DNA of 64,000 bases from an uncultured Planctomycetales bacterium (lineage in GTDB: Bacteria > Planctomycetota > Planctomycetia > Isosphaerales > Isosphaeraceae). Location of the stretch: assembly GCA_903926465.1 (NCBI GenBank), contig CAIYJE010000087.1, positions 1-64,000 of the forward strand, in the 5' to 3' direction. Position numbers and translations under genes: made by a program. The notes below the pieces were generated by a model, which searched no databases, was not told the origin of the DNA, and worked only from the letters and a program-made list of their open reading frames with translations. This document shows positions 1-64,000 of this stretch, piece after piece. Within the stretch, counting starts at the first letter, position 1; each line of letters opens with the position of its first letter.

Positions 1-1
1 C

Positions 2-370
2 CAAAGTCATGCCGAGCTTCCAGTCGGGCCTGTTTTCCGGGAAGACACCTTTGCCGAGATTCGCGACAATCTCAATCTCGAACGCTGGTTTCGCTTGCCA
101 AAAAGCCATAAGAGCAAGATTCACGGCCGGCGTCATGCTGGTGTGCGGTTGGTCCAAGACGGGCCGACATTGGTCATGGCACTCGATGCCCATGCGGCCC
201 ATCCGGAACCATTCGGTGCAGAGGATCTGATTGACTACCGCAGGACGCAAATGCTATTGGGTCAACAGGACTCCAGGCCTCGTCGAAAAGTCATGAGGAA
301 AGCCCGATCATGGAAGCAACGCCCTCTACTTCTGACGGATTGTGAGCGACGCTATGATGAATTGCCTTAG
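2..370 (+). CDS. C-terminal part of an unrecognised protein (5' end outside window)
   Basis: An open frame enters from the left edge and ends at TAG 368-370, giving at least 122 residues without a visible start. An internal ATG at 95 would give 91 aa, but the frame stays open upstream of it with protein-like composition, so a truncated longer gene is preferred. The visible part is very basic, with LPKSHKSKIHGRRHAGVRL near the middle and a RRKVMRKARSWKQRP segment near the end. This basic tail could suit a nucleic-acid-binding or transposase-like protein, but I do not recognise the family. It lies convergent to the tRNA gene, with a terminator hairpin between. Confidence 0.55.
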   Translation, partial: QSHAELPVGPVFREDTFAEIRDNLNLERWFRLPKSHKSKIHGRRHAGVRLVQDGPTLVMALDAHAAHPEPFGAEDLIDYRRTQMLLGQQDSRPRRKVMRKARSWKQRPLLLTDCERRYDELP

Positions 371-394
371 CTCTAGCTCTCTCTCGAACGGTTT

Positions 395-423
395 AAAAAA
401 AAAGACCGCCAAGGCGGTCTTTT
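395..423 (-). terminator. Rho-independent terminator after tRNA-Glu
   Basis: The stem AAAGACCGCC / GGCGGTCTTT has a 2-base AA centre in which the flanking pairs must open. A run of nine A on the plus strand becomes the U-tract on the minus strand. It follows the tRNA 3' end by a few bases, and it may also stop the convergent plus-strand gene. Confidence 0.8.
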
Positions 424-426
424 CAG

Positions 427-499
427 TACCCTCACGGGGATTCGAACCCCGGTCCTCAGGCTGAGAACCTGATATCCTAGGCCTCTAGACGATGAGGGC
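427..499 (-). tRNA. tRNA-Glu (anticodon CUC)
   Basis: The reverse complement folds as a full cloverleaf. The 7-bp acceptor is GCCCTCA/TGAGGGT, closed by a G-U pair. The D-arm TCGTCTAGAGGCCTAGGAT is typical of bacterial tRNA-Glu. The anticodon stem TCAGG/CCTGA carries the loop TTCTCAG with anticodon CTC, and the T-arm is CGGGG-TTCGAAT-CCCCG. The discriminator base is A and CCA is not encoded. The gene has its own promoter candidate upstream and a terminator downstream. Confidence 0.95.
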
Positions 500-510
500 G
501 TTGAGTCAAT

Positions 511-539
511 ATCATCCAACGCGGCAGGCCATTTGTCAA
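511..539 (-). promoter_or_regulatory. Sigma70-type promoter candidate for tRNA-Glu
   Basis: On the minus strand TTGACA (539-534, all six consensus bases) is followed after 17 bp by GATGAT (516-511, four of six). The predicted start lies a few bases upstream of the mature tRNA 5' end at 499. Spacing and position suit a stable-RNA promoter. Confidence 0.6.
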
Positions 540-677
540 GCAAGCTGGACAAGCCAGGCTTTTTGGAACCGGCTTCCCAACAGCGCGGCCAAGGACCTGC
601 GAGGGCAGTTCCAGACCCCGGATCGATCCACCCACGAACCCTCATTTCTCAAGCATATTCTGGAACCCGATACACCC

Positions 678-1484
678 ATGCCCCTGATCCCCCTGACAAA
701 CCATTCAATTTTTCTGGAAGAGGCGGGATCAGGCGAATCTCTGGTTTTTTTGAGCGGATTGGGGGGCGACCATCGGGCATTCACCGTGGCGCAACGCCAT
801 TTCGCTCCCAGATTTCGCACGATCGCAATCGACAACCGCGATGTAGGCCAGAGCAGCCGATTAGACGGGGGCTACACCATCCACGACATGGCTCAGGACC
901 TCGCTGACGTTCTGGACCATCTGGAAATTCCAGTAGCACACCTGGTTGGTCATTCCCTCGGTGGAATGATCGCACAGGAATTCACGCTCTCCTGGCCTGA
1001 ACGAGTACGGTCACTGGTACTCGCCTCAACCCATTGTGGTGGTGACCCATGGCGCCATGCCGTCCTGGAATCCTGGATCTTGCAGCGGCACCGCCTGTCG
1101 GCTCCCGAGTTCGCCGCCGCAACCTTGCCCTGGTTGGTAGCACCCGCCTTCTTTGCGTCGGCACCCGCGCAGCTTGAGGGCCTGATCCGGTTCGCCGAGA
1201 AGAACCCCTGGCCCCAAGATCCCTCCGCTTTCGAACGCCAGGCCCGAGCCGCCATGAGTTTTGAGAGCCGAACCCGGGCCGGATCAATCTCAGCCTCAAC
1301 TCTGGTCCTGGTAGGTCAGGCCGATCTCGTTAACCCACCGCGCAACGCATGGGACCTTGCCCGCACGATTCCCAATTCGCAATTTGAGGAACTGCCCGAC
1401 CTCGGACACCTGCCTCACGTGGAAGACAGCCGCGCATTTCGAACCGCACTTGAGAGGTTCTATCTCAATCTCGGCCTCATCTAA
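678..1484 (+). CDS. Alpha/beta-fold hydrolase
   Basis: A 268-residue hydrolase of the alpha/beta superfamily. The nucleophile elbow GHSLGG gives Ser93, the acid is probably Asp216 in VGQADLVNPP, and the base is His244 in LPDLGHLPHVED. Together they form a complete Ser-Asp-His triad. The oxyanion-side HG-type motif appears as SGLGGDHRAF near residue 26. The frame is open further upstream, but those codons overlap the tRNA promoter and the tRNA, so ATG 678 is chosen. No signal peptide is seen, so it should be cytoplasmic. The substrate cannot be read from sequence; esterases, lactonases and C-C hydrolases share this pattern. Confidence 0.85.
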   Translation: MPLIPLTNHSIFLEEAGSGESLVFLSGLGGDHRAFTVAQRHFAPRFRTIAIDNRDVGQSSRLDGGYTIHDMAQDLADVLDHLEIPVAHLVGHSLGGMIAQEFTLSWPERVRSLVLASTHCGGDPWRHAVLESWILQRHRLSAPEFAAATLPWLVAPAFFASAPAQLEGLIRFAEKNPWPQDPSAFERQARAAMSFESRTRAGSISASTLVLVGQADLVNPPRNAWDLARTIPNSQFEELPDLGHLPHVEDSRAFRTALERFYLNLGLI

Positions 1485-1604
1485 CCAGGGATCGCTGCCA
1501 TTAGCCACCGGCACAAAACTTTTGAGCCCCCCACCAACCGCGAGGAGTTCGAGCCAACGCTCACGGCTTCCAGGCTGAACGCCTGCGGTGCGTTCGATCT
1601 TCAC

Positions 1605-2819
1605 GTGCTTGTGCTGACCGTCGCCACGCAGATCCTCATCAGCCTCTGCCTCCCCTTGTGGTTTGATAACCAAACCTTTCCCCGGGCTCCCTTCCTGAGA
1701 GCATCGCCCTCATTACCTGCGCTCTGGTCGGCTCTTATCCTCTTGGGGCTAAGTGTCTGCCTGACCCTGGTGGCAGGGCGGGTTACCCAGACATGGACGG
1801 CTCGGCTGAGCCTGGGGTTGCTTCTGGTCCTGATTGTAGGAGATCAGGCCAGGCTCCAGCCCTGGCTATACCAGGCCATTCTCGAACTTCTCATCCTCGG
1901 GTTTGCTCCGGCCCAGGTTCAGAAACGCCTGTGCTGTCTGGTGATGGCTTCCATCTATGGATATTCCGGAATCTCAAAGCTCGATCATTCGTTTGTTCAT
2001 GAGCTTGGCCCCCTCTTTCTCAACAAATCCCTCAGCTTTGTGAGCCTGAGTTCGGAAAACTGGCCATCCAGCATGCGGCTTGTTTCAATTCTCGCCATGC
2101 CAGTTGCAGAGATTGCAATCGCGGTTCTCTTGCTGTTCCCGGGCACCGCCAGGCGGGGCACCATCGGAGCCTGCATTCTGCATCTGGGCTTGCTCTTGCT
2201 GGTTGGACCATTCGGCCTGCGTCATAGCGCCACTGTGGTGGGCTGGAATCTGGCCCTGTTGATCGAGGTCCCACTGTTGTTCTGGCCTCAACCGGAATCC
2301 GACTCACGTAGGTTCTGGCAAGAAATCAGGGCGTATGCCATGTGCTGGGTGCTCTTGATCCTGTTGCTGTTGCCACTGGGTGAGCGCTGGGGGCTCTGGG
2401 ACTCTTGGCCGTCGTTCGCCGTTTACGCCAGTCACAATGAACGGATTGAACTTTTTGTGGCAGCCTCAGAAGCGGAGTTCTGGCCAGAGGAAATCAGGCC
2501 CTATCTGGTGCCCACTAACCAGGCAGACATGCTCCGTCTGGACCTGACGAACTGGAGCCGATTCACGCGTGGAGTGCCTCCGTACCCTCAGGCTCGAACG
2601 GGATTGGGAGCGGCTCTGGGGCTTTCGGATCGGATTGGAGCTGCACGACCCTTTTATGCCAGAGTGCTAAGCCGCGCCCAATTCTGGACCGGTGACCGGC
2701 GTGTGATTTGCGAGGGTGGTCCCAATCAACTTCGACAATCGAGCCATCAATTTTTCTGGAATGCACTCCCAGAACAACAATCGTTACGCTGGTCAGAAAG
2801 AGGCGTGCAGCCACGTTGA
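1605..2819 (+). CDS. Polytopic membrane protein, possibly DoxX/HTTM-like
   Basis: A 404-residue protein with several hydrophobic segments across roughly residues 5-270 and a soluble C-terminal part of about 130 residues. The segment MASIYGYSGISKLDHSF, which sits in a membrane region next to a charged K-L-D, resembles the region after the second helix in DoxX/HTTM-like proteins. This is only a resemblance. The start GTG 1605 is uncertain: the frame is open upstream to 1485 without an ATG or GTG that looks better. The C-terminal part is rich in Trp and Arg and may be extracytoplasmic. No enzymatic residues are recognised. It lies between the hydrolase and malQ on the same strand with short gaps, so co-transcription is possible. 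Confidence 0.7.
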   Translation: MLVLTVATQILISLCLPLWFDNQTFPRAPFLRASPSLPALWSALILLGLSVCLTLVAGRVTQTWTARLSLGLLLVLIVGDQARLQPWLYQAILELLILGFAPAQVQKRLCCLVMASIYGYSGISKLDHSFVHELGPLFLNKSLSFVSLSSENWPSSMRLVSILAMPVAEIAIAVLLLFPGTARRGTIGACILHLGLLLLVGPFGLRHSATVVGWNLALLIEVPLLFWPQPESDSRRFWQEIRAYAMCWVLLILLLLPLGERWGLWDSWPSFAVYASHNERIELFVAASEAEFWPEEIRPYLVPTNQADMLRLDLTNWSRFTRGVPPYPQARTGLGAALGLSDRIGAARPFYARVLSRAQFWTGDRRVICEGGPNQLRQSSHQFFWNALPEQQSLRWSERGVQPR

Positions 2820-2870
2820 AGCCGTGGCGTACGTTGAACTGGAACCCGGCGGCAACCTCATGGATTTCGT

Positions 2871-4514
2871 ATGAACTCAACACGCTCTTGCGGTGTGCTG
2901 CTGCATCCCACGTCTTTACCAGGTCGTTACGGCATTGGCGACCTGGGACAGGAGGCCGTCTCCTTTCTAGACTTCCTGAGTGCAGGCCGACAGAGCTGGT
3001 GGCAAATGCTGCCGCTGGGCCCGGTGGGAGCAGGTTTCTCACCGTATCAGTCCCCGTCGTCATTTGCGGGAAATCCGCTCCTGATCTCACCCGATCGTAT
3101 GCTGGAAGCCGGTTGGCTGGCTGCCTCTGATCTCGGCAAGATTCCAAAATCATCCGCTTCCCGAGTGGATCCAGACGCCGTTGGGATTTTCAAGACCGAT
3201 CTTCTTGCCAAGGCGTTTCGCAACTTTGGCAAGGCGGGGCTCAGCTCAGCGTCGTTCCTGGAGTTCCGCGAACAGGAGTCGGCGTGGCTTGGCGATTACA
3301 CTCTTTTTGAGGCGATCCGGGAGAGCCACCCTGGCATCTCCTGGTCTGGCTGGCCGAATGGGCTGGCACGCAGAACTCCCGAATCGTTGGACCGAACCCG
3401 TGAGGTCCTCAACGATCGGATCTCGTATCACGCCTTCGTCCAGTATGCGTTTGACCTTCAGTGGAGACAGTTACGGCAGGAGGCCGCCAAACGGAACATT
3501 CGCCTGATTGGCGACGTGCCAATCTTCGTGTCGTACGACAGTGCAGACGTTTGGGCCAACCCTGAACTGTTCCAACTCAATACCAAGAGCCTGCCCAGAG
3601 CCGTGGCCGGCGTGCCTCCAGACTACTTCAATAGCGATGGCCAGCTCTGGGGAAATCCCGTCTATCACTGGGACGCGCACCGCGAACAATCGTTTGAGTG
3701 GTGGGTTGGCAGACTCCAGAGCCAGCTTCGACGGGTAGACCTGATCCGTCTCGACCATTTCCGGGGTTTTGAAAGCTACTGGGAAATTCCGGCCCGTGCC
3801 AAGACCGCACGCAAGGGGAAGTGGGTTTCCGGCCCGGGGGCCGCCCTCTTTAAGGTTCTGCAAGAGCGGCTGGGCGGGCTTCCGTTCATCGCTGAAGACC
3901 TGGGCGAAATCACACCTCCTGTCGATGCGCTCAGAGAGCAATTCGGCCTACCTGGAATGAAAGTCTTGCAATTCGCATTTGGGACCGCGGCCGGCGACCA
4001 CCCGTATCTACCCCATAATTACACATGTAACTGTGTGGTTTACACAGGAACGCACGACAATGACACAACGGCCGGCTGGTATCGCGAGATCAGCAAGAAC
4101 CAGAAGCAAGTCTTTGAGGGTGGGCCCACGGAATCTGAGTTCGCCTTGCTCTACCTGGATACAGATTCTGCTCAGGTGGGCCAGGCCCTGATCCGGGCCG
4201 CCTACAGTTCAGTTGCGGACCTTGCCATCATTCCGATGCAAGATATTGCCGGACTTGGAAGCGCAGCCCGCATGAATATTCCCGGGCTGGCAACCGGAAA
4301 CTGGGCCTGGCGATTGACCCAACCGCAACTGACCAATCAGGCCGCTCTGGAGCTTGCCGAACTTGCAACCATGTTCGGTCGCGCCTCCACACCGCAGGTA
4401 CAAATGAATCCTCGGCGCGAAATGACGTTCCAGACGTCCCGATATTCGGGTGCCAAAAGCCAATGCCAGCTCACTCCCAGCGAGGCGCTTTCCAAACCAG
4501 AAGGCATTCCTTGA
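2871..4514 (+). CDS. malQ: 4-alpha-glucanotransferase (amylomaltase, GH77)
   Basis: A 547-residue GH77 enzyme that moves alpha-1,4-glucan segments between maltodextrins or to glucose in glycogen and maltodextrin metabolism. The N-terminus has the family signature GVLLHPTSLPGRYGIGDLG. The catalytic set is visible: nucleophile Asp295 in RLDHFRGFESYW, acid/base Glu342 in FIAEDLGEIT and transition-state Asp396 in GTHDNDTTAGW. Bacterial amylomaltases are usually about 500 residues, so roughly 40 extra residues lie after the conserved end (TGNWAWR), in a polar tail. No signal peptide is present and it should be cytoplasmic. The adjacent ROK kinase on the other strand could phosphorylate the released glucose; this link is inferred from proximity only. 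Confidence 0.95.
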   Translation: MNSTRSCGVLLHPTSLPGRYGIGDLGQEAVSFLDFLSAGRQSWWQMLPLGPVGAGFSPYQSPSSFAGNPLLISPDRMLEAGWLAASDLGKIPKSSASRVDPDAVGIFKTDLLAKAFRNFGKAGLSSASFLEFREQESAWLGDYTLFEAIRESHPGISWSGWPNGLARRTPESLDRTREVLNDRISYHAFVQYAFDLQWRQLRQEAAKRNIRLIGDVPIFVSYDSADVWANPELFQLNTKSLPRAVAGVPPDYFNSDGQLWGNPVYHWDAHREQSFEWWVGRLQSQLRRVDLIRLDHFRGFESYWEIPARAKTARKGKWVSGPGAALFKVLQERLGGLPFIAEDLGEITPPVDALREQFGLPGMKVLQFAFGTAAGDHPYLPHNYTCNCVVYTGTHDNDTTAGWYREISKNQKQVFEGGPTESEFALLYLDTDSAQVGQALIRAAYSSVADLAIIPMQDIAGLGSAARMNIPGLATGNWAWRLTQPQLTNQAALELAELATMFGRASTPQVQMNPRREMTFQTSRYSGAKSQCQLTPSEALSKPEGIP

Positions 4515-4585
4515 GCTTGTTGGGCCAAGGTTCGGTTCCAGCCGTATGATCGACCTGAGCCTAACAAAACCCGATGAAGCGCAAT

Positions 4586-4620
4586 AAAAAAACGCCGTAG
4601 CCTCAATAAGGCTACGGCGT
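4586..4620 (-). terminator. Rho-independent terminator for the small reverse-strand gene
   Basis: An 11-bp perfect stem ACGCCGTAGCC / GGCTACGGCGT with a 7-base loop is flanked on the plus-strand left by seven A, which become a U-tract on the minus strand. It lies 52 bp past the stop of the small reverse-strand gene and about 70 bp after malQ, so it may act on both. Confidence 0.8.
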
Positions 4621-4672
4621 CAAGAAAAGGCCGGCCGAGCTGGCTTATTCTGTAAGTAGGATGTGAAAAGAA

Positions 4673-4915
4673 TCAGTTTTGTTCCGCAGAGTGACCCGAT
4701 TGGGCCATAAAGTTAGCCGTTTCAGCGGCATCCGTGGCCCGGCGACTATCGGAATACTTGGCAAGTGGCGCAGAATGCGAGCCATCGCCATAGACTCCAA
4801 CAACGGTATACAGACCGCTCGAACGGCCAATCTCGGCTCGCTGAAACAGACCTGATCGAATCAGCGAGGCCAGATTTCGCTGCCAGAGCTGGGTCTCAGC
4901 CAATTTCGTGGTCAT
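4673..4915 (-). CDS. Small hypothetical protein (80 aa)
   Basis: A short protein of unknown function. Its composition is protein-like: an amphipathic N-terminal half (TQLWQRNLASLIRSGLFQRA), then YTVVGVYGDGSHSAPL and a helical C-terminus with paired Ala and Glu. It is supported as a gene by a good terminator downstream and by an A/G-rich leader (GAAGGGGGGGG) just before ATG 4915. No membrane segment or signal peptide is seen. The eight-G run at the start also makes this junction prone to indels; see the next feature. Confidence 0.55.
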   Translation of the reverse strand: MTTKLAETQLWQRNLASLIRSGLFQRAEIGRSSGLYTVVGVYGDGSHSAPLAKYSDSRRATDAAETANFMAQSGHSAEQN

Positions 4916-5109
4916 GATGCCCCCCCCTTCGTGTCTGCGTCCCCCGCCTGTTCCATGGCTCTAAACATGTTTCGAGGATCCATCCTCTCCCAACCATCTA
5001 AACGACGGACTCGATGATTTGGTTTGGTCGCACCTGGCAAATTTTTCGAGTCCGCATCATCTGGCTGGTATTCCGAAGCCTCCACCCAGGAAACTTCAGT
5101 TATCCCCAC
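4912..5109 (-). CDS. Possible small ORF overlapping the next start by ATGA
   Basis: A 65-residue reading frame, acidic and polar, whose TGA (4914-4912) overlaps the ATG (4915-4913) of the downstream small gene. The ATGA arrangement is common in coupled genes. The junction also sits on a run of eight G, so a single-base change would fuse the two frames. Nothing in the protein is recognisable, and there is no convincing ribosome binding site, so it may equally be a chance frame. Confidence 0.25.
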   Translation of the reverse strand: MGITEVSWVEASEYQPDDADSKNLPGATKPNHRVRRLDGWERMDPRNMFRAMEQAGDADTKGGAS

Positions 5110-5474
5110 CGAAGTTATCGGACGTTTTTCCCGATCGGCAAGTTCGCGTCGAGATCGTTTTCTTCAAAAACGACGATTTTTTGCCAACTTCTTCAAGAAC
5201 GGCGGTTTTTCTCAACAGGTAACCATACAGCAAAAAAGAGACCATGTGACAATCCTCCATCCAGAATTTCCGTGGTCGCTATACCTGGGCCGCATGCCGC
5301 AGACCGAAAGCCCCCAAGGCCGAAGGCGGGAAATCGTCATTTCCTGCTTGATAAATCCTCTGGCGGATGCGTCTGGTACCCAATCAGAGGCAAAGGTATT
5401 TCACAGTCCCAGGGTAAGCCCCAAACCCAAAACCTCAGCAAACTCGCCCGTAGCCCGCTAGACATCCCATATTC
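5110..5474. other. Intergenic region without a supported gene
   Basis: About 365 bp between the small reverse-strand ORFs and the ROK kinase end. Three overlapping plus-strand frames are open here at once, which argues against any of them being coding. They have no start signal or recognisable motif. No terminator hairpin or repeat was seen. Confidence 0.5.
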
Positions 5475-6455
5475 TCAGGAGTGAGTGCTCCATGCATCGG
5501 CAGCCAGTGCCAACGCTCCATGCACAACCACTTTCTGGCCAAGCTCGGCCGGAACCAGATCGTAATGATCGCGGAAACTCGCAAAGACCCTTTGAGCCAG
5601 TTCCGCCCGGATCGGATCGAGCCAGAGTGCTGCGGGGGTTTGAGAGACACCGCCGCCCAGCACGATCCGCCTTGGGGCCAGAAGCGTGGTTGCGTGCGCC
5701 AGGGCACGGCCCATCGCCCTGGTCGCTCTGGCAAAGATCTGTTGCGCCTCAGAATCGCCAGCCAGCGCCGCGCTCGCAACCATCTCACCAGTCACTCGCT
5801 CGGGCGTACCTTGAGCCAGTTCCCAGAGTGCCGAATCGGCCTGGAATCGGCCGCTCAGGTTGCGATTCCGGACAGCCTCGCGTCCGGCCCTCGCAATGGC
5901 CCAGCCAGACGCAAGATCCTCCAGCTTTGTGGGTACAAGCTCGTCTTCAATCCACAGGTGTCCGATTTCAATGGCTCCCAATCCTGAGCCTGAATAAATC
6001 TGACCGTTAACCACGAGCCCCCCACCCACGCCACTGCCGCTATTCACGTAGAGCAAGGGAGACAGACCTCGTCCCGCTCCAAACCGATACTCGGCGAGGG
6101 TCGCGGAATCGGAATCGTTCTGAAGGACGACCGTGTCAATCTGTAGCGAACTGGCAAGCCACTCGCAAATGGGGAAATCGGACCAGCCCTCGACCTGGTT
6201 CGAAACCAGGACCGTTCCCCGCACGGAATCGACAGGGCCACCGAATCCAATGCCGGCGGCGGCAACTCGATCGATTCCTTGCTTGGCCAGTAAACCGCGA
6301 TAAGCTTCCTCAATTTGCGCCCGGATTGCACCCGCCCCTTGGGTCGGATCGATCGTTCGTTCCTCAAGGGCGGTAATGGCTCCGTTTGCAGTCCCAAGCC
6401 CCAGTTGCAACTTGGTGCCGCCAATCTCGATTCCTAGTAACCATGGCGCGGACAT
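5475..6455 (-). CDS. ROK-family sugar kinase (glucokinase-like) lacking the zinc motif
   Basis: A 326-residue ROK protein. The N-terminal phosphate-binding loop reads LLGIEIGGTKLQLGLG, followed by GIGFGGPVD and the sugar-binding LQNDSDSATLAEYRFGAG, where Asn-Asp carries the catalytic Asp. The later GGGVSQTP segment is the second nucleotide-binding element. These features predict ATP-dependent phosphorylation of glucose or a related hexose in the cytoplasm. The usual ROK zinc site, which follows GH and contains CxCGxxGCxE, is absent: EIGHLWIEDELVPTKLEDL runs straight on, so the loop is replaced. There is no helix-turn-helix domain, so it is a kinase and not a repressor. An upstream in-frame extension exists, but ATG 6455 places the start just before the conserved loop. 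Confidence 0.88.
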   Translation of the reverse strand: MSAPWLLGIEIGGTKLQLGLGTANGAITALEERTIDPTQGAGAIRAQIEEAYRGLLAKQGIDRVAAAGIGFGGPVDSVRGTVLVSNQVEGWSDFPICEWLASSLQIDTVVLQNDSDSATLAEYRFGAGRGLSPLLYVNSGSGVGGGLVVNGQIYSGSGLGAIEIGHLWIEDELVPTKLEDLASGWAIARAGREAVRNRNLSGRFQADSALWELAQGTPERVTGEMVASAALAGDSEAQQIFARATRAMGRALAHATTLLAPRRIVLGGGVSQTPAALWLDPIRAELAQRVFASFRDHYDLVPAELGQKVVVHGALALAADAWSTHS

Positions 6456-6729
6456 ACAAGCCGTTCCCCTCGCTGCAGCCACAACCCAGCCTGGTCGAGA
6501 GTGGCTTCGATCATGACCCAGGACCAACCCAAGCTCCATTCTCAAGCACCGAGACAACCCAAATCAACGCCCGAGACCTCTCGGGCGGTAAGTCTCAGCC
6601 GTTTTTTCAACCCTGGGGGCTAGTATTTGCCAGGGCTACGAGATGGTATGAAGAAGTGGAGGCGACGGGTCCAAGGCCCGTGTCGAGGCAATTGCCGGCC
6701 TTGAATCGTTATGAACGCGGAGTACACGC

Positions 6730-8994
6730 TTGAACGCCTGGGACGTGATCTGGTTCCTGTTGCTCCAGGGGATGGCTCTCTGGGCCGGTCTACGCGCAGC
6801 CCGCTGGTTCATTCCGAGTGGCGATCCTCTGAGTTATCTCGTGGCCGCTGCGGTACTAAGCTGGACCTGGGTTACGCTTGGACTGCAAACTTTGGGGTTT
6901 CTCGGCTTCCTGGAGCGGGCACCACTTCTTGGCTGGTGCATGGTGGGGGGGCTGCTTTCGCTGGGCTTGACCGCATTCTCGGCCCGACCAGGCTCTACCG
7001 CGTGGAGGGACGACCTTAGCCCTGAGCCGCGCCCGCAACCACTACTGATGATCTTGATCTCTGCGTTGCTGCTCTGGCTCGGATTGACCCTGACCGCTCG
7101 ATCACTGATGAGCCCGGTGAAAGTCGTCAGTGATGGACCCATTTATCACCTCTACTTCGCTAATCGCTGGTGGGAAGAAGGACGAATTCACTGGATTGCC
7201 AGCCCGTTCGGAGAGTCGGCCGCCACGTACTTCCCGGCAAACGGCGAACTCTGGTTCACATGGCTCATCACCTCTTGGGGCGGAGATCGGCTCGCCAGAA
7301 TCGGCCAGTTACCGTTCCTGGTCCTGAGCTGTATAACCCTTTACGGACTGATCCGCCGGCTCGGTTGCTCCATCGCCGCCAGTTACCTGGCCGTGGCCTG
7401 GTTTGCCACCCTGTTGCCCCTGGCGCTTTTTTCGCTTGAGCCCAATGTCGATACGATTTTCCTGGCCGGCTACCTGGTTTCCGTCTATTTCGCCTATCTC
7501 TACCTGAACGAAGAGGCGAATCCCCGATTACTGATTCTAAGCGGCCTGGGGGCCGGCCTAGCACTGGGAACAAAACCAACCGCTCTGGTGTTCATCCCTC
7601 CCTGGTTATTACTGCTTTCGTATCTGGTCCTCAGAACGCGATCCTCCAGCCCTCGATGGACCAGCCTACTGGCATTATGGGCCGCATGCGTCCTACCTAG
7701 CGGCGTTTGGATGATTCGGAACCTGGCAGTGACAGGGAACCCCTGGTACCCACTGCATCTGGAACTGTTTGGCAGGGTCTTGCTCCAAGGCTGGTACCCT
7801 CGTTCGGCCATGTGGAAAAGCCCGTTTTTTATCTCGGTCCGAAACTGGCGTGCGCTGGTGGATAACCTGATTCTTGTGCTGGATGCACGGCTTACCCTGA
7901 TCTGGGTGGCTGCCGCACTCGGACTCTGGGGAATGGGGCTGAGTAAGGCCACGCCCATCAAGCGACGGTGGATCGTCGGTTTCTGCCTGCTTGGACTCTT
8001 GAATGTAGCCCTCTACTGGCTGGTCATTCCCTACCGTACCCAGCAGCGTTTCATGCTTCACGGAATCGCGTTACTCACCGTTCCGCTGGCAGCGCTCTTT
8101 TATCGCTGGACCAGCCTGAGATGGATCTGCCTGGGGTTGTTGGCCATTCACCTCCTGACGAATATGAACTGGCCGTTTGCTGCCGCCGATCAGATTCCCC
8201 CGTGGAGCCTGGAAAAGTTGATTGCGCCCGTGGGCGATTCCATGATCCGAATCCCGCTGAACGCACAAGATTGGGTATCGGTGATCCAGCCTCCCAGGGA
8301 CCTGCTTGAGGGAATGCACCAGTCTTACTTTCGAATGCGGTTGGGGCTGGGCTTCATCTCGCTTGTAGTCGCCGCGCTCTGGGTCTTCTCCAAACGCTCG
8401 CTACGGGCCAGATTTCTTCTGGTCGCCGGAACTTCAGGACTGGCGCTAGCCGCAGCCTGCGGCTGGATTGGACTCTGGCTTGGCACCCTGAACTATCAAT
8501 ATCCAGAATTTGAGTATTACCCAGCCTGGACCTTTCTGGAGGGGATTTCGCCCAGCCGTGGTTCTCGTATTGCCTACGCAGGTACAAATTTACCCTACTA
8601 CCTGCTAGGCAAAGGGACCAGGAACCAGGTCTCCTACGTCAATATCGACGAACATCCCACCTGGCAAATGCATCATTACCAGCAAGCCGCACTGGCAGCG
8701 GGCGGCCCGAAGCTCTGGGATTCTCCAAGACCGGGTTGGGACAGGATGAGTCCCGATATCTCGGCCTGGTTAACGAACCTCCAGAATCAGAGGGTTGAAT
8801 TCCTGTTCGTCGCCCAGGCGAATCCGGCCGAGGGGGAATTCAATTGCGTCGATCCGGAAAACTTCCCGATTGAGAGGGTCTGGGCCGACCAGCATCCCGA
8901 CCGCTTCAAGTTGATCTATGGTGGAAACCTGACCGACCCTCGAACCCATTCACGCACCGATGGTCGCGTTCGAATTTACCGAATCTTGCCTTGA
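6730..8994 (+). CDS. Large polytopic membrane protein, GT-C glycosyltransferase-like
   Basis: A 754-residue protein starting at TTG 6730, with GGAG (6719-6722) eight bases before it. About a dozen hydrophobic segments alternate with short loops. The first long loop after residue 120 reads VVSDGPIYHLYFANRWWEEG, placing an acidic residue where GT-C enzymes (GT39/GT83-like, using polyprenyl-phosphate sugars) carry their catalytic Asp. The membrane part is followed by about 170 extracytoplasmic residues. It may transfer a sugar to a lipid or protein on the outer face of the membrane, but the acceptor is unknown. It overlaps no confirmed neighbour; the next gene begins 88 bp later. Confidence 0.75.
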   Translation: MNAWDVIWFLLLQGMALWAGLRAARWFIPSGDPLSYLVAAAVLSWTWVTLGLQTLGFLGFLERAPLLGWCMVGGLLSLGLTAFSARPGSTAWRDDLSPEPRPQPLLMILISALLLWLGLTLTARSLMSPVKVVSDGPIYHLYFANRWWEEGRIHWIASPFGESAATYFPANGELWFTWLITSWGGDRLARIGQLPFLVLSCITLYGLIRRLGCSIAASYLAVAWFATLLPLALFSLEPNVDTIFLAGYLVSVYFAYLYLNEEANPRLLILSGLGAGLALGTKPTALVFIPPWLLLLSYLVLRTRSSSPRWTSLLALWAACVLPSGVWMIRNLAVTGNPWYPLHLELFGRVLLQGWYPRSAMWKSPFFISVRNWRALVDNLILVLDARLTLIWVAAALGLWGMGLSKATPIKRRWIVGFCLLGLLNVALYWLVIPYRTQQRFMLHGIALLTVPLAALFYRWTSLRWICLGLLAIHLLTNMNWPFAAADQIPPWSLEKLIAPVGDSMIRIPLNAQDWVSVIQPPRDLLEGMHQSYFRMRLGLGFISLVVAALWVFSKRSLRARFLLVAGTSGLALAAACGWIGLWLGTLNYQYPEFEYYPAWTFLEGISPSRGSRIAYAGTNLPYYLLGKGTRNQVSYVNIDEHPTWQMHHYQQAALAAGGPKLWDSPRPGWDRMSPDISAWLTNLQNQRVEFLFVAQANPAEGEFNCVDPENFPIERVWADQHPDRFKLIYGGNLTDPRTHSRTDGRVRIYRILP

Positions 8995-9082
8995 TATCTT
9001 GCCGAGAACCGCGAACTCCGCGGATATGGATATAATAGAACAACAATGCGAGTTCGATTGGAACGACGGCTGGGAGGTGGCG

Positions 9083-11071
9083 ATGCGGCTGACGTTGCGA
9101 ACCATGCTAAGCTGGCTGGACGATACGCTTCCACCAGAAGAAGTCCGCCTGATCGGCCAGCAGGTCGATGACAGTGAGTTCGCTCGTGAACTCGTGGACC
9201 GGATCAAGCGCGTGACGCGTCAACGGCGGCTCACCGTCCCGCCATCCACCGGTCAAGAAGCCTCAGACCCAAACCTGGTGGCCGAATACCTGGACAACGC
9301 AATGCCACCCGGCGAGGTTGCGGACTTCGAGCGGGTTTGCCTCAAATCCGACGTCCACCTTGCGGAAGTTGCCAGCGCACACCAGATTTTGAGCCTCATT
9401 GGACAACGCGCCAAGGTTCCCACGGACAGTCGTAACCGGATTTATCGGCTACTTCCCGGTGACGGCAACGACAGCACGCGAACTCGAACCGATCGCCAAG
9501 AGGTCCGAACCGAGCCAGTCACCTCAAGCACCACATGGCCACTCTCATCAACGGAGCCGGCCGGGAACCGAAATCTCTGGGCTGCACTCTGCGCATTACT
9601 TCTGCTTCCGCTGCTTGGCTGGTCGACCTGGTACAACCTCTCGTCCATCTCTGCGCCCGTGGCGGAACCGATTGTGGACCTCCAGACCCTCGCGGCCCGA
9701 GTCGCCAAACCCGTCGAACGGCCCATGGCTGGCCTGAACCAGCCACCCGCATTGCCAATGAACCCAGCCCAGGCGAAACAACCGGAACTCGTACCCAAGC
9801 CTGAGAGCACATCCGTTGCCACCATTCCGCAACCGGCGGCCATGGCGGAATCTGCCGACGGCAGCAAACCTGGCCTTAACACCCCAGCCAGCATCAATCT
9901 TTCTGCCCAGACCAAAGCCGGTACAAAACCGGATTCTGGGCCGACACCCAGCACAAGCCTGGTCCAACTTGTGAAAACCACAGGAATCTGCCTCGGCCGT
10001 TCCGGAACAGAGGATGAACCCTGGGCTCGGATTGAGCCGGGGACTGAAAACCTTCTGGGTCATCAATTCCTGAACCTTGAGCCGTTCCGCTCCGAACTCA
10101 CCGTTGGGACCCATATCCTGAGGCTGATTGGTGGAACATCGCTCCAACTGTACAGCCAGGAAAAGAACGGTTCCCCGCAATTGAAGCTTGAGCGCGGTCG
10201 GATTGTCTTCCACTCAGGAAAAACACCGGTGGTGCTTCCAATCTCGGAAGAATCCGCCACGATTCCATTGAACGTCCCAGCCAATGCCACTCTGGCGATG
10301 GAACGGGGTACCACCTGGCAACCTGGCCAGAAGACCGGTAAACGCCCAATCACCTTGTATATGGTAGAGGGAACCGCGGAGCTTGGATCCGAGGGTACGG
10401 AACGGGGTCACGCACTGAAAGCCGGAACCCGGATCACGTTGGGCCCAGACGGAGAGATCTTGGGTGAGGAACCGGCAATTGCGCCAGGTTGGGCCGTAGA
10501 AGTTGAACCGACCGTGATGGAACAAGAGGAGGGAAAACAGTTCAGTCGGTCGTTCAAACCAGATCAGCCACCGCTGACAAGCCTGGTGGAGGCGGCATCC
10601 TCTGACCGGCTTGAAATCCGACGTCAGGCGTTCCGGGGCCTGGCGGCAACCCACCACATCTCTTTGCTGATCAACGCAATGGGCGCCGAGGGAGAGCCGG
10701 AAACCCGGCAGATGGCCATAGATTCGATGCGTGATGTTCTCGGTGACGGGGCCGTTGCCGAAAAGAAAATCCTTGAAGAACTTGAACGTCAAGGAGAGGG
10801 CGGGAACTGGGCCTCGATTGTGCTGAGCCGTCTCAGGGGCGTTGATCCGGTAGCTGCCGATAACCGTGAACTCAGGACCGAACTGCTCAAAGAGCTGGAA
10901 GCGAAAGATCTGACGATCCGCGAACTTGCTCTCGATAACCTCCGCGAGGTCACGCGGCGCGGAGATAACCTGGGCTACGACCCCGACGACCCGCGAGAGA
11001 ATGGAGTTCGAGCCTGGAGAGCGGCCCTTCTATCAGAACCGGACTCCAGGAAACTGCCAGGCAGACCATGA
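9083..11071 (+). CDS. Membrane protein with anti-sigma-like repeats, FecR-like and HEAT-like regions
   Basis: A 662-residue protein starting at ATG 9083 behind a strong GGGAGGTGG site; upstream codons in the frame overlap the previous gene. The first about 115 residues contain two related helical units, LSWLDDTLPPEEVRLIGQQV and VAEYLDNAMPPGEVADFERV, similar in layout to the cytoplasmic domains of anti-sigma factors but with no zinc ligands visible. One transmembrane segment follows (LWAALCALLLLPLLGW, about residue 160), then a Pro/Ala-rich linker. A beta-rich region around residues 300-450 resembles FecR domains, and the C-terminus (about 490-640) looks like HEAT repeats. It could sense an envelope signal or organise the giant proteins encoded downstream. 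That role is inferred from layout only. Confidence 0.8.
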   Translation: MRLTLRTMLSWLDDTLPPEEVRLIGQQVDDSEFARELVDRIKRVTRQRRLTVPPSTGQEASDPNLVAEYLDNAMPPGEVADFERVCLKSDVHLAEVASAHQILSLIGQRAKVPTDSRNRIYRLLPGDGNDSTRTRTDRQEVRTEPVTSSTTWPLSSTEPAGNRNLWAALCALLLLPLLGWSTWYNLSSISAPVAEPIVDLQTLAARVAKPVERPMAGLNQPPALPMNPAQAKQPELVPKPESTSVATIPQPAAMAESADGSKPGLNTPASINLSAQTKAGTKPDSGPTPSTSLVQLVKTTGICLGRSGTEDEPWARIEPGTENLLGHQFLNLEPFRSELTVGTHILRLIGGTSLQLYSQEKNGSPQLKLERGRIVFHSGKTPVVLPISEESATIPLNVPANATLAMERGTTWQPGQKTGKRPITLYMVEGTAELGSEGTERGHALKAGTRITLGPDGEILGEEPAIAPGWAVEVEPTVMEQEEGKQFSRSFKPDQPPLTSLVEAASSDRLEIRRQAFRGLAATHHISLLINAMGAEGEPETRQMAIDSMRDVLGDGAVAEKKILEELERQGEGGNWASIVLSRLRGVDPVAADNRELRTELLKELEAKDLTIRELALDNLREVTRRGDNLGYDPDDPRENGVRAWRAALLSEPDSRKLPGRP

Positions 11072-11425
11072 TGCCTGGCCTTTGACCGGTCGAACTTTCT
11101 GAGTGCTGCTCCGTAAAGAGTGGAGGCTCAGAATCATTGCGATCCCAGGTGATCCTCCCGGAAAAACTGGGAATGGTCGTTCTGGGTCACGGCAGAGGGC
11201 AGTGATTCTCTGAGAAGAGCCTTTTCCTGAAGTGACCGAATCCAGGCTGGGTGACAAGAGTTCCAAACGAAAGTCTCGATTCTTCATCGAACCTTCCTCG
11301 GGATGGTATATTTCACGTAGTAGGCATCAACACTGCTGGTTAACCCGAACCCCGCAATCGCTGTAATCGGCACCACCGGCAGATGTCTGATTTCTGGCAG
11401 AGGCGTTCTTCTTGAGATTTCCAAC
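11072..11425. other. Intergenic region before the giant-protein genes
   Basis: A 354-bp spacer between the anti-sigma/FecR-like gene and the first giant gene. It holds no supported gene; the minus-strand frame that crosses it overlaps the signal-peptide region of the next gene and has no recognisable product. I saw no convincing sigma70 promoter or terminator. Its length suggests that the downstream genes have their own promoter. Confidence 0.4.
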
Positions 11426-14400
11426 GTGCCTTCTCGTTTCCTGGGGATCGTCATCGGGACGATCTTTGCCTGGTTTGGTGGCTGGGGATTTGCAGACGAC
11501 CGGGTTCTGAACCCACCCGCATTTGTTTCGGAGGGTGGCCAGAGTTCCCCCCGTCCCGATGTCGCCACGTATGTTGTGGTTCCAGCACCGGCCGACATGG
11601 ATGCCTTGCTGGAACGGCTCGCTCGGCCTGATTTCGTGGTACTAGACTGGGCACGTTATTCCAAGCTTAAAGGCGTTGCAACCACTCCAGGGCGCCCAGA
11701 CCAGGGGACCGAGAGCTCGATTCGTTCGGTCTTGTTGCGCGGGGATATTGGCGATTCGGATGCACGACTTCGGCTCGTCCTGACGGTTCACCAAGCGACC
11801 GAAGAGGCACAAATTGTTCCAATTGGCCTCAACGACGTCTTCATCCAGAGTGCGCGGGCTGGGGATAAAGATCTTCTGGTCAGCAAACTTCCCTCCGGAG
11901 AATGGGGGGTCACTCTGAAGCAGGCTGGCGATCTGGAGATTGAGATTGTTTTTGAGGCCAGGGTTCTTTCTCGTGGGTTTGAACGAAGGTTGACGTTGCC
12001 TTTCCCCGAATCGGCATCCACGGGTCTTGATGTCTGTTTCCCTGAGGCAGCAAAGGATCTTCGCCTGGGTGGCCGTTCACTGCCACTCCTGGACAAGAGT
12101 ACGGATCTTGAGGGGCGTGTTCGATGCACGACAGCCATTGGCCCTCGAGATCGGCTGGAACTTCTTTGGCTGATTTCCACCAGCGCCAACCAGTCCAGGT
12201 TCTCAGTCAACTCTGAGATGGATATGCGTGTGGAAAAGGGACTGGCCCACTGGGAAAGCGTGCACCAGGTCCAGGTTGATCGCGGTTCGATCACGGCTCT
12301 TGAGGTCAGAGTTGACCCGTTTTTCTCCGATTACAAGGTTGAGGTCGATGGCATACCGATCGATTTTGAGATCCATGAAGACTCTCGATTTCGACTCAAT
12401 CTTGGTACAACGGCCATGGCTGGAGACATCCGTAGCATCAAGGTTTTTGGATCCAGGAAACTCCAGAGCGAGAAGCCGCTTCGAGAAAACCTGAGGGGAA
12501 TCGAGTTCCCGGAAGCCGCCGCACAAGATGGCTGGCTTACGGTCAGATCTGACCGCAACATGCACGTTGAGTGTTCACCAATCAGTGGGGTTTCCGAGTC
12601 CACGTCACGATCTGGACTGCCCGCTCGCCTTCAGGCGGGATCACCTCTGCCGTCGTTTGTGTTTCGCACGCGAGAAGCCTCCTTCGATCTTGGGCTTCAG
12701 ATTGAGGCCATGCGGCCTTGGGTCTGGGTCGATAGCAGGAGCACGTTTCGCATTTCGCCCACATCCATCACGAACGACCTGTGGTTGGACTACCAGACCC
12801 AGCGGCCACGGCCACGCGAACTGATTTTGGCAATTCCGGCCAACTGGGCGCTGGATTCGATTGGCCCTGACTCGGCTATTGAGTCTACGACGGTCACGAG
12901 TGCGGGGAGTGAATCACCGGGCGGTTCTCGTTTGATCGTACAACTCAAGGAGCAGGCGAACGAGACGACCAGGTTCTCTATCCACTGTGTTTGTCGATGG
13001 TCTGGCCCCAAAGTGGGCGATGTTGTGTTTCCTTGGGTGCGGCCCCTGGAAGCGGCAACGTGGACTGGCACGACCACGGTTTACGCAACAACAGACCTTC
13101 ACGTTCAGCCGGCGCTTGATGAATCACTGGTGCGGCTCACGGAACCTTCTGAGGATCGCAAATCCGGAATATCTCAGCCTTTTGCATCGGACTATGTATC
13201 AAGATTCACGCTACAACACGTGTTACCCCCTTCCGACTTACGGCTTACGATCAAGCCAGAGACCTTGAAGGCGAGAGCCAATCGAGAGATCGAAATCTAC
13301 GTCGATCGCGCGTTGGCGACGATGCTGGATCAGGTCGTATTGACGATTGACCAGGGGATTATTCAAGTACTGGATCTGGTTGTACCCGAGGATCTCAAGG
13401 ACAACTGGGAAATTGAAGGGATTGATATCTCGCATCGAGAAGTGATTTCGCTTCCGGATTCGCCGGCAATCACCAGGCTCCATCTGGTCAGCCCCCATCG
13501 AGATCGACTGCGGTTCCGGATCCGATCTCGGTTGCCGGTACCTGCTCACGGGCTGGCCAAGGCGGCGCGCATGGTGGTTCGGCCCGTTCAACTGCAAGGG
13601 GTCACGTTCGAGTCTGACCGGGTCGAGGTTGGAGGTTCGAGCGGCTTGGAGATTGAGCCGGAAGGACGTGAATGGTACGCCAGGAACCGAGCAGACTCCG
13701 GCAGTACGACGGAACGAGATTTACCGTTCTCCAGAATTAGCCACGGACCAGACGTGGTCCCAGTCTCATTTCTGGTTCGATCGGCGTCGGTTCTCAGGTT
13801 GCCAGATGCCCTCATTTCCCGGATGTGGATCACCAGCACGCTGCTTCCAGACGACAGCGTGGGTGTGGAACTCCACGCTTTTATCGAGCAACACCGAGGC
13901 GAATTGCCAATCATTCTTCCTCCGGACTCAGCCTGGAAGGGAATTCGTGTCGGAGAATCTCCTGGCGAACTTCTGATGAGCGACCCCAAGTCAGGAACCC
14001 ACGTGATCGCGTTACCGAGACCCGAGGCTCAGAACGGATTCAGTGTGCACCTCAGTTATCTTGTTCCCCCGACCGCGGGGAAAAGCGTTCGGTGGACCCC
14101 CAGGTTTCCGAGACAGATCGAAACTCTGGAAGTTGCCTGGGAGGCACGCGTCCCAGCAGGACAGTGCGTGCTGGGCGTTCCAACCGGCTGGGAAGACGCG
14201 AATCACTGGAATTGGGACCGTAACCTGTTCCGAAGACACCCGAATCGCGAACCAGCCCAGCTCATGGATTGGATCGAGAATGGGAATTCGGTTGCCAAGT
14301 CCCAGACCGCTCAAAGCTTTGGAGTTTCACTGGCACAACCCCCCAATCGCGTCCTGTTCCACCTTGTGGGGAACGCCGTCAACACACAGCCGTGGGTTGT

Positions 14401-14857
14401 GAATCGCGTGGGACTGATTGCGCTCAGCTCCACAGCAATTCTGTTACCAGCCATCGTAGCGATCTTGGGTGGATTTGCCTTTTCCCGCTTCCTCGTCGTA
14501 TTTCTTCTGGCACTGGCATTCCTGGCAACACTCGGCCCCAGTGTGGTGGTGGCCCAATGCCTACAATCTGGGATTGCCGGCCTGATCTTGGCTGGCGCAA
14601 CCGCGGCAGTAACGTCTTGGAGAAACCCGACCACTTCCACCGGCGGATCTACGGTGATCCAGGCCCCCAGCCGAGACACGGCGGCCAGACGGTCAACGGC
14701 AACGATCCCAGCTTCTGATAAAGCCACTGCTCAGCACAACTCTGGCGACTCGACACTGATCCGGCCACGTTCAGAGGCTTCTCCGGCCCATCTAGAAGAG
14801 CCAACCGTGCTGCCTGGGATGCAGGAACGACCGGTCTCCAGCATCCAGAAAGGCTGA
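11426..14857 (+). CDS. Giant secreted or membrane protein, copy 1 of a shared architecture
   Basis: A 1143-residue protein starting at GTG 11426. The N-terminus has a signal peptide or anchor (FLGIVIGTIFAWFGGWGFADD). An N-terminal helical motif follows (PADMDALLERLARPDFVVLD), then about 900 residues that look almost entirely beta-rich. Two hydrophobic segments near the end (ALSSTAILLPAIVAILGGFA and LILAGATAAVTS) would fix it in a membrane with a polar Ser/Thr/Pro-rich tail. I recognise no enzyme motif. The same layout recurs twice in the next gene, four bases downstream. The organisation points to a periplasmic or outer-surface structural role, but this is inference. Confidence 0.8.
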   Translation: MPSRFLGIVIGTIFAWFGGWGFADDRVLNPPAFVSEGGQSSPRPDVATYVVVPAPADMDALLERLARPDFVVLDWARYSKLKGVATTPGRPDQGTESSIRSVLLRGDIGDSDARLRLVLTVHQATEEAQIVPIGLNDVFIQSARAGDKDLLVSKLPSGEWGVTLKQAGDLEIEIVFEARVLSRGFERRLTLPFPESASTGLDVCFPEAAKDLRLGGRSLPLLDKSTDLEGRVRCTTAIGPRDRLELLWLISTSANQSRFSVNSEMDMRVEKGLAHWESVHQVQVDRGSITALEVRVDPFFSDYKVEVDGIPIDFEIHEDSRFRLNLGTTAMAGDIRSIKVFGSRKLQSEKPLRENLRGIEFPEAAAQDGWLTVRSDRNMHVECSPISGVSESTSRSGLPARLQAGSPLPSFVFRTREASFDLGLQIEAMRPWVWVDSRSTFRISPTSITNDLWLDYQTQRPRPRELILAIPANWALDSIGPDSAIESTTVTSAGSESPGGSRLIVQLKEQANETTRFSIHCVCRWSGPKVGDVVFPWVRPLEAATWTGTTTVYATTDLHVQPALDESLVRLTEPSEDRKSGISQPFASDYVSRFTLQHVLPPSDLRLTIKPETLKARANREIEIYVDRALATMLDQVVLTIDQGIIQVLDLVVPEDLKDNWEIEGIDISHREVISLPDSPAITRLHLVSPHRDRLRFRIRSRLPVPAHGLAKAARMVVRPVQLQGVTFESDRVEVGGSSGLEIEPEGREWYARNRADSGSTTERDLPFSRISHGPDVVPVSFLVRSASVLRLPDALISRMWITSTLLPDDSVGVELHAFIEQHRGELPIILPPDSAWKGIRVGESPGELLMSDPKSGTHVIALPRPEAQNGFSVHLSYLVPPTAGKSVRWTPRFPRQIETLEVAWEARVPAGQCVLGVPTGWEDANHWNWDRNLFRRHPNREPAQLMDWIENGNSVAKSQTAQSFGVSLAQPPNRVLFHLVGNAVNTQPWVVNRVGLIALSSTAILLPAIVAILGGFAFSRFLVVFLLALAFLATLGPSVVVAQCLQSGIAGLILAGATAAVTSWRNPTTSTGGSTVIQAPSRDTAARRSTATIPASDKATAQHNSGDSTLIRPRSEASPAHLEEPTVLPGMQERPVSSIQKG

Positions 14858-14861
14858 GACC

Positions 14862-17800
14862 ATGAGCCACCAGTTCCTCTTTCGTTCTTTGGGTCTCCTG
14901 GCTCTGCTCGCCACACTTTTCCCAGGCGCAGAAGAGGTGGGGGCTCAATCACTCAGGAAAGTCGATTCCAATCCTGTCGTGCGCCGCGTTGAGGTTCCGG
15001 CTGATCAACTACCAGCCTTGCTGCCACCCGGCACACCCATCCGGTCAATGCCGCTACCTGAATTTGATGCACTGATCGAGGAGCTACAAAAGGCGGAGAA
15101 TTCGCAACGGTTACCGGGCTCCCCGCAAGTACTCAGGGTCTGGCATCAAGCCACATTCGACGGCACTCAGCTGATTGGAACCACCGAACTTCTTATCGAA
15201 GCCTCCTCGCATGATGCTCTGATTCCACTGAATCCTTGGTCCGCCGCCGTTTCACGACCAGCAACCGGCGAAGCCACCGTACTGAGTTCAACACTAAATC
15301 AGAGCTTCATTGCGATCCAGCCCGGTCCACAGCAGACGATCAAGTTCCGTTGGACGGCCGTGGGCCGAAAGGTTGGAGACAATGTCCTGCTCGAATTGTT
15401 GCTGCCAGACCACCTTCCAGCTTCGCTCGAACTCGACATTCCTGATCGATTCCGAATGGATGAGGGAAAGCGGCCCTCCCATGGTCCGCTAAAATCCAAA
15501 ACCACCAAACATCAACACTGGCAAATCGATGATGCCCGCGGCGTGGTCGCACTTCAGTTTCGGCCAGCGGACTCGCAAGACTCTGGCACGCCCGGCCCCA
15601 TTCCATCGGTCAGCGGTTTCACCAAGGTCATTCACACGGCCAGCGAAAACAGCTGGATGGCCGACTGGCAGATCGATGCGCCTCATCTCGCGGAGTTTGA
15701 ACTGCGTCTGGATATCGATTCCAGGATCGAGATTGATCAGGTTCTAGGCGAATGCGTTGATGAGTTCCGCCTAGAGCACCAAAATACCGGCGCTTACCAC
15801 CTTGTGATCAAGGTTATTCCACAACCCGGCCAGCCAGACAATATTCGAATTGAAGGAAAACACCACTCATCACTTGAAGGCCCCTGGGCCGTTCCCACTT
15901 TGACAACCCACAACGCCATCTGGACTGGCGGCGAATACCAGGTTGAAATCGATCCAGGCGTTCGCGTTGAATCGATCGATGAGAAACACTCCGTCAGAAT
16001 GCCAGTTGCGGATCAAACCTCAGGCCGAAAAACGCAGACTGAAAACGCCCTCTTCCAGTTTGAAAGTACAGGGACGGGCACTCCAGCCCTACTGTTGCTG
16101 CAACGCAGAAACCCGGAACGCAACGGCGAGCTTTTTGGCGCAGTCAAGATCGACTCCAACGAGATCCGATTCGAGGCCAGACTGACCTGGCTCACCCCAC
16201 CGCATGGCGGAGATCCACTCAACCTGGTGCTGGACCCCGGTTGGACAGTCGATCATTTCCAGATAGTTGCCCTCGATGAACCAACCACCTGGTCGGTCAA
16301 AGGGTTAAGGACCGATGGCAGTCAGGAAATCGACGCGCTCGTGCCGGTTTCTGTACCAGTTCGATCTCCAATGACTGCGGTCATCCGCGGACGTGGAACC
16401 GTACTCGATCGTTCTGAACTACGTCCCCCTCGGATTCAGACCCCAGAAGTGCGATGGCAGGACGAAACCTGGTGCATGGTCGCTGCGTCTCACCTGAGTA
16501 TTCGACCCGTTCGGGTCCAGGGCGCGAGGTGGATCGATCCATCCATGGCATACCGTGAACTTTCTACGTTTCTTCAGGGATGGACCGAGCCGATATCGAA
16601 GATCGCCTGGAAATCCTCTTCATCGGAACAGATTCCCACCTTTCAGGTTGGAAACCGTTCTGAGCAATCAACAGTCACAGCCTGGGTTGTCACCAACTTC
16701 GGAACGACCACACCCCACACGGAGTGGTTTTTTCAATTCAATGGAATGCTGGGAAAAGAACATCTTGGTTTCAGATCCAACGTACCACTCACAGGCGAAA
16801 TCTCGGGTCAACTGGTCGCCTCACATCACCATCAGGCCGTTTCCGTCAACCAAATTCATGGTGATGCAGCCGGTCAGGTTGGGCCGTCCTCCGCATTCCA
16901 GCTTCGTGTTGATATCCCTCTGGAGTTTCGGGGCGAATCTCAACTTCTGTTACGCGTGGCACTTCCTCCTTCCGTCACACCTGAAGGGGTGATTGCTCTG
17001 CCCGCGCTTGATCCCGAAACATGGGGCGATCGATACGTGCTGCTGCACGCGGAGCCCGGTTTCCGCCTGGAATCGACTTCCAGCGGACTCCAGAAAGTCG
17101 ATCCTCAGACCATTTCGCAAGAACTCGGCCGGGTGTTCAGCGGTGAGCAATTGTCCTCGCTGATCAAGTCTGACCGGGTCTCACTTCAAGACGCCTATCG
17201 AATTATCGATGCAAACTCAAGCTTGAATGCGATTTCCCATCCACTCACAAAGGCCGGGCAGGCGGGTGTAATCGAGGAAGCGGAACTCCTGGAAAGCCTG
17301 CGTCCGGATGGTCAACTGGAAGCGGAACTGGCACTGACCTTTCGGACCGATGATCACGCAGCTCTGGAGATTCAACTGGGTGCGCAAGACTACCTGGTGG
17401 ATTTTCTGGTCAATGAAGTCCGGACGCCTCCGAAAATCGAGAACGGACGCCTGCGGGTCGAACTGAGCAAACTTTACCGCGTTGTGGATGGACTTTCGCA
17501 TCTCAGGCTACGGTACACGAGGCCGGCACAGCTTGCCGCCTCTGCGAATCAATGGAAATCGGCCTGGCCAGGCTTTTCTTATCCATGTCTGACCATGCGA
17601 TGGTGGCCAGCGTCCGCAACGGAAGTTCGGTCTGAGGATTCACCCCAACGATCTCGGGTTGCAACACGAACTGGAAACTTCGTTCGTGAGGTACTAAACC
17701 GCTGGCAGCCCAATCGATCCCACGAGCCGTCCTGGTCAAAACTTGAGGAACGATTTCAGCAGGCCTATGATCCCACTTGCACGCTGGGTGAGATGCTGCT

Positions 17801-20800
17801 TCGGATTGATAGGCCTCAGGCACCGATTGTTATTGATACAACGGCAATCCGATTCTTGGGCTTACGCTATGGGTCTCGCCCGTTGTCAACGGCTGGGCCA
17901 GACAATTTGCCTGGGCTTGCGAACTGGCTACGGAGCTGGGGATTGGCGGCCATCACCAGACCACAAGGCACACTGGTTACCAGTCTACAAATTGCGAGCC
18001 AGTACAACTCTGACCCAACCTGGCTAGAAACGAATCTGAGAACTGCGGTCCAGCAACGTTACGAAGCTCGACTTCGATGGGTGAGCGCATCATCGTGGCC
18101 GTCGCTGGGAAATGGCCCCCCGATTGATCTCGAGCATGGCCTGATGCCGACCAGGAGTCTAGCCGACAGTCTGATCCAGTCTGGCAATGAGTCATTGAAC
18201 CCAGGAGTTGCGGAACCAACCGGATCCTCCAGGATTCTTGTTCCACTCATTCTCGGCTTGATGATTGCCACGCTGGGGTGGTACCGAGGCTTTTCAAGAA
18301 GCAGTCGAATCGTGCTTAGCCTGCTTGCGATTGGCCTCGGAATCTGGTTCCTGGCAGCTCCTACACTGAGCGACAACCTCAGACTGTTTCGTCAGGGACT
18401 TGCGCTTGGAGCCAGCCTTTGTGGTGTGATGATACTCTTATCACGCAGGCCACAGACAGCCATTTCGCGGGAGCAGACCCCCAATCAGCGACCAAGCTCG
18501 ATGCTCCGGCGTGCGGTCGCTCCAATGGTCATGGCTCCCTTGGTACTGACCTGGTCCGGACCTTGGGTTTCCAGGGCCGCCGATAACGTTCGAGACGAGA
18601 TCGTTGTGCTCCTACCGTACGAAAAGGTCGGGGATCAACTTATTGCACCCACACGCGTGATCATGCGGCTGGACGATTTTGAGCGGTTGCAAGAGAAGCT
18701 TCGGAAGCCGACGATCAAGCCATCGACCCTGGACCGGCCGTGCATCCGCTGGGCGAGTCATCGACTGGAACAACAGTCGGATGGACAGTTCTTGCTGACA
18801 AGCATTTTTGATCTTGATCAAACGATTTCCGGCAGAACTAACTTCGTCTGGCCATTTGGCGAGGCGCTCTCTCTGCACGCGGACATTGAAGAAAAGCCGC
18901 TCGCGATCAAGGTTGTTCCTGAGCGCAAGGAAGCCCACATTTCCGTTCTTGCAGCCACCGCACGAGTTCGGATTCAACAACTCTTTGCACAACCGGCCGA
19001 CAACACTTCGCTGACAATCCCACTCCTTCCTGTCACCACGTCGGATTTTCTGCTGGTTGGAAAGCAGGTCCATTGCAGTCTGATCGGGATGGTCCGCGAG
19101 CCTGTTCAGGCGGGTCTTCAAGTTCCACTTGGACCTGTCAATTCGCTCACGGTCAGTCCCTCTCAGGCTCCAGCAAAATTGTCTCAGAAGGATCCACTAC
19201 GGATATCGAAGGCGTTTTGGGATATCGAACCGGCCGGTGACACCCTGCAGCTCCAGCTTCGCTCGGGGACCGTTCGCGAGGGCAATGTTTCAGCCCTTCT
19301 GATCGATGGCCACTGGAATCTGATCGGGTTTCTGGGAGAGAACGCAAATCGTCAGGGACAAGTTCTGAATGTGAGCTCTACGCGTGACGGTCAGACGCGA
19401 ATCGAGTTCATCGCCGCCGATTCAATCCCGTCTCAGGTCACCCTGTGGCGAAGCTCGGATGACTCCAACGGACTTGGCCAAGAACATACACCCCCCAGAT
19501 TCCGCTGGTCTGAAGGAGAGGATTCACAACCGATCTCTGCTTATCGACTGGCTCCCTTGATGAGGCCAATCGGTAAAACCAATCAACCGACGGAGGAAGC
19601 CTCTCTGCGTTTTCGTTCTGGCTGGGGACCGATCCGGCATCCCGATTGGCCCATTCAGGCGATCACGGCCGGTTACCCAACGGCTTTTGACCAGGTCTCA
19701 TGGTTATCCCCAACGGCGGCCGAACAGACGGTTTCCGTTACCACGACCATTCAAATGCATCCGGACCGGATGGCCTTACAATTCGATGCCACTCTCAACG
19801 CTCAACGTGGGCTCATTGATCGGGTGCCTGTGAAATTGCCCGCCGATTTCCACCTGGAAAAAGCGGAAGGCTTGGATCTTACCGATGCATTCACGGACCA
19901 ACTGGACCAATTCGTTTTATGCTTTGCTCAAAAGAGTCTCAAATCTTCCTCGGTCAGGATTGAGGGCTGGATCCCTCTGACAATCGACCCGAGGGCGGCG
20001 GCAACCGAACCCAGACGCATGGAGATTCCGGTACTGAACTGGGTCAATACCACTCAAGATCCAGGATTTCTCACGGTGGAGACCGTGCCCGAGATCTCGG
20101 TGGAACTCGACAAATCTGCCGGCTTGGTGCCCGACTTTTCCATTTCTAACGGGGGATTAACCGGACTTCGCAGCCGCTATCGGATCGAACCGGGAGCGCA
20201 ACCCATACAACTGCAATGGGTGTTGCTGGGGCGCCCTTCCAGGGTCAATGTTGCCAGCCACCTGATGCTGTATCCAGAATCTGCCCAGTGGGAAGCGGAT
20301 GTTCATTATGCGATTGACCATGGACCGCTGCATCAACTGATCCTGGAGTTGCCTGGGGATTGGTCCGAACACGCGGAATTTCGAGTTGCTGGCAGCCGAT
20401 CGATTGTTCGCAAGATCACCCAGGGACATCGTACACGCGTTGAGATTCAGCTCCTGGAACCATGCTGGGGCGAAGCACAACTCAGTCTACGCTCAGAACT
20501 TCCAAGGACGGCGGCTCCTTTCAGCTTCCCGGACATCACCCCGCTCGGACTTGGAAAAGTCGATACGTATATCGCCTGGAGTGACTTCACTGGACAGAAT
20601 CTAGCCGCCGAAGGCTCTTCAGGAATTCAGCCGGTTGAAGCCAGTCGATTCCAGGATCGAGCACCTTCGCTTGGCAGTGCAATTCATACTCACGCTTACC
20701 ACGTACTTCGAAGCGGATGGACGTTACGTGTTCGCGAACCACTGAAAGATCAGGCGACAAAGCAATCACAATCATGGATCACACGTGTGGAACTTACGGT

Positions 20801-21809
20801 TGCTCCAGACGGATCCTCCCTTGGTACCACACGCGTTGAATCTCGAAATGATCGCACGGATAGTCTGGTGCTTGATGTTCCCGATGGCACCACCTTTCTT
20901 GGGGCAACCGTGAATGGAAGGTGGGTGGCCTGCGCCTGGCTTGCAAAGGATCGGGTGATCATACCGACCGGGACCGAAACCCGATGGGACATTCAGGCTT
21001 ACTGGTCCAGAGCAGCAGGGACCAAGGCAAAACCAATCTCGCCTCAGGTACTTCCGCCACTCCCCGCAGTTGATGATCTCGTCTTTTCCGCAAGGCTACT
21101 CTCAACGCAACAACTCCAGCTCACGGCTCTTCAGGGAAACCTCGGTCAGGTAAACCCATCCGATTTCTTCACCAGGGAGTTGCAGGCCAAGATCGGTCAG
21201 ATCCAGGATACAGCCGCTTCCCTGGATCGCAGCGACGAAGAATCCAGAGAGCTTTTCCTGGCAGACCTTGTTGATTTTGAACTGGAACTCCGCGAAGCCG
21301 AGCATCAGCTTGGATCTGGTGTCCTGATCGCGGACGATCCAGAGGTGGCCCGTAGCCCTGAATTCCACGGAGACCTTTTGCAGAGATGGAGCCAGGAACT
21401 TGAAGAGAGCCTGGCCACCTACGGGCTAGACTCGCTCTTGATCGAAGCGAGAGTCCAGGCCGGAATGGAGCAGGGGGGTAAGCAAACCCGAAGGCCAGCC
21501 ATACCTCGAAGAGTCTCACCAAGCCAAAGGCCCATGCTTCCCGGACAGCATCAGCCATTGTATTTCCAGGGGCGCACCTCATTCGAAAGGCTGCAGCCCG
21601 GGATTCGCCTGACAGTGGAACAGGCTCAACCCGGCTCCATGATTACCTCTGCCGCCCTGGACCACTGGTTTCAGCTCGCCTTACCACTGGTGGTTCTGAT
21701 CATTTCAACTGCGGCCCCCAAACGTCTTCCCTTGAGGTTGCTCGGAATGTTGCTCGTTGCGCTCGCCTGGTGGGCTGGACAGGGCTGGCCTCAAATCCCG
21801 CTTCTCTAA
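14862..21809 (+). CDS. Giant protein: two fused copies of the same architecture
   Basis: A 2315-residue protein four bases after the previous stop. The N-terminus has a signal peptide (LGLLALLATLFPGAEEVGAQ) and a helical motif MPLPEFDALIEELQKAE, then a long beta-rich region. Hydrophobic segments at about residues 1124-1200 resemble the membrane end of the preceding protein. Immediately after, residue 1214 starts a second signal-like stretch (MLRRAVAPMVMAPLVLTW), followed by RVIMRLDDFERLQEKLRKP, a second helical motif, and another beta-rich region. A final membrane helix pair lies close to the C-terminus. The order suggests fusion of two former genes. No ribosome binding site precedes internal Met1214 (nt 18501). 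No function is recognised. Confidence 0.82.
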   Translation: MSHQFLFRSLGLLALLATLFPGAEEVGAQSLRKVDSNPVVRRVEVPADQLPALLPPGTPIRSMPLPEFDALIEELQKAENSQRLPGSPQVLRVWHQATFDGTQLIGTTELLIEASSHDALIPLNPWSAAVSRPATGEATVLSSTLNQSFIAIQPGPQQTIKFRWTAVGRKVGDNVLLELLLPDHLPASLELDIPDRFRMDEGKRPSHGPLKSKTTKHQHWQIDDARGVVALQFRPADSQDSGTPGPIPSVSGFTKVIHTASENSWMADWQIDAPHLAEFELRLDIDSRIEIDQVLGECVDEFRLEHQNTGAYHLVIKVIPQPGQPDNIRIEGKHHSSLEGPWAVPTLTTHNAIWTGGEYQVEIDPGVRVESIDEKHSVRMPVADQTSGRKTQTENALFQFESTGTGTPALLLLQRRNPERNGELFGAVKIDSNEIRFEARLTWLTPPHGGDPLNLVLDPGWTVDHFQIVALDEPTTWSVKGLRTDGSQEIDALVPVSVPVRSPMTAVIRGRGTVLDRSELRPPRIQTPEVRWQDETWCMVAASHLSIRPVRVQGARWIDPSMAYRELSTFLQGWTEPISKIAWKSSSSEQIPTFQVGNRSEQSTVTAWVVTNFGTTTPHTEWFFQFNGMLGKEHLGFRSNVPLTGEISGQLVASHHHQAVSVNQIHGDAAGQVGPSSAFQLRVDIPLEFRGESQLLLRVALPPSVTPEGVIALPALDPETWGDRYVLLHAEPGFRLESTSSGLQKVDPQTISQELGRVFSGEQLSSLIKSDRVSLQDAYRIIDANSSLNAISHPLTKAGQAGVIEEAELLESLRPDGQLEAELALTFRTDDHAALEIQLGAQDYLVDFLVNEVRTPPKIENGRLRVELSKLYRVVDGLSHLRLRYTRPAQLAASANQWKSAWPGFSYPCLTMRWWPASATEVRSEDSPQRSRVATRTGNFVREVLNRWQPNRSHEPSWSKLEERFQQAYDPTCTLGEMLLRIDRPQAPIVIDTTAIRFLGLRYGSRPLSTAGPDNLPGLANWLRSWGLAAITRPQGTLVTSLQIASQYNSDPTWLETNLRTAVQQRYEARLRWVSASSWPSLGNGPPIDLEHGLMPTRSLADSLIQSGNESLNPGVAEPTGSSRILVPLILGLMIATLGWYRGFSRSSRIVLSLLAIGLGIWFLAAPTLSDNLRLFRQGLALGASLCGVMILLSRRPQTAISREQTPNQRPSSMLRRAVAPMVMAPLVLTWSGPWVSRAADNVRDEIVVLLPYEKVGDQLIAPTRVIMRLDDFERLQEKLRKPTIKPSTLDRPCIRWASHRLEQQSDGQFLLTSIFDLDQTISGRTNFVWPFGEALSLHADIEEKPLAIKVVPERKEAHISVLAATARVRIQQLFAQPADNTSLTIPLLPVTTSDFLLVGKQVHCSLIGMVREPVQAGLQVPLGPVNSLTVSPSQAPAKLSQKDPLRISKAFWDIEPAGDTLQLQLRSGTVREGNVSALLIDGHWNLIGFLGENANRQGQVLNVSSTRDGQTRIEFIAADSIPSQVTLWRSSDDSNGLGQEHTPPRFRWSEGEDSQPISAYRLAPLMRPIGKTNQPTEEASLRFRSGWGPIRHPDWPIQAITAGYPTAFDQVSWLSPTAAEQTVSVTTTIQMHPDRMALQFDATLNAQRGLIDRVPVKLPADFHLEKAEGLDLTDAFTDQLDQFVLCFAQKSLKSSSVRIEGWIPLTIDPRAAATEPRRMEIPVLNWVNTTQDPGFLTVETVPEISVELDKSAGLVPDFSISNGGLTGLRSRYRIEPGAQPIQLQWVLLGRPSRVNVASHLMLYPESAQWEADVHYAIDHGPLHQLILELPGDWSEHAEFRVAGSRSIVRKITQGHRTRVEIQLLEPCWGEAQLSLRSELPRTAAPFSFPDITPLGLGKVDTYIAWSDFTGQNLAAEGSSGIQPVEASRFQDRAPSLGSAIHTHAYHVLRSGWTLRVREPLKDQATKQSQSWITRVELTVAPDGSSLGTTRVESRNDRTDSLVLDVPDGTTFLGATVNGRWVACAWLAKDRVIIPTGTETRWDIQAYWSRAAGTKAKPISPQVLPPLPAVDDLVFSARLLSTQQLQLTALQGNLGQVNPSDFFTRELQAKIGQIQDTAASLDRSDEESRELFLADLVDFELELREAEHQLGSGVLIADDPEVARSPEFHGDLLQRWSQELEESLATYGLDSLLIEARVQAGMEQGGKQTRRPAIPRRVSPSQRPMLPGQHQPLYFQGRTSFERLQPGIRLTVEQAQPGSMITSAALDHWFQLALPLVVLIISTAAPKRLPLRLLGMLLVALAWWAGQGWPQIPLL

Positions 21810-22343
21810 CCAACCTCTGGCGGCTCCCTGGAAGGTGGCAAGGGCCACAACTGCTAGCTAGTGTTCCACGTTTGCCTTGCGGGCGGATTTCCGCTCAACC
21901 GCTTGGCCAGGCCATGGGCCACGCAATGCTAAACCATGTTCAGGCACGGGGGGTGATTGGACCTATCGCGTAGCTGGTATGCGTTGCACTCTGAGGTGCG
22001 AATGCCAGCCCGAAGTGCTAGCGAGCTGATCTCTTGCAGCTTCTCTTTGTTCCGGCCACAACCTCTGATCCACAGACATTCACGACGATTCCCTCGCTGA
22101 ACGCGTCGGGCGATCAAGACTATCGAGTCCGGTGCTATTTTGCGGGCTCTGGTCCCAAAAGCGAAACTTCAAAGCTCACGCTCCGGGCCCTGAAAGAAAG
22201 CTCATTTGAGCCCTACCTTTCACGGCATTCGGCTGAACGTTTAGAGCCAATTTCCAAACCTGGGAGAGGCAGGTCGCAGACTAGGAGCCAGTCCCGGTTT
22301 TGAGCCGGCCTCTGAGATAAGCGTTTATCCACAATCAGGCAAT
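21810..22343. other. Intergenic region after the giant genes
   Basis: About 530 bp with no gene supported on either strand; the short frames here overlap one another and have no start signal. A few local G/C-rich repeats occur but no clean hairpin except the terminator that follows. The giant-gene transcript has no obvious strong terminator of its own here apart from that hairpin. Confidence 0.45.
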
Positions 22344-22383
22344 GAACAAGGCCCGCGGAAATGGCTTTCCGCGGGCCTTGTTC
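22344..22383 (-). terminator. Long-stem terminator between convergent genes
   Basis: An 18-bp perfect stem, with plus-strand arms at 22344-22361 and 22366-22383 and a 4-base loop, lies 31 bp beyond the stop of the DUF1501 gene. There is no long U-tract in either direction, only short ones. The stem is strong and could block both convergent transcripts. Confidence 0.65.
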
Positions 22384-22413
22384 AAAATTGTAACTGAGAT
22401 CTGAGTCTTGAGG

Positions 22414-23697
22414 TCAGATCAGCTCGGAGATTGGCTTGGCCCCGTCCACAATCTTGTAGGGGCGGCCGTTGGGTGTGGTGTACTGAGTGTTGAGGTCGAT
22501 GTCCATCGCCTTGGCCATGGTAGCGATGACATCCATGACTCCAAGCTCACGATCCTGAATATCGACGCCATCCTTGTCCGTGGCTCCCACAGCCTGCCCC
22601 CCCTTGATGCCAGCGCCGCCCATCACAATCGACCAGCTTCGTGGCCAGTGATCGCGACCGCCGTTCTGATTGATCCGAGGAGTCCGCCCAAACTCGCCCA
22701 TCCAGACCACCAGGGTATTCTCAAGCAATCCACGGTCGGCCAGGTCACCCACCAGGGTGCCCATTGCCTTATCGAGTTGTGGCAAGTTCCCACGCTGGAG
22801 CGTGGCAAAGATGTCGGCATGGTTATCCCAGCCACCCAGAGACACTTCAACATAGGTGACGCCGGTCTCAACCAGACGCCGGGCCATCAGGCAGCCCTGA
22901 CCGAAATTATTCCGGCCGTAGGCATCACGCACGGCAGCCGGTTCATCGTCTAGCTTGAAGGCCTGCGTGTACTGCGAGTTCATCATCTTGACGGTCTTGA
23001 GGTAGACCGATTTGTGATCGGCCGCCGCCTGGCCACGTTTCTGCCGGCCAAACCCGTCTTCGACTAGACCAAGCATCTGCAGTCGTCGACCCATCCGAAG
23101 GTCATCCACCCCCGAGGGCAGCTTCATGTTGGCGATATCGGCGGTCGGGCTCGACACAAAGAAGGGCGAATGTGCCATCCCCAGAAACCCAGCTCCCTCG
23201 CCAGGCGAATTGATGGCAATGGCATGAGGAAGCGGGAAATCTTCGCCCGCTTTATGGCCCAGTTCGTAGGAACATGCGGAGCCAAAAGAAGGGTGCACAA
23301 TCGTTGGGTTGGGTGCATACCCAGTGTGCATCATGTAAGTACCGCGATCGTGATTTCCCTCTTTGGAATTCAGCGAGCGGATCACGCTCAGATGCTTCAT
23401 CTGAGTGGCAATGGTTGGCAGATGCTCACAGATCTGAACACCAGGCGCGGACGTCTCGATCGGACGGAACTCGCCGCCGTTCTTTTCGCTCTCTGGCTTG
23501 AGATCCCAGGTATCCATGTGGCTAGGGCCGCCACCCATCCACAACACAATACAACGCTTCTGCTGTGATCCAGCAGCCTCACGCGCTTGCAAGGCACTGA
23601 AGAACTGGGACGCGGGCAAGGCCATGGCTGTGGTTGCCAGGTGGCCCAGGAAATGACGCCGTGACATTCCCGAAGGAACAATGAGGCGATTCTGCAT
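22414..23697 (-). CDS. DUF1501 protein, Tat-exported
   Basis: A 427-residue protein. Start ATG 23697 has AAAGGTGG eight bases upstream. The N-terminus carries a twin-arginine signal, SRRHFLGH followed by a hydrophobic stretch and an Ala-rich end, so it is exported folded. The family signature is present: VLWMGGGPSHMDTWDLKP, then TYMMHTGY, then VVWMGEFGRTPRINQNGGRDHW. The GGxSHMDTWD and GEFGRTP/GRDHW elements resemble a sulfatase/alkaline-phosphatase fold with metal-binding residues. DUF1501 genes in planctomycetes are nearly always next to a DUF1549/DUF1553 gene, as here, and both are thought to act in the periplasm. The substrate is unknown. Confidence 0.93.
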   Translation of the reverse strand: MQNRLIVPSGMSRRHFLGHLATTAMALPASQFFSALQAREAAGSQQKRCIVLWMGGGPSHMDTWDLKPESEKNGGEFRPIETSAPGVQICEHLPTIATQMKHLSVIRSLNSKEGNHDRGTYMMHTGYAPNPTIVHPSFGSACSYELGHKAGEDFPLPHAIAINSPGEGAGFLGMAHSPFFVSSPTADIANMKLPSGVDDLRMGRRLQMLGLVEDGFGRQKRGQAAADHKSVYLKTVKMMNSQYTQAFKLDDEPAAVRDAYGRNNFGQGCLMARRLVETGVTYVEVSLGGWDNHADIFATLQRGNLPQLDKAMGTLVGDLADRGLLENTLVVWMGEFGRTPRINQNGGRDHWPRSWSIVMGGAGIKGGQAVGATDKDGVDIQDRELGVMDVIATMAKAMDIDLNTQYTTPNGRPYKIVDGAKPISELI

Positions 23698-23823
23698 CTT
23701 GAGCCACCTTTCAAGCAAACGATGAACAGTGAAGCAAAAAGCGATTCCGTAAAGGGTCCGTCTAACTTGATCCCCGGTCAGCCCCCAAACAGGCCACCAC
23801 CGGTACTGCCCGCAAGTATGAAC

Positions 23824-25473
23824 CTAGTGATTGAGGACGAATTCGTTGGAATTGAGCAAGGCCCAGAACAGATCCTGAACAACTTGCAGCGTATCGGGAT
23901 TCGATGACAGAAAAGCCTGAGACGCTTTGAGATCTTTGGGGTCCGGATAACGGCCCAGAGCCGCAAGGTAAACCTGATCCACCGCGTATCGGATCGGCTG
24001 GATTTTTTTCTGAAGCCGCGCCTGGTCAACAACGTGAGACAGAAAACTGCCAGGCTGTCCACCCACAGCCTTGGTCATCAACTCACCGTTCATCATCATC
24101 AAGGCCTGGGGAATTGTGCCCTGAAAACTGGCACTCTCACCAGCTTCGTCGTTGGCAAATGCAACCACGAACTGCCCCAACCATTGCGCTCTAAGCTTAT
24201 CTGGTGCCTCACCAGCGGTCTTGTGGGCCGAGGTTGCCGTGATCAGTGAATCAAATAACTGCTCAGGACTCATTGGCTTGAGCAAGTAGCGACTGAACAG
24301 GTGCTCGTCCTGTTCATTGGAGCGTGTCATCGTGCTGGAAAGCTGGTACGGCCGACTCGCAGCAATCCAGCGCACCAGGGCTTTAACGTCATACCCGCTT
24401 GCAATGAAGTCAACCGCAAGCTGGTCCAGCAACTCAGGATGCGTGGCTGCGTTATGGTCACCAAAATCGTCCACGGGATTCACGATCCCTTGGCCCATGA
24501 AGTAGCCCCACATCCGGTTCACGAAGGCTCGCGAGAACTGAAGATTGCGAGATTCCGTGATGAACTTGCTCAGTTCCAGGCGGCGATCCGTATCTAACCC
24601 GGGGTCAATTCGACGCCCGTCCAGATACGTGGGCGGCACAATTCCAATCAACGCGTTCGGACGCTCAAACCGGGCCCATTCATCGGTCGGGTCATCATAG
24701 ACCTCGGTTCCGTCTCGCACCAAAGCACCCGTGGCATCCACCCGCTCCAGGGGGCGCTGACGCATACCCCGGAAGAAGGCATTGATGCCCCAGAAATCTT
24801 GCTGCTTCCAGTCGTTGTATTTGTGATCATGGCATTGCGTACACTGGATCTGCTGACCCAGAAAAACCCGCGTCGTAGAGGACGTCAGGTTCACACGCTG
24901 GTCTGCAAAGTTGGCAATGAGGTAGTTAACCGCACCATTCTCTTTGCTAGACCCCTTGGCCGAGAGAAGGTCAAATGCAATCTCCTGCCAGGGACGGTTG
25001 GAAGAAAACTGCTGACGAAGCCAGGAGTTCAACGCCCCCCGATCAACATCCTGTACCTGAGTGCGTCGGCCAATCAGGATGTTCGTGAAAATGGAAGCAA
25101 AGTTCTTGGGGTAGTCCGGATTCGCAAGCAAGACCTCGATCAGTTTGGCTCGCTTGTTTGGCTCTTTGTTGCTGAGAAATGCATACGCCTCTTCGACATT
25201 CGGGATTCTTCCGAGAATGTCCAGGTAGGCCCGACGCATGTACTCGGCATCCGTGGCATTGGCAGAAGGGGTGAGCTTCGCTTCCTTCCACGCTTCTTCA
25301 AGCATTTCGTCAATGTAGGGGAGCCGATTCGGCAGCTTACCCTTCTCAACGGTCGGTTCAGGCCCCTCGGGTGCCGCAGTCTCGGTGGAATCCTGGCCAT
25401 AAGAAACAGGGCAGGCCAGTACCAGCGATAAACCCAACCATCCGATCAACTTGCGGAAGTTCAGTCCGTGCAT
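23824..25473 (-). CDS. DUF1549/DUF1553 cytochrome-like secreted protein
   Basis: A 549-residue protein. Start ATG 25473 is preceded by GGGAGAG and begins a signal peptide (LIGWLGLSLVLACPVSYGQ). The N-terminal DUF1549 part has the pattern YMRRAYLDILGRIPNVEEAYAF. A single CxxCH haem-binding motif occurs in QIQCTQCHDHKYNDW, followed by the family WGINAFF element. The C-terminal DUF1553 part has RAFVNRMWGYFMGQGIVNPV and HPELLDQLAVDF. This is a short version; many family members carry an extra N-terminal cytochrome domain. It lies 126 bp upstream of the DUF1501 gene in the same direction, which fits the usual pair. A redox role in the periplasm is suggested by the haem motif, without a known substrate. 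Confidence 0.92.
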   Translation of the reverse strand: MHGLNFRKLIGWLGLSLVLACPVSYGQDSTETAAPEGPEPTVEKGKLPNRLPYIDEMLEEAWKEAKLTPSANATDAEYMRRAYLDILGRIPNVEEAYAFLSNKEPNKRAKLIEVLLANPDYPKNFASIFTNILIGRRTQVQDVDRGALNSWLRQQFSSNRPWQEIAFDLLSAKGSSKENGAVNYLIANFADQRVNLTSSTTRVFLGQQIQCTQCHDHKYNDWKQQDFWGINAFFRGMRQRPLERVDATGALVRDGTEVYDDPTDEWARFERPNALIGIVPPTYLDGRRIDPGLDTDRRLELSKFITESRNLQFSRAFVNRMWGYFMGQGIVNPVDDFGDHNAATHPELLDQLAVDFIASGYDVKALVRWIAASRPYQLSSTMTRSNEQDEHLFSRYLLKPMSPEQLFDSLITATSAHKTAGEAPDKLRAQWLGQFVVAFANDEAGESASFQGTIPQALMMMNGELMTKAVGGQPGSFLSHVVDQARLQKKIQPIRYAVDQVYLAALGRYPDPKDLKASQAFLSSNPDTLQVVQDLFWALLNSNEFVLNH

Positions 25474-26081
25474 CACGCTCTCCCGAACCATCACCCACCT
25501 CCGCCTTGCAGGGGAACACCGAACGCCCCAGAGAATCGACAGGCCAACCCCCAAAAAACCACCCTGGAAGCCTGATCCAGGAGTTGGAGGCCTCAGCCAC
25601 TGCCCGTCAGGTGCCTTAACCTATTTAAGTACAACTAGATTACACCCACAAGACCCAGTCGTGACACCAAAAAGTTACGAACTTTTCGTCAGCCACTCAA
25701 GGCTCTGAAATTCGCATCGAAAACGCTATCTATAGCACCACGCATGACGATTTACGCCTTACAAAACTATACATTCGCCTTTGTGTACTACATCTGGCTG
25801 AATCTGAGAGGCGAAATGAGGGCTCACGGCTGCCCCTCACTCGGGATCTCGAATAACCGCCCCAACTTAATCATGCTTTGGGAGCGTCAATGGCACAGAA
25901 TCGAATAAAGGACGAATAGCCACAACTCGCAATCCAATCGTGATCCAGCATCACGAGGTTTGCAAACCCGTATCATCCGGGGCCAAGCAGGGTTCCAGGC
26001 TCAGGCTGGAACCCTCAAAGGCCAATGGAACATGGGATTGAGCCGATGGCCTTGAAGATTCAGACCAGATTGGCCTGAGCG
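25474..26081. other. Intergenic region with two hairpins
   Basis: A 608-bp region between two reverse-strand genes. It contains a 17-bp palindrome AAAAGTT-ACG-AACTTTT at 25670-25686, suitable as an operator or weak hairpin upstream of the DUF1549 gene. A second hairpin with 10-bp arms, AGGGTTCCAG / CTGGAACCCT at 25989-26015, lies about 65 bp after the ABC transporter stop. It has no U-tract, so terminator function is uncertain. No gene is supported. Confidence 0.45.
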
Positions 26082-28325
26082 TCAGGCACTTTCTCGCTGA
26101 AAGTGAATATCGTGGAGTTTTCGATAGAGTGCTGAACTCCGACGTAGTTCGGCATCGGTGCCCACCGTTTCGACTCGGCCATCGTTCATGAGCACGATCC
26201 GATCGACACTCTGAAGGGCGCTCAGGCTATGGCTGATCACAAAGGTGGTCCGATTTCGACAGAATTGCTCCAGAGCTTTCCGGATCAGGGCCTCATCCTG
26301 AATATCGACAGCGCTGGTGGCTTCGTCGAGTAACAGAATGGATGGGTCTCTGAGCATCACCCTGGCCAGCGCAATTCGCTGTCTCTGCCCGCCAGAAAGT
26401 GATAGGCCACGCTCGGTCAGGACCGTGTCATAACCCTGGGGAAGGCTTGTAATGAAAGTGTGCGCGTAAGATCGTTTGGCCGCGTCTTCAATCTTTTCAC
26501 GGCTAACCGAACTGCTGCCGTAGGCAATGTTTTCGGCAACGGTCCCCTCAAAAAGGACCGCATCTTGTGTAACAAAGCCTACCTGGCGCCGCAGGCTTCG
26601 TAAGGACACATCCCGGATATCCTGACCATCGATCCGGATTGAGCCGGCCTTCACGTCCCAGAATCGATCAATCAGGTTGAAGAGCGTGGATTTACCGCAT
26701 CCATTGGGACCAACGATGGCGATTTTCTCGCCGTGCCGCACACTGAGACTCAATCCCTTAAGGATCGATTCTCGCCCTTGGTAGGCAAACCAGACCTGAT
26801 CAAAGTCGATCGTTTCATGATGCCGGGCAAGGACGGGGGCATTGGCGACGTCTCGAACCTGAGGGGTCCGGTCCATCAAGCTACAGATCCGATCCGAGGC
26901 CGCCGCAGCGCGCTGGATTTTGGAATGGACGTTGGCCAGCTTACGGATGGGGTCGGACATGGCCCCCAGCATGGCGTACAACGTTAGCACGTCCTCAATC
27001 ATCATGGGCTGCGAGGCCAGTTGGAGCTTGAAAAGCCCAAGATTCAGAAACTTTGTGTGGTAAAGCACCAGATACGATCCGGAGAGCAGGGCGATCATCA
27101 CCGTGGTGATCGACAGTAGCTCCAGCACGGGATCGCTCATGGCGTCGATCTTGGCAACTTTGACGCTCTTCTTGTAAAGCGTTTTGGTTTCCAGGAAGAA
27201 ACGGCGACGCTCCTTCCGCTCCATCGTGTAAGCCTTGACAACCTTGATCCCCTGGATCGATTCCTGAAGGATCTTGTAGATGTTCGACATGCTTTCCAGC
27301 GAACGTCGAACCGCGCGTTTCATCACCTTGCCAACGCGGTAGGTTGTGTAGCCCGAAATCGGCACGATGATCAGCGTGAGCAGGGTGAGTCGCCAGTTGA
27401 ACCAAAGTGCCCCGCCAAGGCAGGTGACAATTCGGAGCGGTTCGCGAACTAGCTTGCTCAGCAGCGTGTTGAACCCCTGCGAGACAGAGTCAATATCGTT
27501 GGTGAACCGAGCCATGAGTTCGGCCGAACCTTGGTCGGAGAAGCTCTCCAGATCCAGGGCCATGGTCCGTCTGAAGAACAGGTTGCGAATATCGAAGAGG
27601 CAAAGCTGAGTAACGTCGGCCACCAGAACGTCTTGAAAGAATTGAAACACACCCTTGAGGGCAATACCCAGCATCACCACGCCCATCAGCAAGCAGAGCG
27701 TGCGGAAGCCATCGGCCGGTAGAAAACGGTAGATAAGCGGCTGAATCCAGCGAAGTCGCTGGTCTTGGTTTTCATTCTTCTTCAAATCATGTAGAAGCGT
27801 GGCGCGACGCAGTGCGAGCGAGCCGGAATCCCCTTCTCGAAACAGAGACGTTGCTTTTTCAAGCTCATCGACACGAGCCTGGGTTACCGCAACCTGAGTT
27901 CGAAGTTCTCTGGCGGTTGTGGTGGGAGAACGGGCCAGGGAGCCATCAGAGGCTGGGGTTTGGGCAATGAGTTCCTGCTCGGCCAGGCGAAGTTCACTTC
28001 GGGCCGCATCTGAAGCTTTGACCGTTTCCACGTACCGATTTTTCAGCGGCAGTACGGCGTCTCGACCTTGACCCATCAACTCTTCAACGGCGGTCGTCTC
28101 TTCGATCCGGGCCGTAAGTGAAGCGTGCTGTGTCTCGCTCTCCACCAGTTGCTTCTCAATCCAGCGCTGGCAGTCCTGGTCATAGAACAGGATCTGGAGT
28201 AGCGGATAGACGGCCCCGATGTTTCCAAACCAAAGGAGCGCAACCATCAACGCAGAGCCTATCGAGAGCCCAAACTTCCATCGGTAGGGCCACGCAAACT
28301 TCACGAGGCGGATGAAATTGTTCAT
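26082..28325 (-). CDS. ABC exporter (MsbA-like) with coiled-coil insertion
   Basis: A 747-residue half-transporter with fused membrane and ATPase domains. Start ATG 28325 is chosen because the conserved N-terminus FIRLVKFAWPYRWKFGLSIG follows at once. ATPase motifs are complete: Walker A GPNGCGKST near residue 535, Q-loop GFVTQD, signature LSGGQRQR, Walker B ILLLDEATSA and H-loop ISHSLS. MsbA-type transporters are about 580 residues. Here roughly 150 residues are inserted between helices 1 and 2 (about residues 45-200), polar and heptad-like, consistent with an extracytoplasmic coiled coil. Substrate is probably lipid, glycolipid or peptide. It is transcribed away from the glycosyltransferase cluster on the other strand. 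Confidence 0.92.
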   Translation of the reverse strand: MNNFIRLVKFAWPYRWKFGLSIGSALMVALLWFGNIGAVYPLLQILFYDQDCQRWIEKQLVESETQHASLTARIEETTAVEELMGQGRDAVLPLKNRYVETVKASDAARSELRLAEQELIAQTPASDGSLARSPTTTARELRTQVAVTQARVDELEKATSLFREGDSGSLALRRATLLHDLKKNENQDQRLRWIQPLIYRFLPADGFRTLCLLMGVVMLGIALKGVFQFFQDVLVADVTQLCLFDIRNLFFRRTMALDLESFSDQGSAELMARFTNDIDSVSQGFNTLLSKLVREPLRIVTCLGGALWFNWRLTLLTLIIVPISGYTTYRVGKVMKRAVRRSLESMSNIYKILQESIQGIKVVKAYTMERKERRRFFLETKTLYKKSVKVAKIDAMSDPVLELLSITTVMIALLSGSYLVLYHTKFLNLGLFKLQLASQPMMIEDVLTLYAMLGAMSDPIRKLANVHSKIQRAAAASDRICSLMDRTPQVRDVANAPVLARHHETIDFDQVWFAYQGRESILKGLSLSVRHGEKIAIVGPNGCGKSTLFNLIDRFWDVKAGSIRIDGQDIRDVSLRSLRRQVGFVTQDAVLFEGTVAENIAYGSSSVSREKIEDAAKRSYAHTFITSLPQGYDTVLTERGLSLSGGQRQRIALARVMLRDPSILLLDEATSAVDIQDEALIRKALEQFCRNRTTFVISHSLSALQSVDRIVLMNDGRVETVGTDAELRRSSALYRKLHDIHFQRESA

Positions 28326-28582
28326 GAAATGCCGCCGCGGATACCACGGATTGGGGCCGGCCTCCCTGCCATGCACCCAGAACGAAACCGATGTGACCGG
28401 TTTGTCGAGGGTGTTTTAGCGAACCCCGGAATTCTCGGCAAGGCGGATCCATTCCAGATCCAGCCCTGACCAGTGCGGGCCGATAACAGTTAGACAGGCG
28501 TTTCGGCTTGGCAATTTCAGACGCCTGTATTACTGTCGCGGCTCAGGATGAGCCTACACCAGAGGAACCGTCAGGAGGACGG

Positions 28583-29728
28583 ATGAACGTTCTGGCACTT
28601 ATCGAGGCGCCCGACCACGTTTGCTACCGGTACCGAATTCGCGCATTTGAGCCAGCATTCCAGGCTCTCGGTGGTTCCGTTCAGGTGGAACCACTGGCTG
28701 CGGATTTCTTTCCGAGGCTTCTGCAACTCCGTTCCGCCCAAAAATATGAAGCGACCATCGTCCAGCGCCGGCTGCTAGCAGGCTGGCAATTACGGATACT
28801 TAGAGGACGTGCCAGGCGTCTCGTTTTTGACTTCGATGACGCGGTCCTTCACCGAGATTCCAACGACAAACGGGGGCCCAACTGCCCGCGTCGAAGTCGA
28901 AGATTTCGAGCCATGATGTCTGTTGCCGACAGCGTCATTGCTGGCAACGCGTTTCTGGCCCAGTGCGCCGTCGATCATGGTGCATCGCCCGACCGAATTC
29001 ATGTGATTCCCACCTGTGTGGCCACAGATCGGTACCCGGCCCACCCACCCACGAACCGCCGGCGAGATGGTCTCGACCTGGCCTGGATCGGGTCGTCCAG
29101 CACACTCAAGGGACTTGAATCACGCGCAGACCTGTGGGAAGCCCTGGGACGTCGCTTCTCTTCGCTTCGACTGCGGATGATCTGCGATCGGTTTGCCGAG
29201 TTTCCGCCGCTCGCCATTGATCGCATCACCTGGAGCGAGGCCAGCGAGGTCTCAGAACTCGGTCGTTGCCATGCCGGCGTGAGCTGGATTCCCGAAGACC
29301 TTTGGAGTCAGGGGAAATGTGGCTTGAAAATCATCCAGTACATGGCGGCCGGTTTACCGGTGATCGCCAATCCCTACGGCGTTCACCCTGAAATCATCGC
29401 GGATGGCGAAACCGGCATTCTGGCCCGTGATCCAGAGGAATGGATTGAGGCCCTTCAATGGCTTTCGCTTTACCCAGCCGATCGCATTGCCATTGGCAGG
29501 GCAAGCCGTGCTCGAGCGGTTGAGCATTACTCTGTGGCCGCCTGGGCAGGGCGTTTTCTGACGGCGCTCACGGGCAAGCCCTGTGAAATCGTCACGCCGG
29601 CCGTTTCGGCCACCGGAACCGAGGCGCAGGCGACATCCAGCCAAAACACGCGCCTTGATCCACCCAATGCTGACCGTCAACCACAACCGAACTCGGCTGG
29701 CCGGCAGCAGCGTTCCAAGAAGCGTTGA
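28583..29728 (+). CDS. Glycosyltransferase, GT-B fold (family 1/4-like)
   Basis: A 381-residue protein. ATG 28583 has AGGAGG five bases upstream, so the longer upstream frame is not used. The N-terminus starts MNVLALIEAPDHVCYRYRIR, as in GT-B enzymes. A conserved acidic motif VFDFDDAVLHRD lies near residue 80. The C-terminal nucleotide-sugar binding part carries GKCGLKIIQYMAAGLPVIAN followed by GVHPEIIADGETG, a typical GT4-like E/K-containing donor site. It should add a sugar from a nucleotide donor to an envelope glycolipid or polysaccharide in the cytoplasm. The kinase-like gene follows after 12 bp, so the two are probably co-transcribed. The acceptor is unknown. Confidence 0.88.
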   Translation: MNVLALIEAPDHVCYRYRIRAFEPAFQALGGSVQVEPLAADFFPRLLQLRSAQKYEATIVQRRLLAGWQLRILRGRARRLVFDFDDAVLHRDSNDKRGPNCPRRSRRFRAMMSVADSVIAGNAFLAQCAVDHGASPDRIHVIPTCVATDRYPAHPPTNRRRDGLDLAWIGSSSTLKGLESRADLWEALGRRFSSLRLRMICDRFAEFPPLAIDRITWSEASEVSELGRCHAGVSWIPEDLWSQGKCGLKIIQYMAAGLPVIANPYGVHPEIIADGETGILARDPEEWIEALQWLSLYPADRIAIGRASRARAVEHYSVAAWAGRFLTALTGKPCEIVTPAVSATGTEAQATSSQNTRLDPPNADRQPQPNSAGRQQRSKKR

Positions 29729-29740
29729 GGTCCGTCAAGG

Positions 29741-31612
29741 ATGGCAACTCCGCCCGCAACTCCAGAGAAGACAGGCCTCACTCGCGGCCGGCGTCCATCT
29801 CGTTCCGATACCGAACGACTGGCTGAAACATCAGGTGTGGTGGGCGGCCCGGAACCCTCACGCCTGGACATGGACGCCACGTTTCATGAGCCTGAGTGGA
29901 CCTGGCAGAAGACCGGTGACGTGGGCTGGTGGGTCAAGCCTGGCTGGCAACAAACCCTGATTGGGACGCAAGGCTTGCGCCTGGAACAGTGGCGAGCCGA
30001 GGGCAAACTCTCGATCGTGAAAAGCGGCCCCCACCGAACGGTTTACCGGGCCGATCTAACCGAGGGACCGGTCTATATCAAGCATTATCTGGTGCCATCA
30101 TTCCGCGAAATGTGGCGGCAATGGCTCAGACGCGGCAAGGGACGCAATGAAGCCAAACGCGCGTTCTCACTCGCTGGTCATGGCGTGTTAACCATCGACC
30201 CGATTGCCCTGGGGGAACAGCGCCCCCGTAAACTGCTGTACGAGAATTACCTCGTAAGCCCCGAGATTGCCGGCTCAATGCCCCTGGATCTCTTTATCGA
30301 GAGAAATCTTGAACCAGCCCAGGGGATTGAAGCTACTCGGTTGAGAAAGACGTTAACGCGTGAAGTTGCCCGATTAACGGCCAGGCTGCACAACGCCGGC
30401 GCAGTTCACCAAGATTTTCATGCCGGAAACATCCTGGTCCGCTCACTTGGCGGAGACCAGATCGAACTGGCCATGATCGACCTGGACGCCTTGCGCTTTC
30501 GTCGCCAGCTCTCCTGGAGCGAAGCCCGAGTAAGCCTGGCTCAGTTGAATCATGGATTCTGGCAACGCTGTACCCGTAGTGATCGCCTGCGATTTCTTCA
30601 AACCTATCTCAACGAACGCACCACGCCCGGCCCCAATCCGGCCAGCTTTGCCCGCAGTATTGAAAACGCAACCACCCTGTGGGCTGAGCGGATGTGGCGA
30701 AGGTCCAGTCGGCGTTGCCACGGTACGAATAAATATTTTCATACCCGAAAAGCACCTGGAGCCTGGGCGGTCGCCTCGCGGTCGCTGGATACACCCACCA
30801 TCGACCTGCTTCTTCAGAATCCAGACGCCCCCTTCTCGCAATCCGCAACCACAATTCTCAAGGATTCTCGAACAACCACCGTGGCAGAGACCATCCTGCC
30901 CGTCGATGGCAAGCCCACGGCCGTGATTTACAAGCGATTCAACCGCAAGAAGTGGCTCGACCCTTGGCTTGCCCTGTTCCGGCCATCGCGCGGCTGGCGG
31001 TCATGGAACGCAGGACAGCATCTCGCCGTTCGAGAGGTCCCAACTCCTCGCAACCTGCTCTATCTTCGCCAAAACTCCAACCAGCGTACCGGACTTTTGC
31101 GTTTGCTCCGGTTTCTGCCCAGAGAAACCTATCTGGTCACACTGAAGGCCGAGCCGTCCATCACGCTGACGGACTGGATTCGGGACGAACTCGCCCAGGC
31201 CACGCCAGCCAATCGGCAACAACGGATCAGACGGTATACCTACGCTCTGGCAAGACTCTTGCGTCTGATGCATGAACGGTCCCTTTCACACAGAGACCTG
31301 AAGGCCGCGAACATCCTGATCGTGGGCGATCCAGACTCTCAAACACCCGCGCTCTGCCTGATTGACCTGGTGGGGGTTGACCTGGAGTCGCCACTAAGCC
31401 AGCGGCGGCGAATTCAGAATCTTGCAAGGCTCCATCTGAGCTTGCTTGCCACTCCTGGACGGACTCACGGAGATAGCCTGCGGTTCTTGCGGTGGTATTT
31501 GCAGCGTGAAGACAAAACCGAAACCCACTGGAAAACCATCTGGCATGCCGTGTCAAAAGCCGCCGGCACCAAGACGGCTCAGAACGAGAGACGCGGTCGA
31601 CCTCTTACCTGA
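29741..31612 (+). CDS. Protein with two WaaP/Kdo-kinase-like domains
   Basis: A 623-residue protein with two protein-kinase-fold domains in tandem. In the first, VYIKHY near residue 113 supplies the ATP-site Lys, HQDFHAGNILV near residue 225 the catalytic loop and MIDLDALRF the metal-binding Asp. The second has IYKRFNRKKW near 395, HRDLKAANILI near 516 and LIDLVGVDL. Both resemble the WaaP/InaA heptose-kinase family, which phosphorylates sugars of lipopolysaccharide core. The first domain's catalytic loop has DFHxxN and the second DLKxxN, so both appear intact. An N-terminal extension of about 90 residues is low in complexity. It probably acts in the cytoplasm on a lipid-linked sugar together with the preceding glycosyltransferase. 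Confidence 0.85.
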   Translation: MATPPATPEKTGLTRGRRPSRSDTERLAETSGVVGGPEPSRLDMDATFHEPEWTWQKTGDVGWWVKPGWQQTLIGTQGLRLEQWRAEGKLSIVKSGPHRTVYRADLTEGPVYIKHYLVPSFREMWRQWLRRGKGRNEAKRAFSLAGHGVLTIDPIALGEQRPRKLLYENYLVSPEIAGSMPLDLFIERNLEPAQGIEATRLRKTLTREVARLTARLHNAGAVHQDFHAGNILVRSLGGDQIELAMIDLDALRFRRQLSWSEARVSLAQLNHGFWQRCTRSDRLRFLQTYLNERTTPGPNPASFARSIENATTLWAERMWRRSSRRCHGTNKYFHTRKAPGAWAVASRSLDTPTIDLLLQNPDAPFSQSATTILKDSRTTTVAETILPVDGKPTAVIYKRFNRKKWLDPWLALFRPSRGWRSWNAGQHLAVREVPTPRNLLYLRQNSNQRTGLLRLLRFLPRETYLVTLKAEPSITLTDWIRDELAQATPANRQQRIRRYTYALARLLRLMHERSLSHRDLKAANILIVGDPDSQTPALCLIDLVGVDLESPLSQRRRIQNLARLHLSLLATPGRTHGDSLRFLRWYLQREDKTETHWKTIWHAVSKAAGTKTAQNERRGRPLT

Positions 31613-31663
31613 TCTTCCCACTCGCACTCAGCAACTGAAGACACCGGCACAAGGTTTGACACC

Positions 31664-32674
31664 ATGCCCTCAGCCTTCCAGATTCAGATTCGACAGGGCC
31701 TGACGCTGATCGCACTTAGCCTGACGTGCGCCGGGTGCGTCACGTTACCTACCAACCCGGCAAGCCAGGCCAAAAGTCTGGTCCCCACCAGGTACAAGTT
31801 AGAGACTGGCCCTTACACGGTTTATACCAATAGCCCACTCTCCAAGAATTCGCCAGAAGTCCAGCAGTTGATCAAGCTGGAAGACCAGCTCCAGAACACA
31901 CTGGACCTCAAGATCGCGGACCAGCAAGACCCGATTGAGATTTACATTCTGGATGACCGGGCCAGCTTCAATCACTTCCTCACCTTCTACTACTCGGAAT
32001 TACCTCCCCGACGCGCGTTCTTCTTTGCGCAAGGAAACCGGCGGGTGGTCTACACGTTCCATGGAAAGTCCCTGGAACAAGATCTCAGGCACGAAGCAAC
32101 CCACGCGTTGTTACACGCAAGTGTGATCAACCTTCCACTCTGGCTCGACGAAGGTCTGGCCGAGTACTTCGAGGTTGAAGACAAGCTCGAAGGTTTGAAT
32201 CCTGAACATCTCGGAAAACTCAGAAGCGACGTCAAAACCGGCTGGCAACCCGACCTCGCACGATTGGAAACGCTCGACGACGTGCGTCAAATGGGCCCGC
32301 GTGATTACCGAGAAGCCTGGGCTTGGTCTCACTATTTTCTAGAGAGCAGCGCAGACAACAAACGGATATTGCTGGGATACCTCCACGACCTCTCACGAGG
32401 TGAGGCTGCGAAACCACTTTCCACCCGCCTCGGCGAGCCAGACGAACAGAATCAGGCGATCGTTTCTCATATCACGCAATCTCGAGAAGTGATGACCGCC
32501 CATTCCCGAAGCCTGAGACACGAAACGCTGCGGTTTCAGGATGAAGCGGTAATCACGGCGTCCGCAACAACCGAACCTGTAAGCCCACGTCCCCTGGAAT
32601 CAGCTCCCAGGGGGCCGTTCAGACTCACCGCCCGATTCTTTCAAAGACTCATGGCCCCACTTCGATCCCGGTAA
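31664..32674 (+). CDS. Lipoprotein zinc peptidase, DUF1570-like
   Basis: A 336-residue protein with a lipoprotein-type signal: hydrophobic LTLIALSLTCAGC puts the modified Cys at residue 25. The zinc motif HEATHALLH near residue 143 fits HExxH, and WLDEGLAEYFE about 20 residues later supplies the third ligand Glu. This combination is that of the DUF1570/gluzincin-like secreted peptidases common in planctomycetes. It should sit on the periplasmic or outer membrane side. The preceding kinase gene ends 51 bp upstream. Substrate unknown. The C-terminal about 90 residues are polar and less conserved. Confidence 0.85.
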   Translation: MPSAFQIQIRQGLTLIALSLTCAGCVTLPTNPASQAKSLVPTRYKLETGPYTVYTNSPLSKNSPEVQQLIKLEDQLQNTLDLKIADQQDPIEIYILDDRASFNHFLTFYYSELPPRRAFFFAQGNRRVVYTFHGKSLEQDLRHEATHALLHASVINLPLWLDEGLAEYFEVEDKLEGLNPEHLGKLRSDVKTGWQPDLARLETLDDVRQMGPRDYREAWAWSHYFLESSADNKRILLGYLHDLSRGEAAKPLSTRLGEPDEQNQAIVSHITQSREVMTAHSRSLRHETLRFQDEAVITASATTEPVSPRPLESAPRGPFRLTARFFQRLMAPLRSR

Positions 32675-32696
32675 GCTGGTCAACCGCGGCGACACT

Positions 32697-33188
32697 TCAA
32701 TTTTGATCCGCCCAGTTGAACCCCGTGTCTCCCGGCGAATTACGAATCAAACTGCGTGATTCGCCCCGAGTCTGAGTTCTCGCAGGGTATTGCACGGGCG
32801 ATGCCGGCGGCAGAAATGGGTAACTGGACGCCGTGCCAAGTTCAGCCCGCACCTCACCACCGGCAGAACGCTGATAGAGCAACACTGGAACCGTCTTGGC
32901 ACGCAGTGCCGAAAACGGCCCGTATAGACTCATCGTCGAATCTCCATACTGCTGCAGCGGCGTGTAACCCAAACCTCCGGTCACACCGTTTCCGCCAACG
33001 GTCATATAGGGGGTTTCGTAGAACGTACCAAGTGATCGGGGCTGGGCCCTGGGTGGACAGGTGTTGCAGGGCTCAGGATTGCCCCGCCTGACCACCTGTG
33101 CCGATTGCTGGGCTTGCACCGATTGGGAGAGAAAGAACGCCAGCAAAACCCCTGCGATCGGCAAATAGTCCGAAAGCGCACGTCTCAT
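32697..33188 (-). CDS. Small secreted protein of unknown function
   Basis: A 163-residue protein with a clear signal peptide (YLPIAGVLLAFFLSQSVQAQ). The mature part begins with a short Cys-containing segment (NPEPCNTCPP) and continues Gly/Tyr-rich. Two closely spaced Cys could form a disulphide or bind a metal. No domain is recognised. It is convergent with the lipoprotein peptidase, ending only about 20 bp from it, and is separated from the XRE regulator by about 110 bp in the same direction. Confidence 0.65.
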   Translation of the reverse strand: MRRALSDYLPIAGVLLAFFLSQSVQAQQSAQVVRRGNPEPCNTCPPRAQPRSLGTFYETPYMTVGGNGVTGGLGYTPLQQYGDSTMSLYGPFSALRAKTVPVLLYQRSAGGEVRAELGTASSYPFLPPASPVQYPARTQTRGESRSLIRNSPGDTGFNWADQN

Positions 33189-33300
33189 GATGTCATCTCA
33201 AGGTGGTTCACCCAGCCGATCGCGGCCTTCGGTCGCAATCAGGGGCGTCTTGAGAAAAATACACCAGGAAATCGAGAGTGCGCAGGAAAAGCCGACAAGG

Positions 33301-33846
33301 TCAGCCCTGACCACCCCAGTTTTCCACTCGCGTGTCTCCTTGAGGCAGCAACCGGTACGTCTCCTCAATCAGCAGGCTGATACTTTCTGCCAGCGGAGAA
33401 TCCAGCAACTCACGCAACTTCTGTTCGACATTGCGCGACCCTACTGAGGCGTTGCTCATCCCCTCGGAAAACACAAGTGGACCAGTCTGATTCGAAAGCA
33501 TCTGATAAACAACGTCACCGGAACCACCGTGGCCCGGTTCCTTGGGAGCCCGAGCAGAAACCCCATCCACGGGCCTCAAACCAAGCAGTGGGTTCTGCGA
33601 GTTGTCTCTGAGTATGCTCAATTCCGTCGGCGGGTTGCGATCAGCACTCAGGAGATCCTCAACCGAAAGCCCCAGAGCCCGGGCAATCCGGATCAGAGTT
33701 CCCGCCCGCGGCGTCTCCGTTTTGCCACACTCAATTTGATAGAGAGCGGTTCTAGAGATCTTGGCACGGTCGGCAAGCTCATCTGGCCCCCACCCCTTCG
33801 AGTACCGGATGGCACGAATTCGGCGCGCAAGTGTGGTCATTGACAT
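33301..33846 (-). CDS. XRE-family helix-turn-helix regulator
   Basis: A 181-residue DNA-binding protein (start at ATG 33846; an ATG two codons later is also possible). The N-terminal 60 residues are a classical XRE domain: LARRIRAIRYSKGW, then DELADRAKISRTALYQIECG as the HTH and TPRAGTLIRIARALGLSVEDLL. The rest has no recognised effector domain, is polar, and contains a Glu-rich helix near the C-terminus. An imperfect inverted repeat (33924-33959) lies upstream of the start and could be an autoregulatory operator. The nearby secreted protein gene runs in the same direction and could be controlled with it. Confidence 0.85.
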   Translation of the reverse strand: MSMTTLARRIRAIRYSKGWGPDELADRAKISRTALYQIECGKTETPRAGTLIRIARALGLSVEDLLSADRNPPTELSILRDNSQNPLLGLRPVDGVSARAPKEPGHGGSGDVVYQMLSNQTGPLVFSEGMSNASVGSRNVEQKLRELLDSPLAESISLLIEETYRLLPQGDTRVENWGGQG

Positions 33847-34189
33847 GATCAATCGTCCCGGTAACAAATTCTGATGACTGCCCCCGGTCGCGGATGACCG
33901 GACGAAACAACAATCTTGGTATCGGCCATATAAAAGACCAACATTGGCCTTTTATTGCCATTCGCTGGCACAAGCTACATGATATTGCATTTTAAAGCAA
34001 ATCTAAACATTCAATAAATGGAACCAACACCAACGCGTTGCTTGCGAATCTGAACGAACTGGCAACAAAACCATTGGGCGTGACAAAGCCTGGCGGACCA
34101 GGCTGCAAACCTGGAACCGAGGCTCTGACCGCGATCCTCTGGAACCAACCTTCCATGAATCCCTTACGCCAACCTGCAGCAACGAAGGC
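33847..34189. other. A/T-rich intergenic region upstream of the XRE gene
   Basis: A 343-bp spacer with an A/T-rich core around 33920-34020, unlike the surrounding G/C-rich DNA. It contains the inverted repeat listed next. No gene is supported, and the stretch from 34030 to 34189 shows nothing recognisable. Confidence 0.45.
33924..33959. promoter_or_regulatory. Imperfect inverted repeat, candidate operator
   Basis: GGCCATATAAAAGACC and GGCCTTTTATTGCC face each other with a 6-base gap in an A/T-rich stretch about 80-110 bp upstream of the XRE start. Such repeats are typical of XRE-family binding sites. No promoter elements of good match were confirmed. Confidence 0.35.
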
Positions 34190-34453
34190 TCAAGAGATTT
34201 TGCCTTCGAGTTCCTTGAGGATGCCGGTGAGCAGGGTGGGGTCTTTGCGACTCATCAGATGTTCAATGCGACTGGCAGGAAACTCAAGCGCAGTGAGGGT
34301 CGATTCAACGGTGGTCCAGAGCTTTTCCTTTTTCTTACCCTCGGCGAGGTAAAGGTCTCCCACAAGTTCGGAGAGTCGCTCAAACTTGATGCGATCAAAG
34401 TTTCGGTAATAGCGATCAATGATCTTACGCTGATGTGGGGAATGGTCCTGCAT
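34190..34453 (-). CDS. Small conserved-looking hypothetical protein (87 aa)
   Basis: A highly charged, helix-rich protein with no membrane segment. It reads as two helical units (HQRKIIDRYYRNFDRIKFER and LYLAEGKKKEKLWTTVEST), then ALEFPASRIEHLMSRKDP. The ATG at 34453 is preferred to a GTG three codons upstream. It looks like a genuine small cytoplasmic protein, but no family is recognised. A palindrome (34490-34502) and a terminator from the next gene sit upstream of it, so it probably has its own promoter. Confidence 0.65.
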   Translation of the reverse strand: MQDHSPHQRKIIDRYYRNFDRIKFERLSELVGDLYLAEGKKKEKLWTTVESTLTALEFPASRIEHLMSRKDPTLLTGILKELEGKIS

Positions 34454-34489
34454 GCCTGTCACTCTGGATAAGGTTGGCTTGGGAACTCA

Positions 34490-34502
34490 GAAACATTGTT
34501 TC
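34490..34502. promoter_or_regulatory. Short perfect palindrome upstream of the small gene
   Basis: GAAACA-T-TGTTTC, six-base arms around one base, 37 bp upstream of ATG 34453. The position would suit an operator. It is short and could be chance. Confidence 0.25.
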
Positions 34503-34512
34503 AGGAAAAGGA

Positions 34513-34543
34513 AACGACGGCCAGTGATGAACTGGCCGTCGTT
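34513..34543 (-). terminator. Rho-independent terminator of the surface-protein gene
   Basis: A 13-bp stem AACGACGGCCAGT / ACTGGCCGTCGTT with a 5-base loop lies about 50 bp after the stop at 34596. On the minus strand the stem is followed by a U-rich stretch (TCCTTTTCCTG). Confidence 0.75.
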
Positions 34544-34595
34544 CCTGAGTGGTTGAATGATTGAATGGGAGTTGACCAGAACTCAGCGGGCAGGC

Positions 34596-36206
34596 TCAGG
34601 CACTTCCAAGCGCGGCGATAGCCAGGTCATGAATCTGCATCCGGGCCGCCTGCCGTGCGGCAGAGGTTTGAACATGCGGAGTGGAAGTTGTGGTACTGGC
34701 CGCATCAATCCGAATGCTTTGGGTTCCCTTGGACTGAGCACCCTGGGAATTGAGTCCGGTCTGACGGAAACCAGGAGCACGGTTGATCACCACATTGGGT
34801 GCCACCGTGGCATTTGACGCTTTCTGCGCCCTCAAGGCCAGCTTGACGGTGGGAGCCACGCTGGCGTTTGTGGTCGCGGAAGTTGCCACCGCCGTGTTTG
34901 GGACAATCACCACACCGGCACGATTCGCCCGCTGCTGAATAAATTGGGGAGTTTGCGGTATTGGGTCGCCCGTCTTGGCCAGTCTGGCCTGCTGGGCCGC
35001 GATCTGACTAGGGCTATAGGAACTGTAGTCTTTAACGTAGATCTGGTTCGAGGATGAGAATGGAACCTGTTTGCCGCTCACCGGGTCATTGTATTGCCCA
35101 GAAACCGCGGCGTACTGAATTCCCGGGGGCAGGTTCAACTGGTCTGAGCGGAAGATATAGGTGGCGTCCATGAAATGGTCGCCATTGATGTGACGGGTGA
35201 AGTGGGAAACCGGGCTGGCTCCACCAAATTTGACCGTGTCGGAAGCAATCTTGGTCACATCAAAGCCACTGGTCCCGAAGATGTTGACCCGCACATAACT
35301 GGCGTGGGCAATGTTCACATGCCGGTTTTGGTGCGGAGCAATGATCACCGGTGGCGAAAGCGGCGGGCAATCCGGTACGGGATTCACCCCCAAGTTCACC
35401 GCCTGGGGTGCGATGAACAGCTCTCCCGAAAAATCGGTGGCGGATCCGGCGTAACCACCCACGCCAATTTCCGTGGCAGCAGTCAGAGCCTTACCGGTGA
35501 TTTGCTGATAAAGCTTGGAAAAGTTGGTGATCTGGAACTCAAATGCACCATGAGCCGGATCGGTATCGTTCAGGAAGGCCTGACCCGTATTGTTAGAAAG
35601 AGTTGTGCCAAAGCCTGGAGCCCCGGAACTGAAGTTGACCGCTGTGGCAACCTGGTATAGCTTCGACGCATCTGGCTGGTTTGTGATCCCCGCAACCACA
35701 TCGGGAACCGCAGAATTCTTGAGGCAGAGTGACACAAACATGTACTCGGATCCCCCAAGACTTGGGAAATCCTGAAACAGCGGTTGCAACGCCAACACAG
35801 CAGGACTAACTGTTCCCCCGTTCAGGTTATTGTCGGCATCGCCGGCAATCACAGGATACAGAGGACTAGTTTTCTGGTTGAGTGGCTGCTCAATCGCAAT
35901 ATTGAGAGTGTCATCGCTAGCCGAGTAAAACATCCGGATTGCATTGACGTCGAAGCCAGAAACCTTGATCAACGGAGCGAGCGTGGGGTCAATCGTGACT
36001 CGCGTGGTATTCTGTACAACCGCGAAACCTGGTCCGATCGTACTGGGAATATCGGTTGTAGCGTTTCCCGTGAAGGTAACGCTCAGGAGTTGCCGATGAT
36101 CAAGATGTTCCAGCGCCAATCCGGCGTGTTTCCGGCTTCGTGGTCCTCCTCGACGGCGGTGCCACGCTTCTTTCACAACTTTCAGGAGTGAATGGATCAG
36201 GGGCAT
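34596..36206 (-). CDS. Surface protein with LExRxLLS-type N-terminal sorting motif
   Basis: A 536-residue protein beginning at ATG 36206 with AAAGGATG upstream. Near residue 31 it has LALEHLDHRQLLSVTF, matching the LExxExRxLLS motif that planctomycete surface proteins carry near the N-terminus. There is no classical signal peptide before it. The next about 240 residues are homologous to the divergently encoded PEP-CTERM protein: shared elements include TDIPST, IRMFYSASDDTLN, IAGDADNN, LGG and FEFQITNFSKL. The C-terminal half, absent from the paralog, is a Ser/Thr/Gln/Ala-rich region. The domain is probably extracellular and calcium-like binding is hinted by DADNN, but no activity is known. 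Confidence 0.8.
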   Translation of the reverse strand: MPLIHSLLKVVKEAWHRRRGGPRSRKHAGLALEHLDHRQLLSVTFTGNATTDIPSTIGPGFAVVQNTTRVTIDPTLAPLIKVSGFDVNAIRMFYSASDDTLNIAIEQPLNQKTSPLYPVIAGDADNNLNGGTVSPAVLALQPLFQDFPSLGGSEYMFVSLCLKNSAVPDVVAGITNQPDASKLYQVATAVNFSSGAPGFGTTLSNNTGQAFLNDTDPAHGAFEFQITNFSKLYQQITGKALTAATEIGVGGYAGSATDFSGELFIAPQAVNLGVNPVPDCPPLSPPVIIAPHQNRHVNIAHASYVRVNIFGTSGFDVTKIASDTVKFGGASPVSHFTRHINGDHFMDATYIFRSDQLNLPPGIQYAAVSGQYNDPVSGKQVPFSSSNQIYVKDYSSYSPSQIAAQQARLAKTGDPIPQTPQFIQQRANRAGVVIVPNTAVATSATTNASVAPTVKLALRAQKASNATVAPNVVINRAPGFRQTGLNSQGAQSKGTQSIRIDAASTTTSTPHVQTSAARQAARMQIHDLAIAALGSA

Positions 36207-36487
36207 CGCGCCAACATCCTTTCTGGCGGAAGGAACAGTGGATTTTCCACCTCAACCTTCCAACAAGGTAGAGAACTCGATCGCCGGATTGGCGAGGTGT
36301 GAATGACCGGAATCGCACGGAACATAGACTTCGAAGACTGGCCTGGGGACCGGATCGAACCTTCGGGTCGATTCAACCCAACCATCAACGAATACTCGGA
36401 TCGCTGGAGCTTGGAAGGTCGGTTAGACTGGCTCCAAACGGATTTTGATCCTGATCGACCGTTGCTACACGATGGAGGAATCGATTC

Positions 36488-37333
36488 ATGATTCGGCAAG
36501 CAATAGGATGTCGCTTGCTCAGCCTGCTGGGCTTGTTTTTGGCAACCCCGAGTTTCGCTGGAGCGATCTCTGGGAGCGGAATGAACCTCACCGGTAACGT
36601 GGAGACCGATTTTCCATCCACGAGTCCGGGAATTATCACGCTTGAAAACCCCAAGTACCCAACAACCGATCCGCTCGGTTACCTGGCCGCCCACAACCTT
36701 TCGCCTGGTTGGTCGGTCAAAGATGTTCGTCTGAACTACGACACGTCGTCGGATACGATGTACGTGGGTGTTAACTTTTTTGGCATCGCTGGCGATGCCG
36801 ACAACAACGGCGTGCAAGGCACCGTCACCGCCGAAAACGCCGCCAAGGGCATGATCGAATATCCCCACCTTGGTGGACGCGAGTCGATCTCGCTCGGTTT
36901 TGACATGGCACTGCAGGGAACCCCAAGCTTCCTGGCAGGCGTACCGCAAGACAAATCGCAAGCTGGTACCGGCCTGGATGGCTTCAAGGTTGCAAGCTAT
37001 CTGCCCACCAACGGTGGATTTGCGTCGAGTTATGGTGCGCAACTGCAGGATCATCAGGGACAGCTGTACTTTGATCCTTCGGCCGCTCATCCCGGCTTCG
37101 AATTCTCGATCAAAAACTTCAGCAAATTCCCTGGTTATGACCCGGCCAATGGCTTTGGTCTGGTGCTTTACGCGGGAACTCCAGACGACACCCTTCCTGA
37201 GGAAGGTGCGTTGTTCCCCCGCGTGGATGGCGGCAGAATTCCAGAACCAACCACCGTGCTCGGATGGTCGACCGTGCTCCTCGCCGGCGCAGCATGGCGA
37301 CGATCCCGCAAGGGTCGAACCAGCATTGCCTGA
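36488..37333 (+). CDS. PEP-CTERM sorted secreted protein
   Basis: A 281-residue protein with GGAGG before ATG 36488, an N-terminal signal peptide (LLSLLGLFLATPSFAGA), and a C-terminal sorting signal RIPEPTTVLGW, then a hydrophobic stretch and a basic tail RRSRKG. This is the PEP-CTERM pattern recognised by exosortase, so the protein is exported and then cleaved or anchored. Its central domain matches the divergent neighbour: NVETDFPSTS, VRLNYDTSSDTMYVG, IAGDADNNGVQGTV, LGGRESISL and FEFSIKNFSKF. The pair therefore differs in sorting while sharing a domain. A terminator hairpin lies about 50 bp downstream. Confidence 0.88.
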   Translation: MIRQAIGCRLLSLLGLFLATPSFAGAISGSGMNLTGNVETDFPSTSPGIITLENPKYPTTDPLGYLAAHNLSPGWSVKDVRLNYDTSSDTMYVGVNFFGIAGDADNNGVQGTVTAENAAKGMIEYPHLGGRESISLGFDMALQGTPSFLAGVPQDKSQAGTGLDGFKVASYLPTNGGFASSYGAQLQDHQGQLYFDPSAAHPGFEFSIKNFSKFPGYDPANGFGLVLYAGTPDDTLPEEGALFPRVDGGRIPEPTTVLGWSTVLLAGAAWRRSRKGRTSIA

Positions 37334-37380
37334 ACCTTCCCTGCGTTGCTTCTGCATCGCCCAATTGCCTCATGCTCTGG

Positions 37381-37417
37381 ACGGGCCACGTGGTTCTCAC
37401 GTGGTCCGTTCTGTTTT
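37381..37417 (+). terminator. Terminator of the PEP-CTERM gene
   Basis: An 11-bp stem ACGGGCCACGT / ACGTGGTCCGT with one G-U pair and a 7-base loop is followed by TCTGTTTT. It lies about 50 bp past the stop. Confidence 0.7.
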
Positions 37418-37652
37418 ATCGACTTGGCAATCGAACGAATCGCAACCTTGCTTGTATCACGAAATTACCTGTTCGCTTTCCCCCAACAACCTGGCAAAAT
37501 ACTAGTATTCGTTCAGGTTTCACCAGGCTGCAAACTCAACCGATTTACCCACCGATGAGTTCCGGCTCAGGGGCCTTCCTATGGGGCTCCCGCCGTACTT
37601 TTCAGACTCAATTCTGGGATAAATTGAACCGGGCAACGCGGAGCCTATATCT

Positions 37653-38171
37653 ATGCTGGCCTTCTTGATTCTGGTGCTTTCGCAAACCGGGACCGTTCTT
37701 GCCCAGGACCCCGCTCCCACCAAAACAGCGACTCTGCGCCTCAGCGCCCCCATAGCATGTCGCAAGATCTCGGGCTTTGAGGACTACGTGGTTCTCGACC
37801 CGCCCGAGCTAACCAAAGACGAGAAACTGCTCGTCTATTGCAAGCCCTCCGGGCACACCTACGTGGAAAAAGACGGCAAGTTCCAGGCCCACCTGGTGCA
37901 AGATCTCGCCGTGCGCCGGAAGGGGAAAAAGAAACCCCTCTGGACCCGAAAGAAGGCCATCGATTTCCAGACCGACAGTGATTATCCACCTCTCAAGCTC
38001 TATCTGGGATCGACGGTCAGCCTGAAGGGGCTGGAACCAGGAGAGTACGAGGTCGATCTGATCGTGACCGATGAACTGCTCGAAGAACCCCCGGTGACCG
38101 CAACCCTGGAGTTCAAAGTGATTGCCTCTCGGCCTGTACCCAGCCCACGGCCCGAGGATTCCAAGCCTTGA
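37653..38171 (+). CDS. Small secreted protein of unknown function
   Basis: A 172-residue protein with a signal peptide (LAFLILVLSQTGTVLAQ) and a mature part of about 150 residues that looks like a beta-sandwich: alternating hydrophobic and polar residues with LEPGEYEVDLIVTDELLEEPP and a polar, proline-rich C-terminus. Two Cys occur (ACRK and YCKP), which could pair. GGAG lies about 10 bases before ATG 37653. No family is recognised. It is convergent with the HlyD gene, with only 1 bp between the stops. Confidence 0.7.
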   Translation: MLAFLILVLSQTGTVLAQDPAPTKTATLRLSAPIACRKISGFEDYVVLDPPELTKDEKLLVYCKPSGHTYVEKDGKFQAHLVQDLAVRRKGKKKPLWTRKKAIDFQTDSDYPPLKLYLGSTVSLKGLEPGEYEVDLIVTDELLEEPPVTATLEFKVIASRPVPSPRPEDSKP

Positions 38172-38172
38172 A

Positions 38173-39387
38173 TCAGCGAGCCGGCTCTGCCCCCGGTTCT
38201 GGCCTGGCAGGAAGCTCGGTCGATTCAAAGCCTGGAGACTTGATCGGAGGCTTTGATGGGGGGGTCAGGCTCTCTTCAAAGGCGGCCTTCAGCTCGGCGG
38301 GCTCCATGGTGCGGGGCATGAGGTCGACCCCCTCTGGCTTGACGGCCTGAATAAAAACGTCCATCACCTGTCCGACGTAAAGCGGCAAGGGCTTGGGCTC
38401 AACCACCTTGAAGATCACCTGAAGCACCCGGGTATCCACTTTTTCGACGTTATCGCCCATCAGATTCTTTTTGGGAACGATGTACGGATCAATTCTCACG
38501 AATTCAAGTGTAAACTTGACGCCCGGCCGTGATCGCAGGATGGCAAACGCCTTGGTGCCTTCCTGGAGGAACGGAACATAGCTCTCATCCACCTCGACCC
38601 GGATGTTCATGACGTCATTCTTGGCCAGAACCACCAGCGGTTCCTTCCAGGCGAGCGCAGCAAATTGACCAGGCAAGATGTTGACCTGCAGGATCTCACC
38701 ATCAGACATCGCCCGGACGGTCAGCCTGTCGAGTTCGGTTTTGACCCGGCTGACCTCGGCTTGCGCCTGCAACACGGCCGCCTGAGCCACCGCGAGGTCT
38801 TGCTCCCAGGTCCCCTTCTTGAGGCGGTCCAGCTCTGTGCGAGCCTTTCTTAACCCGGCCTCAGCCTCTTGGGCCGCATATCGGTCATGGTCATAGTCAC
38901 TGGGCGTACCCACGTTCCGTTCCAGCAGGCTCCTGGACCGTTTCGCCTGAACCTCCGTGGACAGGACCCGAGCTTGCATCTCTTCCACGGCGGCCTCCGC
39001 AGGTGGAACATCCTCGGGGCGTGGAGCGGCTTGCAGCCTGGCCAGGCTGACCTGGGCCGAAAGTAATTGCGCCTCACGCACCTTCAACTCGGCTTTGAGC
39101 TGACGGTCATCAATCTTGAAGAGAGGGTCGCCCGGTTTGACATGCATCCCTTCCTTGTTCAAGACATAAACGTCAGAAATCACCCCAGGCACCTGGGTCC
39201 CAATTGGGGCATTTCGCTGTTGAGACTCCACGGTACCGATTCCTGTGATATGGTCAAATTCGGGCGACTGGGGAGGCGGAATCAGCGGCACGGCCGGAGG
39301 GGCCGTTTTCCTGGCCTCCGAGACCGCGTAAACCGCATAGAGAATTCCCACCAGAGCCAGGACCGGTAGGAGATATCTGTTAAACAT
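38173..39387 (-). CDS. HlyD-type membrane fusion protein (DevB-like)
   Basis: A 404-residue adaptor. Start ATG 39387 is followed by an N-terminal anchor (YLLPVLALVGILYAVYAV). Biotinyl-lipoyl-like halves are visible as GTQVPGVISDVYVLNKEGMH and, after the coiled coil, DGEILQVNILPGQFA. Between them lies a long Ala/Glu/Arg-rich helical hairpin (about residues 100-230). The C-terminal beta-barrel includes VRVEVDESYVPFLQEG-like segments. In the DevBCA type this protein joins the inner-membrane permease and ATPase to an outer-membrane channel. It is the third gene of the exporter operon, 87 bp after the ATPase stop. Confidence 0.9.
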   Translation of the reverse strand: MFNRYLLPVLALVGILYAVYAVSEARKTAPPAVPLIPPPQSPEFDHITGIGTVESQQRNAPIGTQVPGVISDVYVLNKEGMHVKPGDPLFKIDDRQLKAELKVREAQLLSAQVSLARLQAAPRPEDVPPAEAAVEEMQARVLSTEVQAKRSRSLLERNVGTPSDYDHDRYAAQEAEAGLRKARTELDRLKKGTWEQDLAVAQAAVLQAQAEVSRVKTELDRLTVRAMSDGEILQVNILPGQFAALAWKEPLVVLAKNDVMNIRVEVDESYVPFLQEGTKAFAILRSRPGVKFTLEFVRIDPYIVPKKNLMGDNVEKVDTRVLQVIFKVVEPKPLPLYVGQVMDVFIQAVKPEGVDLMPRTMEPAELKAAFEESLTPPSKPPIKSPGFESTELPARPEPGAEPAR

Positions 39388-39474
39388 GAAGGGACTCACA
39401 AAGGTCTAGAATTATTGAAAGTAAGGTCCAGTAACGCCGTCTTCAAAGATTCACGTGGAGGCCATGAGACAAAA

Positions 39475-40287
39475 TCAGGCTCGGGCCGCGGCTTCCCAAA
39501 CATCACCGGCCTCTGGCTCTTGCGCCGATCCGACCTGGGAACGAACCTGGACAATCCTGCCATCGTCCATCCTGGCCATCCGGTCAGCGAAGTGAAAAAC
39601 GCGACTATCGTGAGACACCACCAGGACCGACCGATCGGATTTGACGGCCGCATCTCTCATGAGCCTCATGACGGCCTGGCCAGATTCGTGATCGAGCGCG
39701 GCGGTGGGCTCATCACAGACAATCAGCCGAGGTTCATGGACGAGGGCACGCGCGATGGCCACTCGCTGTTGCTGACCGCCCGAAAGCTGAGATGGCAGAC
39801 TTCCAAGCCGGTTCCCCATCCCCAAACTGGTCAAAACTTCTCGAGCCCGTTCGAGCGCGCGTGGCCTGGGCACTCCAGCAATAATCAGAGGCACCGAGGC
39901 ATTCTCCATGGCCGTCAGGGCAGGCAGCAAATTGTATTGCTGGAACACGAACCCAATATTGTCCATCCGAAAGCGGGTTTTGGCCCCGCCCCGCATGCGG
40001 GCCACATCGGAGCCGAACACTTCAACCACACCCCCTCGGTCGCAATCCAGAATTCCAGCCACCACGGAAAGCAAGGTGGTTTTGCCACAGCCGGAAGGCC
40101 CCACCAGCATGGTCAACTGGCCTCGGTAGATGTCCCAGTCCACTCCTCGCAAGGCCAGAACCGTTTGTTCGCCTGTCCCAAACGTCTTGTTGACATCGCG
40201 AAGGCGAATTGCGACCTCGCCCTCCAACCCAGGCTCGGCCAGCACGCCGGCAACCATCTCTCGTTCGGCCGTTGAAGAATCCAGCAT
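39475..40287 (-). CDS. ABC transporter ATPase (DevA/LolD-like)
   Basis: A 270-residue ATPase with all family motifs: Walker A GPSGCGKTTLL, Q-loop GFVFQQYNLLP, signature LSGGQQQRVAIARAL, Walker B LIVCDEPTAALD and H-loop VVSHDSR. The sequence around NKTFGTGEQTVLALRGV is typical of the MacB/LolD/DevA group that pairs with FtsX-type permeases. About 25 extra residues precede the domain. It follows the permease gene by 12 bp and is followed by the HlyD gene, so the three form one export unit in the inner membrane. Confidence 0.93.
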   Translation of the reverse strand: MLDSSTAEREMVAGVLAEPGLEGEVAIRLRDVNKTFGTGEQTVLALRGVDWDIYRGQLTMLVGPSGCGKTTLLSVVAGILDCDRGGVVEVFGSDVARMRGGAKTRFRMDNIGFVFQQYNLLPALTAMENASVPLIIAGVPRPRALERAREVLTSLGMGNRLGSLPSQLSGGQQQRVAIARALVHEPRLIVCDEPTAALDHESGQAVMRLMRDAAVKSDRSVLVVSHDSRVFHFADRMARMDDGRIVQVRSQVGSAQEPEAGDVWEAAARA

Positions 40288-40299
40288 GCGGTTGCCCTT

Positions 40300-41526
40300 T
40301 TAGCCACGAAATACGATGGCTGGTTCAAGTACCACCACGCGCCGAACGCAGAGAATACTCGCCAGAATACAGATCAAAACGATGGCGGCACCCGTGATTG
40401 GCAAAAGTTGCCAGGGGGTGTAGAAGGCCAGTTCACCCCCCTGGGTCGCCCGGCCAAACCAGGCGGCCGCGCCAACCCCCAGGCCAAAGCCCAGCAACCC
40501 CGTGACGGCCGCCTGGAGCAAGATCATGCCGACAATCCGCATGTTGCTTAGCCCCATGGCCTTCAGAGCGCCAAACTGCTTGAGGTTCTCAAGGGTAAAG
40601 TTGTAAAAGGTTTGCCCGGCAATCGCCGTTCCCACCAAGAAACCAAGCACCACCGTGATTCCGAAGTTGATCGGTATCCCGGTAAATTTCAAGTAGTAAT
40701 TGATGGTCATCCAGACAAACTGTTTGCTGGTTTTCGCCTTCAATCCGGTGGCTTGCTCAATCTTTTGGGCCACCTCCTCCGGACTTTCGTTGGGCTTGGT
40801 CTTTGCTAGAACAAACGTCATCGGTTTCCGTTCCTGAGGAATGAATAACTTGGCCCGTGAGTACGTGGTGTAGACCACCGGAAATGTCTGGAAAGTCCGG
40901 CTCGCTTCGCAAATCCCCACAATTACGGCTCGGCGGTCATTCATCTCCAGTTCACGCCCAAGGAACGATTTCAGGAATTCGGGATCTGTTGACGATTCAC
41001 CCCCCTGACCGGGAAAGAGTTTTCTTAGCCCAACCCGGTCCACGATGATCGCATCAGGCCGCCACAGATCCCGAAAGTCTCCAACCCAGAGTTTTCTAGG
41101 CAGGCCTACCAGCGTTTCATCATCCAACCCCAGCATGACAACCTGTTCGATGATCTCCTGCTGAACCTTGGTCCGTGGTGAAGTTGGTGACTTTGGTCGA
41201 GGCTCAGCCCAGTGCCAGGTCGTAAGCTTGGCCCGCCCCTGACCCTTGTAAAGCGGCACGGCCCACTCAACCCCTTCCACTCCACGCACCCTGTACAGAT
41301 TCGCCTCGATCATCGGCTTGACGTCATCCACAAAGCTCACGTTGGGATCCATCACCCACAGATCCGCGCCGGTGATATCTTCAATCTGGGCGCAGGTTCG
41401 CAACATGAGCCCACAGAAAATTGATCCCTGCTGCGCAATCAACATGGCCGCAAAGGTCAACCCGAGCACAATTCCCAGGAACTTGGCTTTATCGCCCGTC
41501 AACATTCGGAGTGCGATCCAGTTCAT
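40300..41526 (-). CDS. FtsX-type ABC permease (DevC-like)
   Basis: A 408-residue permease with one N-terminal transmembrane helix (FLGIVLGLTFAAMLIAQQG), about 220 extracytoplasmic residues and three C-terminal helices (GITVVLGFLVGTAIAGQTF, MILLQAAVTGLLGFGLG, GAAIVLICILASILCV). The C-terminal part contains NLKQFGALKAMGLSN, the conserved FtsX/MacB-domain element. This is the DevC architecture. The gene starts 2 bp after the TetR stop, so it is co-transcribed with the regulator and autoregulated through the same promoter. Confidence 0.92.
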   Translation of the reverse strand: MNWIALRMLTGDKAKFLGIVLGLTFAAMLIAQQGSIFCGLMLRTCAQIEDITGADLWVMDPNVSFVDDVKPMIEANLYRVRGVEGVEWAVPLYKGQGRAKLTTWHWAEPRPKSPTSPRTKVQQEIIEQVVMLGLDDETLVGLPRKLWVGDFRDLWRPDAIIVDRVGLRKLFPGQGGESSTDPEFLKSFLGRELEMNDRRAVIVGICEASRTFQTFPVVYTTYSRAKLFIPQERKPMTFVLAKTKPNESPEEVAQKIEQATGLKAKTSKQFVWMTINYYLKFTGIPINFGITVVLGFLVGTAIAGQTFYNFTLENLKQFGALKAMGLSNMRIVGMILLQAAVTGLLGFGLGVGAAAWFGRATQGGELAFYTPWQLLPITGAAIVLICILASILCVRRVVVLEPAIVFRG

Positions 41527-41528
41527 GG

Positions 41529-42233
41529 TTAAGCCCCACCCAGGCCAGTTGGCTGATCCATTTGAGAAAGACTCAATACAGGCAAAGCCAATCGGTTTCC
41601 CAACCCCGCAAGTATCAGGTCACAGATATGAGCAGCCAGAAAATCCAGGTCAAGCGCATGAAACGCCGCTTCACCCACTAGATGCGAGGCCAGCGCTCCG
41701 GCCGTCCTGTAAAACAGACACTGGCCAACCACGCTGAAACAAAACGCATTGAGAGACCGATCATCCAGATCTGGGCGGATTGCCAGGATCATCAGCCTCA
41801 GGCAACCAAACCGCGGGCCGATCACCTCCCGCACCAGCGCCGCCGAAGCCCTGGTGGGCCGCATCATCTCCCGCAAGATCAATTCATGTTGCCAGCCGCG
41901 CTGGGCTTGCATTCCAAGAACCTGGCCCAGCATGGAACGTATCCAGACCCTCAACCCCTCACGGGGCGGCATGCCCACCGCCTCTTCGTGCGGCTCGTGC
42001 GGAACCAACATTCGGTGGGCATGGATCACAACTTGTTCGTAGAGAGACTCCTTGTCGCCGAAGTGGTAGTTCACGGCAGCAAGATTCGCTCCCGCTCGAA
42101 GCGCGATCGAACGAATCGTGGCCCCTTCGTACCCAAGTGACGAAAACTCTTCACCGGCCGCCTCCAGAAGACGCGCCCTGGTCGATTCCGCCGGTCCAGC
42201 GTTTGGCTCGATCACCCGATTGCTATCATGCAT
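41529..42233 (-). CDS. TetR-family regulator (CecR/YbiH-like)
   Basis: A 234-residue repressor. The N-terminal HTH domain reads RARLLEAAGEEFSSLGYEGATI, then IALRAGANLAAVNYHFGDKESLYEQV, the canonical TetR recognition-helix pattern. A long C-terminal helical domain, 130 residues, contains AQRGWQHELILREMMRP, typical of the CecR/YbiH (DUF1956) group. In E. coli the CecR regulator controls an HlyD plus ABC exporter, which matches the present order. Start ATG 42233 is embedded in TGCATG. Two promoter-region signals listed below support autoregulation. The effector is unknown. Confidence 0.9.
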   Translation of the reverse strand: MHDSNRVIEPNAGPAESTRARLLEAAGEEFSSLGYEGATIRSIALRAGANLAAVNYHFGDKESLYEQVVIHAHRMLVPHEPHEEAVGMPPREGLRVWIRSMLGQVLGMQAQRGWQHELILREMMRPTRASAALVREVIGPRFGCLRLMILAIRPDLDDRSLNAFCFSVVGQCLFYRTAGALASHLVGEAAFHALDLDFLAAHICDLILAGLGNRLALPVLSLSQMDQPTGLGGA

Positions 42234-42235
42234 GT

Positions 42236-42257
42236 GTTTGATACTACCGTTTCAAAC
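42236..42257. promoter_or_regulatory. Candidate TetR operator
   Basis: GTTTGA (42236-42241) and TCAAAC (42252-42257) form an exact 6-bp inverted repeat separated by 10 bp. It sits immediately upstream of the tetR start and downstream of the predicted transcription start. That position suits autorepression. Confidence 0.45.
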
Positions 42258-42270
42258 AGGCGTTTTAATT

Positions 42271-42298
42271 AGTATAAGCATCGGCCGGCCTGGGTCAA
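42271..42298 (-). promoter_or_regulatory. Sigma70-type promoter of the tetR-devCAB operon
   Basis: On the minus strand TTGACC (42298-42293, five of six) and TATACT (42276-42271, five of six) are separated by 16 bp. Predicted transcription start near 42264, about 30 bp before the tetR ATG. Confidence 0.65.
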
Positions 42299-42394
42299 TG
42301 AAAGATTTTGGCGGTGTCGGTTCTGGCGGCGCTGCCGCTTCCAGGCTGCGTCGAGTACCATACCTGAGGACGCTTGAGGGGAAGGGGGCTTGTC

Positions 42395-43402
42395 TTGCAC
42401 GCTTTGGAATTTCTGAAAAAGTCAGACTCGGTCGGCACCATTGGGGTTTGCGTAATTGTGGGCGAGGAACCGTTCCTGCGCGCTGAGGTGTTGCGAGAAC
42501 TGGTGATCAAAACCCTGGGAACTGCGGCCGACCTTTCTGTTGCCAGTCGATTTCAGGGAGATTCGGCGTCGCTGGCCGAGGTACTCGATGAGTTACGAAC
42601 CGTGCCTCTCTTTGAGAAGAAACGGATCGTTCTGATTGACGGGGCAGATCCGTTTGTCACGGCCCACCGGAAAGAGCTGGAAGCCTACGTAGAGAAACCG
42701 GCCGCCAGTGGGTTACTGGTTTTGCTGAGCAAGATCTGGCCAAGCAATACAAAACTCGCCAAGGCCATTGAGGCGTCCGGCCTGACCATTGACACCAAAT
42801 CACCAAAAGAGCCTGAACTTGCGACCTGGCTGGTCAGTTGGTCCAAGTCCAGAGGCAATGCCAAGCTCGACAAAGACGCTGCGCTTCTGCTGCTCGAACT
42901 CGTAGGCCCGGAGATCGGGCTCCTCGCCTCCGAGATCGAGAAACTGGCGGTTTATGTCGGCCCCAGCGCCCATATCCAAAGATCGCACGTGGCCACCATG
43001 GTCGGTACCGGCCGGGTTGAGAACGTCTGGCAAATTTTGAATGCTGCCACAACCGGGAAAACCCGTGAGGCACTCACGGAAATGGACCGGTTGCTGGCCT
43101 CAGGTGAACACCCGGTCGGTTTGCTGGCGGCCATGACCGCCTCGCTTCGCAAAGTTCACCATGCCGGCGCACTCAGGCTTCAGCGTTGGGAACCCACAGC
43201 CGCCTGCCGAGAGGCTGGAATTCCTCCGTTCGCCGTGGAAATGACGATGAAGCAACACACGCACCTCGGGCCCAGCCGGGTGGCTGGCCTCCCGCAACAA
43301 CTCCTGGCGGCCGACCTTGACCTTAAAGGAAATTCGCCACTGCCAGCGCGGGTCATCATCGAACGGCTGATCGTTGAACTTTCCTTGCCTCGCCGCGATT
43401 GA
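42395..43402 (+). CDS. holA: DNA polymerase III delta subunit
   Basis: A 335-residue clamp-loader subunit. TTG 42395 is chosen because GAGGGGAAGGGGG lies just upstream and the N-terminus then reads MHALEFLKKSD, aligned to the usual HolA start. The family signature VIVGEEPFLRAEVLREL follows, then RTVPLFEKKRIVLIDGAD. The C-terminal part has a polar helical domain with GRVENVWQILNAATTGKTRE and GEHPVGLLAAMTASLRKVHHA. The protein opens the sliding clamp during replication and contains no intact Walker motif, as expected for delta. Transcribed divergently from the tetR operon; the next small gene follows one base later. Confidence 0.9.
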   Translation: MHALEFLKKSDSVGTIGVCVIVGEEPFLRAEVLRELVIKTLGTAADLSVASRFQGDSASLAEVLDELRTVPLFEKKRIVLIDGADPFVTAHRKELEAYVEKPAASGLLVLLSKIWPSNTKLAKAIEASGLTIDTKSPKEPELATWLVSWSKSRGNAKLDKDAALLLLELVGPEIGLLASEIEKLAVYVGPSAHIQRSHVATMVGTGRVENVWQILNAATTGKTREALTEMDRLLASGEHPVGLLAAMTASLRKVHHAGALRLQRWEPTAACREAGIPPFAVEMTMKQHTHLGPSRVAGLPQQLLAADLDLKGNSPLPARVIIERLIVELSLPRRD

Positions 43403-43403
43403 A

Positions 43404-43703
43404 ATGAACGCCATGGAGCGTTTCCTGAATTCCGCCCCAAGCAACCGATCCACCATGCCAAACCCGCCACAGATCCCCGAGACCACAAACATTCGACACT
43501 GCGTCTCCAAGATCCGAGAGATCGTCGAGCAGGGCCAGGATGACCGGCGGTCCATTCTTCAGCTTGGCTATAACCTGGGCCGCCTGAGCGAACTGACCGG
43601 CCTGGGTCGGGGTCCGTTTTGGGACACCTGGAAAGAGGCCGTCACGTCCTGGGATTTACAGCAGTTGAAGAACCTGGCCAGGAATCTCGCACCTTGGTCA
43701 TGA
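43404..43703 (+). CDS. Small hypothetical protein downstream of holA
   Basis: A 99-residue hydrophilic protein starting at ATG 43404, one base after the holA stop; ATG 43413 is an alternative start. It has a helical core with ETTNIRHCVSKIREIVEQGQ and SILQLGYNLGRLSELTGLG and no membrane segment. The tight spacing to holA suggests translational coupling. No function recognised. Confidence 0.65.
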   Translation: MNAMERFLNSAPSNRSTMPNPPQIPETTNIRHCVSKIREIVEQGQDDRRSILQLGYNLGRLSELTGLGRGPFWDTWKEAVTSWDLQQLKNLARNLAPWS

Positions 43704-43780
43704 ACTCACAATCCGGTAACACATCAGACGATCGCCCAGCAAACGGCAATCGGATTCGTTCCGTTTTGTTCACTTTCGGT

Positions 43781-43810
43781 TTGACTTGAGCGGTTCTTGC
43801 CATCTATGAT
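43781..43810 (+). promoter_or_regulatory. Sigma70-type promoter before the BON-domain gene
   Basis: TTGACT (43781-43786, five of six) and TATGAT (43805-43810, five of six) with an 18-bp spacer. Predicted start near 43817, leaving a leader of about 135 bases before ATG 43953. Confidence 0.55.
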
Positions 43811-43952
43811 TCCCTTGTAGCTGACTCACAGCGCTTTTCGCTTGCATGTTGCCTGGGATGAATGTCACGATAAGGTCGGCGCTACGCAGCGATTTGAGTT
43901 TCTGGATGAAACCATCGTTGTTGAGCCTGGGCGATCCAGGAGGGCCAATACC

Positions 43953-44177
43953 ATGATGATGCACAACACGGAAACATGTGCTCTGGTTGACACGGTTGCG
44001 CACCGAATTCGGGAGCGGACCTACGGGCGGATCCGGGATCTTGCCGTTGAAGTGTATCAGGGAAAAGTGATCGTCCGGGGCTCGGTTCCCTCGCATCATA
44101 TGCGTCAACTCGCACTTCAGGGTGCCTTGGAACTGGTGCACTCTGGGAACTGCGAACCGATGATCACCGTGAGCTAA
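43953..44177 (+). CDS. BON-domain protein
   Basis: A 74-residue protein consisting almost entirely of one BON-type domain: RIRERTYGRIRDLAVEVYQG and KVIVRGSVPSHHMRQLALQGA, ending in helix LELVHSG. Start ATG 43953 is supported by AGGAGG nine bases upstream; a longer frame from 43842 is possible but lacks such a site. BON domains bind phospholipid or other envelope partners. No signal peptide, so cytoplasmic or membrane-proximal. A terminator lies about 45 bp downstream. Confidence 0.8.
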   Translation: MMMHNTETCALVDTVAHRIRERTYGRIRDLAVEVYQGKVIVRGSVPSHHMRQLALQGALELVHSGNCEPMITVS

Positions 44178-44219
44178 TCACGGTACGCGTGGCCACTACC
44201 AATCCAAGCTTCGAAAAAA

Positions 44220-44268
44220 AACTCCCCCGGCCCGCCAGGCGAATGAGCTTGAGCAGGCCGGGGGTTTT
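44220..44268 (+). terminator. Terminator of the BON-domain gene
   Basis: The arms CCCCCGGCC (44224-44232) and GGCCGGGGG (44256-44264) are perfectly complementary over 9 bp with a loop of about 23 bases, then TTTT. Upstream A-run (44214-44221) gives it a U-tract in the opposite direction too. Confidence 0.65.
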
Positions 44269-44368
44269 CGGCATAGTCATCGCAAATATCGCCGCCTAGC
44301 CGGACTTGCTTGCCGATGGGAAGCAGGTCGACCTTCCCGTTTCCTCAATCTCCAGGCAGACTCATCCG

Positions 44369-45877
44369 ATGGCCCAGATCCCGCTGATGCGTCAACTCCT
44401 GTTGCTGGTACCAATCGCGGCCCTGGTCTGCGTCTCGCCCGATCTAGCTGTCGCCCAGTCAGATCAACCCGTAAGAGAAGCCTGGGACGCAATCTACGTG
44501 GGAGATACGAAGGTCGGCAGCATGCACCTTTGGATCAAGCCGGTCAAAGATTCCCGAGGCCGGGAGTTGATGAACGTCCGGGTAGACTATGACATCAGCT
44601 TCCAGCGCGGCAAAGACACCGCCCAGATCAAGCTCCTCTACGGCACCATTGAAACACCAGAAGGTCAGGTGCTCCGCCTGGACACCCGAACCCAGGCATC
44701 TGGCGAAGATATCAGGACCTACGGCGACGTTAGCAACGCCGCCATGAAGCTAATTCTTGAAGTGGGTGGTCAGAAGCGTCAGATTGAAATTCCCTGGGGT
44801 GAGGATGTCCGTGGCCCCTACGGCAGTGAAATGAGCCTGGCCCGCGAACCACTGAAACCTGGCGAATCACGCAGCGTGAGAACCTATATCCCCGACCTGA
44901 ACAAGGTCTGCCTCACCACCCTGAAGGCCCTTGAATTCGAAAATGTGCCACTTGGGCCTCAGGCGGAAAAGCACAATCTGCTCCGTGTCCAGTCAACCGT
45001 GGCCGACCAAGACGGCAAGGAGATCCCCTCTCTTGAGTCCACGCTTTGGGTAGACGGCACCGGGCAGATCATGAAGAGCTTCTCCAAGTTGCTTGGCGGA
45101 ATGTGGACCTACCGCACCACCAAGGCGGGTGCCATGGCACGCAACGCCGGCAAATTCAAGCTACTCGAAGCCTCGATCATTCGGACCCCGCAACCAATGA
45201 CCGGTTCGGAAAAGTTCCGACAAGTGGCCTATCGACTCACAGGCGTTGAAGCCCAGCGACTGTTCCCCGCCGACCAGCGTCAGACCTTCACCGCGAACCC
45301 GAACGGGGAACCACTCCTGCTGGTGAAGACCGAATCTCCAGAAGCAGGGGCACCCAGCACCGTGCTGCCTGGTAAAGAGTATTTTGAGCCCAATCCGCTG
45401 ATCAACAGCGCGGACCCTCAGGTGATCAAGCACACCAGGGCGGCCGTTGGCCAGATCACCGATCCCTGGAAGAAGGCCGTGGCTATCCAGGACTGGGTGT
45501 TTCACAACATGAAGCGCAAGAATTTTTCGACGGCATTCGCTCCCGCCGACGAGGTGGCTCGCCAGCTCAGCGGAGACTGCACCGAACACGGCGTTCTGAC
45601 AGCCGCCATGTGCCGGGCCGCCGGTATCCCCGCGCGTTGCGTTGTGGGACTGGTTTACGCAGGCAGCCTGGGCGGCTTTGGCCCACATATGTGGAACGAA
45701 GTCTTTGTGAACCAGCGATGGGTTGCCATCGACGCAACCTTCAACCAGTTCGAAGTCGATGCCACACACCTCAAACTCAATGACACCAGCCTTGATGGCG
45801 TGGCTCCATTCGAATCATTTCTGCCCGTGCTGGAAGTGCTAGACTCTCTCAAAATCGAGCCGGTGGAGGTCCGCTGA
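44369..45877 (+). CDS. Secreted transglutaminase-like protein
   Basis: A 502-residue protein with a signal peptide (MRQLLLLVPIAALVCVSPDLAVAQ) and a beta-rich N-terminal half starting about residue 30. The C-terminal transglutaminase-like domain has the papain-type triad: Cys in LSGDCTEHGVLTAAMCRAAG (about residue 402), His in GFGPHMWNEVFVNQRW and Asp in VAIDATFNQFEVD. Start ATG 44369 is preferred because it begins the signal peptide; a TTG 21 codons upstream also fits the frame. The exact reaction is unknown: this family includes peptidases and cross-linking enzymes. It would act in the periplasm. A hopanoid operon follows with about 330 bp between. Confidence 0.85.
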   Translation: MAQIPLMRQLLLLVPIAALVCVSPDLAVAQSDQPVREAWDAIYVGDTKVGSMHLWIKPVKDSRGRELMNVRVDYDISFQRGKDTAQIKLLYGTIETPEGQVLRLDTRTQASGEDIRTYGDVSNAAMKLILEVGGQKRQIEIPWGEDVRGPYGSEMSLAREPLKPGESRSVRTYIPDLNKVCLTTLKALEFENVPLGPQAEKHNLLRVQSTVADQDGKEIPSLESTLWVDGTGQIMKSFSKLLGGMWTYRTTKAGAMARNAGKFKLLEASIIRTPQPMTGSEKFRQVAYRLTGVEAQRLFPADQRQTFTANPNGEPLLLVKTESPEAGAPSTVLPGKEYFEPNPLINSADPQVIKHTRAAVGQITDPWKKAVAIQDWVFHNMKRKNFSTAFAPADEVARQLSGDCTEHGVLTAAMCRAAGIPARCVVGLVYAGSLGGFGPHMWNEVFVNQRWVAIDATFNQFEVDATHLKLNDTSLDGVAPFESFLPVLEVLDSLKIEPVEVR

Positions 45878-45932
45878 GCTCTTCAGCCCCGCAAAGTTCG
45901 CCCGTTTTGCCTACACCAATGCGTGGAACCCA

Positions 45933-45949
45933 TGATTTCTAGGAAATCA
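45933..45949. promoter_or_regulatory. 17-bp palindrome before the hopanoid operon
   Basis: TGATTTC-TAG-GAAATCA is an exact inverted repeat with 7-base arms. It lies 13 bp upstream of a candidate -35 box (45962). The placement suits an activator or repressor site. Confidence 0.4.
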
Positions 45950-45961
45950 AAGAGTGAGTTC

Positions 45962-45990
45962 TTGAGCCAAGGTCAATGTCTCTTTAGACT
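45962..45990 (+). promoter_or_regulatory. Candidate promoter of the hopanoid operon
   Basis: TTGAGC (45962-45967, four of six) and TAGACT (45985-45990, four of six) with a 17-bp spacer. Leaves a leader of 110 or 220 bases depending on which ATG of shc is used. The boxes are only moderate matches. Confidence 0.4.
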
Positions 45991-46211
45991 GTGGCATGCG
46001 CTGTGCAATTGCGGCTGAGCCACTCGCCCGCTTGCTACAGCCTTCCAAGAGCGTGTTTCGCTTCACCCGGCACTGAATTGGTCTTGCTGAAACGTTCAAG
46101 ATGAACATAGGATACGACCTAATTCGGAACCGAGACGCCGAACTCGCGTCGCTCCCCGATACGTGCTCAGATCAGTCGAGTTCACGCCTCAAGGAGGAGG
46201 ATTCCGAGCAC

Positions 46212-48290
46212 ATGATGGCCAAGCGGCAGTTCGTGTCGCGAACATCCGGTTACACCACGGTAAACCGGTTCCAGACACTTGAGCATAGTGATGCGACTTC
46301 CGGTCTTGATTCCGGGATCGAGCGTTCGTACGCCTGGCTACTCGCCCAGCAGAAGTCCGATGGGCACTGGGTTGGAGAGCTTGAAGGCGACACCATTCTT
46401 GAATCAGAATATGTTTTGCTCATGGCCTATCTTGGTCGTGAGCGAGAAGACCGGTGCCTGCAACTATGTCGCTACTTGCTTCAGCAACAGCGGCCTGACG
46501 GCGGCTGGTCGATCCACCCAGGCGGTCCATTTGAGCTGAGCGCTTCGGTCAAAGCGTATTTTGCCCTGAAACTGACCAGTTTTCCTACCTCGCATCCGGC
46601 GATGCTCAAGGCCAAGGCCGCTATCCTTGAAGCCGGTGGGGCCCAAAACTGCAACAGTTTCACACGCTTTTATCTGGCGTTACTCGGACAGATTCCGTAC
46701 GAGCACTGCCCGTGTGTGCCACCTGAACTTACGCTGCTTTCCAAGAAGCTCGGATTCAGCCTGAGCGCGATGTCGGCGTGGACCAGAACGATTGTGGTGC
46801 CACTCTCAATCATTTCGGCGTACAAACCAAAGCGTGAACTGCCTCCAGAGCGGGGCATTCGCGAGTTATACCGGGAAGATCTTCCCCAGGCGTCAGCCCA
46901 CCCGCACAGCGGGCTTTGCTGGGAGAACTTCTTTCTGGGCGTAGATCGGGTGCTGAAAGGCCTGGATCGGTTTGCGCCTCACTCCTGGCGGAAGGCGGGC
47001 ATTGATGCCTCGCATCGCTGGATTCTTGAACACTTTGAGAATTCGGACGGACTGGGGGCCATTTTTCCCCCCATGATCTACACGGTGGTTGCACTGGACT
47101 GCCTAGGATACAGCCGGGACCATCACCTCTTTCGCTGGGCCTTGAAACAACTGGATGACCTGTTTCTGGAGGATGAGCGCGGCCTGAGAATTCAGCCGTG
47201 TGTCTCACCGGTGTGGGATACGGCAATCTCAATCATCGCGCTGGCAGACGCAGGCCTGAGTGGTGACCACACAGCCATTCGACAGGCCTCTCGCTGGCTT
47301 CTGGACCATGAAGTCCGTCAGCCTGGAGACTGGGTTGCTCGCCGACCAGGCCTGGAACCTACCGGCTGGCACTTTCAGTATCAGAACGGCCATTACCCAG
47401 ACATCGACGATACCGCGATGGTCTTGATTGCGCTCCAGCGTTCGGGTCTGGATGATGATCAGGAAGCGGAAGCGGCCGTTGATCGGGCTGTGAAGTGGCT
47501 TCTGGCCATGCAAAATCGTGATGGAGGTTGGGCGGCCTTCGACGTCGATATCGACAACCAGATTCTCACAAAGGTTCCGTTTGCGGACCACAATGCCATG
47601 CTGGACCCGAGCTGTGCCGACATCACAGCGCGGATTCTGGAACTGCTCGGTTTACTCGGCTACCGGGCTGATAATCCAGCAATAGCCCGTGCGTTAGACT
47701 ATCTCTGGTCGACCCAAGAGCCGGAGGGCTGCTGGTATGGTCGCTGGGGAGTCAATTACATCTATGGAACCTGGCAGGTGCTTTTGGGTCTCCGGGCGAT
47801 CAACTTCCCCCTGGGCCATCCTCGCGTCCGGAAAGCGGCAGATTGGCTAGAATCGGTCCAGCAAAGCTCAGGGGGCTGGGGCGAATCTTGCGATAGTTAT
47901 GAAGACCCCTCACTAAAAGCCGTAGGTGATCCCACGGCCTCTCAGACGGCATGGGCTATTCTGGGATTGATCGCGGCCGGCCGAGAACAGTCGTCATCTA
48001 CCCAAAAAGGCATCGAGTACCTGCTCCAAACTCAGAACGAAGATGGAAGCTGGGACGAGTCTGAATTCACTGGAACTGGGTTCCCCAAGGTCTTCTACTT
48101 ACGTTATCACTTCTATCGCATTTACTTCCCATTGATGGCTTTGGGTCGTTACAGAACTGCTGCGGGAACTGAAAATCCTGTTGTGGAACGAACTCTAGGT
48201 GGGACCCATTTCGGAAATGGTCACCACCATGTTAATACGGGGCCAGTGGCTTCTCGGGTGCCGGCTCAGCCGCTTCCCGGAGAGGTTTGA
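46212..48290 (+). CDS. shc: Squalene-hopene cyclase
   Basis: A 692-residue class II terpene cyclase that converts squalene to hopene and hopanol at the membrane. The acid motif DIDD in GHYPDIDDTAMVLIAL (near residue 397) is the protonating DxDD. Several QW repeats are visible: QQKSDGHW, QQRPDGGW, MQNRDGGWAAF, QEPEGCWYGRW, QQSSGGWGE and QNEDGSWDE. The aromatic-lined RWGVNYIYGTWQVL sits between repeats. ATG 46212 has AAGGAGGAGG 11 bases upstream; an upstream ATG at 46101 would add 37 residues without a binding site. It heads an operon with hpnH and hpnG. Confidence 0.93.
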   Translation: MMAKRQFVSRTSGYTTVNRFQTLEHSDATSGLDSGIERSYAWLLAQQKSDGHWVGELEGDTILESEYVLLMAYLGREREDRCLQLCRYLLQQQRPDGGWSIHPGGPFELSASVKAYFALKLTSFPTSHPAMLKAKAAILEAGGAQNCNSFTRFYLALLGQIPYEHCPCVPPELTLLSKKLGFSLSAMSAWTRTIVVPLSIISAYKPKRELPPERGIRELYREDLPQASAHPHSGLCWENFFLGVDRVLKGLDRFAPHSWRKAGIDASHRWILEHFENSDGLGAIFPPMIYTVVALDCLGYSRDHHLFRWALKQLDDLFLEDERGLRIQPCVSPVWDTAISIIALADAGLSGDHTAIRQASRWLLDHEVRQPGDWVARRPGLEPTGWHFQYQNGHYPDIDDTAMVLIALQRSGLDDDQEAEAAVDRAVKWLLAMQNRDGGWAAFDVDIDNQILTKVPFADHNAMLDPSCADITARILELLGLLGYRADNPAIARALDYLWSTQEPEGCWYGRWGVNYIYGTWQVLLGLRAINFPLGHPRVRKAADWLESVQQSSGGWGESCDSYEDPSLKAVGDPTASQTAWAILGLIAAGREQSSSTQKGIEYLLQTQNEDGSWDESEFTGTGFPKVFYLRYHFYRIYFPLMALGRYRTAAGTENPVVERTLGGTHFGNGHHHVNTGPVASRVPAQPLPGEV

Positions 48291-48359
48291 GCTGACCTTT
48301 TGGACTGACTTTCTACGATTTCACTTCTTGTTTTAGGCTCGCCCTCGAGGAGGACCCCG

Positions 48360-49367
48360 ATGGGGCTTCGATTTCCTTTACCGATGACCCTACGGATTGC
48401 GCAGTACGTCGCCAAAAAGAAGGTGGCCCGTACGAAGCGGTTTCCGATGGTTCTCATGCTTGAACCGCTTCACGCCTGCAACCTGACCTGCACCGGCTGT
48501 GGACGAATTCGCGAGTACTCGACATCCATCAAAGAAAGGCTTTCGATTCAGGAATGCCTGGATGCGGTGGATGAGGCCAATGCCCCCGTGGTTTCAATCT
48601 GTGGCGGCGAGCCCATGATTTACCCTGGCATTGGTGAACTGGTGGCCAAGATTCAGGAGCGCAAGAAAGCCGTTTATCTTTGCACCAACGGCATGTTCAT
48701 CCGCAAAAAGATTGCCGACTTCAAGCCTTCGAACATGTTCTTCTTCAACGTGCATCTTGATGGCATGCGTGAAAGCCACGACCTGGCCGTTGAGCGGAAG
48801 GGCGTTTTCGATAGCGCGGTAGATGGTATCAAGTGCGCCAAAGAGCATGGCTTCATGGTTTGCACCAATACCACGGTTTTCACCGAAACGAACATGACCG
48901 AGCTTGATGAACTGTTCGGCTTCCTCACGGGACTGGGAGTGGATGGGTTCATGGTGGCGCCTGGGTACGAGTACTCGGCCGTTCAGGTGAAAGACATCTT
49001 CCTGTCTCGCGAGATGATTCGCGAGAAGTTTCGTGCGGCTGAGGCCATGTTCAAGAAGTACAAGTTCGGCACTTCACCGATCTACCTGGAATTCCTGCAA
49101 GGGAAACGAGAGATGGATTGCACCGCCTGGGCGAGCCCCACGCGGAATATCAAAGGATGGAAGGGACCCTGTTACCTGATCACCGATGTGCACCACCCCA
49201 CCCTTGATGACTTGATCAACAAGACCCCCTGGGAAAAGTACGGCTACGGCAAAGACCCACGCTGCGAGAATTGCATGTCTCACGTGGGTTACGAAACGGC
49301 TGCCGCCGTGGGCGTAAACAAGCGCCTGGGTGATACCCTGAAGATGATCAAGTGGCAGTTCGTCTAA
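48360..49367 (+). CDS. hpnH: Adenosylhopane synthase, radical SAM protein
   Basis: A 335-residue radical SAM enzyme. The cluster motif is CNLTCTGC (CxxxCxxC). It is followed by SICGGEPMIYPGI and LCTNGMFIRKKI, as in the B12-independent radical SAM group that joins an adenosyl radical to hopene. A C-terminal Cys pair (CENCMSHVG) is also typical of HpnH. The Cys-rich C-terminus may contribute to folding or a second site. It is the second gene of the hopanoid operon, 69 bp after shc, and the following gene processes its product. Confidence 0.93.
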   Translation: MGLRFPLPMTLRIAQYVAKKKVARTKRFPMVLMLEPLHACNLTCTGCGRIREYSTSIKERLSIQECLDAVDEANAPVVSICGGEPMIYPGIGELVAKIQERKKAVYLCTNGMFIRKKIADFKPSNMFFFNVHLDGMRESHDLAVERKGVFDSAVDGIKCAKEHGFMVCTNTTVFTETNMTELDELFGFLTGLGVDGFMVAPGYEYSAVQVKDIFLSREMIREKFRAAEAMFKKYKFGTSPIYLEFLQGKREMDCTAWASPTRNIKGWKGPCYLITDVHHPTLDDLINKTPWEKYGYGKDPRCENCMSHVGYETAAAVGVNKRLGDTLKMIKWQFV

Positions 49368-49392
49368 GATCCGGACGGGCAGGGGGCTTCCA

Positions 49393-50169
49393 GTGAGCGA
49401 CCAGCCCGGCGAACGTCCCATTCATGTTGCACCACCGCCGGTACCTTCGGATATCGGCATTGTTGCTGCGCTTCCAATCGAGGTCGGCCCGCTCTTGGGT
49501 CGGCTTCGGGAAGTTCGCAAATATGCTGGTGCCCGCCACACCGTGCATGAAGGCTTCTGTGGCGAGCAACTTGTCTCGCTGATCATCACCGGGCCTGGCC
49601 GCCAGGCAGCCGCGCGCGGTGCTGAGGTTTTGATCGTTGGTCACCGCCCACGCTGGCTGGTTTCGGTTGGTTTTGCTGGGGCTCTTGATCCAAATCTCAA
49701 GCGTAACACCCTGCTGATCCCAGATCGGATCATGACCCCGCAGGGCGATGTCTTGAAAATTGATATCCAGGGAACCAGTCACGACGCTGGTGTTCAACCC
49801 TCGCATAGTCTGGTTACGGTCGACCATATTGTGCGAACTGCGCACGATAAGGCCGAACTTTTCCGTTCGACTGGTGCCGATGCAGTCGACATGGAGACTC
49901 ATGCGGTTGCCTCACTGGCTTGCGATCGGGGAGTGCGGTTCCTGTCGGTACGTGTGATCAGCGATGAGGCGTCTACCGATCTGCCTCCCGAGGTGCTGAC
50001 TCTGGTGGGCCCAACCGGTGGTTACCGGGTGGGTGCCGCCATCGGGGCTATCTGGAAACGCCCATCAAGCATGAAAGATATGCTCATCCTGCGTGACAAT
50101 GCGAACTTGGCGGCAAAGGTTCTCGCAGACTCGGTTCCTGAGATTCTTCAGCGCCTGACCGGTCCATGA
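49393..50169 (+). CDS. hpnG: Adenosylhopane nucleosidase/phosphorylase
   Basis: A 258-residue protein of the purine-nucleoside-phosphorylase fold, starting at GTG 49393. The N-terminal IGIVAALPIEVGPLL and LIITGPGRQAAARGAEVL with VSVGFAGALDPNL form the phosphate/ribose side. GADAVDMETHAVASLACDRG carries the conserved catalytic Glu and Asp region. In hopanoid synthesis HpnG releases adenine from adenosylhopane to give ribosylhopane. The assignment rests on family plus position directly after hpnH (25 bp gap). Confidence 0.85.
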   Translation: MSDQPGERPIHVAPPPVPSDIGIVAALPIEVGPLLGRLREVRKYAGARHTVHEGFCGEQLVSLIITGPGRQAAARGAEVLIVGHRPRWLVSVGFAGALDPNLKRNTLLIPDRIMTPQGDVLKIDIQGTSHDAGVQPSHSLVTVDHIVRTAHDKAELFRSTGADAVDMETHAVASLACDRGVRFLSVRVISDEASTDLPPEVLTLVGPTGGYRVGAAIGAIWKRPSSMKDMLILRDNANLAAKVLADSVPEILQRLTGP

Positions 50170-50224
50170 GAGAGCCTTCGGTCGATCCGATATTCGCTTG
50201 ACACACGCGAGATAGTGACTAAAT

Positions 50225-51583
50225 TTGTCGGCTCCACAAGGAATCGACAAGCTCCAGAACCTGCGGCCAAATGTCACGGAACAGCCACCCAGGATGCCGC
50301 CACACGGTCCAACGATTGGCTCTCAATCTTGCGTGGACGGAGCCATCACACCTGTGACCGCTCACAGACTTAACCCTCTGAATACCAGCGAATCTGGCCT
50401 ATCTGCCCCGTTCGATCTGGTGGTGGCCGACGCCTCCTGGTCTTGGACCGAACGATTGTTCTCTCCCATGGCCAAGCGTGGCGCGAACGTGCTACTGCTC
50501 AGGGTTAGTGACTGGCGCACTGCGCGCGAGCAGCGCCGCCCCTGGCGAGACTGGGTATTCCCACGCTCTCAAACCGGGCCAGAACTCTGGCAACAGTCCA
50601 TCGTCCTCCCACCTGGATGGATGAAAACGTATCCTAGAATCGGCATGAAGCCGATCGCCTGGGCCATTAATTCCTGGCGGAAATCGTTGCCCAGCCAACG
50701 ACCGCTTGTGCTCGCAATTTCCTACCCGCATTACCTTTACCTCAGCCATATGGTTCGGCCAACGTCGCTTGTTTATTACAACATGGACGATTATTCCCTG
50801 TACTGGCCGGCCCACGCCTTGACCCTTCAGAGCCTGGAACGCCAAGCCGTGGAAGCGGCTGGTCTTTCTGTCTTCTGCGCCCGCAACCGCGCCGACCAAC
50901 TCATCCGCGACGTTCCGCAAGCCGCCGACCGGATCATCCATCTTCCACATGGCGCACCTGCAGAGTCCATTGCCCTTAAACCGGTCGATCTTCCGGCCAC
51001 CCCTCCCGCAGATCTGGCCGGCCTGCCACGCCCCTACCTGGGTTTTGTTGGCTCGCTGGAAGACCGGCTCGACTGGAATCTGCTGGAAAAACTCGCACAA
51101 GCACGGCCTGAAAATTCCCTGGTCTTCATCGGCCGCCCACCGGCCCATTCCCCTGCGCCCTGGTACCAAGACTTTGAACGCGTGCAAAGCTTGCCAAACG
51201 TCCACCTGCTGGGCTGGAAGTCCCAGCAAGAGATTGGTCGCTACATGGCTGCGTTCGATGTCTGCCTGATCCCATACAAGGTCGATCATCCATTCAACCA
51301 TGCAGCATGCCCAACCAAGATCATGGACTATATGGCCAGTACCCGGCCTGTGGTCTCAACAAAGCTGCCTGAGTGCGACCTGTATTCCGATTACTTCAGC
51401 CTGGCCTCAAACCCCGTTGAGTTCATTGAAGCCGTAGACCAGATTGTCAAAGCCGGATCTCGTGATGGGCGAACACAAGCCCGCTGGGATCATGCGCGAA
51501 AATCAACCTGGGAGCGAACCTCGGATAAACTCCTGCAACTCATCGCCGATCGGCTGAGAACACGGAATCCAAGCCAGGAATAA
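50225..51583 (+). CDS. Glycosyltransferase, GT-B fold
   Basis: A 452-residue GT-B enzyme. A sequence-specific SLVYYNMDDYSLYWP element near residue 190 is characteristic of a group of bacterial glycosyltransferases; the second half has YLGFVGSLEDRLDWNLLE and the donor-binding region CPTKIMDYMASTRPVVST. The first about 60 residues are not conserved-looking. Start TTG 50225 is uncertain; an ATG at 50294 is an alternative. It follows hpnG by 55 bp and may add a sugar to a hopanoid or to an unrelated glycolipid; the context alone does not decide. No signal or membrane segment, cytoplasmic. Confidence 0.82.
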   Translation: MSAPQGIDKLQNLRPNVTEQPPRMPPHGPTIGSQSCVDGAITPVTAHRLNPLNTSESGLSAPFDLVVADASWSWTERLFSPMAKRGANVLLLRVSDWRTAREQRRPWRDWVFPRSQTGPELWQQSIVLPPGWMKTYPRIGMKPIAWAINSWRKSLPSQRPLVLAISYPHYLYLSHMVRPTSLVYYNMDDYSLYWPAHALTLQSLERQAVEAAGLSVFCARNRADQLIRDVPQAADRIIHLPHGAPAESIALKPVDLPATPPADLAGLPRPYLGFVGSLEDRLDWNLLEKLAQARPENSLVFIGRPPAHSPAPWYQDFERVQSLPNVHLLGWKSQQEIGRYMAAFDVCLIPYKVDHPFNHAACPTKIMDYMASTRPVVSTKLPECDLYSDYFSLASNPVEFIEAVDQIVKAGSRDGRTQARWDHARKSTWERTSDKLLQLIADRLRTRNPSQE

Positions 51584-51593
51584 CCCAGGGCTA

Positions 51594-52106
51594 TCAGGGC
51601 TTCGCACTGGTGGGAGTTTCGGCCTTCTCCTCACTGGACGAGCCTTCCTCCTTGGTAGCCTGTGCCACCGGCAAATTCGACCCGATCGACTTGCGTAACG
51701 GCTTGCTTACTTCTCGCTTCTGAACGGCCGATCCCCCGGCCGCCCGACGGCTCAGGCTGTTGTAAGCCAGCCCAGACATTCCGGTCAGAAAAATCATCGC
51801 CCCAAGCGAAACCGCCAGGGCATGAACCGGATGAAACCGCAGGATCAACGTGAAAAGCACAAACCAGATGATCGCCTGCAAGACCGTCCATGGAAAATCG
51901 CTGGTGAACATCGTCTCAAACGAGGTTCGGGCCCAGGTCTGAACAACCGCGAGCAGCGCACTTGCCAGCAAAACCTTGAAGCCGGCGTTAGGTGTGGTCT
52001 CGTCATAAAGGTAGTTCTGAGCGAATTCGACAAGCACCGAAATCGCTACGAAGAAGATGAGCCAGAAAACGAGGAACGGAACCACCAGCGTTTGGAAGAA
52101 GTTCAT
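51594..52106 (-). CDS. Small polytopic membrane protein
   Basis: A 170-residue protein with about four transmembrane helices in its first 115 residues (VVPFLVFWLIFFVAISVLVE, FKVLLASALLAVV, WTVLQAIIWFVLFTLIL, VHALAVSLGAMIFLTGMSGL), and a polar, charged C-terminal tail of about 55 residues. The tail is Lys/Glu/Ser-rich and probably cytoplasmic. Convergent with the glycosyltransferase, gap 10 bp. No function recognised. Confidence 0.7.
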   Translation of the reverse strand: MNFFQTLVVPFLVFWLIFFVAISVLVEFAQNYLYDETTPNAGFKVLLASALLAVVQTWARTSFETMFTSDFPWTVLQAIIWFVLFTLILRFHPVHALAVSLGAMIFLTGMSGLAYNSLSRRAAGGSAVQKREVSKPLRKSIGSNLPVAQATKEEGSSSEEKAETPTSAKP

Positions 52107-52311
52107 GGGGAGATCAAAAGCGATGTGCGGTTCAAAGAAAAGTCACCAGCCAGGACCCAGTATCAACTGGCAAGTTATGCCTGATCGTAGCGGTCCCGGG
52201 CGTACTCGGCCATGGGTCGCTGGCAGATTCAAATAGGAGTGGTAGGATATCTACAAGAAGCTGCGTGGGCACACCCACCTGGCCCTATCCGACCCCGCAC
52301 CGAGCCGCTCC

Positions 52312-53136
52312 ATGCTTCGCCTTAGCGCCTTTGCCGACGAAATTTCTACAGACCCCACTGAACAAGTTGAGTGCCTCGCCGCTCTGGGGATCTCTAACAT
52401 CGAGTTCCGCTCGATTTACGGCACCAATGTTCTGGATCTGGAACCCAACCTTCACGAAGAGTTCCGGCAACTCCTCCGTGAACGCGGATTCCACCTGAGC
52501 GCCATCGGCTCACCCATTGGCAAGATTCCGATCACTCAGGCGTTCGAGCCCCACCTCGACCGCTATGCGATCGCCCTGGATCTGGCCGAATTCTATGAAA
52601 CGCCAAGGATTCGGATCTTTAGCTTCTACATGCCGGCCGATGTCAAACCGGAAGTCTACCGGCAGGCCGTGATTGATCGCCTGGGAACCCTGAGCGAGCT
52701 CGCGGAAAAGCGTGGAATTACGCTCATGCTCGAAAATGAAAAAGGGATCTACGGAGATACTGCGGACAGAGTGGCCGACATCATCGAAAGCGTGGGGTCA
52801 AGCGCCCTCAAACACGCCTTTGACCCTGCCAACTACGTGGAGGTTGGACAGCCCGTCATTGCGGCCTGGCACAGGCTCAAACCGCACGTCGGCCATTTCC
52901 ATGTCAAAGATTATGTGGCCAGTACCCACAAACACGTGCCGGCCGGCCAGGGAGACGGCGAGATTCCAGCCGTAATTTCAGACGCCGTTTCGCACGGGTT
53001 TTCCGGATACGTTGTTCTGGAACCTCACCTGATTGTGGCTGAGAAAAGTTACGGTTTCACCGGTCCCGATCGGTTCGCAGAGGCCGCCACAGCTCTCAAG
53101 AGACTTCTCCAGGAACGCCACCTCGCGTATACCTGA
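52312..53136 (+). CDS. Cytosolic sugar isomerase/epimerase (xylose-isomerase-like TIM barrel)
   Basis: A 274-residue protein of the sugar-phosphate isomerase/epimerase superfamily. It begins RLSAFADEISTDPTEQVECL, with the typical strand-helix units (ALGISNIEFRSIYG, ALDLAEFYETPRIRIFSF). Likely metal ligands are in LMLENEKGIYG, HAFDPANYVEVG, VGHFHVKDY and VVLEPHL: Glu, Asp, His and Glu at the ends of barrel strands. No signal peptide, so it should be cytoplasmic. Substrate unknown; these enzymes act on inositols, ketoses or related sugars. It is directly upstream of a homologous exported protein. Confidence 0.85.
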   Translation: MLRLSAFADEISTDPTEQVECLAALGISNIEFRSIYGTNVLDLEPNLHEEFRQLLRERGFHLSAIGSPIGKIPITQAFEPHLDRYAIALDLAEFYETPRIRIFSFYMPADVKPEVYRQAVIDRLGTLSELAEKRGITLMLENEKGIYGDTADRVADIIESVGSSALKHAFDPANYVEVGQPVIAAWHRLKPHVGHFHVKDYVASTHKHVPAGQGDGEIPAVISDAVSHGFSGYVVLEPHLIVAEKSYGFTGPDRFAEAATALKRLLQERHLAYT

Positions 53137-53226
53137 TCATTCAAAGACTTTCCGTGCCCCAGCCTCTTTTTCTTCTCTTCTCTTTTCTTTTCATTCTCCC
53201 TTAGCTGAACCCTCGGAGCACTCTCC

Positions 53227-54198
53227 ATGTCGATTCTGAAGAATTCCGTTTCTCGTCGCGACTGGCTGCGTGCCAGCCTGGCCGGTGGTCTGGCCCTGGG
53301 TGCCGGCACATTCCGCACCGGTAGCCTGTTGGCCCAGCAAGAGGTCTCCGGCAAGCCGGGCCCCGGGAAAATTGGCGAGTTCAAGATCTCACTGGCCGAA
53401 TGGTCGCTCCACAAACGCCTGTTCGATAGCGGCAACCCGGCCCAGATGAATCTCGACTTCCCCAAGATGGCCAAGGAAGAATTCGGAATCAATGCCGTTG
53501 AGTTCGTCAACCAGTTCTTCAAGGAACATGCTCACGACGCCGCCTACCTGCGTGATCTCAAGAAGCGGGCCGACGACCACGGCGTGACCTGCGTTCTGAT
53601 CATGATCGATCGCGAAGGAGACCTGAGCGCCACCGATAAGGCTGAGCGAACCAAGGCCGTTGAAAACCACAAGAAGTGGGTTGATGCCGCCGTTGCCCTG
53701 GGTTGCCAGGCCATTCGCGTGAATACCGGCAATAATTACTCCCCCACCAGCAACGCCGACGTTACCGATGGCTGCTCGGCCCTGGCAGACTACGGCGCGG
53801 CCAACAAGATCAACATCATCTGCGAAAACCACGGCGGCCCATCCAGCGACCCCAACGCGCTGATCCCGCTGATGAAGGCCGTGAACAAGCCCAACTTCGG
53901 CACCTTGCCAGACTTCGGCAATTTCGCCCGCAACGGCGACAAGTACGCCATTGACGTCTATGACGCCATTGCCCGCATGATGCCCTACGCCAAGGGGGTC
54001 TCTGCCAAGAGCTTTGCCTTCGGTCCCGATGGCAAGGAAACCACCTTGGACTACGCACGAATCCTCAAGATCGTGACCGACAGCGGTTACCACGGGTACG
54101 TAGGGATTGAGTTCGAAGGCAGTTCGCCCGAACCGGAAGGGATCCGGGCCACCAAGAAACTGCTCGAAACCCTCAAAGGCTCTGACTACGCAGGTTGA
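53227..54198 (+). CDS. Tat-exported sugar isomerase/epimerase
   Basis: A 323-residue TIM-barrel protein. The N-terminus has a twin-arginine signal: SRRDWLRASLAGGLALGAG. The mature part follows the isomerase pattern: FGINAVEFVNQFF, VLIMIDREGDLSATD, ALGCQAIRVNTGNN, IICENHGGPSSDPN with a metal-site Glu, TLPDFGNF with Asp, and GYVGIEFEGSSPEPEG with the last Glu. It should act in the periplasm. Compared with the upstream cytosolic gene it has the same fold but low identity. A strong terminator follows. Confidence 0.88.
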   Translation: MSILKNSVSRRDWLRASLAGGLALGAGTFRTGSLLAQQEVSGKPGPGKIGEFKISLAEWSLHKRLFDSGNPAQMNLDFPKMAKEEFGINAVEFVNQFFKEHAHDAAYLRDLKKRADDHGVTCVLIMIDREGDLSATDKAERTKAVENHKKWVDAAVALGCQAIRVNTGNNYSPTSNADVTDGCSALADYGAANKINIICENHGGPSSDPNALIPLMKAVNKPNFGTLPDFGNFARNGDKYAIDVYDAIARMMPYAKGVSAKSFAFGPDGKETTLDYARILKIVTDSGYHGYVGIEFEGSSPEPEGIRATKKLLETLKGSDYAG

Positions 54199-54240
54199 TT
54201 GAGCCTGGGTTCACCTGAGCCTTTGATTCAAAACCTGGAT

Positions 54241-54287
54241 GACCGGCGGAGGGATTTTCTTCTCCGCCAGTCATCTAGTTTTTTTTG
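54241..54287 (+). terminator. Rho-independent terminator after the exported isomerase
   Basis: The stem GGCGGAG / CTCCGCC (54245-54251 and 54262-54268) is extended by GAC/GTC around one mismatch, loop of 10 bases, followed after a few bases by a run of eight T (54279-54286). It lies 40 bp past the stop. Confidence 0.8.
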
Positions 54288-54308
54288 TTCTCGGCTTTCA
54301 AGCCTCGG

Positions 54309-54337
54309 TATGGACAATATGGACGGTATGGACTCGG
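54309..54337. repeat. Three tandem ATGGAC-type 9-bp units
   Basis: TATGGACAA, TATGGACGG and TATGGACTC are consecutive 9-base units differing in the last two bases. Related ATGGACGG sequences recur at 56578-56670. The two loci bracket the TPR and asparaginase genes. Confidence 0.55.
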
Positions 54338-54352
54338 AGAGCCAGACGGACC

Positions 54353-55447
54353 TCACCTTGGAAATGCCGTTCGATAAGGCTTGCCCGCCTTGAAACACGC
54401 AAGCATTTCCTGTCCCGTGGCCTTGGCCCTGGGGTCATTTGCCCAGGTCAGGGCAAGCTCCTGGAATTCGACGGCTTTCTCAAACAGCCCTTTATCGGTA
54501 TACACGGCGGCGAGAACCATGAGATCGAAGGAGGATTTCCAATCGTACTTTTCACAGGCATGAATCGCATAATCCAGGGCTTTATCAGCATCTCGATATT
54601 TGTCGTCCGGACAGGTCGCCCACAGCCAGGCACGTAACTGTAAGTATTGGGCTTTCCCTGGGCTAAGCCTGATCGCCATCTCGTAGTCTTCGAGCGCCTT
54701 GCCGTACTCTTCTTTTTGAGCCCTGCACATGCCACGGTTGAAGTAAATCGTCGCGTTCTTTGGGTTGAGCTCGACGGCCTGGTCCAAGTCTGCAAGCGCC
54801 TTTTCGACCTGTTCTGTTTTCGCCAGGGCAATACCTCGCCCGAGTAATGCATCAACGTTTTTGCCATCTAGCTCGACAACGCTGTCATAATCTTGAATTG
54901 CCTTCTCGGGCTTGCCCATTTTGCCCCAGACATAGGCACGATTAATATAAGCCGGAGCCACCGAAGGCGCTAGACGAATTGCCTCGCTCAAATCGGCCTC
55001 GGCACGGTCAAGATCCCCCTTCCGCAACCAGGCATCACCACGACAGACCAAGGTCTCCACGCATTCAGGATAGAGCCGAAGTGATTCATTGAAATCCGCG
55101 ATGGCCTTGTCTGTTTCTTTCAGGTTCTGCCAGCAACGCGCGCGGCCAAAGTAGCTCTGCGGATTCTTGGGATCGAGCTTGATCGCTTGATCGAACTCGA
55201 CCATCGCTCCGCCGTGATCCTGAATACCGCCTGCAAGAATCAGCGCATAGACGCAATGACACCCAGCACTCTCGGGCTCAAGTTCAATGGCCTTCTTTGC
55301 ATCAGTGAGGGCCTTTTCCACATCACCCAGTTCTACCCACGCTAAAGCCCTCAGGGAATACGTCGAACCCGATCGAGGTTGATCCTGAATGGCTTTGTCC
55401 AGATCTTCCATGGCCTGATCCAGCAAGATCAGGTCCTCAACCGGCAC
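54353..55447 (-). CDS. TPR-repeat protein, main part of a frameshifted gene
   Basis: A 364-residue frame built of about nine tetratricopeptide repeats, for example AWVELGDVEKALTDAKKAIE, YFGRARCWQNLKETDKAIAD, GDAWLRKGDLDRAEADLSEA and FNRGMCRAQKEEYGKALEDY. It appears to start at GTG 55447, but no ribosome site precedes it. The reading frame continues upstream without a stop as FFPGTVPVEDLILLD, while the true N-terminal part lies in another frame (next feature). A one-base slip at 55456-55462 joins them. It may therefore be the C-terminal portion of a larger exported TPR protein, a common planctomycete type. Partners unknown. Confidence 0.8.
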   Translation of the reverse strand: MPVEDLILLDQAMEDLDKAIQDQPRSGSTYSLRALAWVELGDVEKALTDAKKAIELEPESAGCHCVYALILAGGIQDHGGAMVEFDQAIKLDPKNPQSYFGRARCWQNLKETDKAIADFNESLRLYPECVETLVCRGDAWLRKGDLDRAEADLSEAIRLAPSVAPAYINRAYVWGKMGKPEKAIQDYDSVVELDGKNVDALLGRGIALAKTEQVEKALADLDQAVELNPKNATIYFNRGMCRAQKEEYGKALEDYEMAIRLSPGKAQYLQLRAWLWATCPDDKYRDADKALDYAIHACEKYDWKSSFDLMVLAAVYTDKGLFEKAVEFQELALTWANDPRAKATGQEMLACFKAGKPYRTAFPR

Positions 55448-55686
55448 GGTGCCTGGAAAAAACCGTGGGAATCTAGATACGCCTGCCCGTTCTCGATGCG
55501 TCGTACCAGGTAAAACCTTTCCCTATACAATTCAGGTGAATTGCTGCTGATATTTTGATCGGAGGTAAAAGCTGCCCCCTCCTTCAGGACCACTTTCTTA
55601 CCCACCCACTGCTCCTGCTTGGCAAGAACTGTTGATCCGCTCATCGCCAGTACACACGCCAGGGCCAGCAAGCCGTATCTGTACAT
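55429..55686 (-). CDS. Signal peptide and N-terminal domain of the frameshifted TPR protein
   Basis: An 85-residue frame starting at ATG 55686 with a signal peptide (YRYGLLALACVLAMSGSTVLA) and a small beta domain (WVGKKVVLKEGAAFTSDQN, then YLVRRIENGQAYLDSHGFF). It ends 18 bases after it passes the start of the TPR frame, at TGA 55431-55429. N-terminal domains of this type normally precede TPR repeats in planctomycete exported proteins, so the two frames look like one gene. A one-nucleotide shift at the T6 run gives GFFPGTVPVEDL. The interruption could be programmed, a mutation or a sequencing error. Confidence 0.7.
   Translation of the reverse strand: MYRYGLLALACVLAMSGSTVLAKQEQWVGKKVVLKEGAAFTSDQNISSNSPELYRERFYLVRRIENGQAYLDSHGFFQAPCRLRT
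55456..55462 (-). other. Slippery heptamer U UUU UUC at the TPR frame junction
   Basis: On the minus strand the sequence GGT TTT TTC CAG contains T TTT TTC in the zero frame, a canonical -1 frameshift heptamer. A -1 slip yields TTT TTT CCA GGC, continuing in the TPR frame. A 7-bp inverted repeat (CCTGATC and GATCAGG, 6-base loop) lies 22 bases further downstream and a tiny GGCA/TGCC pair is closer. See findings. Confidence 0.5.
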
Positions 55687-55835
55687 CTTGGTGAGCTTTG
55701 CATCGTTCCTGGAACCAACGAAGTTATAAGTGATCCACATGGTTCTCTTATCAAAGCGGGCCTGATCGGTCAAGGGATACCAGTTCCAGACGGCCGTCCA
55801 GTCTCCAGGAATACGAACCGTGGCTGGCGGTCCGG

Positions 55836-56354
55836 CTACTGTTTAGCGAAAGTTCCTCTTTTACGATCTTTTGCAACGCCAGGAAAGGAAAGCGACAGTC
55901 CATGCGCCACACAATGTACTCCACTTTTGTAAATTCTTGCTGCAAAAATGGCTTCTGTCAGATTCTGCAATGCGTCAGATTTTCGCAATTCAAACGGACG
56001 CATTGCCCCGGTCAGAACAATAGGAACATTTGTGTCAGGAAATGTCTCGAACAGCAATTCGCCCGTAAGAGGCAGTGTATCGGTCCCATGAAGGATGACA
56101 ATTCCGTCGAGTCGCTGTGATCTCTTTTGGGCAAGTAAGACACGGACGGCCTCGACAATTTTTTGTCGATCACGATCATCAATTTCCAGACTATCTTTCG
56201 ACATGAGCTCAGTGATATTCCAAGTCAAATTCTCAAGTCGTAATTCCGAGAGCATTCGAGAAACAATGGACTGTCGGTTGACGAGAGTGCCATGATCTTC
56301 ATCGTACAACTTCTCAATGGTACCGCCCGTGGTAATGATCTCGATGAAGTTCAT
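55836..56354 (-). CDS. Short-family asparaginase-like protein
   Basis: A 172-residue protein consisting of a single N-terminal asparaginase domain. Motif TTGGTIEKLYDE (catalytic Thr9) and ILHGTDTLPLTGELL (Thr-Asp pair) are intact, as is VLTGAMRPFELRKSDALQNL. The C-terminal domain of typical 330-residue enzymes is absent; known short forms of about 160-170 residues end similarly with a KDRKRGTF-like segment. Start ATG 56354 follows AAAGGTC; an upstream extension lacks support. It has no signal peptide. It should hydrolyse asparagine or a related amide. Same direction as the TPR pair, about 150 bp upstream of it. Confidence 0.85.
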   Translation of the reverse strand: MNFIEIITTGGTIEKLYDEDHGTLVNRQSIVSRMLSELRLENLTWNITELMSKDSLEIDDRDRQKIVEAVRVLLAQKRSQRLDGIVILHGTDTLPLTGELLFETFPDTNVPIVLTGAMRPFELRKSDALQNLTEAIFAARIYKSGVHCVAHGLSLSFPGVAKDRKRGTFAKQ

Positions 56355-56780
56355 ATGGACCTTTCGGCTTCGTTCACCGGAACCAGTTTCGCCAGGGCTG
56401 TTTCCACCAGCCCAAAGCAGATTCCGGGTGTAATGGTTTTCCGTGAAATGGACAAACCTGGGGCGGCGAGATTCCAACCGGAGGATGGCGACCTTCCGAG
56501 CTGACGTGCAATTTTTGCAGGGCCCGCCCCTGAGGTAGACTCTTATTCAGTTGTACCTTAAATCGAAGATGGGGTCTGTCCATGTCCGTCTGAAGCAAAT
56601 CAGACCGGAATGGACGGAATGAAGCTAAGTTCCTGGCCGCATGGAGGTCGTCCATGCCGTCCATTTCTCAAATAAACACCCCATCCCCGACACTCCCGGA
56701 TACCCACTCGGCTTGACGCTCAGAAGCGGTTCGCGTACTTTCCCGATCTCCAGCGGTGTGCCCACCCAGGGACGGAACCC
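56355..56780. other. Divergent intergenic region
   Basis: A 426-bp region between the asparaginase (reverse) and the GT2 gene (forward). It contains a hairpin and ATGGAC-type repeat (listed next), but no convincing gene. Promoters for both directions probably lie here; no strong match was found. Confidence 0.4.
56578..56670. repeat. ATGGAC-type inverted repeats and hairpin
   Basis: At 56578-56615 an imperfect hairpin is formed around GTCTGA-AGCAAA-TCAGAC, with outer GTCCAT/ATGGAC pairs. Further on, GAATGGACGG (56608-56617) is matched in reverse by CCGTCCATTTC at 56660-56670. The ATGGACGG core also occurs at 54309-54337. The arrangement looks like a short dispersed intergenic repeat. Confidence 0.45.
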
Positions 56781-57728
56781 GTGCGCATCGATCGAACCAG
56801 CATCCTGATTCTGAATTACAACGGCCGGGCACTCCTCGAAGAGTGTCTTCCCTCCGTTGTTGCCGCATCCGCTCGCTCGCCTGTGCCCTGCACGGTTTCT
56901 GTGATTGACAATAGTTCCACGGATCACTCGGTTGCCTGGCTGGCCGAACATTGGCCCGAGATCACGGTTCACCTTGAACCCAATCGTGCCCTGGCCTCAT
57001 TCAATACCGTACTGGCCAGGCTCACAGAGCCTGCCGTACTGTTGCTCAATAATGACATCAAGCTCGATCCAAACGCGGTTGGCCCGCTCTTGAAGTCGCT
57101 TGAAGTCCACCCCGACGCTCTCTTCAGCGCTCCTCAGTGCTGGACCTTTGACGGCCAGACCTACGAAGGGATGCGCACTCGCGTCCGGATGCGATTCGGT
57201 CTCATTCAGGGCCTCTGTCGGGTTCCAGGCTTTGAAGCGAGCGTGACCACCGCCGACCTCACCGCCTCGGCCGGCCCGATCCTTGCCGTGAATCGCCAGC
57301 GGTTCCTCGAACTCGGTGGCTATGACCCCCTCTACTTTCCAGGCCGGATCGAGGACCTCGATCTCGGCTTCAACGCCTGGATGCGCGGGTGGAAGGGATA
57401 CTACGTGCCGGAATCACTTGCCTACCACAAAGGATTCGCCTCGTTCGAGCCGGCATTCGGACAAGGCGGCTGTGATCTGCTGGCTGCGCGGAATAGCCTG
57501 CTGTTCGCCTGGAAGAACCTCACAGGCTTGCGCCTGATCCAGCATGCCGCCTGGCTGCCCGCACGGCTTGCTTACGCCGTAACCCGTGGCCGCACCAACT
57601 TCTTACAAGCCTTTTGCGAGGCCTGCCTGGCGTTTCCCCAGGTCCGAAACCAGAGGCGACTGAGAGGCATTCCCGTTCGAGAATGGACGCAACGCCAGGA
57701 GGCGTTCTTCCGTCAGTTTCACTGGTAG
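56781..57728 (+). CDS. Family 2 glycosyltransferase
   Basis: A 315-residue GT-A enzyme starting at GTG 56781. N-terminal TSILILNYNGRALLEECLPS is followed by SVIDNSSTDHSVAWL, the nucleotide-binding side, and AVLLLNNDIKLDPNAVGPLL, where NND replaces the usual DxD metal motif, as in the rhamnosyl/galactofuranosyl-like GT2 group. Later FPGRIEDLDLGFNAWMRGWK holds the ED element that activates the acceptor. Cytoplasmic, no membrane helix. It opens the envelope-glycan operon. The acceptor is unknown. Confidence 0.9.
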   Translation: MRIDRTSILILNYNGRALLEECLPSVVAASARSPVPCTVSVIDNSSTDHSVAWLAEHWPEITVHLEPNRALASFNTVLARLTEPAVLLLNNDIKLDPNAVGPLLKSLEVHPDALFSAPQCWTFDGQTYEGMRTRVRMRFGLIQGLCRVPGFEASVTTADLTASAGPILAVNRQRFLELGGYDPLYFPGRIEDLDLGFNAWMRGWKGYYVPESLAYHKGFASFEPAFGQGGCDLLAARNSLLFAWKNLTGLRLIQHAAWLPARLAYAVTRGRTNFLQAFCEACLAFPQVRNQRRLRGIPVREWTQRQEAFFRQFHW

Positions 57729-57820
57729 TCCGCCCGTTGATGGGACCGATGTGAGAGGTTTTGTCGTTCATTGCTTGCCTGTTCCTCAGATCTCAGGCAG
57801 ACGGCGCAAGGAGGCGCCCC

Positions 57821-58819
57821 ATGCCACATCCATTCTCAAAGATTGTGATTGATGCTCGCCCGACCGGTAGCCACGGTCCCTGGGCAGATCGGCTCGTGCT
57901 CGGCCAGTCGATGCTGCACAGACATATCGAAGCGGCACAAAGGCTTGACGCAGGTTCGCCTCAGATCCTCAACCACTTGCAACATGAACAGGAACCAGCA
58001 GCCAAACCATCGGCCTTCCTCCTCAGAACCGATCGGCTGTATGACACTCGCAAATTGCAAAAGGCCTATCGCAAGGGAACAAGCCCGGAATCGGCGGTCG
58101 TCTGGCGTCTTGACCAAATCGACGACCTCGACCGAGCCGGCGACGAACTTCGGCGCAGGACCAGTTACCAGCCGCTTGGTCGATACTGGGCCTGGCCACT
58201 GGCCTGCAAGCTCGCACGATCGCTCAAATCAACCCCCGTTCGGCCCAACACGCTCACGCTTGCTGCCGCAGTTTCCATGATGGCGGCTTCCGCCTGCCTG
58301 ACCCAGGGAACCGGCTGGCGGATTCAATTGGGCACGGCAGGCTTACTCGCGCTGGGTCTGGTTCTTGATACGGCCGATGGCCACCTGGCACGCATCCAGG
58401 GGACCGCTTCGGAATTCGGTCGCTGGCTCGACGCCGTGCTCGACGAATTCTGTGATCTGCTACTTCATGGGGCCATTGCCTGGTCGTTTTTCGCTCGATC
58501 GGCACAACCTGGCTGGCTGCTACTCGGCATGGCCTACATGATCAGCAAATATGTATTTCAAACGGCCATGCTTGAAGATCGCCGGCCCCCCCAAACACCA
58601 AGCACCACGAACGCTCTCAAGACATCCTCCCATCCCTTGAGTCTTTCCAGAAGGCTTCGACCACTGGTGCATCTGATGGGCCATGCCGATATTCGCTGGC
58701 ATACCTGGATTCTTTTCGCGCTCATCGGTCGGCTCGATCTGGTGCTCTGGTTCGGAGTGGCCTATTTCTCAGTACGAGTTGCCGCCATGGTGGCGAGCAG
58801 GGCGGTATCCCATGTATGA
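57821..58819 (+). CDS. CDP-alcohol phosphatidyltransferase with N-terminal extension
   Basis: A 332-residue protein. ATG 57821 has AAGGAGG eight bases upstream. About 120 N-terminal residues of unrecognised type precede the membrane domain. The catalytic motif is complete: DGHLARIQGTASEFGRWLDA with VLDE, matching the DGxxAR-x8-G-x3-D-x3-D pattern. Several membrane helices follow (LLLGMAYMISKYVF and others). Enzymes of this family transfer a phospho-alcohol from CDP to a polyol or glycolipid. The extension could be a nucleotidyltransferase remnant or a targeting region. It belongs to the operon by overlapping the next gene. Confidence 0.88.
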   Translation: MPHPFSKIVIDARPTGSHGPWADRLVLGQSMLHRHIEAAQRLDAGSPQILNHLQHEQEPAAKPSAFLLRTDRLYDTRKLQKAYRKGTSPESAVVWRLDQIDDLDRAGDELRRRTSYQPLGRYWAWPLACKLARSLKSTPVRPNTLTLAAAVSMMAASACLTQGTGWRIQLGTAGLLALGLVLDTADGHLARIQGTASEFGRWLDAVLDEFCDLLLHGAIAWSFFARSAQPGWLLLGMAYMISKYVFQTAMLEDRRPPQTPSTTNALKTSSHPLSLSRRLRPLVHLMGHADIRWHTWILFALIGRLDLVLWFGVAYFSVRVAAMVASRAVSHV

Positions 58820-59741
58820 ATCATTGGTCACCGCCGTGATCATTGCCAAAGATGAAGCACACGACCTGGACGGTTGCCTCGATTCTTTGAAATGGGTCGA
58901 TGAGATCGTGATCGTTGTGGATGCCCGCAGCCTGGATGCCACAGAATCCATTGCACGCCGACGCGCCACCCACACCCTCGTCCGCACCTTCGACCACTTT
59001 GCCGCCCAGCGCAATGCAGGAATTGACCTGGCCAGCGGGCGCTGGATTCTTTCCATTGATGCCGACGAACGCGTCTCAGACGGATTGCGTCAAGAAATTC
59101 AGGATTTAACGCAACGCAATTCCAACATCCAGGCCGCTCACATCCCAATTCAGAGCGAGATCCTGGGCCGAACCTTACGCTACTGCGGAACCCAGCTCGA
59201 TCGGCCAGTCCGCCTGTTCCGCCAGAACGCCACACGCTGGCAGGGCGAAGTCCATGAACGGGTTGGACCCACGGAACATGGCGTGACCCTCCGCTCCCCC
59301 ATCCTTCACCGCTCGCTCTCAGACCTCAATGAGTTCGTGACCAAGATTCACGAATACACCTCCCTGGAAGCCGAAAAACTGGCGAGGCTCGGAGTTCAAC
59401 CACGCCGGTTCGACCTCACCCTGCGGCCCATCTGGACCTTTCTAAAGCTCTATCTCGTCCGACGTGGATTCCTCGACGGCACCGAGGGATTCCTCTACTG
59501 CGCACTCTCTGCCTTCTCAGCATTTGTTCGCAACGCCAAACTCAGAGAACGAACGCTCAAAATCTCTTCAGAGCTACTCGTCGTGGATCAGGCACGACAT
59601 CCCCTTCAGAACCGACCCAGCCCATCGGTTCGAGCCGACCGCGCGCATCAGAGTCACGGGGCAACCCATATCCTGGGAAACAACCCGGCGATGACGGCTG
59701 CCGTGCCCACAGAAAATCATTCTGGGGCCACCACCCCATGA
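58812..59741 (+). CDS. Family 2 glycosyltransferase (WaaE/KdtX-like)
   Basis: A 309-residue enzyme. ATG 58812 overlaps the preceding stop by 8 bp. The N-terminus TAVIIAKDEAHDLDGCLDSL is typical of WaaE/KdtX-type transferases, which add a sugar to lipopolysaccharide core. The metal motif DADE occurs in GRWILSIDADERVSDG. RSLSDLNEFVTKIHEYTS and LRPIWTFLKLYLVRRGFLDG are the characteristic C-terminal segments, the latter probably membrane-associated. About 50 residues at the end are low in complexity. The acceptor is likely an envelope glycolipid. Confidence 0.92.
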   Translation: MYESLVTAVIIAKDEAHDLDGCLDSLKWVDEIVIVVDARSLDATESIARRRATHTLVRTFDHFAAQRNAGIDLASGRWILSIDADERVSDGLRQEIQDLTQRNSNIQAAHIPIQSEILGRTLRYCGTQLDRPVRLFRQNATRWQGEVHERVGPTEHGVTLRSPILHRSLSDLNEFVTKIHEYTSLEAEKLARLGVQPRRFDLTLRPIWTFLKLYLVRRGFLDGTEGFLYCALSAFSAFVRNAKLRERTLKISSELLVVDQARHPLQNRPSPSVRADRAHQSHGATHILGNNPAMTAAVPTENHSGATTP

Positions 59742-60430
59742 GCACGGAACTCTTTGTGGCCGAGCGATTTGACACGCTCCAGGAACGCTTCAAGACATTC
59801 GTGGCGGAATCCGATGTGCGGCTGACCGCCATTGAACGGGCCACCGGGCCGCTGGCCGGCAAGCGAATTCTCGATCTGGGCTGTGGTAAAGGCCGATTTG
59901 CACGCCACTGGATTAGCGCGGGGGCCACGGTGGTCGGTCTTGATATCTCGCACGCCATGCTTGAACGTGGGCTCTCATTCCCAAGGGTACGCGGCTCGGT
60001 CGCCCACTTACCGTTCGCAGACGGCCAGTTCGACATGGTGGCCGCTATCGAGGTGCTGGAACACGTAGAGCCGTCACGCCTACCACAGATTCTTGCCGAG
60101 TCTTACCGCGTGCTTGCTCACGGGGGCAGCCTGGCCATCGTTGACAAGAATGCCACCGCGCTCGATGCCCAGCGCCCCTGGCTTCCGGCCACACTTGTGA
60201 AACGCGTGGATGAACTCCGTGGGCGCTGGATGTACCGGCCTGGTGAGCCGTTTCGTGAGCACTGGTTCATCCCTTCAAAAATGAAACGGATGCTTCGACA
60301 ACAGTTCCCCGAAGTCCGGTGCTCGTTTCTGCTCAGGCCAGAGGAGCAACCCCGGCTCGTTTTCCACTATGTGCCACGCTGCAGGCTTTGGACCCTTTGG
60401 CATGCGCACAAACCGGGGGCAAGTCGATGA
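59738..60430 (+). CDS. SAM-dependent methyltransferase
   Basis: A 230-residue class I methyltransferase. Its ATG lies in ATGA with the previous stop, so translation is likely coupled. Motif I is RILDLGCGKGRFARHWISAG; then VVGLDISHAMLE, FDMVAAIEVLEHVEP and LAHGGSLAIVDKN. The N-terminal 30 residues are helical. It should methylate a glycan, lipid or small metabolite of the operon's pathway in the cytoplasm. Specificity unknown. Confidence 0.9.
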   Translation: MSTELFVAERFDTLQERFKTFVAESDVRLTAIERATGPLAGKRILDLGCGKGRFARHWISAGATVVGLDISHAMLERGLSFPRVRGSVAHLPFADGQFDMVAAIEVLEHVEPSRLPQILAESYRVLAHGGSLAIVDKNATALDAQRPWLPATLVKRVDELRGRWMYRPGEPFREHWFIPSKMKRMLRQQFPEVRCSFLLRPEEQPRLVFHYVPRCRLWTLWHAHKPGASR

Positions 60431-61926
60431 ATTTGTTGCAGGCCGGATCGCTTCCACTGCTGCCGTTGATCCTCCATCGCACCCCGCCCGGTCTCGAAAT
60501 CATTCTGAATCAGGCCGGTATCCCCTGGGTATCATCTGACGAGCCACAGTCCCTCTCGCTTGGGCGATTCGTGCTGGTTGATGGTGCCCAATCCAGACAC
60601 ATCAGGTCTCATAGAGGTCTGACGGCCGAACATGTGATGATTGATCTGGTAACCTTCCGCTCTGGCTGGAAGTTTGACCCATTCGCGGCTCTGCTGGACA
60701 CTCGCCCCGGCTATCGAGCCTGGCAATCTGGCGCGTACAGGCTAGTCGAGCGCGTGAGCCGGGTGGATCGCGCACGAATTCGCGTTACGCTGCTGAAATC
60801 GCTCAGGGCGGAGATCGAGCGAGCAGGGGGGGTACTGGCATGCCTGAGCCCGTTCCCGTATCCCTACCGATCGGCATTTAACCTCCGGATCGACCTGGAT
60901 GAGCCGGCTCCGGCCGACTATCAGGCCATGGCAACCGCACGCCGCCCGCTGAATGACTGCTCCACGCACTTTGTCTGCACGTCGGCTTACGGTCGATTTC
61001 CAGAGATCCTTGCCGATCTGCGGGGGCTAGACAGCCACTCTCATGGCCATCATCACGTGGTTTCCCGTGACCCGTCCCAAAACCTGCAAAACCTGACGCA
61101 GGCCGACGTATTGCTGCGGGCAGCCGGCATGGAACCGGTAGGTTACGCGGGCCCAGAGGGGCGCTGGAATCCAGGACTGAATGGCGTGATCGAGCAGTTG
61201 GGGTACGAGTTTTCTGGGGAATTTCAACTCGGTTTTGATGATCTTCCATTCTGGCCGTGGTTGGGGAACCGCTTTTCGTCCGTGCTGCAGATTCCGGTGC
61301 ACCCCATTAGCGAGGGCTTGTTTCTGGAAGCAGGGGCAACCACCGGCCAGCCGATTGCAGACCACCTATCAGAGGTGGTTGAACGCAAGCTGGCTGCGGG
61401 TGAACCCGCGTTTGTCTATGGCCATCCCGAAGGACGGCTGGGGCGATTTCCTGAAATTCTCGACCGCTTGGCCCAGACCGTTGCAGCCCAGACGGGTCTG
61501 TGGCGAACCACTCAAAAAACTTTCGCACGCTGGTGGGTCGCTCGCGCTCGTCAGCGCTGGTGTTTGCATATGAGCGAGCCTGGCATACTCCGTTTCGAAT
61601 TCCAGCCAATTCAATCGGCCTGGATTCCAACGATCCAGATTCAACACGGAAACCAGACTGCCGAAATCGCCGTGCGCGAGGCTGAATCCACGGTCCCTCT
61701 GAGTTCGCTCGATTTCCGACCCAGTCCCGAGCAGCCGAGCGAACGGGAAGCCCCCATCATCAAACGCCCCATCTCGCTACGTGGACTGCTGCGCCACGCG
61801 CTAGACTGGGACACGGTGACCCCGATCGAGGATTTACCAGAGACAACCCTCTCTCTGCGTGCCCGCAAGTGGATCCGGTCCGCTCGTGAGAGTTCTCGGC
61901 GCTCTGCGGAGCCAACGCCCCAATGA
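60427..61926 (+). CDS. NodB-like polysaccharide deacetylase-domain protein
   Basis: A 499-residue protein, start ATGA-coupled to the methyltransferase. A central region has deacetylase-type motifs: FNLRIDLDEPAP with Asp pair (metal/catalytic) and LDSHSHGHHH with the His-rich metal site, then AGPEGRWNPGLNG. The about 165 residues before and 200 after are of unknown type. The His motif differs from standard HxxxH (SHSHGHHH), so activity cannot be assumed. No clear signal peptide. In this operon it may edit an N-acetylated sugar of the envelope glycan while still on the cytoplasmic side. Confidence 0.78.
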   Translation: MNLLQAGSLPLLPLILHRTPPGLEIILNQAGIPWVSSDEPQSLSLGRFVLVDGAQSRHIRSHRGLTAEHVMIDLVTFRSGWKFDPFAALLDTRPGYRAWQSGAYRLVERVSRVDRARIRVTLLKSLRAEIERAGGVLACLSPFPYPYRSAFNLRIDLDEPAPADYQAMATARRPLNDCSTHFVCTSAYGRFPEILADLRGLDSHSHGHHHVVSRDPSQNLQNLTQADVLLRAAGMEPVGYAGPEGRWNPGLNGVIEQLGYEFSGEFQLGFDDLPFWPWLGNRFSSVLQIPVHPISEGLFLEAGATTGQPIADHLSEVVERKLAAGEPAFVYGHPEGRLGRFPEILDRLAQTVAAQTGLWRTTQKTFARWWVARARQRWCLHMSEPGILRFEFQPIQSAWIPTIQIQHGNQTAEIAVREAESTVPLSSLDFRPSPEQPSEREAPIIKRPISLRGLLRHALDWDTVTPIEDLPETTLSLRARKWIRSARESSRRSAEPTPQ

Positions 61927-63050
61927 ACTCCTCCACGGTTGCACAACCTGAAATTCACACCTCGGGCGACTCGGCACGGGAATGGCTGGAAGCGCGGCTC
62001 AACCAGCCCATGACACCAGGCGCGGTGGTGGTTGCAGCTCCGTCGACCGCCTTTCAGGCTCCCGGTGGGGGCGAAGTGCAACTGGTTCAGACCAGCAAAC
62101 ACCTTGAAGAAATCGGCTGGTCGATCCGCCCATTCGTTCCCTGGATCGACTCACTTCGGCAGGCGAAGCTGCTTCATATTTACGGAATGTCAGCAGAAGG
62201 GCTCGGGCTGGCCAGATGCGCCCGGACCCTTGGTATTCCAGTCATTCTGTCGCCAATCTGCTGGTTCGAGCCTGGTGCGCTGGCCAGACTGGCAGATCAC
62301 CCTTGGCATTCCATGAAAGCGCTGGCCGCGTGGTCCGCGCGATCGGCCTGCCCAAGGCTTCCTGGTTGGCGCAGAAGCCTACTGCACGCTTGTGATGTGG
62401 TCCTTCCCAATTCCGAAGCCGAGGCGCATCAACTGGTACGACTCTTCGGGCTCAATCGGACCAAGATCCGGGTTGTGCCCAATGGCGTTAAACCCAGAAG
62501 CACACCTACCAATACAATCGAGCCACGATTGCTGGAGACCGACTTCGTCTTGTATGCCGGCCGGATCGAACCCCGCAAAAATGTTCTGGGCCTGGTCCAA
62601 GCCACGCAGATGGCAGGCCTTCCCCTGGCTGTCATTGGCGACCCTGTGCCCGGGCACGAGGGTTACGCCAAAGCCTGTCGTGAAACCGCTGGAAACAACG
62701 CCACATGGTTTCCGCGCATGGCACACAACGATCCCCGGCTTTCGGCGGCGTTCGCCCAGGCGCGGGTCTTTGCGCTCCCGAGCTGGTTTGAAACGCCAGG
62801 ACTGGCCGCCCTGGAGGCTGGACTGGCCGGCACGCCGCTGGTTATCACTCCACTAGGCTGCACTCGTGAGTATTTCAGCGATCTCGTAGAGTACGCCCAT
62901 CCGGCCCGACCTCGCCAGATTGCCGCCTCACTTCAAAAAGCTTGGGAACAGGGCCGGCAACCTGATCTGGCCAGATGGATTGGAAGTCGGTATCTCTGGG
63001 CGCAAGTTGCCAGGAAAACCGCAGAGGTTTATCACGAGCTTGAGCACTAG
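61923..63050 (+). CDS. Glycosyltransferase family 4
   Basis: A 375-residue GT-B enzyme coupled by ATGA overlap to the previous gene. N-terminal PSTAFQAPGGGEVQLVQTSK is the acceptor-side Gly-rich loop. The donor side has VLYAGRIEPRKNVLGLVQA and ALPSWFETPGLAALEAGLAG, which provides the E-x7-E motif. Typical retaining GT4 that uses a nucleotide sugar in the cytoplasm. The next gene overlaps its end by 11 bp. Confidence 0.92.
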   Translation: MNSSTVAQPEIHTSGDSAREWLEARLNQPMTPGAVVVAAPSTAFQAPGGGEVQLVQTSKHLEEIGWSIRPFVPWIDSLRQAKLLHIYGMSAEGLGLARCARTLGIPVILSPICWFEPGALARLADHPWHSMKALAAWSARSACPRLPGWRRSLLHACDVVLPNSEAEAHQLVRLFGLNRTKIRVVPNGVKPRSTPTNTIEPRLLETDFVLYAGRIEPRKNVLGLVQATQMAGLPLAVIGDPVPGHEGYAKACRETAGNNATWFPRMAHNDPRLSAAFAQARVFALPSWFETPGLAALEAGLAGTPLVITPLGCTREYFSDLVEYAHPARPRQIAASLQKAWEQGRQPDLARWIGSRYLWAQVARKTAEVYHELEH

Positions 63051-64000
63051 CCGACCACCACGACCCGTATTCACCGGACGTTATCGCTACAGCCGTTGGC
63101 GCTGGCGAGTGCTCGTCTACGTCCTTGATACGCTAGGCTCGCTCCTGCTCTGGCTCTGGCGTTTGGTGAAACAGCGACCGGTTGTGAACACCCCGCGCCG
63201 AATTGTGATCGTCCAACTCGACCACATGGGCGACGGCATTCTGACCACCGCGATGATTCCGGGGCTCCGTTCCGCATACCCGGATGCCCGCATTGATGTT
63301 CTGGCCTCACCCAGCAATCAAGCGGTGTTTACAGCCCATCCCGACGTGGACCGAGTACTGCTCGCTCACAAAAACTGGTTCGAGCGGCGCAATAAAGACG
63401 GATCACTGTTCTCGGCCGTCTGGTCACTGGGCAGGCTCCTCCGCCAACAAAATTATGAGCTGGGAATCGACGTCCGAGGCGATTTGCTATCTGTGATGGT
63501 CCTTTGCCTGGCCGGCATTCCCAGACGGGTGGGCTGGGCCATGGGCGGCGGCGGCTTCCTGCTGACCGACATTGCCGAATGGAAACCAGGCCGCCACGAA
63601 GTGGAATCTCGGCTCGCTCTGCTTACCACCCTTGGAATCGATCCGCAAACTCCCGCTCGCGTGATGATCGGGGTGAGCGACCTTGACCGGACCCAAATTG
63701 CCCATCGCCTGCTCGGAAAAGCAACGCCAGCCCTGGGCCAGGATCGCCTGAGGGCCGAACCGGAGCGGTCGTTCCATTCACCGGGCAAGAACCGCCGTTC
63801 CGCGGCACCCCGGGGACACCACCTGAGCGATTCTCGCCGGACCAAGGCGCGAACCACCGACCAGCGAGCCAGCAAGCTGGATCCAGCTCATCTGATGGAC
63901 GATCCAGACTGGCTCCACGCCGGACGATTTGGGCAGCCGGAACCGCTGCTGGCGGTACACCTGGGGGCCGGTACCCAGGCCAAACGGTGGCCACTAAAAC
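63040..64000 (+). CDS. Glycosyltransferase family 9 (heptosyltransferase-like), 3' end outside window
   Basis: An open frame of 320 residues runs from TTG 63040 to the right edge. The start is inferred; it overlaps the previous stop by 11 bp. IVIVQLDHMGDGILTTAMIP is the GT9 N-terminal signature, and GIDVRGDLLSVMVL and the LAVHLGAGTQAKRWP motif follow. The latter is the start of the donor-binding half. A polar, Arg/Ser-rich linker of about 75 residues (roughly 63719-63945) lies between halves and is longer than in standard heptosyltransferases. An N-terminal hydrophobic patch (LVYVLDTLGSLLLWLWRL) may associate with the membrane. Probably adds heptose or a related sugar to a lipid core. Confidence 0.85.
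   Translation, partial: MSTSRPPRPVFTGRYRYSRWRWRVLVYVLDTLGSLLLWLWRLVKQRPVVNTPRRIVIVQLDHMGDGILTTAMIPGLRSAYPDARIDVLASPSNQAVFTAHPDVDRVLLAHKNWFERRNKDGSLFSAVWSLGRLLRQQNYELGIDVRGDLLSVMVLCLAGIPRRVGWAMGGGGFLLTDIAEWKPGRHEVESRLALLTTLGIDPQTPARVMIGVSDLDRTQIAHRLLGKATPALGQDRLRAEPERSFHSPGKNRRSAAPRGHHLSDSRRTKARTTDQRASKLDPAHLMDDPDWLHAGRFGQPEPLLAVHLGAGTQAKRWPLK

Follow-up and report, generated by a model that had tools for sequence, protein, structure and literature searches.

Two adjacent genes in the window (the 64-kb stretch of DNA analyzed, from an Isosphaeraceae planctomycete) encode three homologous copies of a giant exported architecture. Gene A encodes one copy, and gene BC encodes two (B and C) in a single reading frame. 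Computational comparison establishes the homology of the copies, their antiquity and topology, the fusion of B and C in one frame and the presence of a signal-peptide-like segment at the junction. Homology over about 800 residues, taken together with the shared anatomy, is nearly certain. These proteins make up an unannotated, undescribed family that is conserved in a large part of a phylum whose cell envelopes are unusual.

Organization of the A and BC genes

The two frames lie on the forward strand, separated by 4 nt, where an earlier sequence-only reading of this DNA had placed them (Table 1). Each copy has a helical motif at its N-terminal start (ALLERL, FDALIEEL and DDFERLQEKL). The C-terminal TM helices of A span residues 994–1015, 1019–1036 and 1039–1066 in the AF2 model, and those of B are predicted from hydropathy and AF2 at about 1121–1141, 1146–1164 and 1171–1195.

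The cytoplasmic tail of A is modeled with low confidence. A GSDDSTAIRxR-type motif is carried by 33 of 61 tails of A homologues, compared with 5.1 expected from shuffles; the motif is conserved in almost all Isosphaeraceae A tails, where the rest of the tail is variable. A docking or phosphorylation site is possible. Sequences of the form S[ST]x[ILV]R, resembling this motif, are also found just before the internal signal in several BC proteins.

Table 1. Features of the A–BC locus and its upstream neighbors (window coordinates)
Feature	Position	Strand	Basis
Polytopic glycosyltransferase of PMT_2 type (GT-C), 754 aa; in Isosphaeraceae, an upstream member of the operon	6730..8994	+	Pfam PF13231, E=2.9e-10
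p703: one TM between a conserved cytoplasmic domain (MRLTLRTLL.WLDDTLPP..) and a large C-terminal region	9083..11071	+	Homologues; alignment
Gene A, 1143 aa: signal peptide, tandem β-sandwich ectodomain, three TM, cytoplasmic tail	11426..14857	+	GTG start
A: three C-terminal TM helices, residues 994–1066	14405..14623	+	Hydropathy and AF2
A: tail motif STLIR, cytoplasmic (family form GSDDSTAIRxR)	14750..14764	+	Tail motif count versus shuffles
Gene BC, 2315 aa, one frame holding two ectodomain copies	14862..21809	+	
B: signal peptide at N-terminus, residues 1–29	14862..14948	+	Sequence, hydropathy
B: ectodomain, residues about 62–950	15045..17711	+	hhalign A~B, B~C
B: three TM helices, residues 1121–1195	18222..18446	+	Hydropathy, AF2
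Internal signal-peptide-like segment, residues 1214–1239, possible SPase I site VSRA/A	18501..18578	+	Sequence; family AxA enrichment; equals N-terminal signal of separate C gene in L142
C: ectodomain, residues about 1242–2087	18585..21122	+	hhalign A~C; AF2 β-rich
C: helical region past ectodomain, residues 2099–2186	21156..21419	+	AF2 helices
C: two C-terminal TM helices, residues 2261–2283 and 2289–2305	21642..21776	+	AF2 helices, hydropathy

Homology and age of the three copies

Comparison of family profiles built from about 30 sequences each aligns all three copies with hhalign: A with B at 99.8% probability over 798 columns (A 105–932, B 96–950), A with C at 99.7% over 794 columns (A 43–915, BC 1242–2087) and B with C at 99.3% over 817 columns. 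The alignments are collinear, and reversed-profile controls gave 0.2–1.3%. A profile from C-type sequences only also matches the window A protein (E=4.9e-6). These results bear out the claim of the sequence-only reading that there are three copies, two of them in one polypeptide, for which the shared layout was all that it could see: as single sequences the three segments gave nothing significant in BLASTP or hhalign, and an A-only HMM from a fast alignment had no direct match to the window BC. At the sequence level, the A–BC link is detectable only through profile–profile comparison or through intermediate sequences. In hhalign self-comparison, every ectodomain aligns with itself when shifted by about 170–180 residues, indicating that it is built from a series of related units.

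No known sequence family was recognized in Pfam and NCBIfam scans of A and BC, and the earlier reading had likewise recognized no domain; the A profile, run against PDB sequences, returned chance matches only and no relative. Viral contigs contained no relatives, an Rfam scan gave no match, and promoter and terminator counts were not above those of shuffles.

Among 99 related genomes, homologues of BC were found in 45 and of A in 49; profile searches of 294 genomes across the phylum matched A in 86 and the C part in 81. Nearly always, a frame of about 2100–2900 aa comes after A, whose own frame is about 1150 aa, and the arrangement of A and then fused BC is seen in many Planctomycetota families. 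Orthologous copies are present in the cultured genera Singulisphaera, Paludisphaera, Tautonia and Aquisphaera. In a tree of 115 ectodomains, the copies cluster by position (1, 2, 3) and not by genome, with clades that join Isosphaeraceae to other families (support 99, 100 and 99 for copies 1, 2 and 3, respectively); the few extra members of each clade come from the same position at other loci. A second paralogous A-B-C cluster, present in part of the phylum, is likewise sorted by position. This branching pattern indicates that the triplication is older than the class.

B and C share one frame in 32 of the 34 three-copy loci of the tree. The other two, L141 and L142, have one gene each for A, B and C and supply the homologues with separate halves that the sequence-only reading had proposed to look for. 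Its proposal that BC arose by fusion of tandem duplicates stands insofar as the halves are duplicates and are fused, but the event is neither local nor recent: the fused state is widespread, the triplication ancient, and the split genes, which could represent either the ancestral or a derived state, may be products of secondary fission.

Several loci depart from the usual order. The second A–BC cluster, in the order 1-2-3, occurs in many non-Isosphaeraceae genomes (L098, L099, L100, L153 and the f2 genomes, provisionally labeled Planctomycetaceae). A 1659-aa VWA/YfbK_C protein (L159:11054-16030) precedes BC where a recognizable A is expected in one distant relative, a BatA/VWA protein (L158:11411-13306) lies immediately upstream of an A–BC cluster, and in L157 and L160 the ectodomain genes number only two, both of them encoding three TM helices at the C-terminal end. 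L074 and L081 seemed to have a single A-B-C frame (3548 or 3523 aa), but this was rejected as an artefact: BC measured from stop to stop extends over A, in a frame other than that of A.

Topology and the internal signal-like segment

Hydropathy analysis of about 80 homologues of A and BC gave a conserved topology, with which the AF2 models of the window proteins agree. A homologues contain a signal, an ectodomain and usually three TM helices, and BC homologues a signal, an ectodomain, usually three TM helices, a further hydrophobic segment, a second ectodomain and two TM helices. Because the three B helices leave the chain in the cytoplasm, the further segment must re-export C, and we consider internal re-export very likely. 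The earlier reading had noticed membrane helices followed by a signal-like stretch at residue 1214, and had argued that a fused chain would need to be processed or to thread the membrane several times. Three predicted helices do precede the segment, and that argument holds.

In the window, the segment reads MLRRAVAPMVMAPLVLTWSGPWVSRA/AD from residue 1214 (nt 18501). It resembles a signal peptide in its short hydrophobic core and positive n-region, and in L142 the B gene ends in three TM helices and the C gene opens with its own signal. Sites were scored within 12 residues past the hydrophobic core, with other TM helices as controls. A strict AxA follows 30 of 50 internal segments versus 21 of 158 control helices (Fisher p=3e-10, a value inflated by sequence relatedness), and shuffling the residues after the core gave 19.7 +/- 2.8 versus the 30 observed. 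The relaxed form [AVSTG]xA follows 42/50 internal segments versus 73/158 controls. For the N-terminal regions, badly placed starts included, the strict form was found in 45 of 118. The window site, SRA/A, is weaker and is not a strict AxA, which is also missing in 20 of the 50 homologues; VSRA/A is nonetheless a plausible SPase I site. Two exported proteins in one frame and separate genes in L141 and L142 are both features of a bacterial internal-signal polyprotein, and BC is probably such a polyprotein, cut after the internal signal by signal peptidase I.

Alternatively, BC could stay uncut, with the internal segment acting as a fourth TM helix (a signal anchor) in one multi-pass scaffold that displays two ectodomains. 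The four hydrophobic segments between the ectodomains would thread correctly (three in, fourth out), the imperfect sites of the window and of those 20 homologues are compatible with such an anchor, and retention of the fused state across the phylum suggests that the link itself may matter. The enrichment of AxA over other TM helices of the same proteins, the signal-peptide look of the segment and the ordinary signal that starts the gene at the same position in L142 point the other way, and we regard an uncut BC as a serious but less probable outcome than cleavage.

Fold of the ectodomains

Structure prediction, which the sequence-only reading had recommended, gave strings of β-sandwiches for both A and the C part. 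The AF2 model of A has a mean pLDDT of 78.5 and a pTM of 0.40, with ectodomain blocks mostly at 80–94; for residues 1116–2315 the corresponding values are 69.2 and 0.42. Foldseek searches with A returned OST-complex chains, which we take to be ribophorin I/Ost1, as the first six matches (6s7t_E, 6ezn_A, 8b6l_O, 7oci_A, 6s7o_E and 8agb_E; E 2e-9 to 1.5e-7). For the C part, integrin alpha chains lead and OST chains appear at ranks 4, 6 and 9 (E from 1e-8). Other matches include M1 aminopeptidases, ITIH1, GPI-transamidase chains, complement C5, A2M and some staphylococcal adhesins.

The OST matches have a probability of 1.00, but they are global and loose, with TM-scores by target of about 0.24–0.37 and an rmsd of about 10 Å or more. 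The low scores are probably due to differing domain arrangements, and because of them the models indicate a resemblance of units rather than membership in ribophorin I. The Pfam Ribophorin_I model (PF04597) matched none of 13 genomes (G000 included) at E<=1. The view that no copy holds a recognizable domain is correct for sequence families; at the fold level, the β-sandwiches have a recognizable resemblance to those of ribophorin I and of the M1-aminopeptidase N-domain. A ribophorin-like fold would be unexpected in bacteria.

Genomic neighborhood and a model for A, B and C

A PMT_2 GT-C homologue is found in 17 loci and a p703 homologue in 24, the window counted in each case. The p703 frame opens at 8960, and its conserved start is Met42 (nt 9083); MRLTLRT is invariant in the alignment. 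A Pfam scan of p703 gave only zf-HC2 and HEAT signals, below the cut-off. Its conserved cytoplasmic domain (MRLTLRTLL.WLDDTLPP... YLDN...SDVHLAEVAS.HQILSL) resembles an anti-sigma-type domain, and its C-terminal region is variable. The GT-C neighbor is not conserved: inositol monophosphatase or unrelated genes lie upstream in other families, where the gene upstream of A belongs to one cluster in six loci, inositol monophosphatase where a family was found. GT87 is upstream in two loci with the tentative label Gemmataceae-like, L093 and L101; on the L101 contig, gene sizes are mirrored around 14.7 kb in the manner of an inverted duplication, probably an assembly artefact. Downstream of BC in Isosphaeraceae, on the opposite strand, are genes that we take from their protein sequences to be DUF1501 and DUF1549. 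Elsewhere in the window, a 764-aa protein (26082–28376, minus strand) has a relative at 39475–40287 on the same strand (E 7e-64).

We propose that A, B and C are ancient paralogues in a planctomycete family of scaffold proteins, extracytoplasmic and anchored in the membrane. After its export signal, each copy would have about 850 residues of ectodomain, formed by tandem β-sandwich repeats with an M1-aminopeptidase-N-domain or ribophorin-like fold, and TM helices toward the C-terminus. Translation would yield B and C as one polyprotein in which the N-terminal signal exports B, the three TM helices bring the chain back to the cytoplasm and the internal signal peptide restarts export, now of C. 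Signal peptidase I would most likely cut after this signal, so that B and C would be made in equal amounts and assemble with A; the chance of such a hetero-oligomer is about even. In Isosphaeraceae, a machine that assembles an envelope glycan or glycoprotein might have the trio as its scaffold, working together with the operon's GT-C glycosyltransferase and p703, a single-pass protein. The neighborhood is suggestive of a link to glycans, but a glycan role is a guess and an unlikely one. The explanation as a whole could fall either way.

Another reading takes these proteins for surface adhesins or structural proteins of the ordinary giant type that abounds in planctomycetes, whose many giant genes encode mostly surface proteins (PMC5177795, PMC5352709). 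β-Sandwich repeats are typical of adhesins, and the fold matches include integrin alpha chains and some staphylococcal adhesins. A fixed complex accounts better than a variable surface adhesin for the multiple C-terminal TM helices that anchor the proteins, the constant A-B-C order, the positional orthology across the class and the conserved motif of the cytoplasmic tail, and we consider an adhesin role rather unlikely. Internal translation from the ATG at 18501, which would yield a separate C and make the fusion merely apparent, is highly improbable: in the window a Met does lie exactly where the signal begins, but the homologues have no conserved Met at the corresponding place and no stop codon interrupts the reading frame anywhere in the linker in 32/34 three-copy loci. 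A protease or protease trap, prompted by the weak matches to M1 aminopeptidases, ITIH1, complement C5 and A2M, is scarcely credible, since no HExxH or thioester (C[GL]EQ, including CGEQ or CLEQ) motif was found and the resemblance would presumably be confined to accessory β domains. A lipobox motif was likewise absent.

Comparison with known systems

At 6.9 kb, BC exceeds the 5 kb (>5 kb) that defines planctomycete giant genes, among which hypothetical surface and envelope proteins are common; the available text of PMC5177795 and PMC5352709 counts such genes and does not describe the A/BC family, its triplication or its internal signal.

The closest structural parallel is ribophorin I/Ost1, reported from eukaryotes and from TACK and Asgard archaea (PMC11417166). 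The shared features are a signal peptide and a TM anchor near the C-terminus, with tandem M1-N-domain-like β-sandwiches on the outside as a possible third; the chains taken to be ribophorin I are the first-rank fold match for A and among the top matches for C. Ost1 partners the GT-C enzyme STT3, and A and BC lie near a GT-C enzyme gene in Isosphaeraceae. In contrast to Ost1, the planctomycete proteins have no sequence-profile match, an ectodomain about twice as long and three copies. Ribophorin I has a single TM helix and a folded cytosolic ribosome-binding domain, whereas A has three TM helices and no comparable folded domain in the cytosol; the GT-C partner here is PMT_2-like and is not conserved across families. 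That A, B and C are a planctomycete counterpart of the ribophorin I part of OST, a triplicated scaffold made partly as a signal-peptidase-cut polyprotein and organizing an extracytoplasmic GT-C glycosylation machine, is quite improbable.

For the fused frame, the nearest precedent is the cytochrome b/c1 polyprotein encoded by Bradyrhizobium fbcH, in which an internal signal peptide separates a multi-TM first part from an exported second one and signal peptidase makes the cut. BC has the same plan in one bacterial frame. Whereas fbcH joins unrelated proteins, BC joins two homologous giant halves, and its cleavage is predicted from sequence. Cleavage, if it occurs, would make BC a large bacterial polyprotein that is widely conserved and is produced by way of an internal signal peptide.
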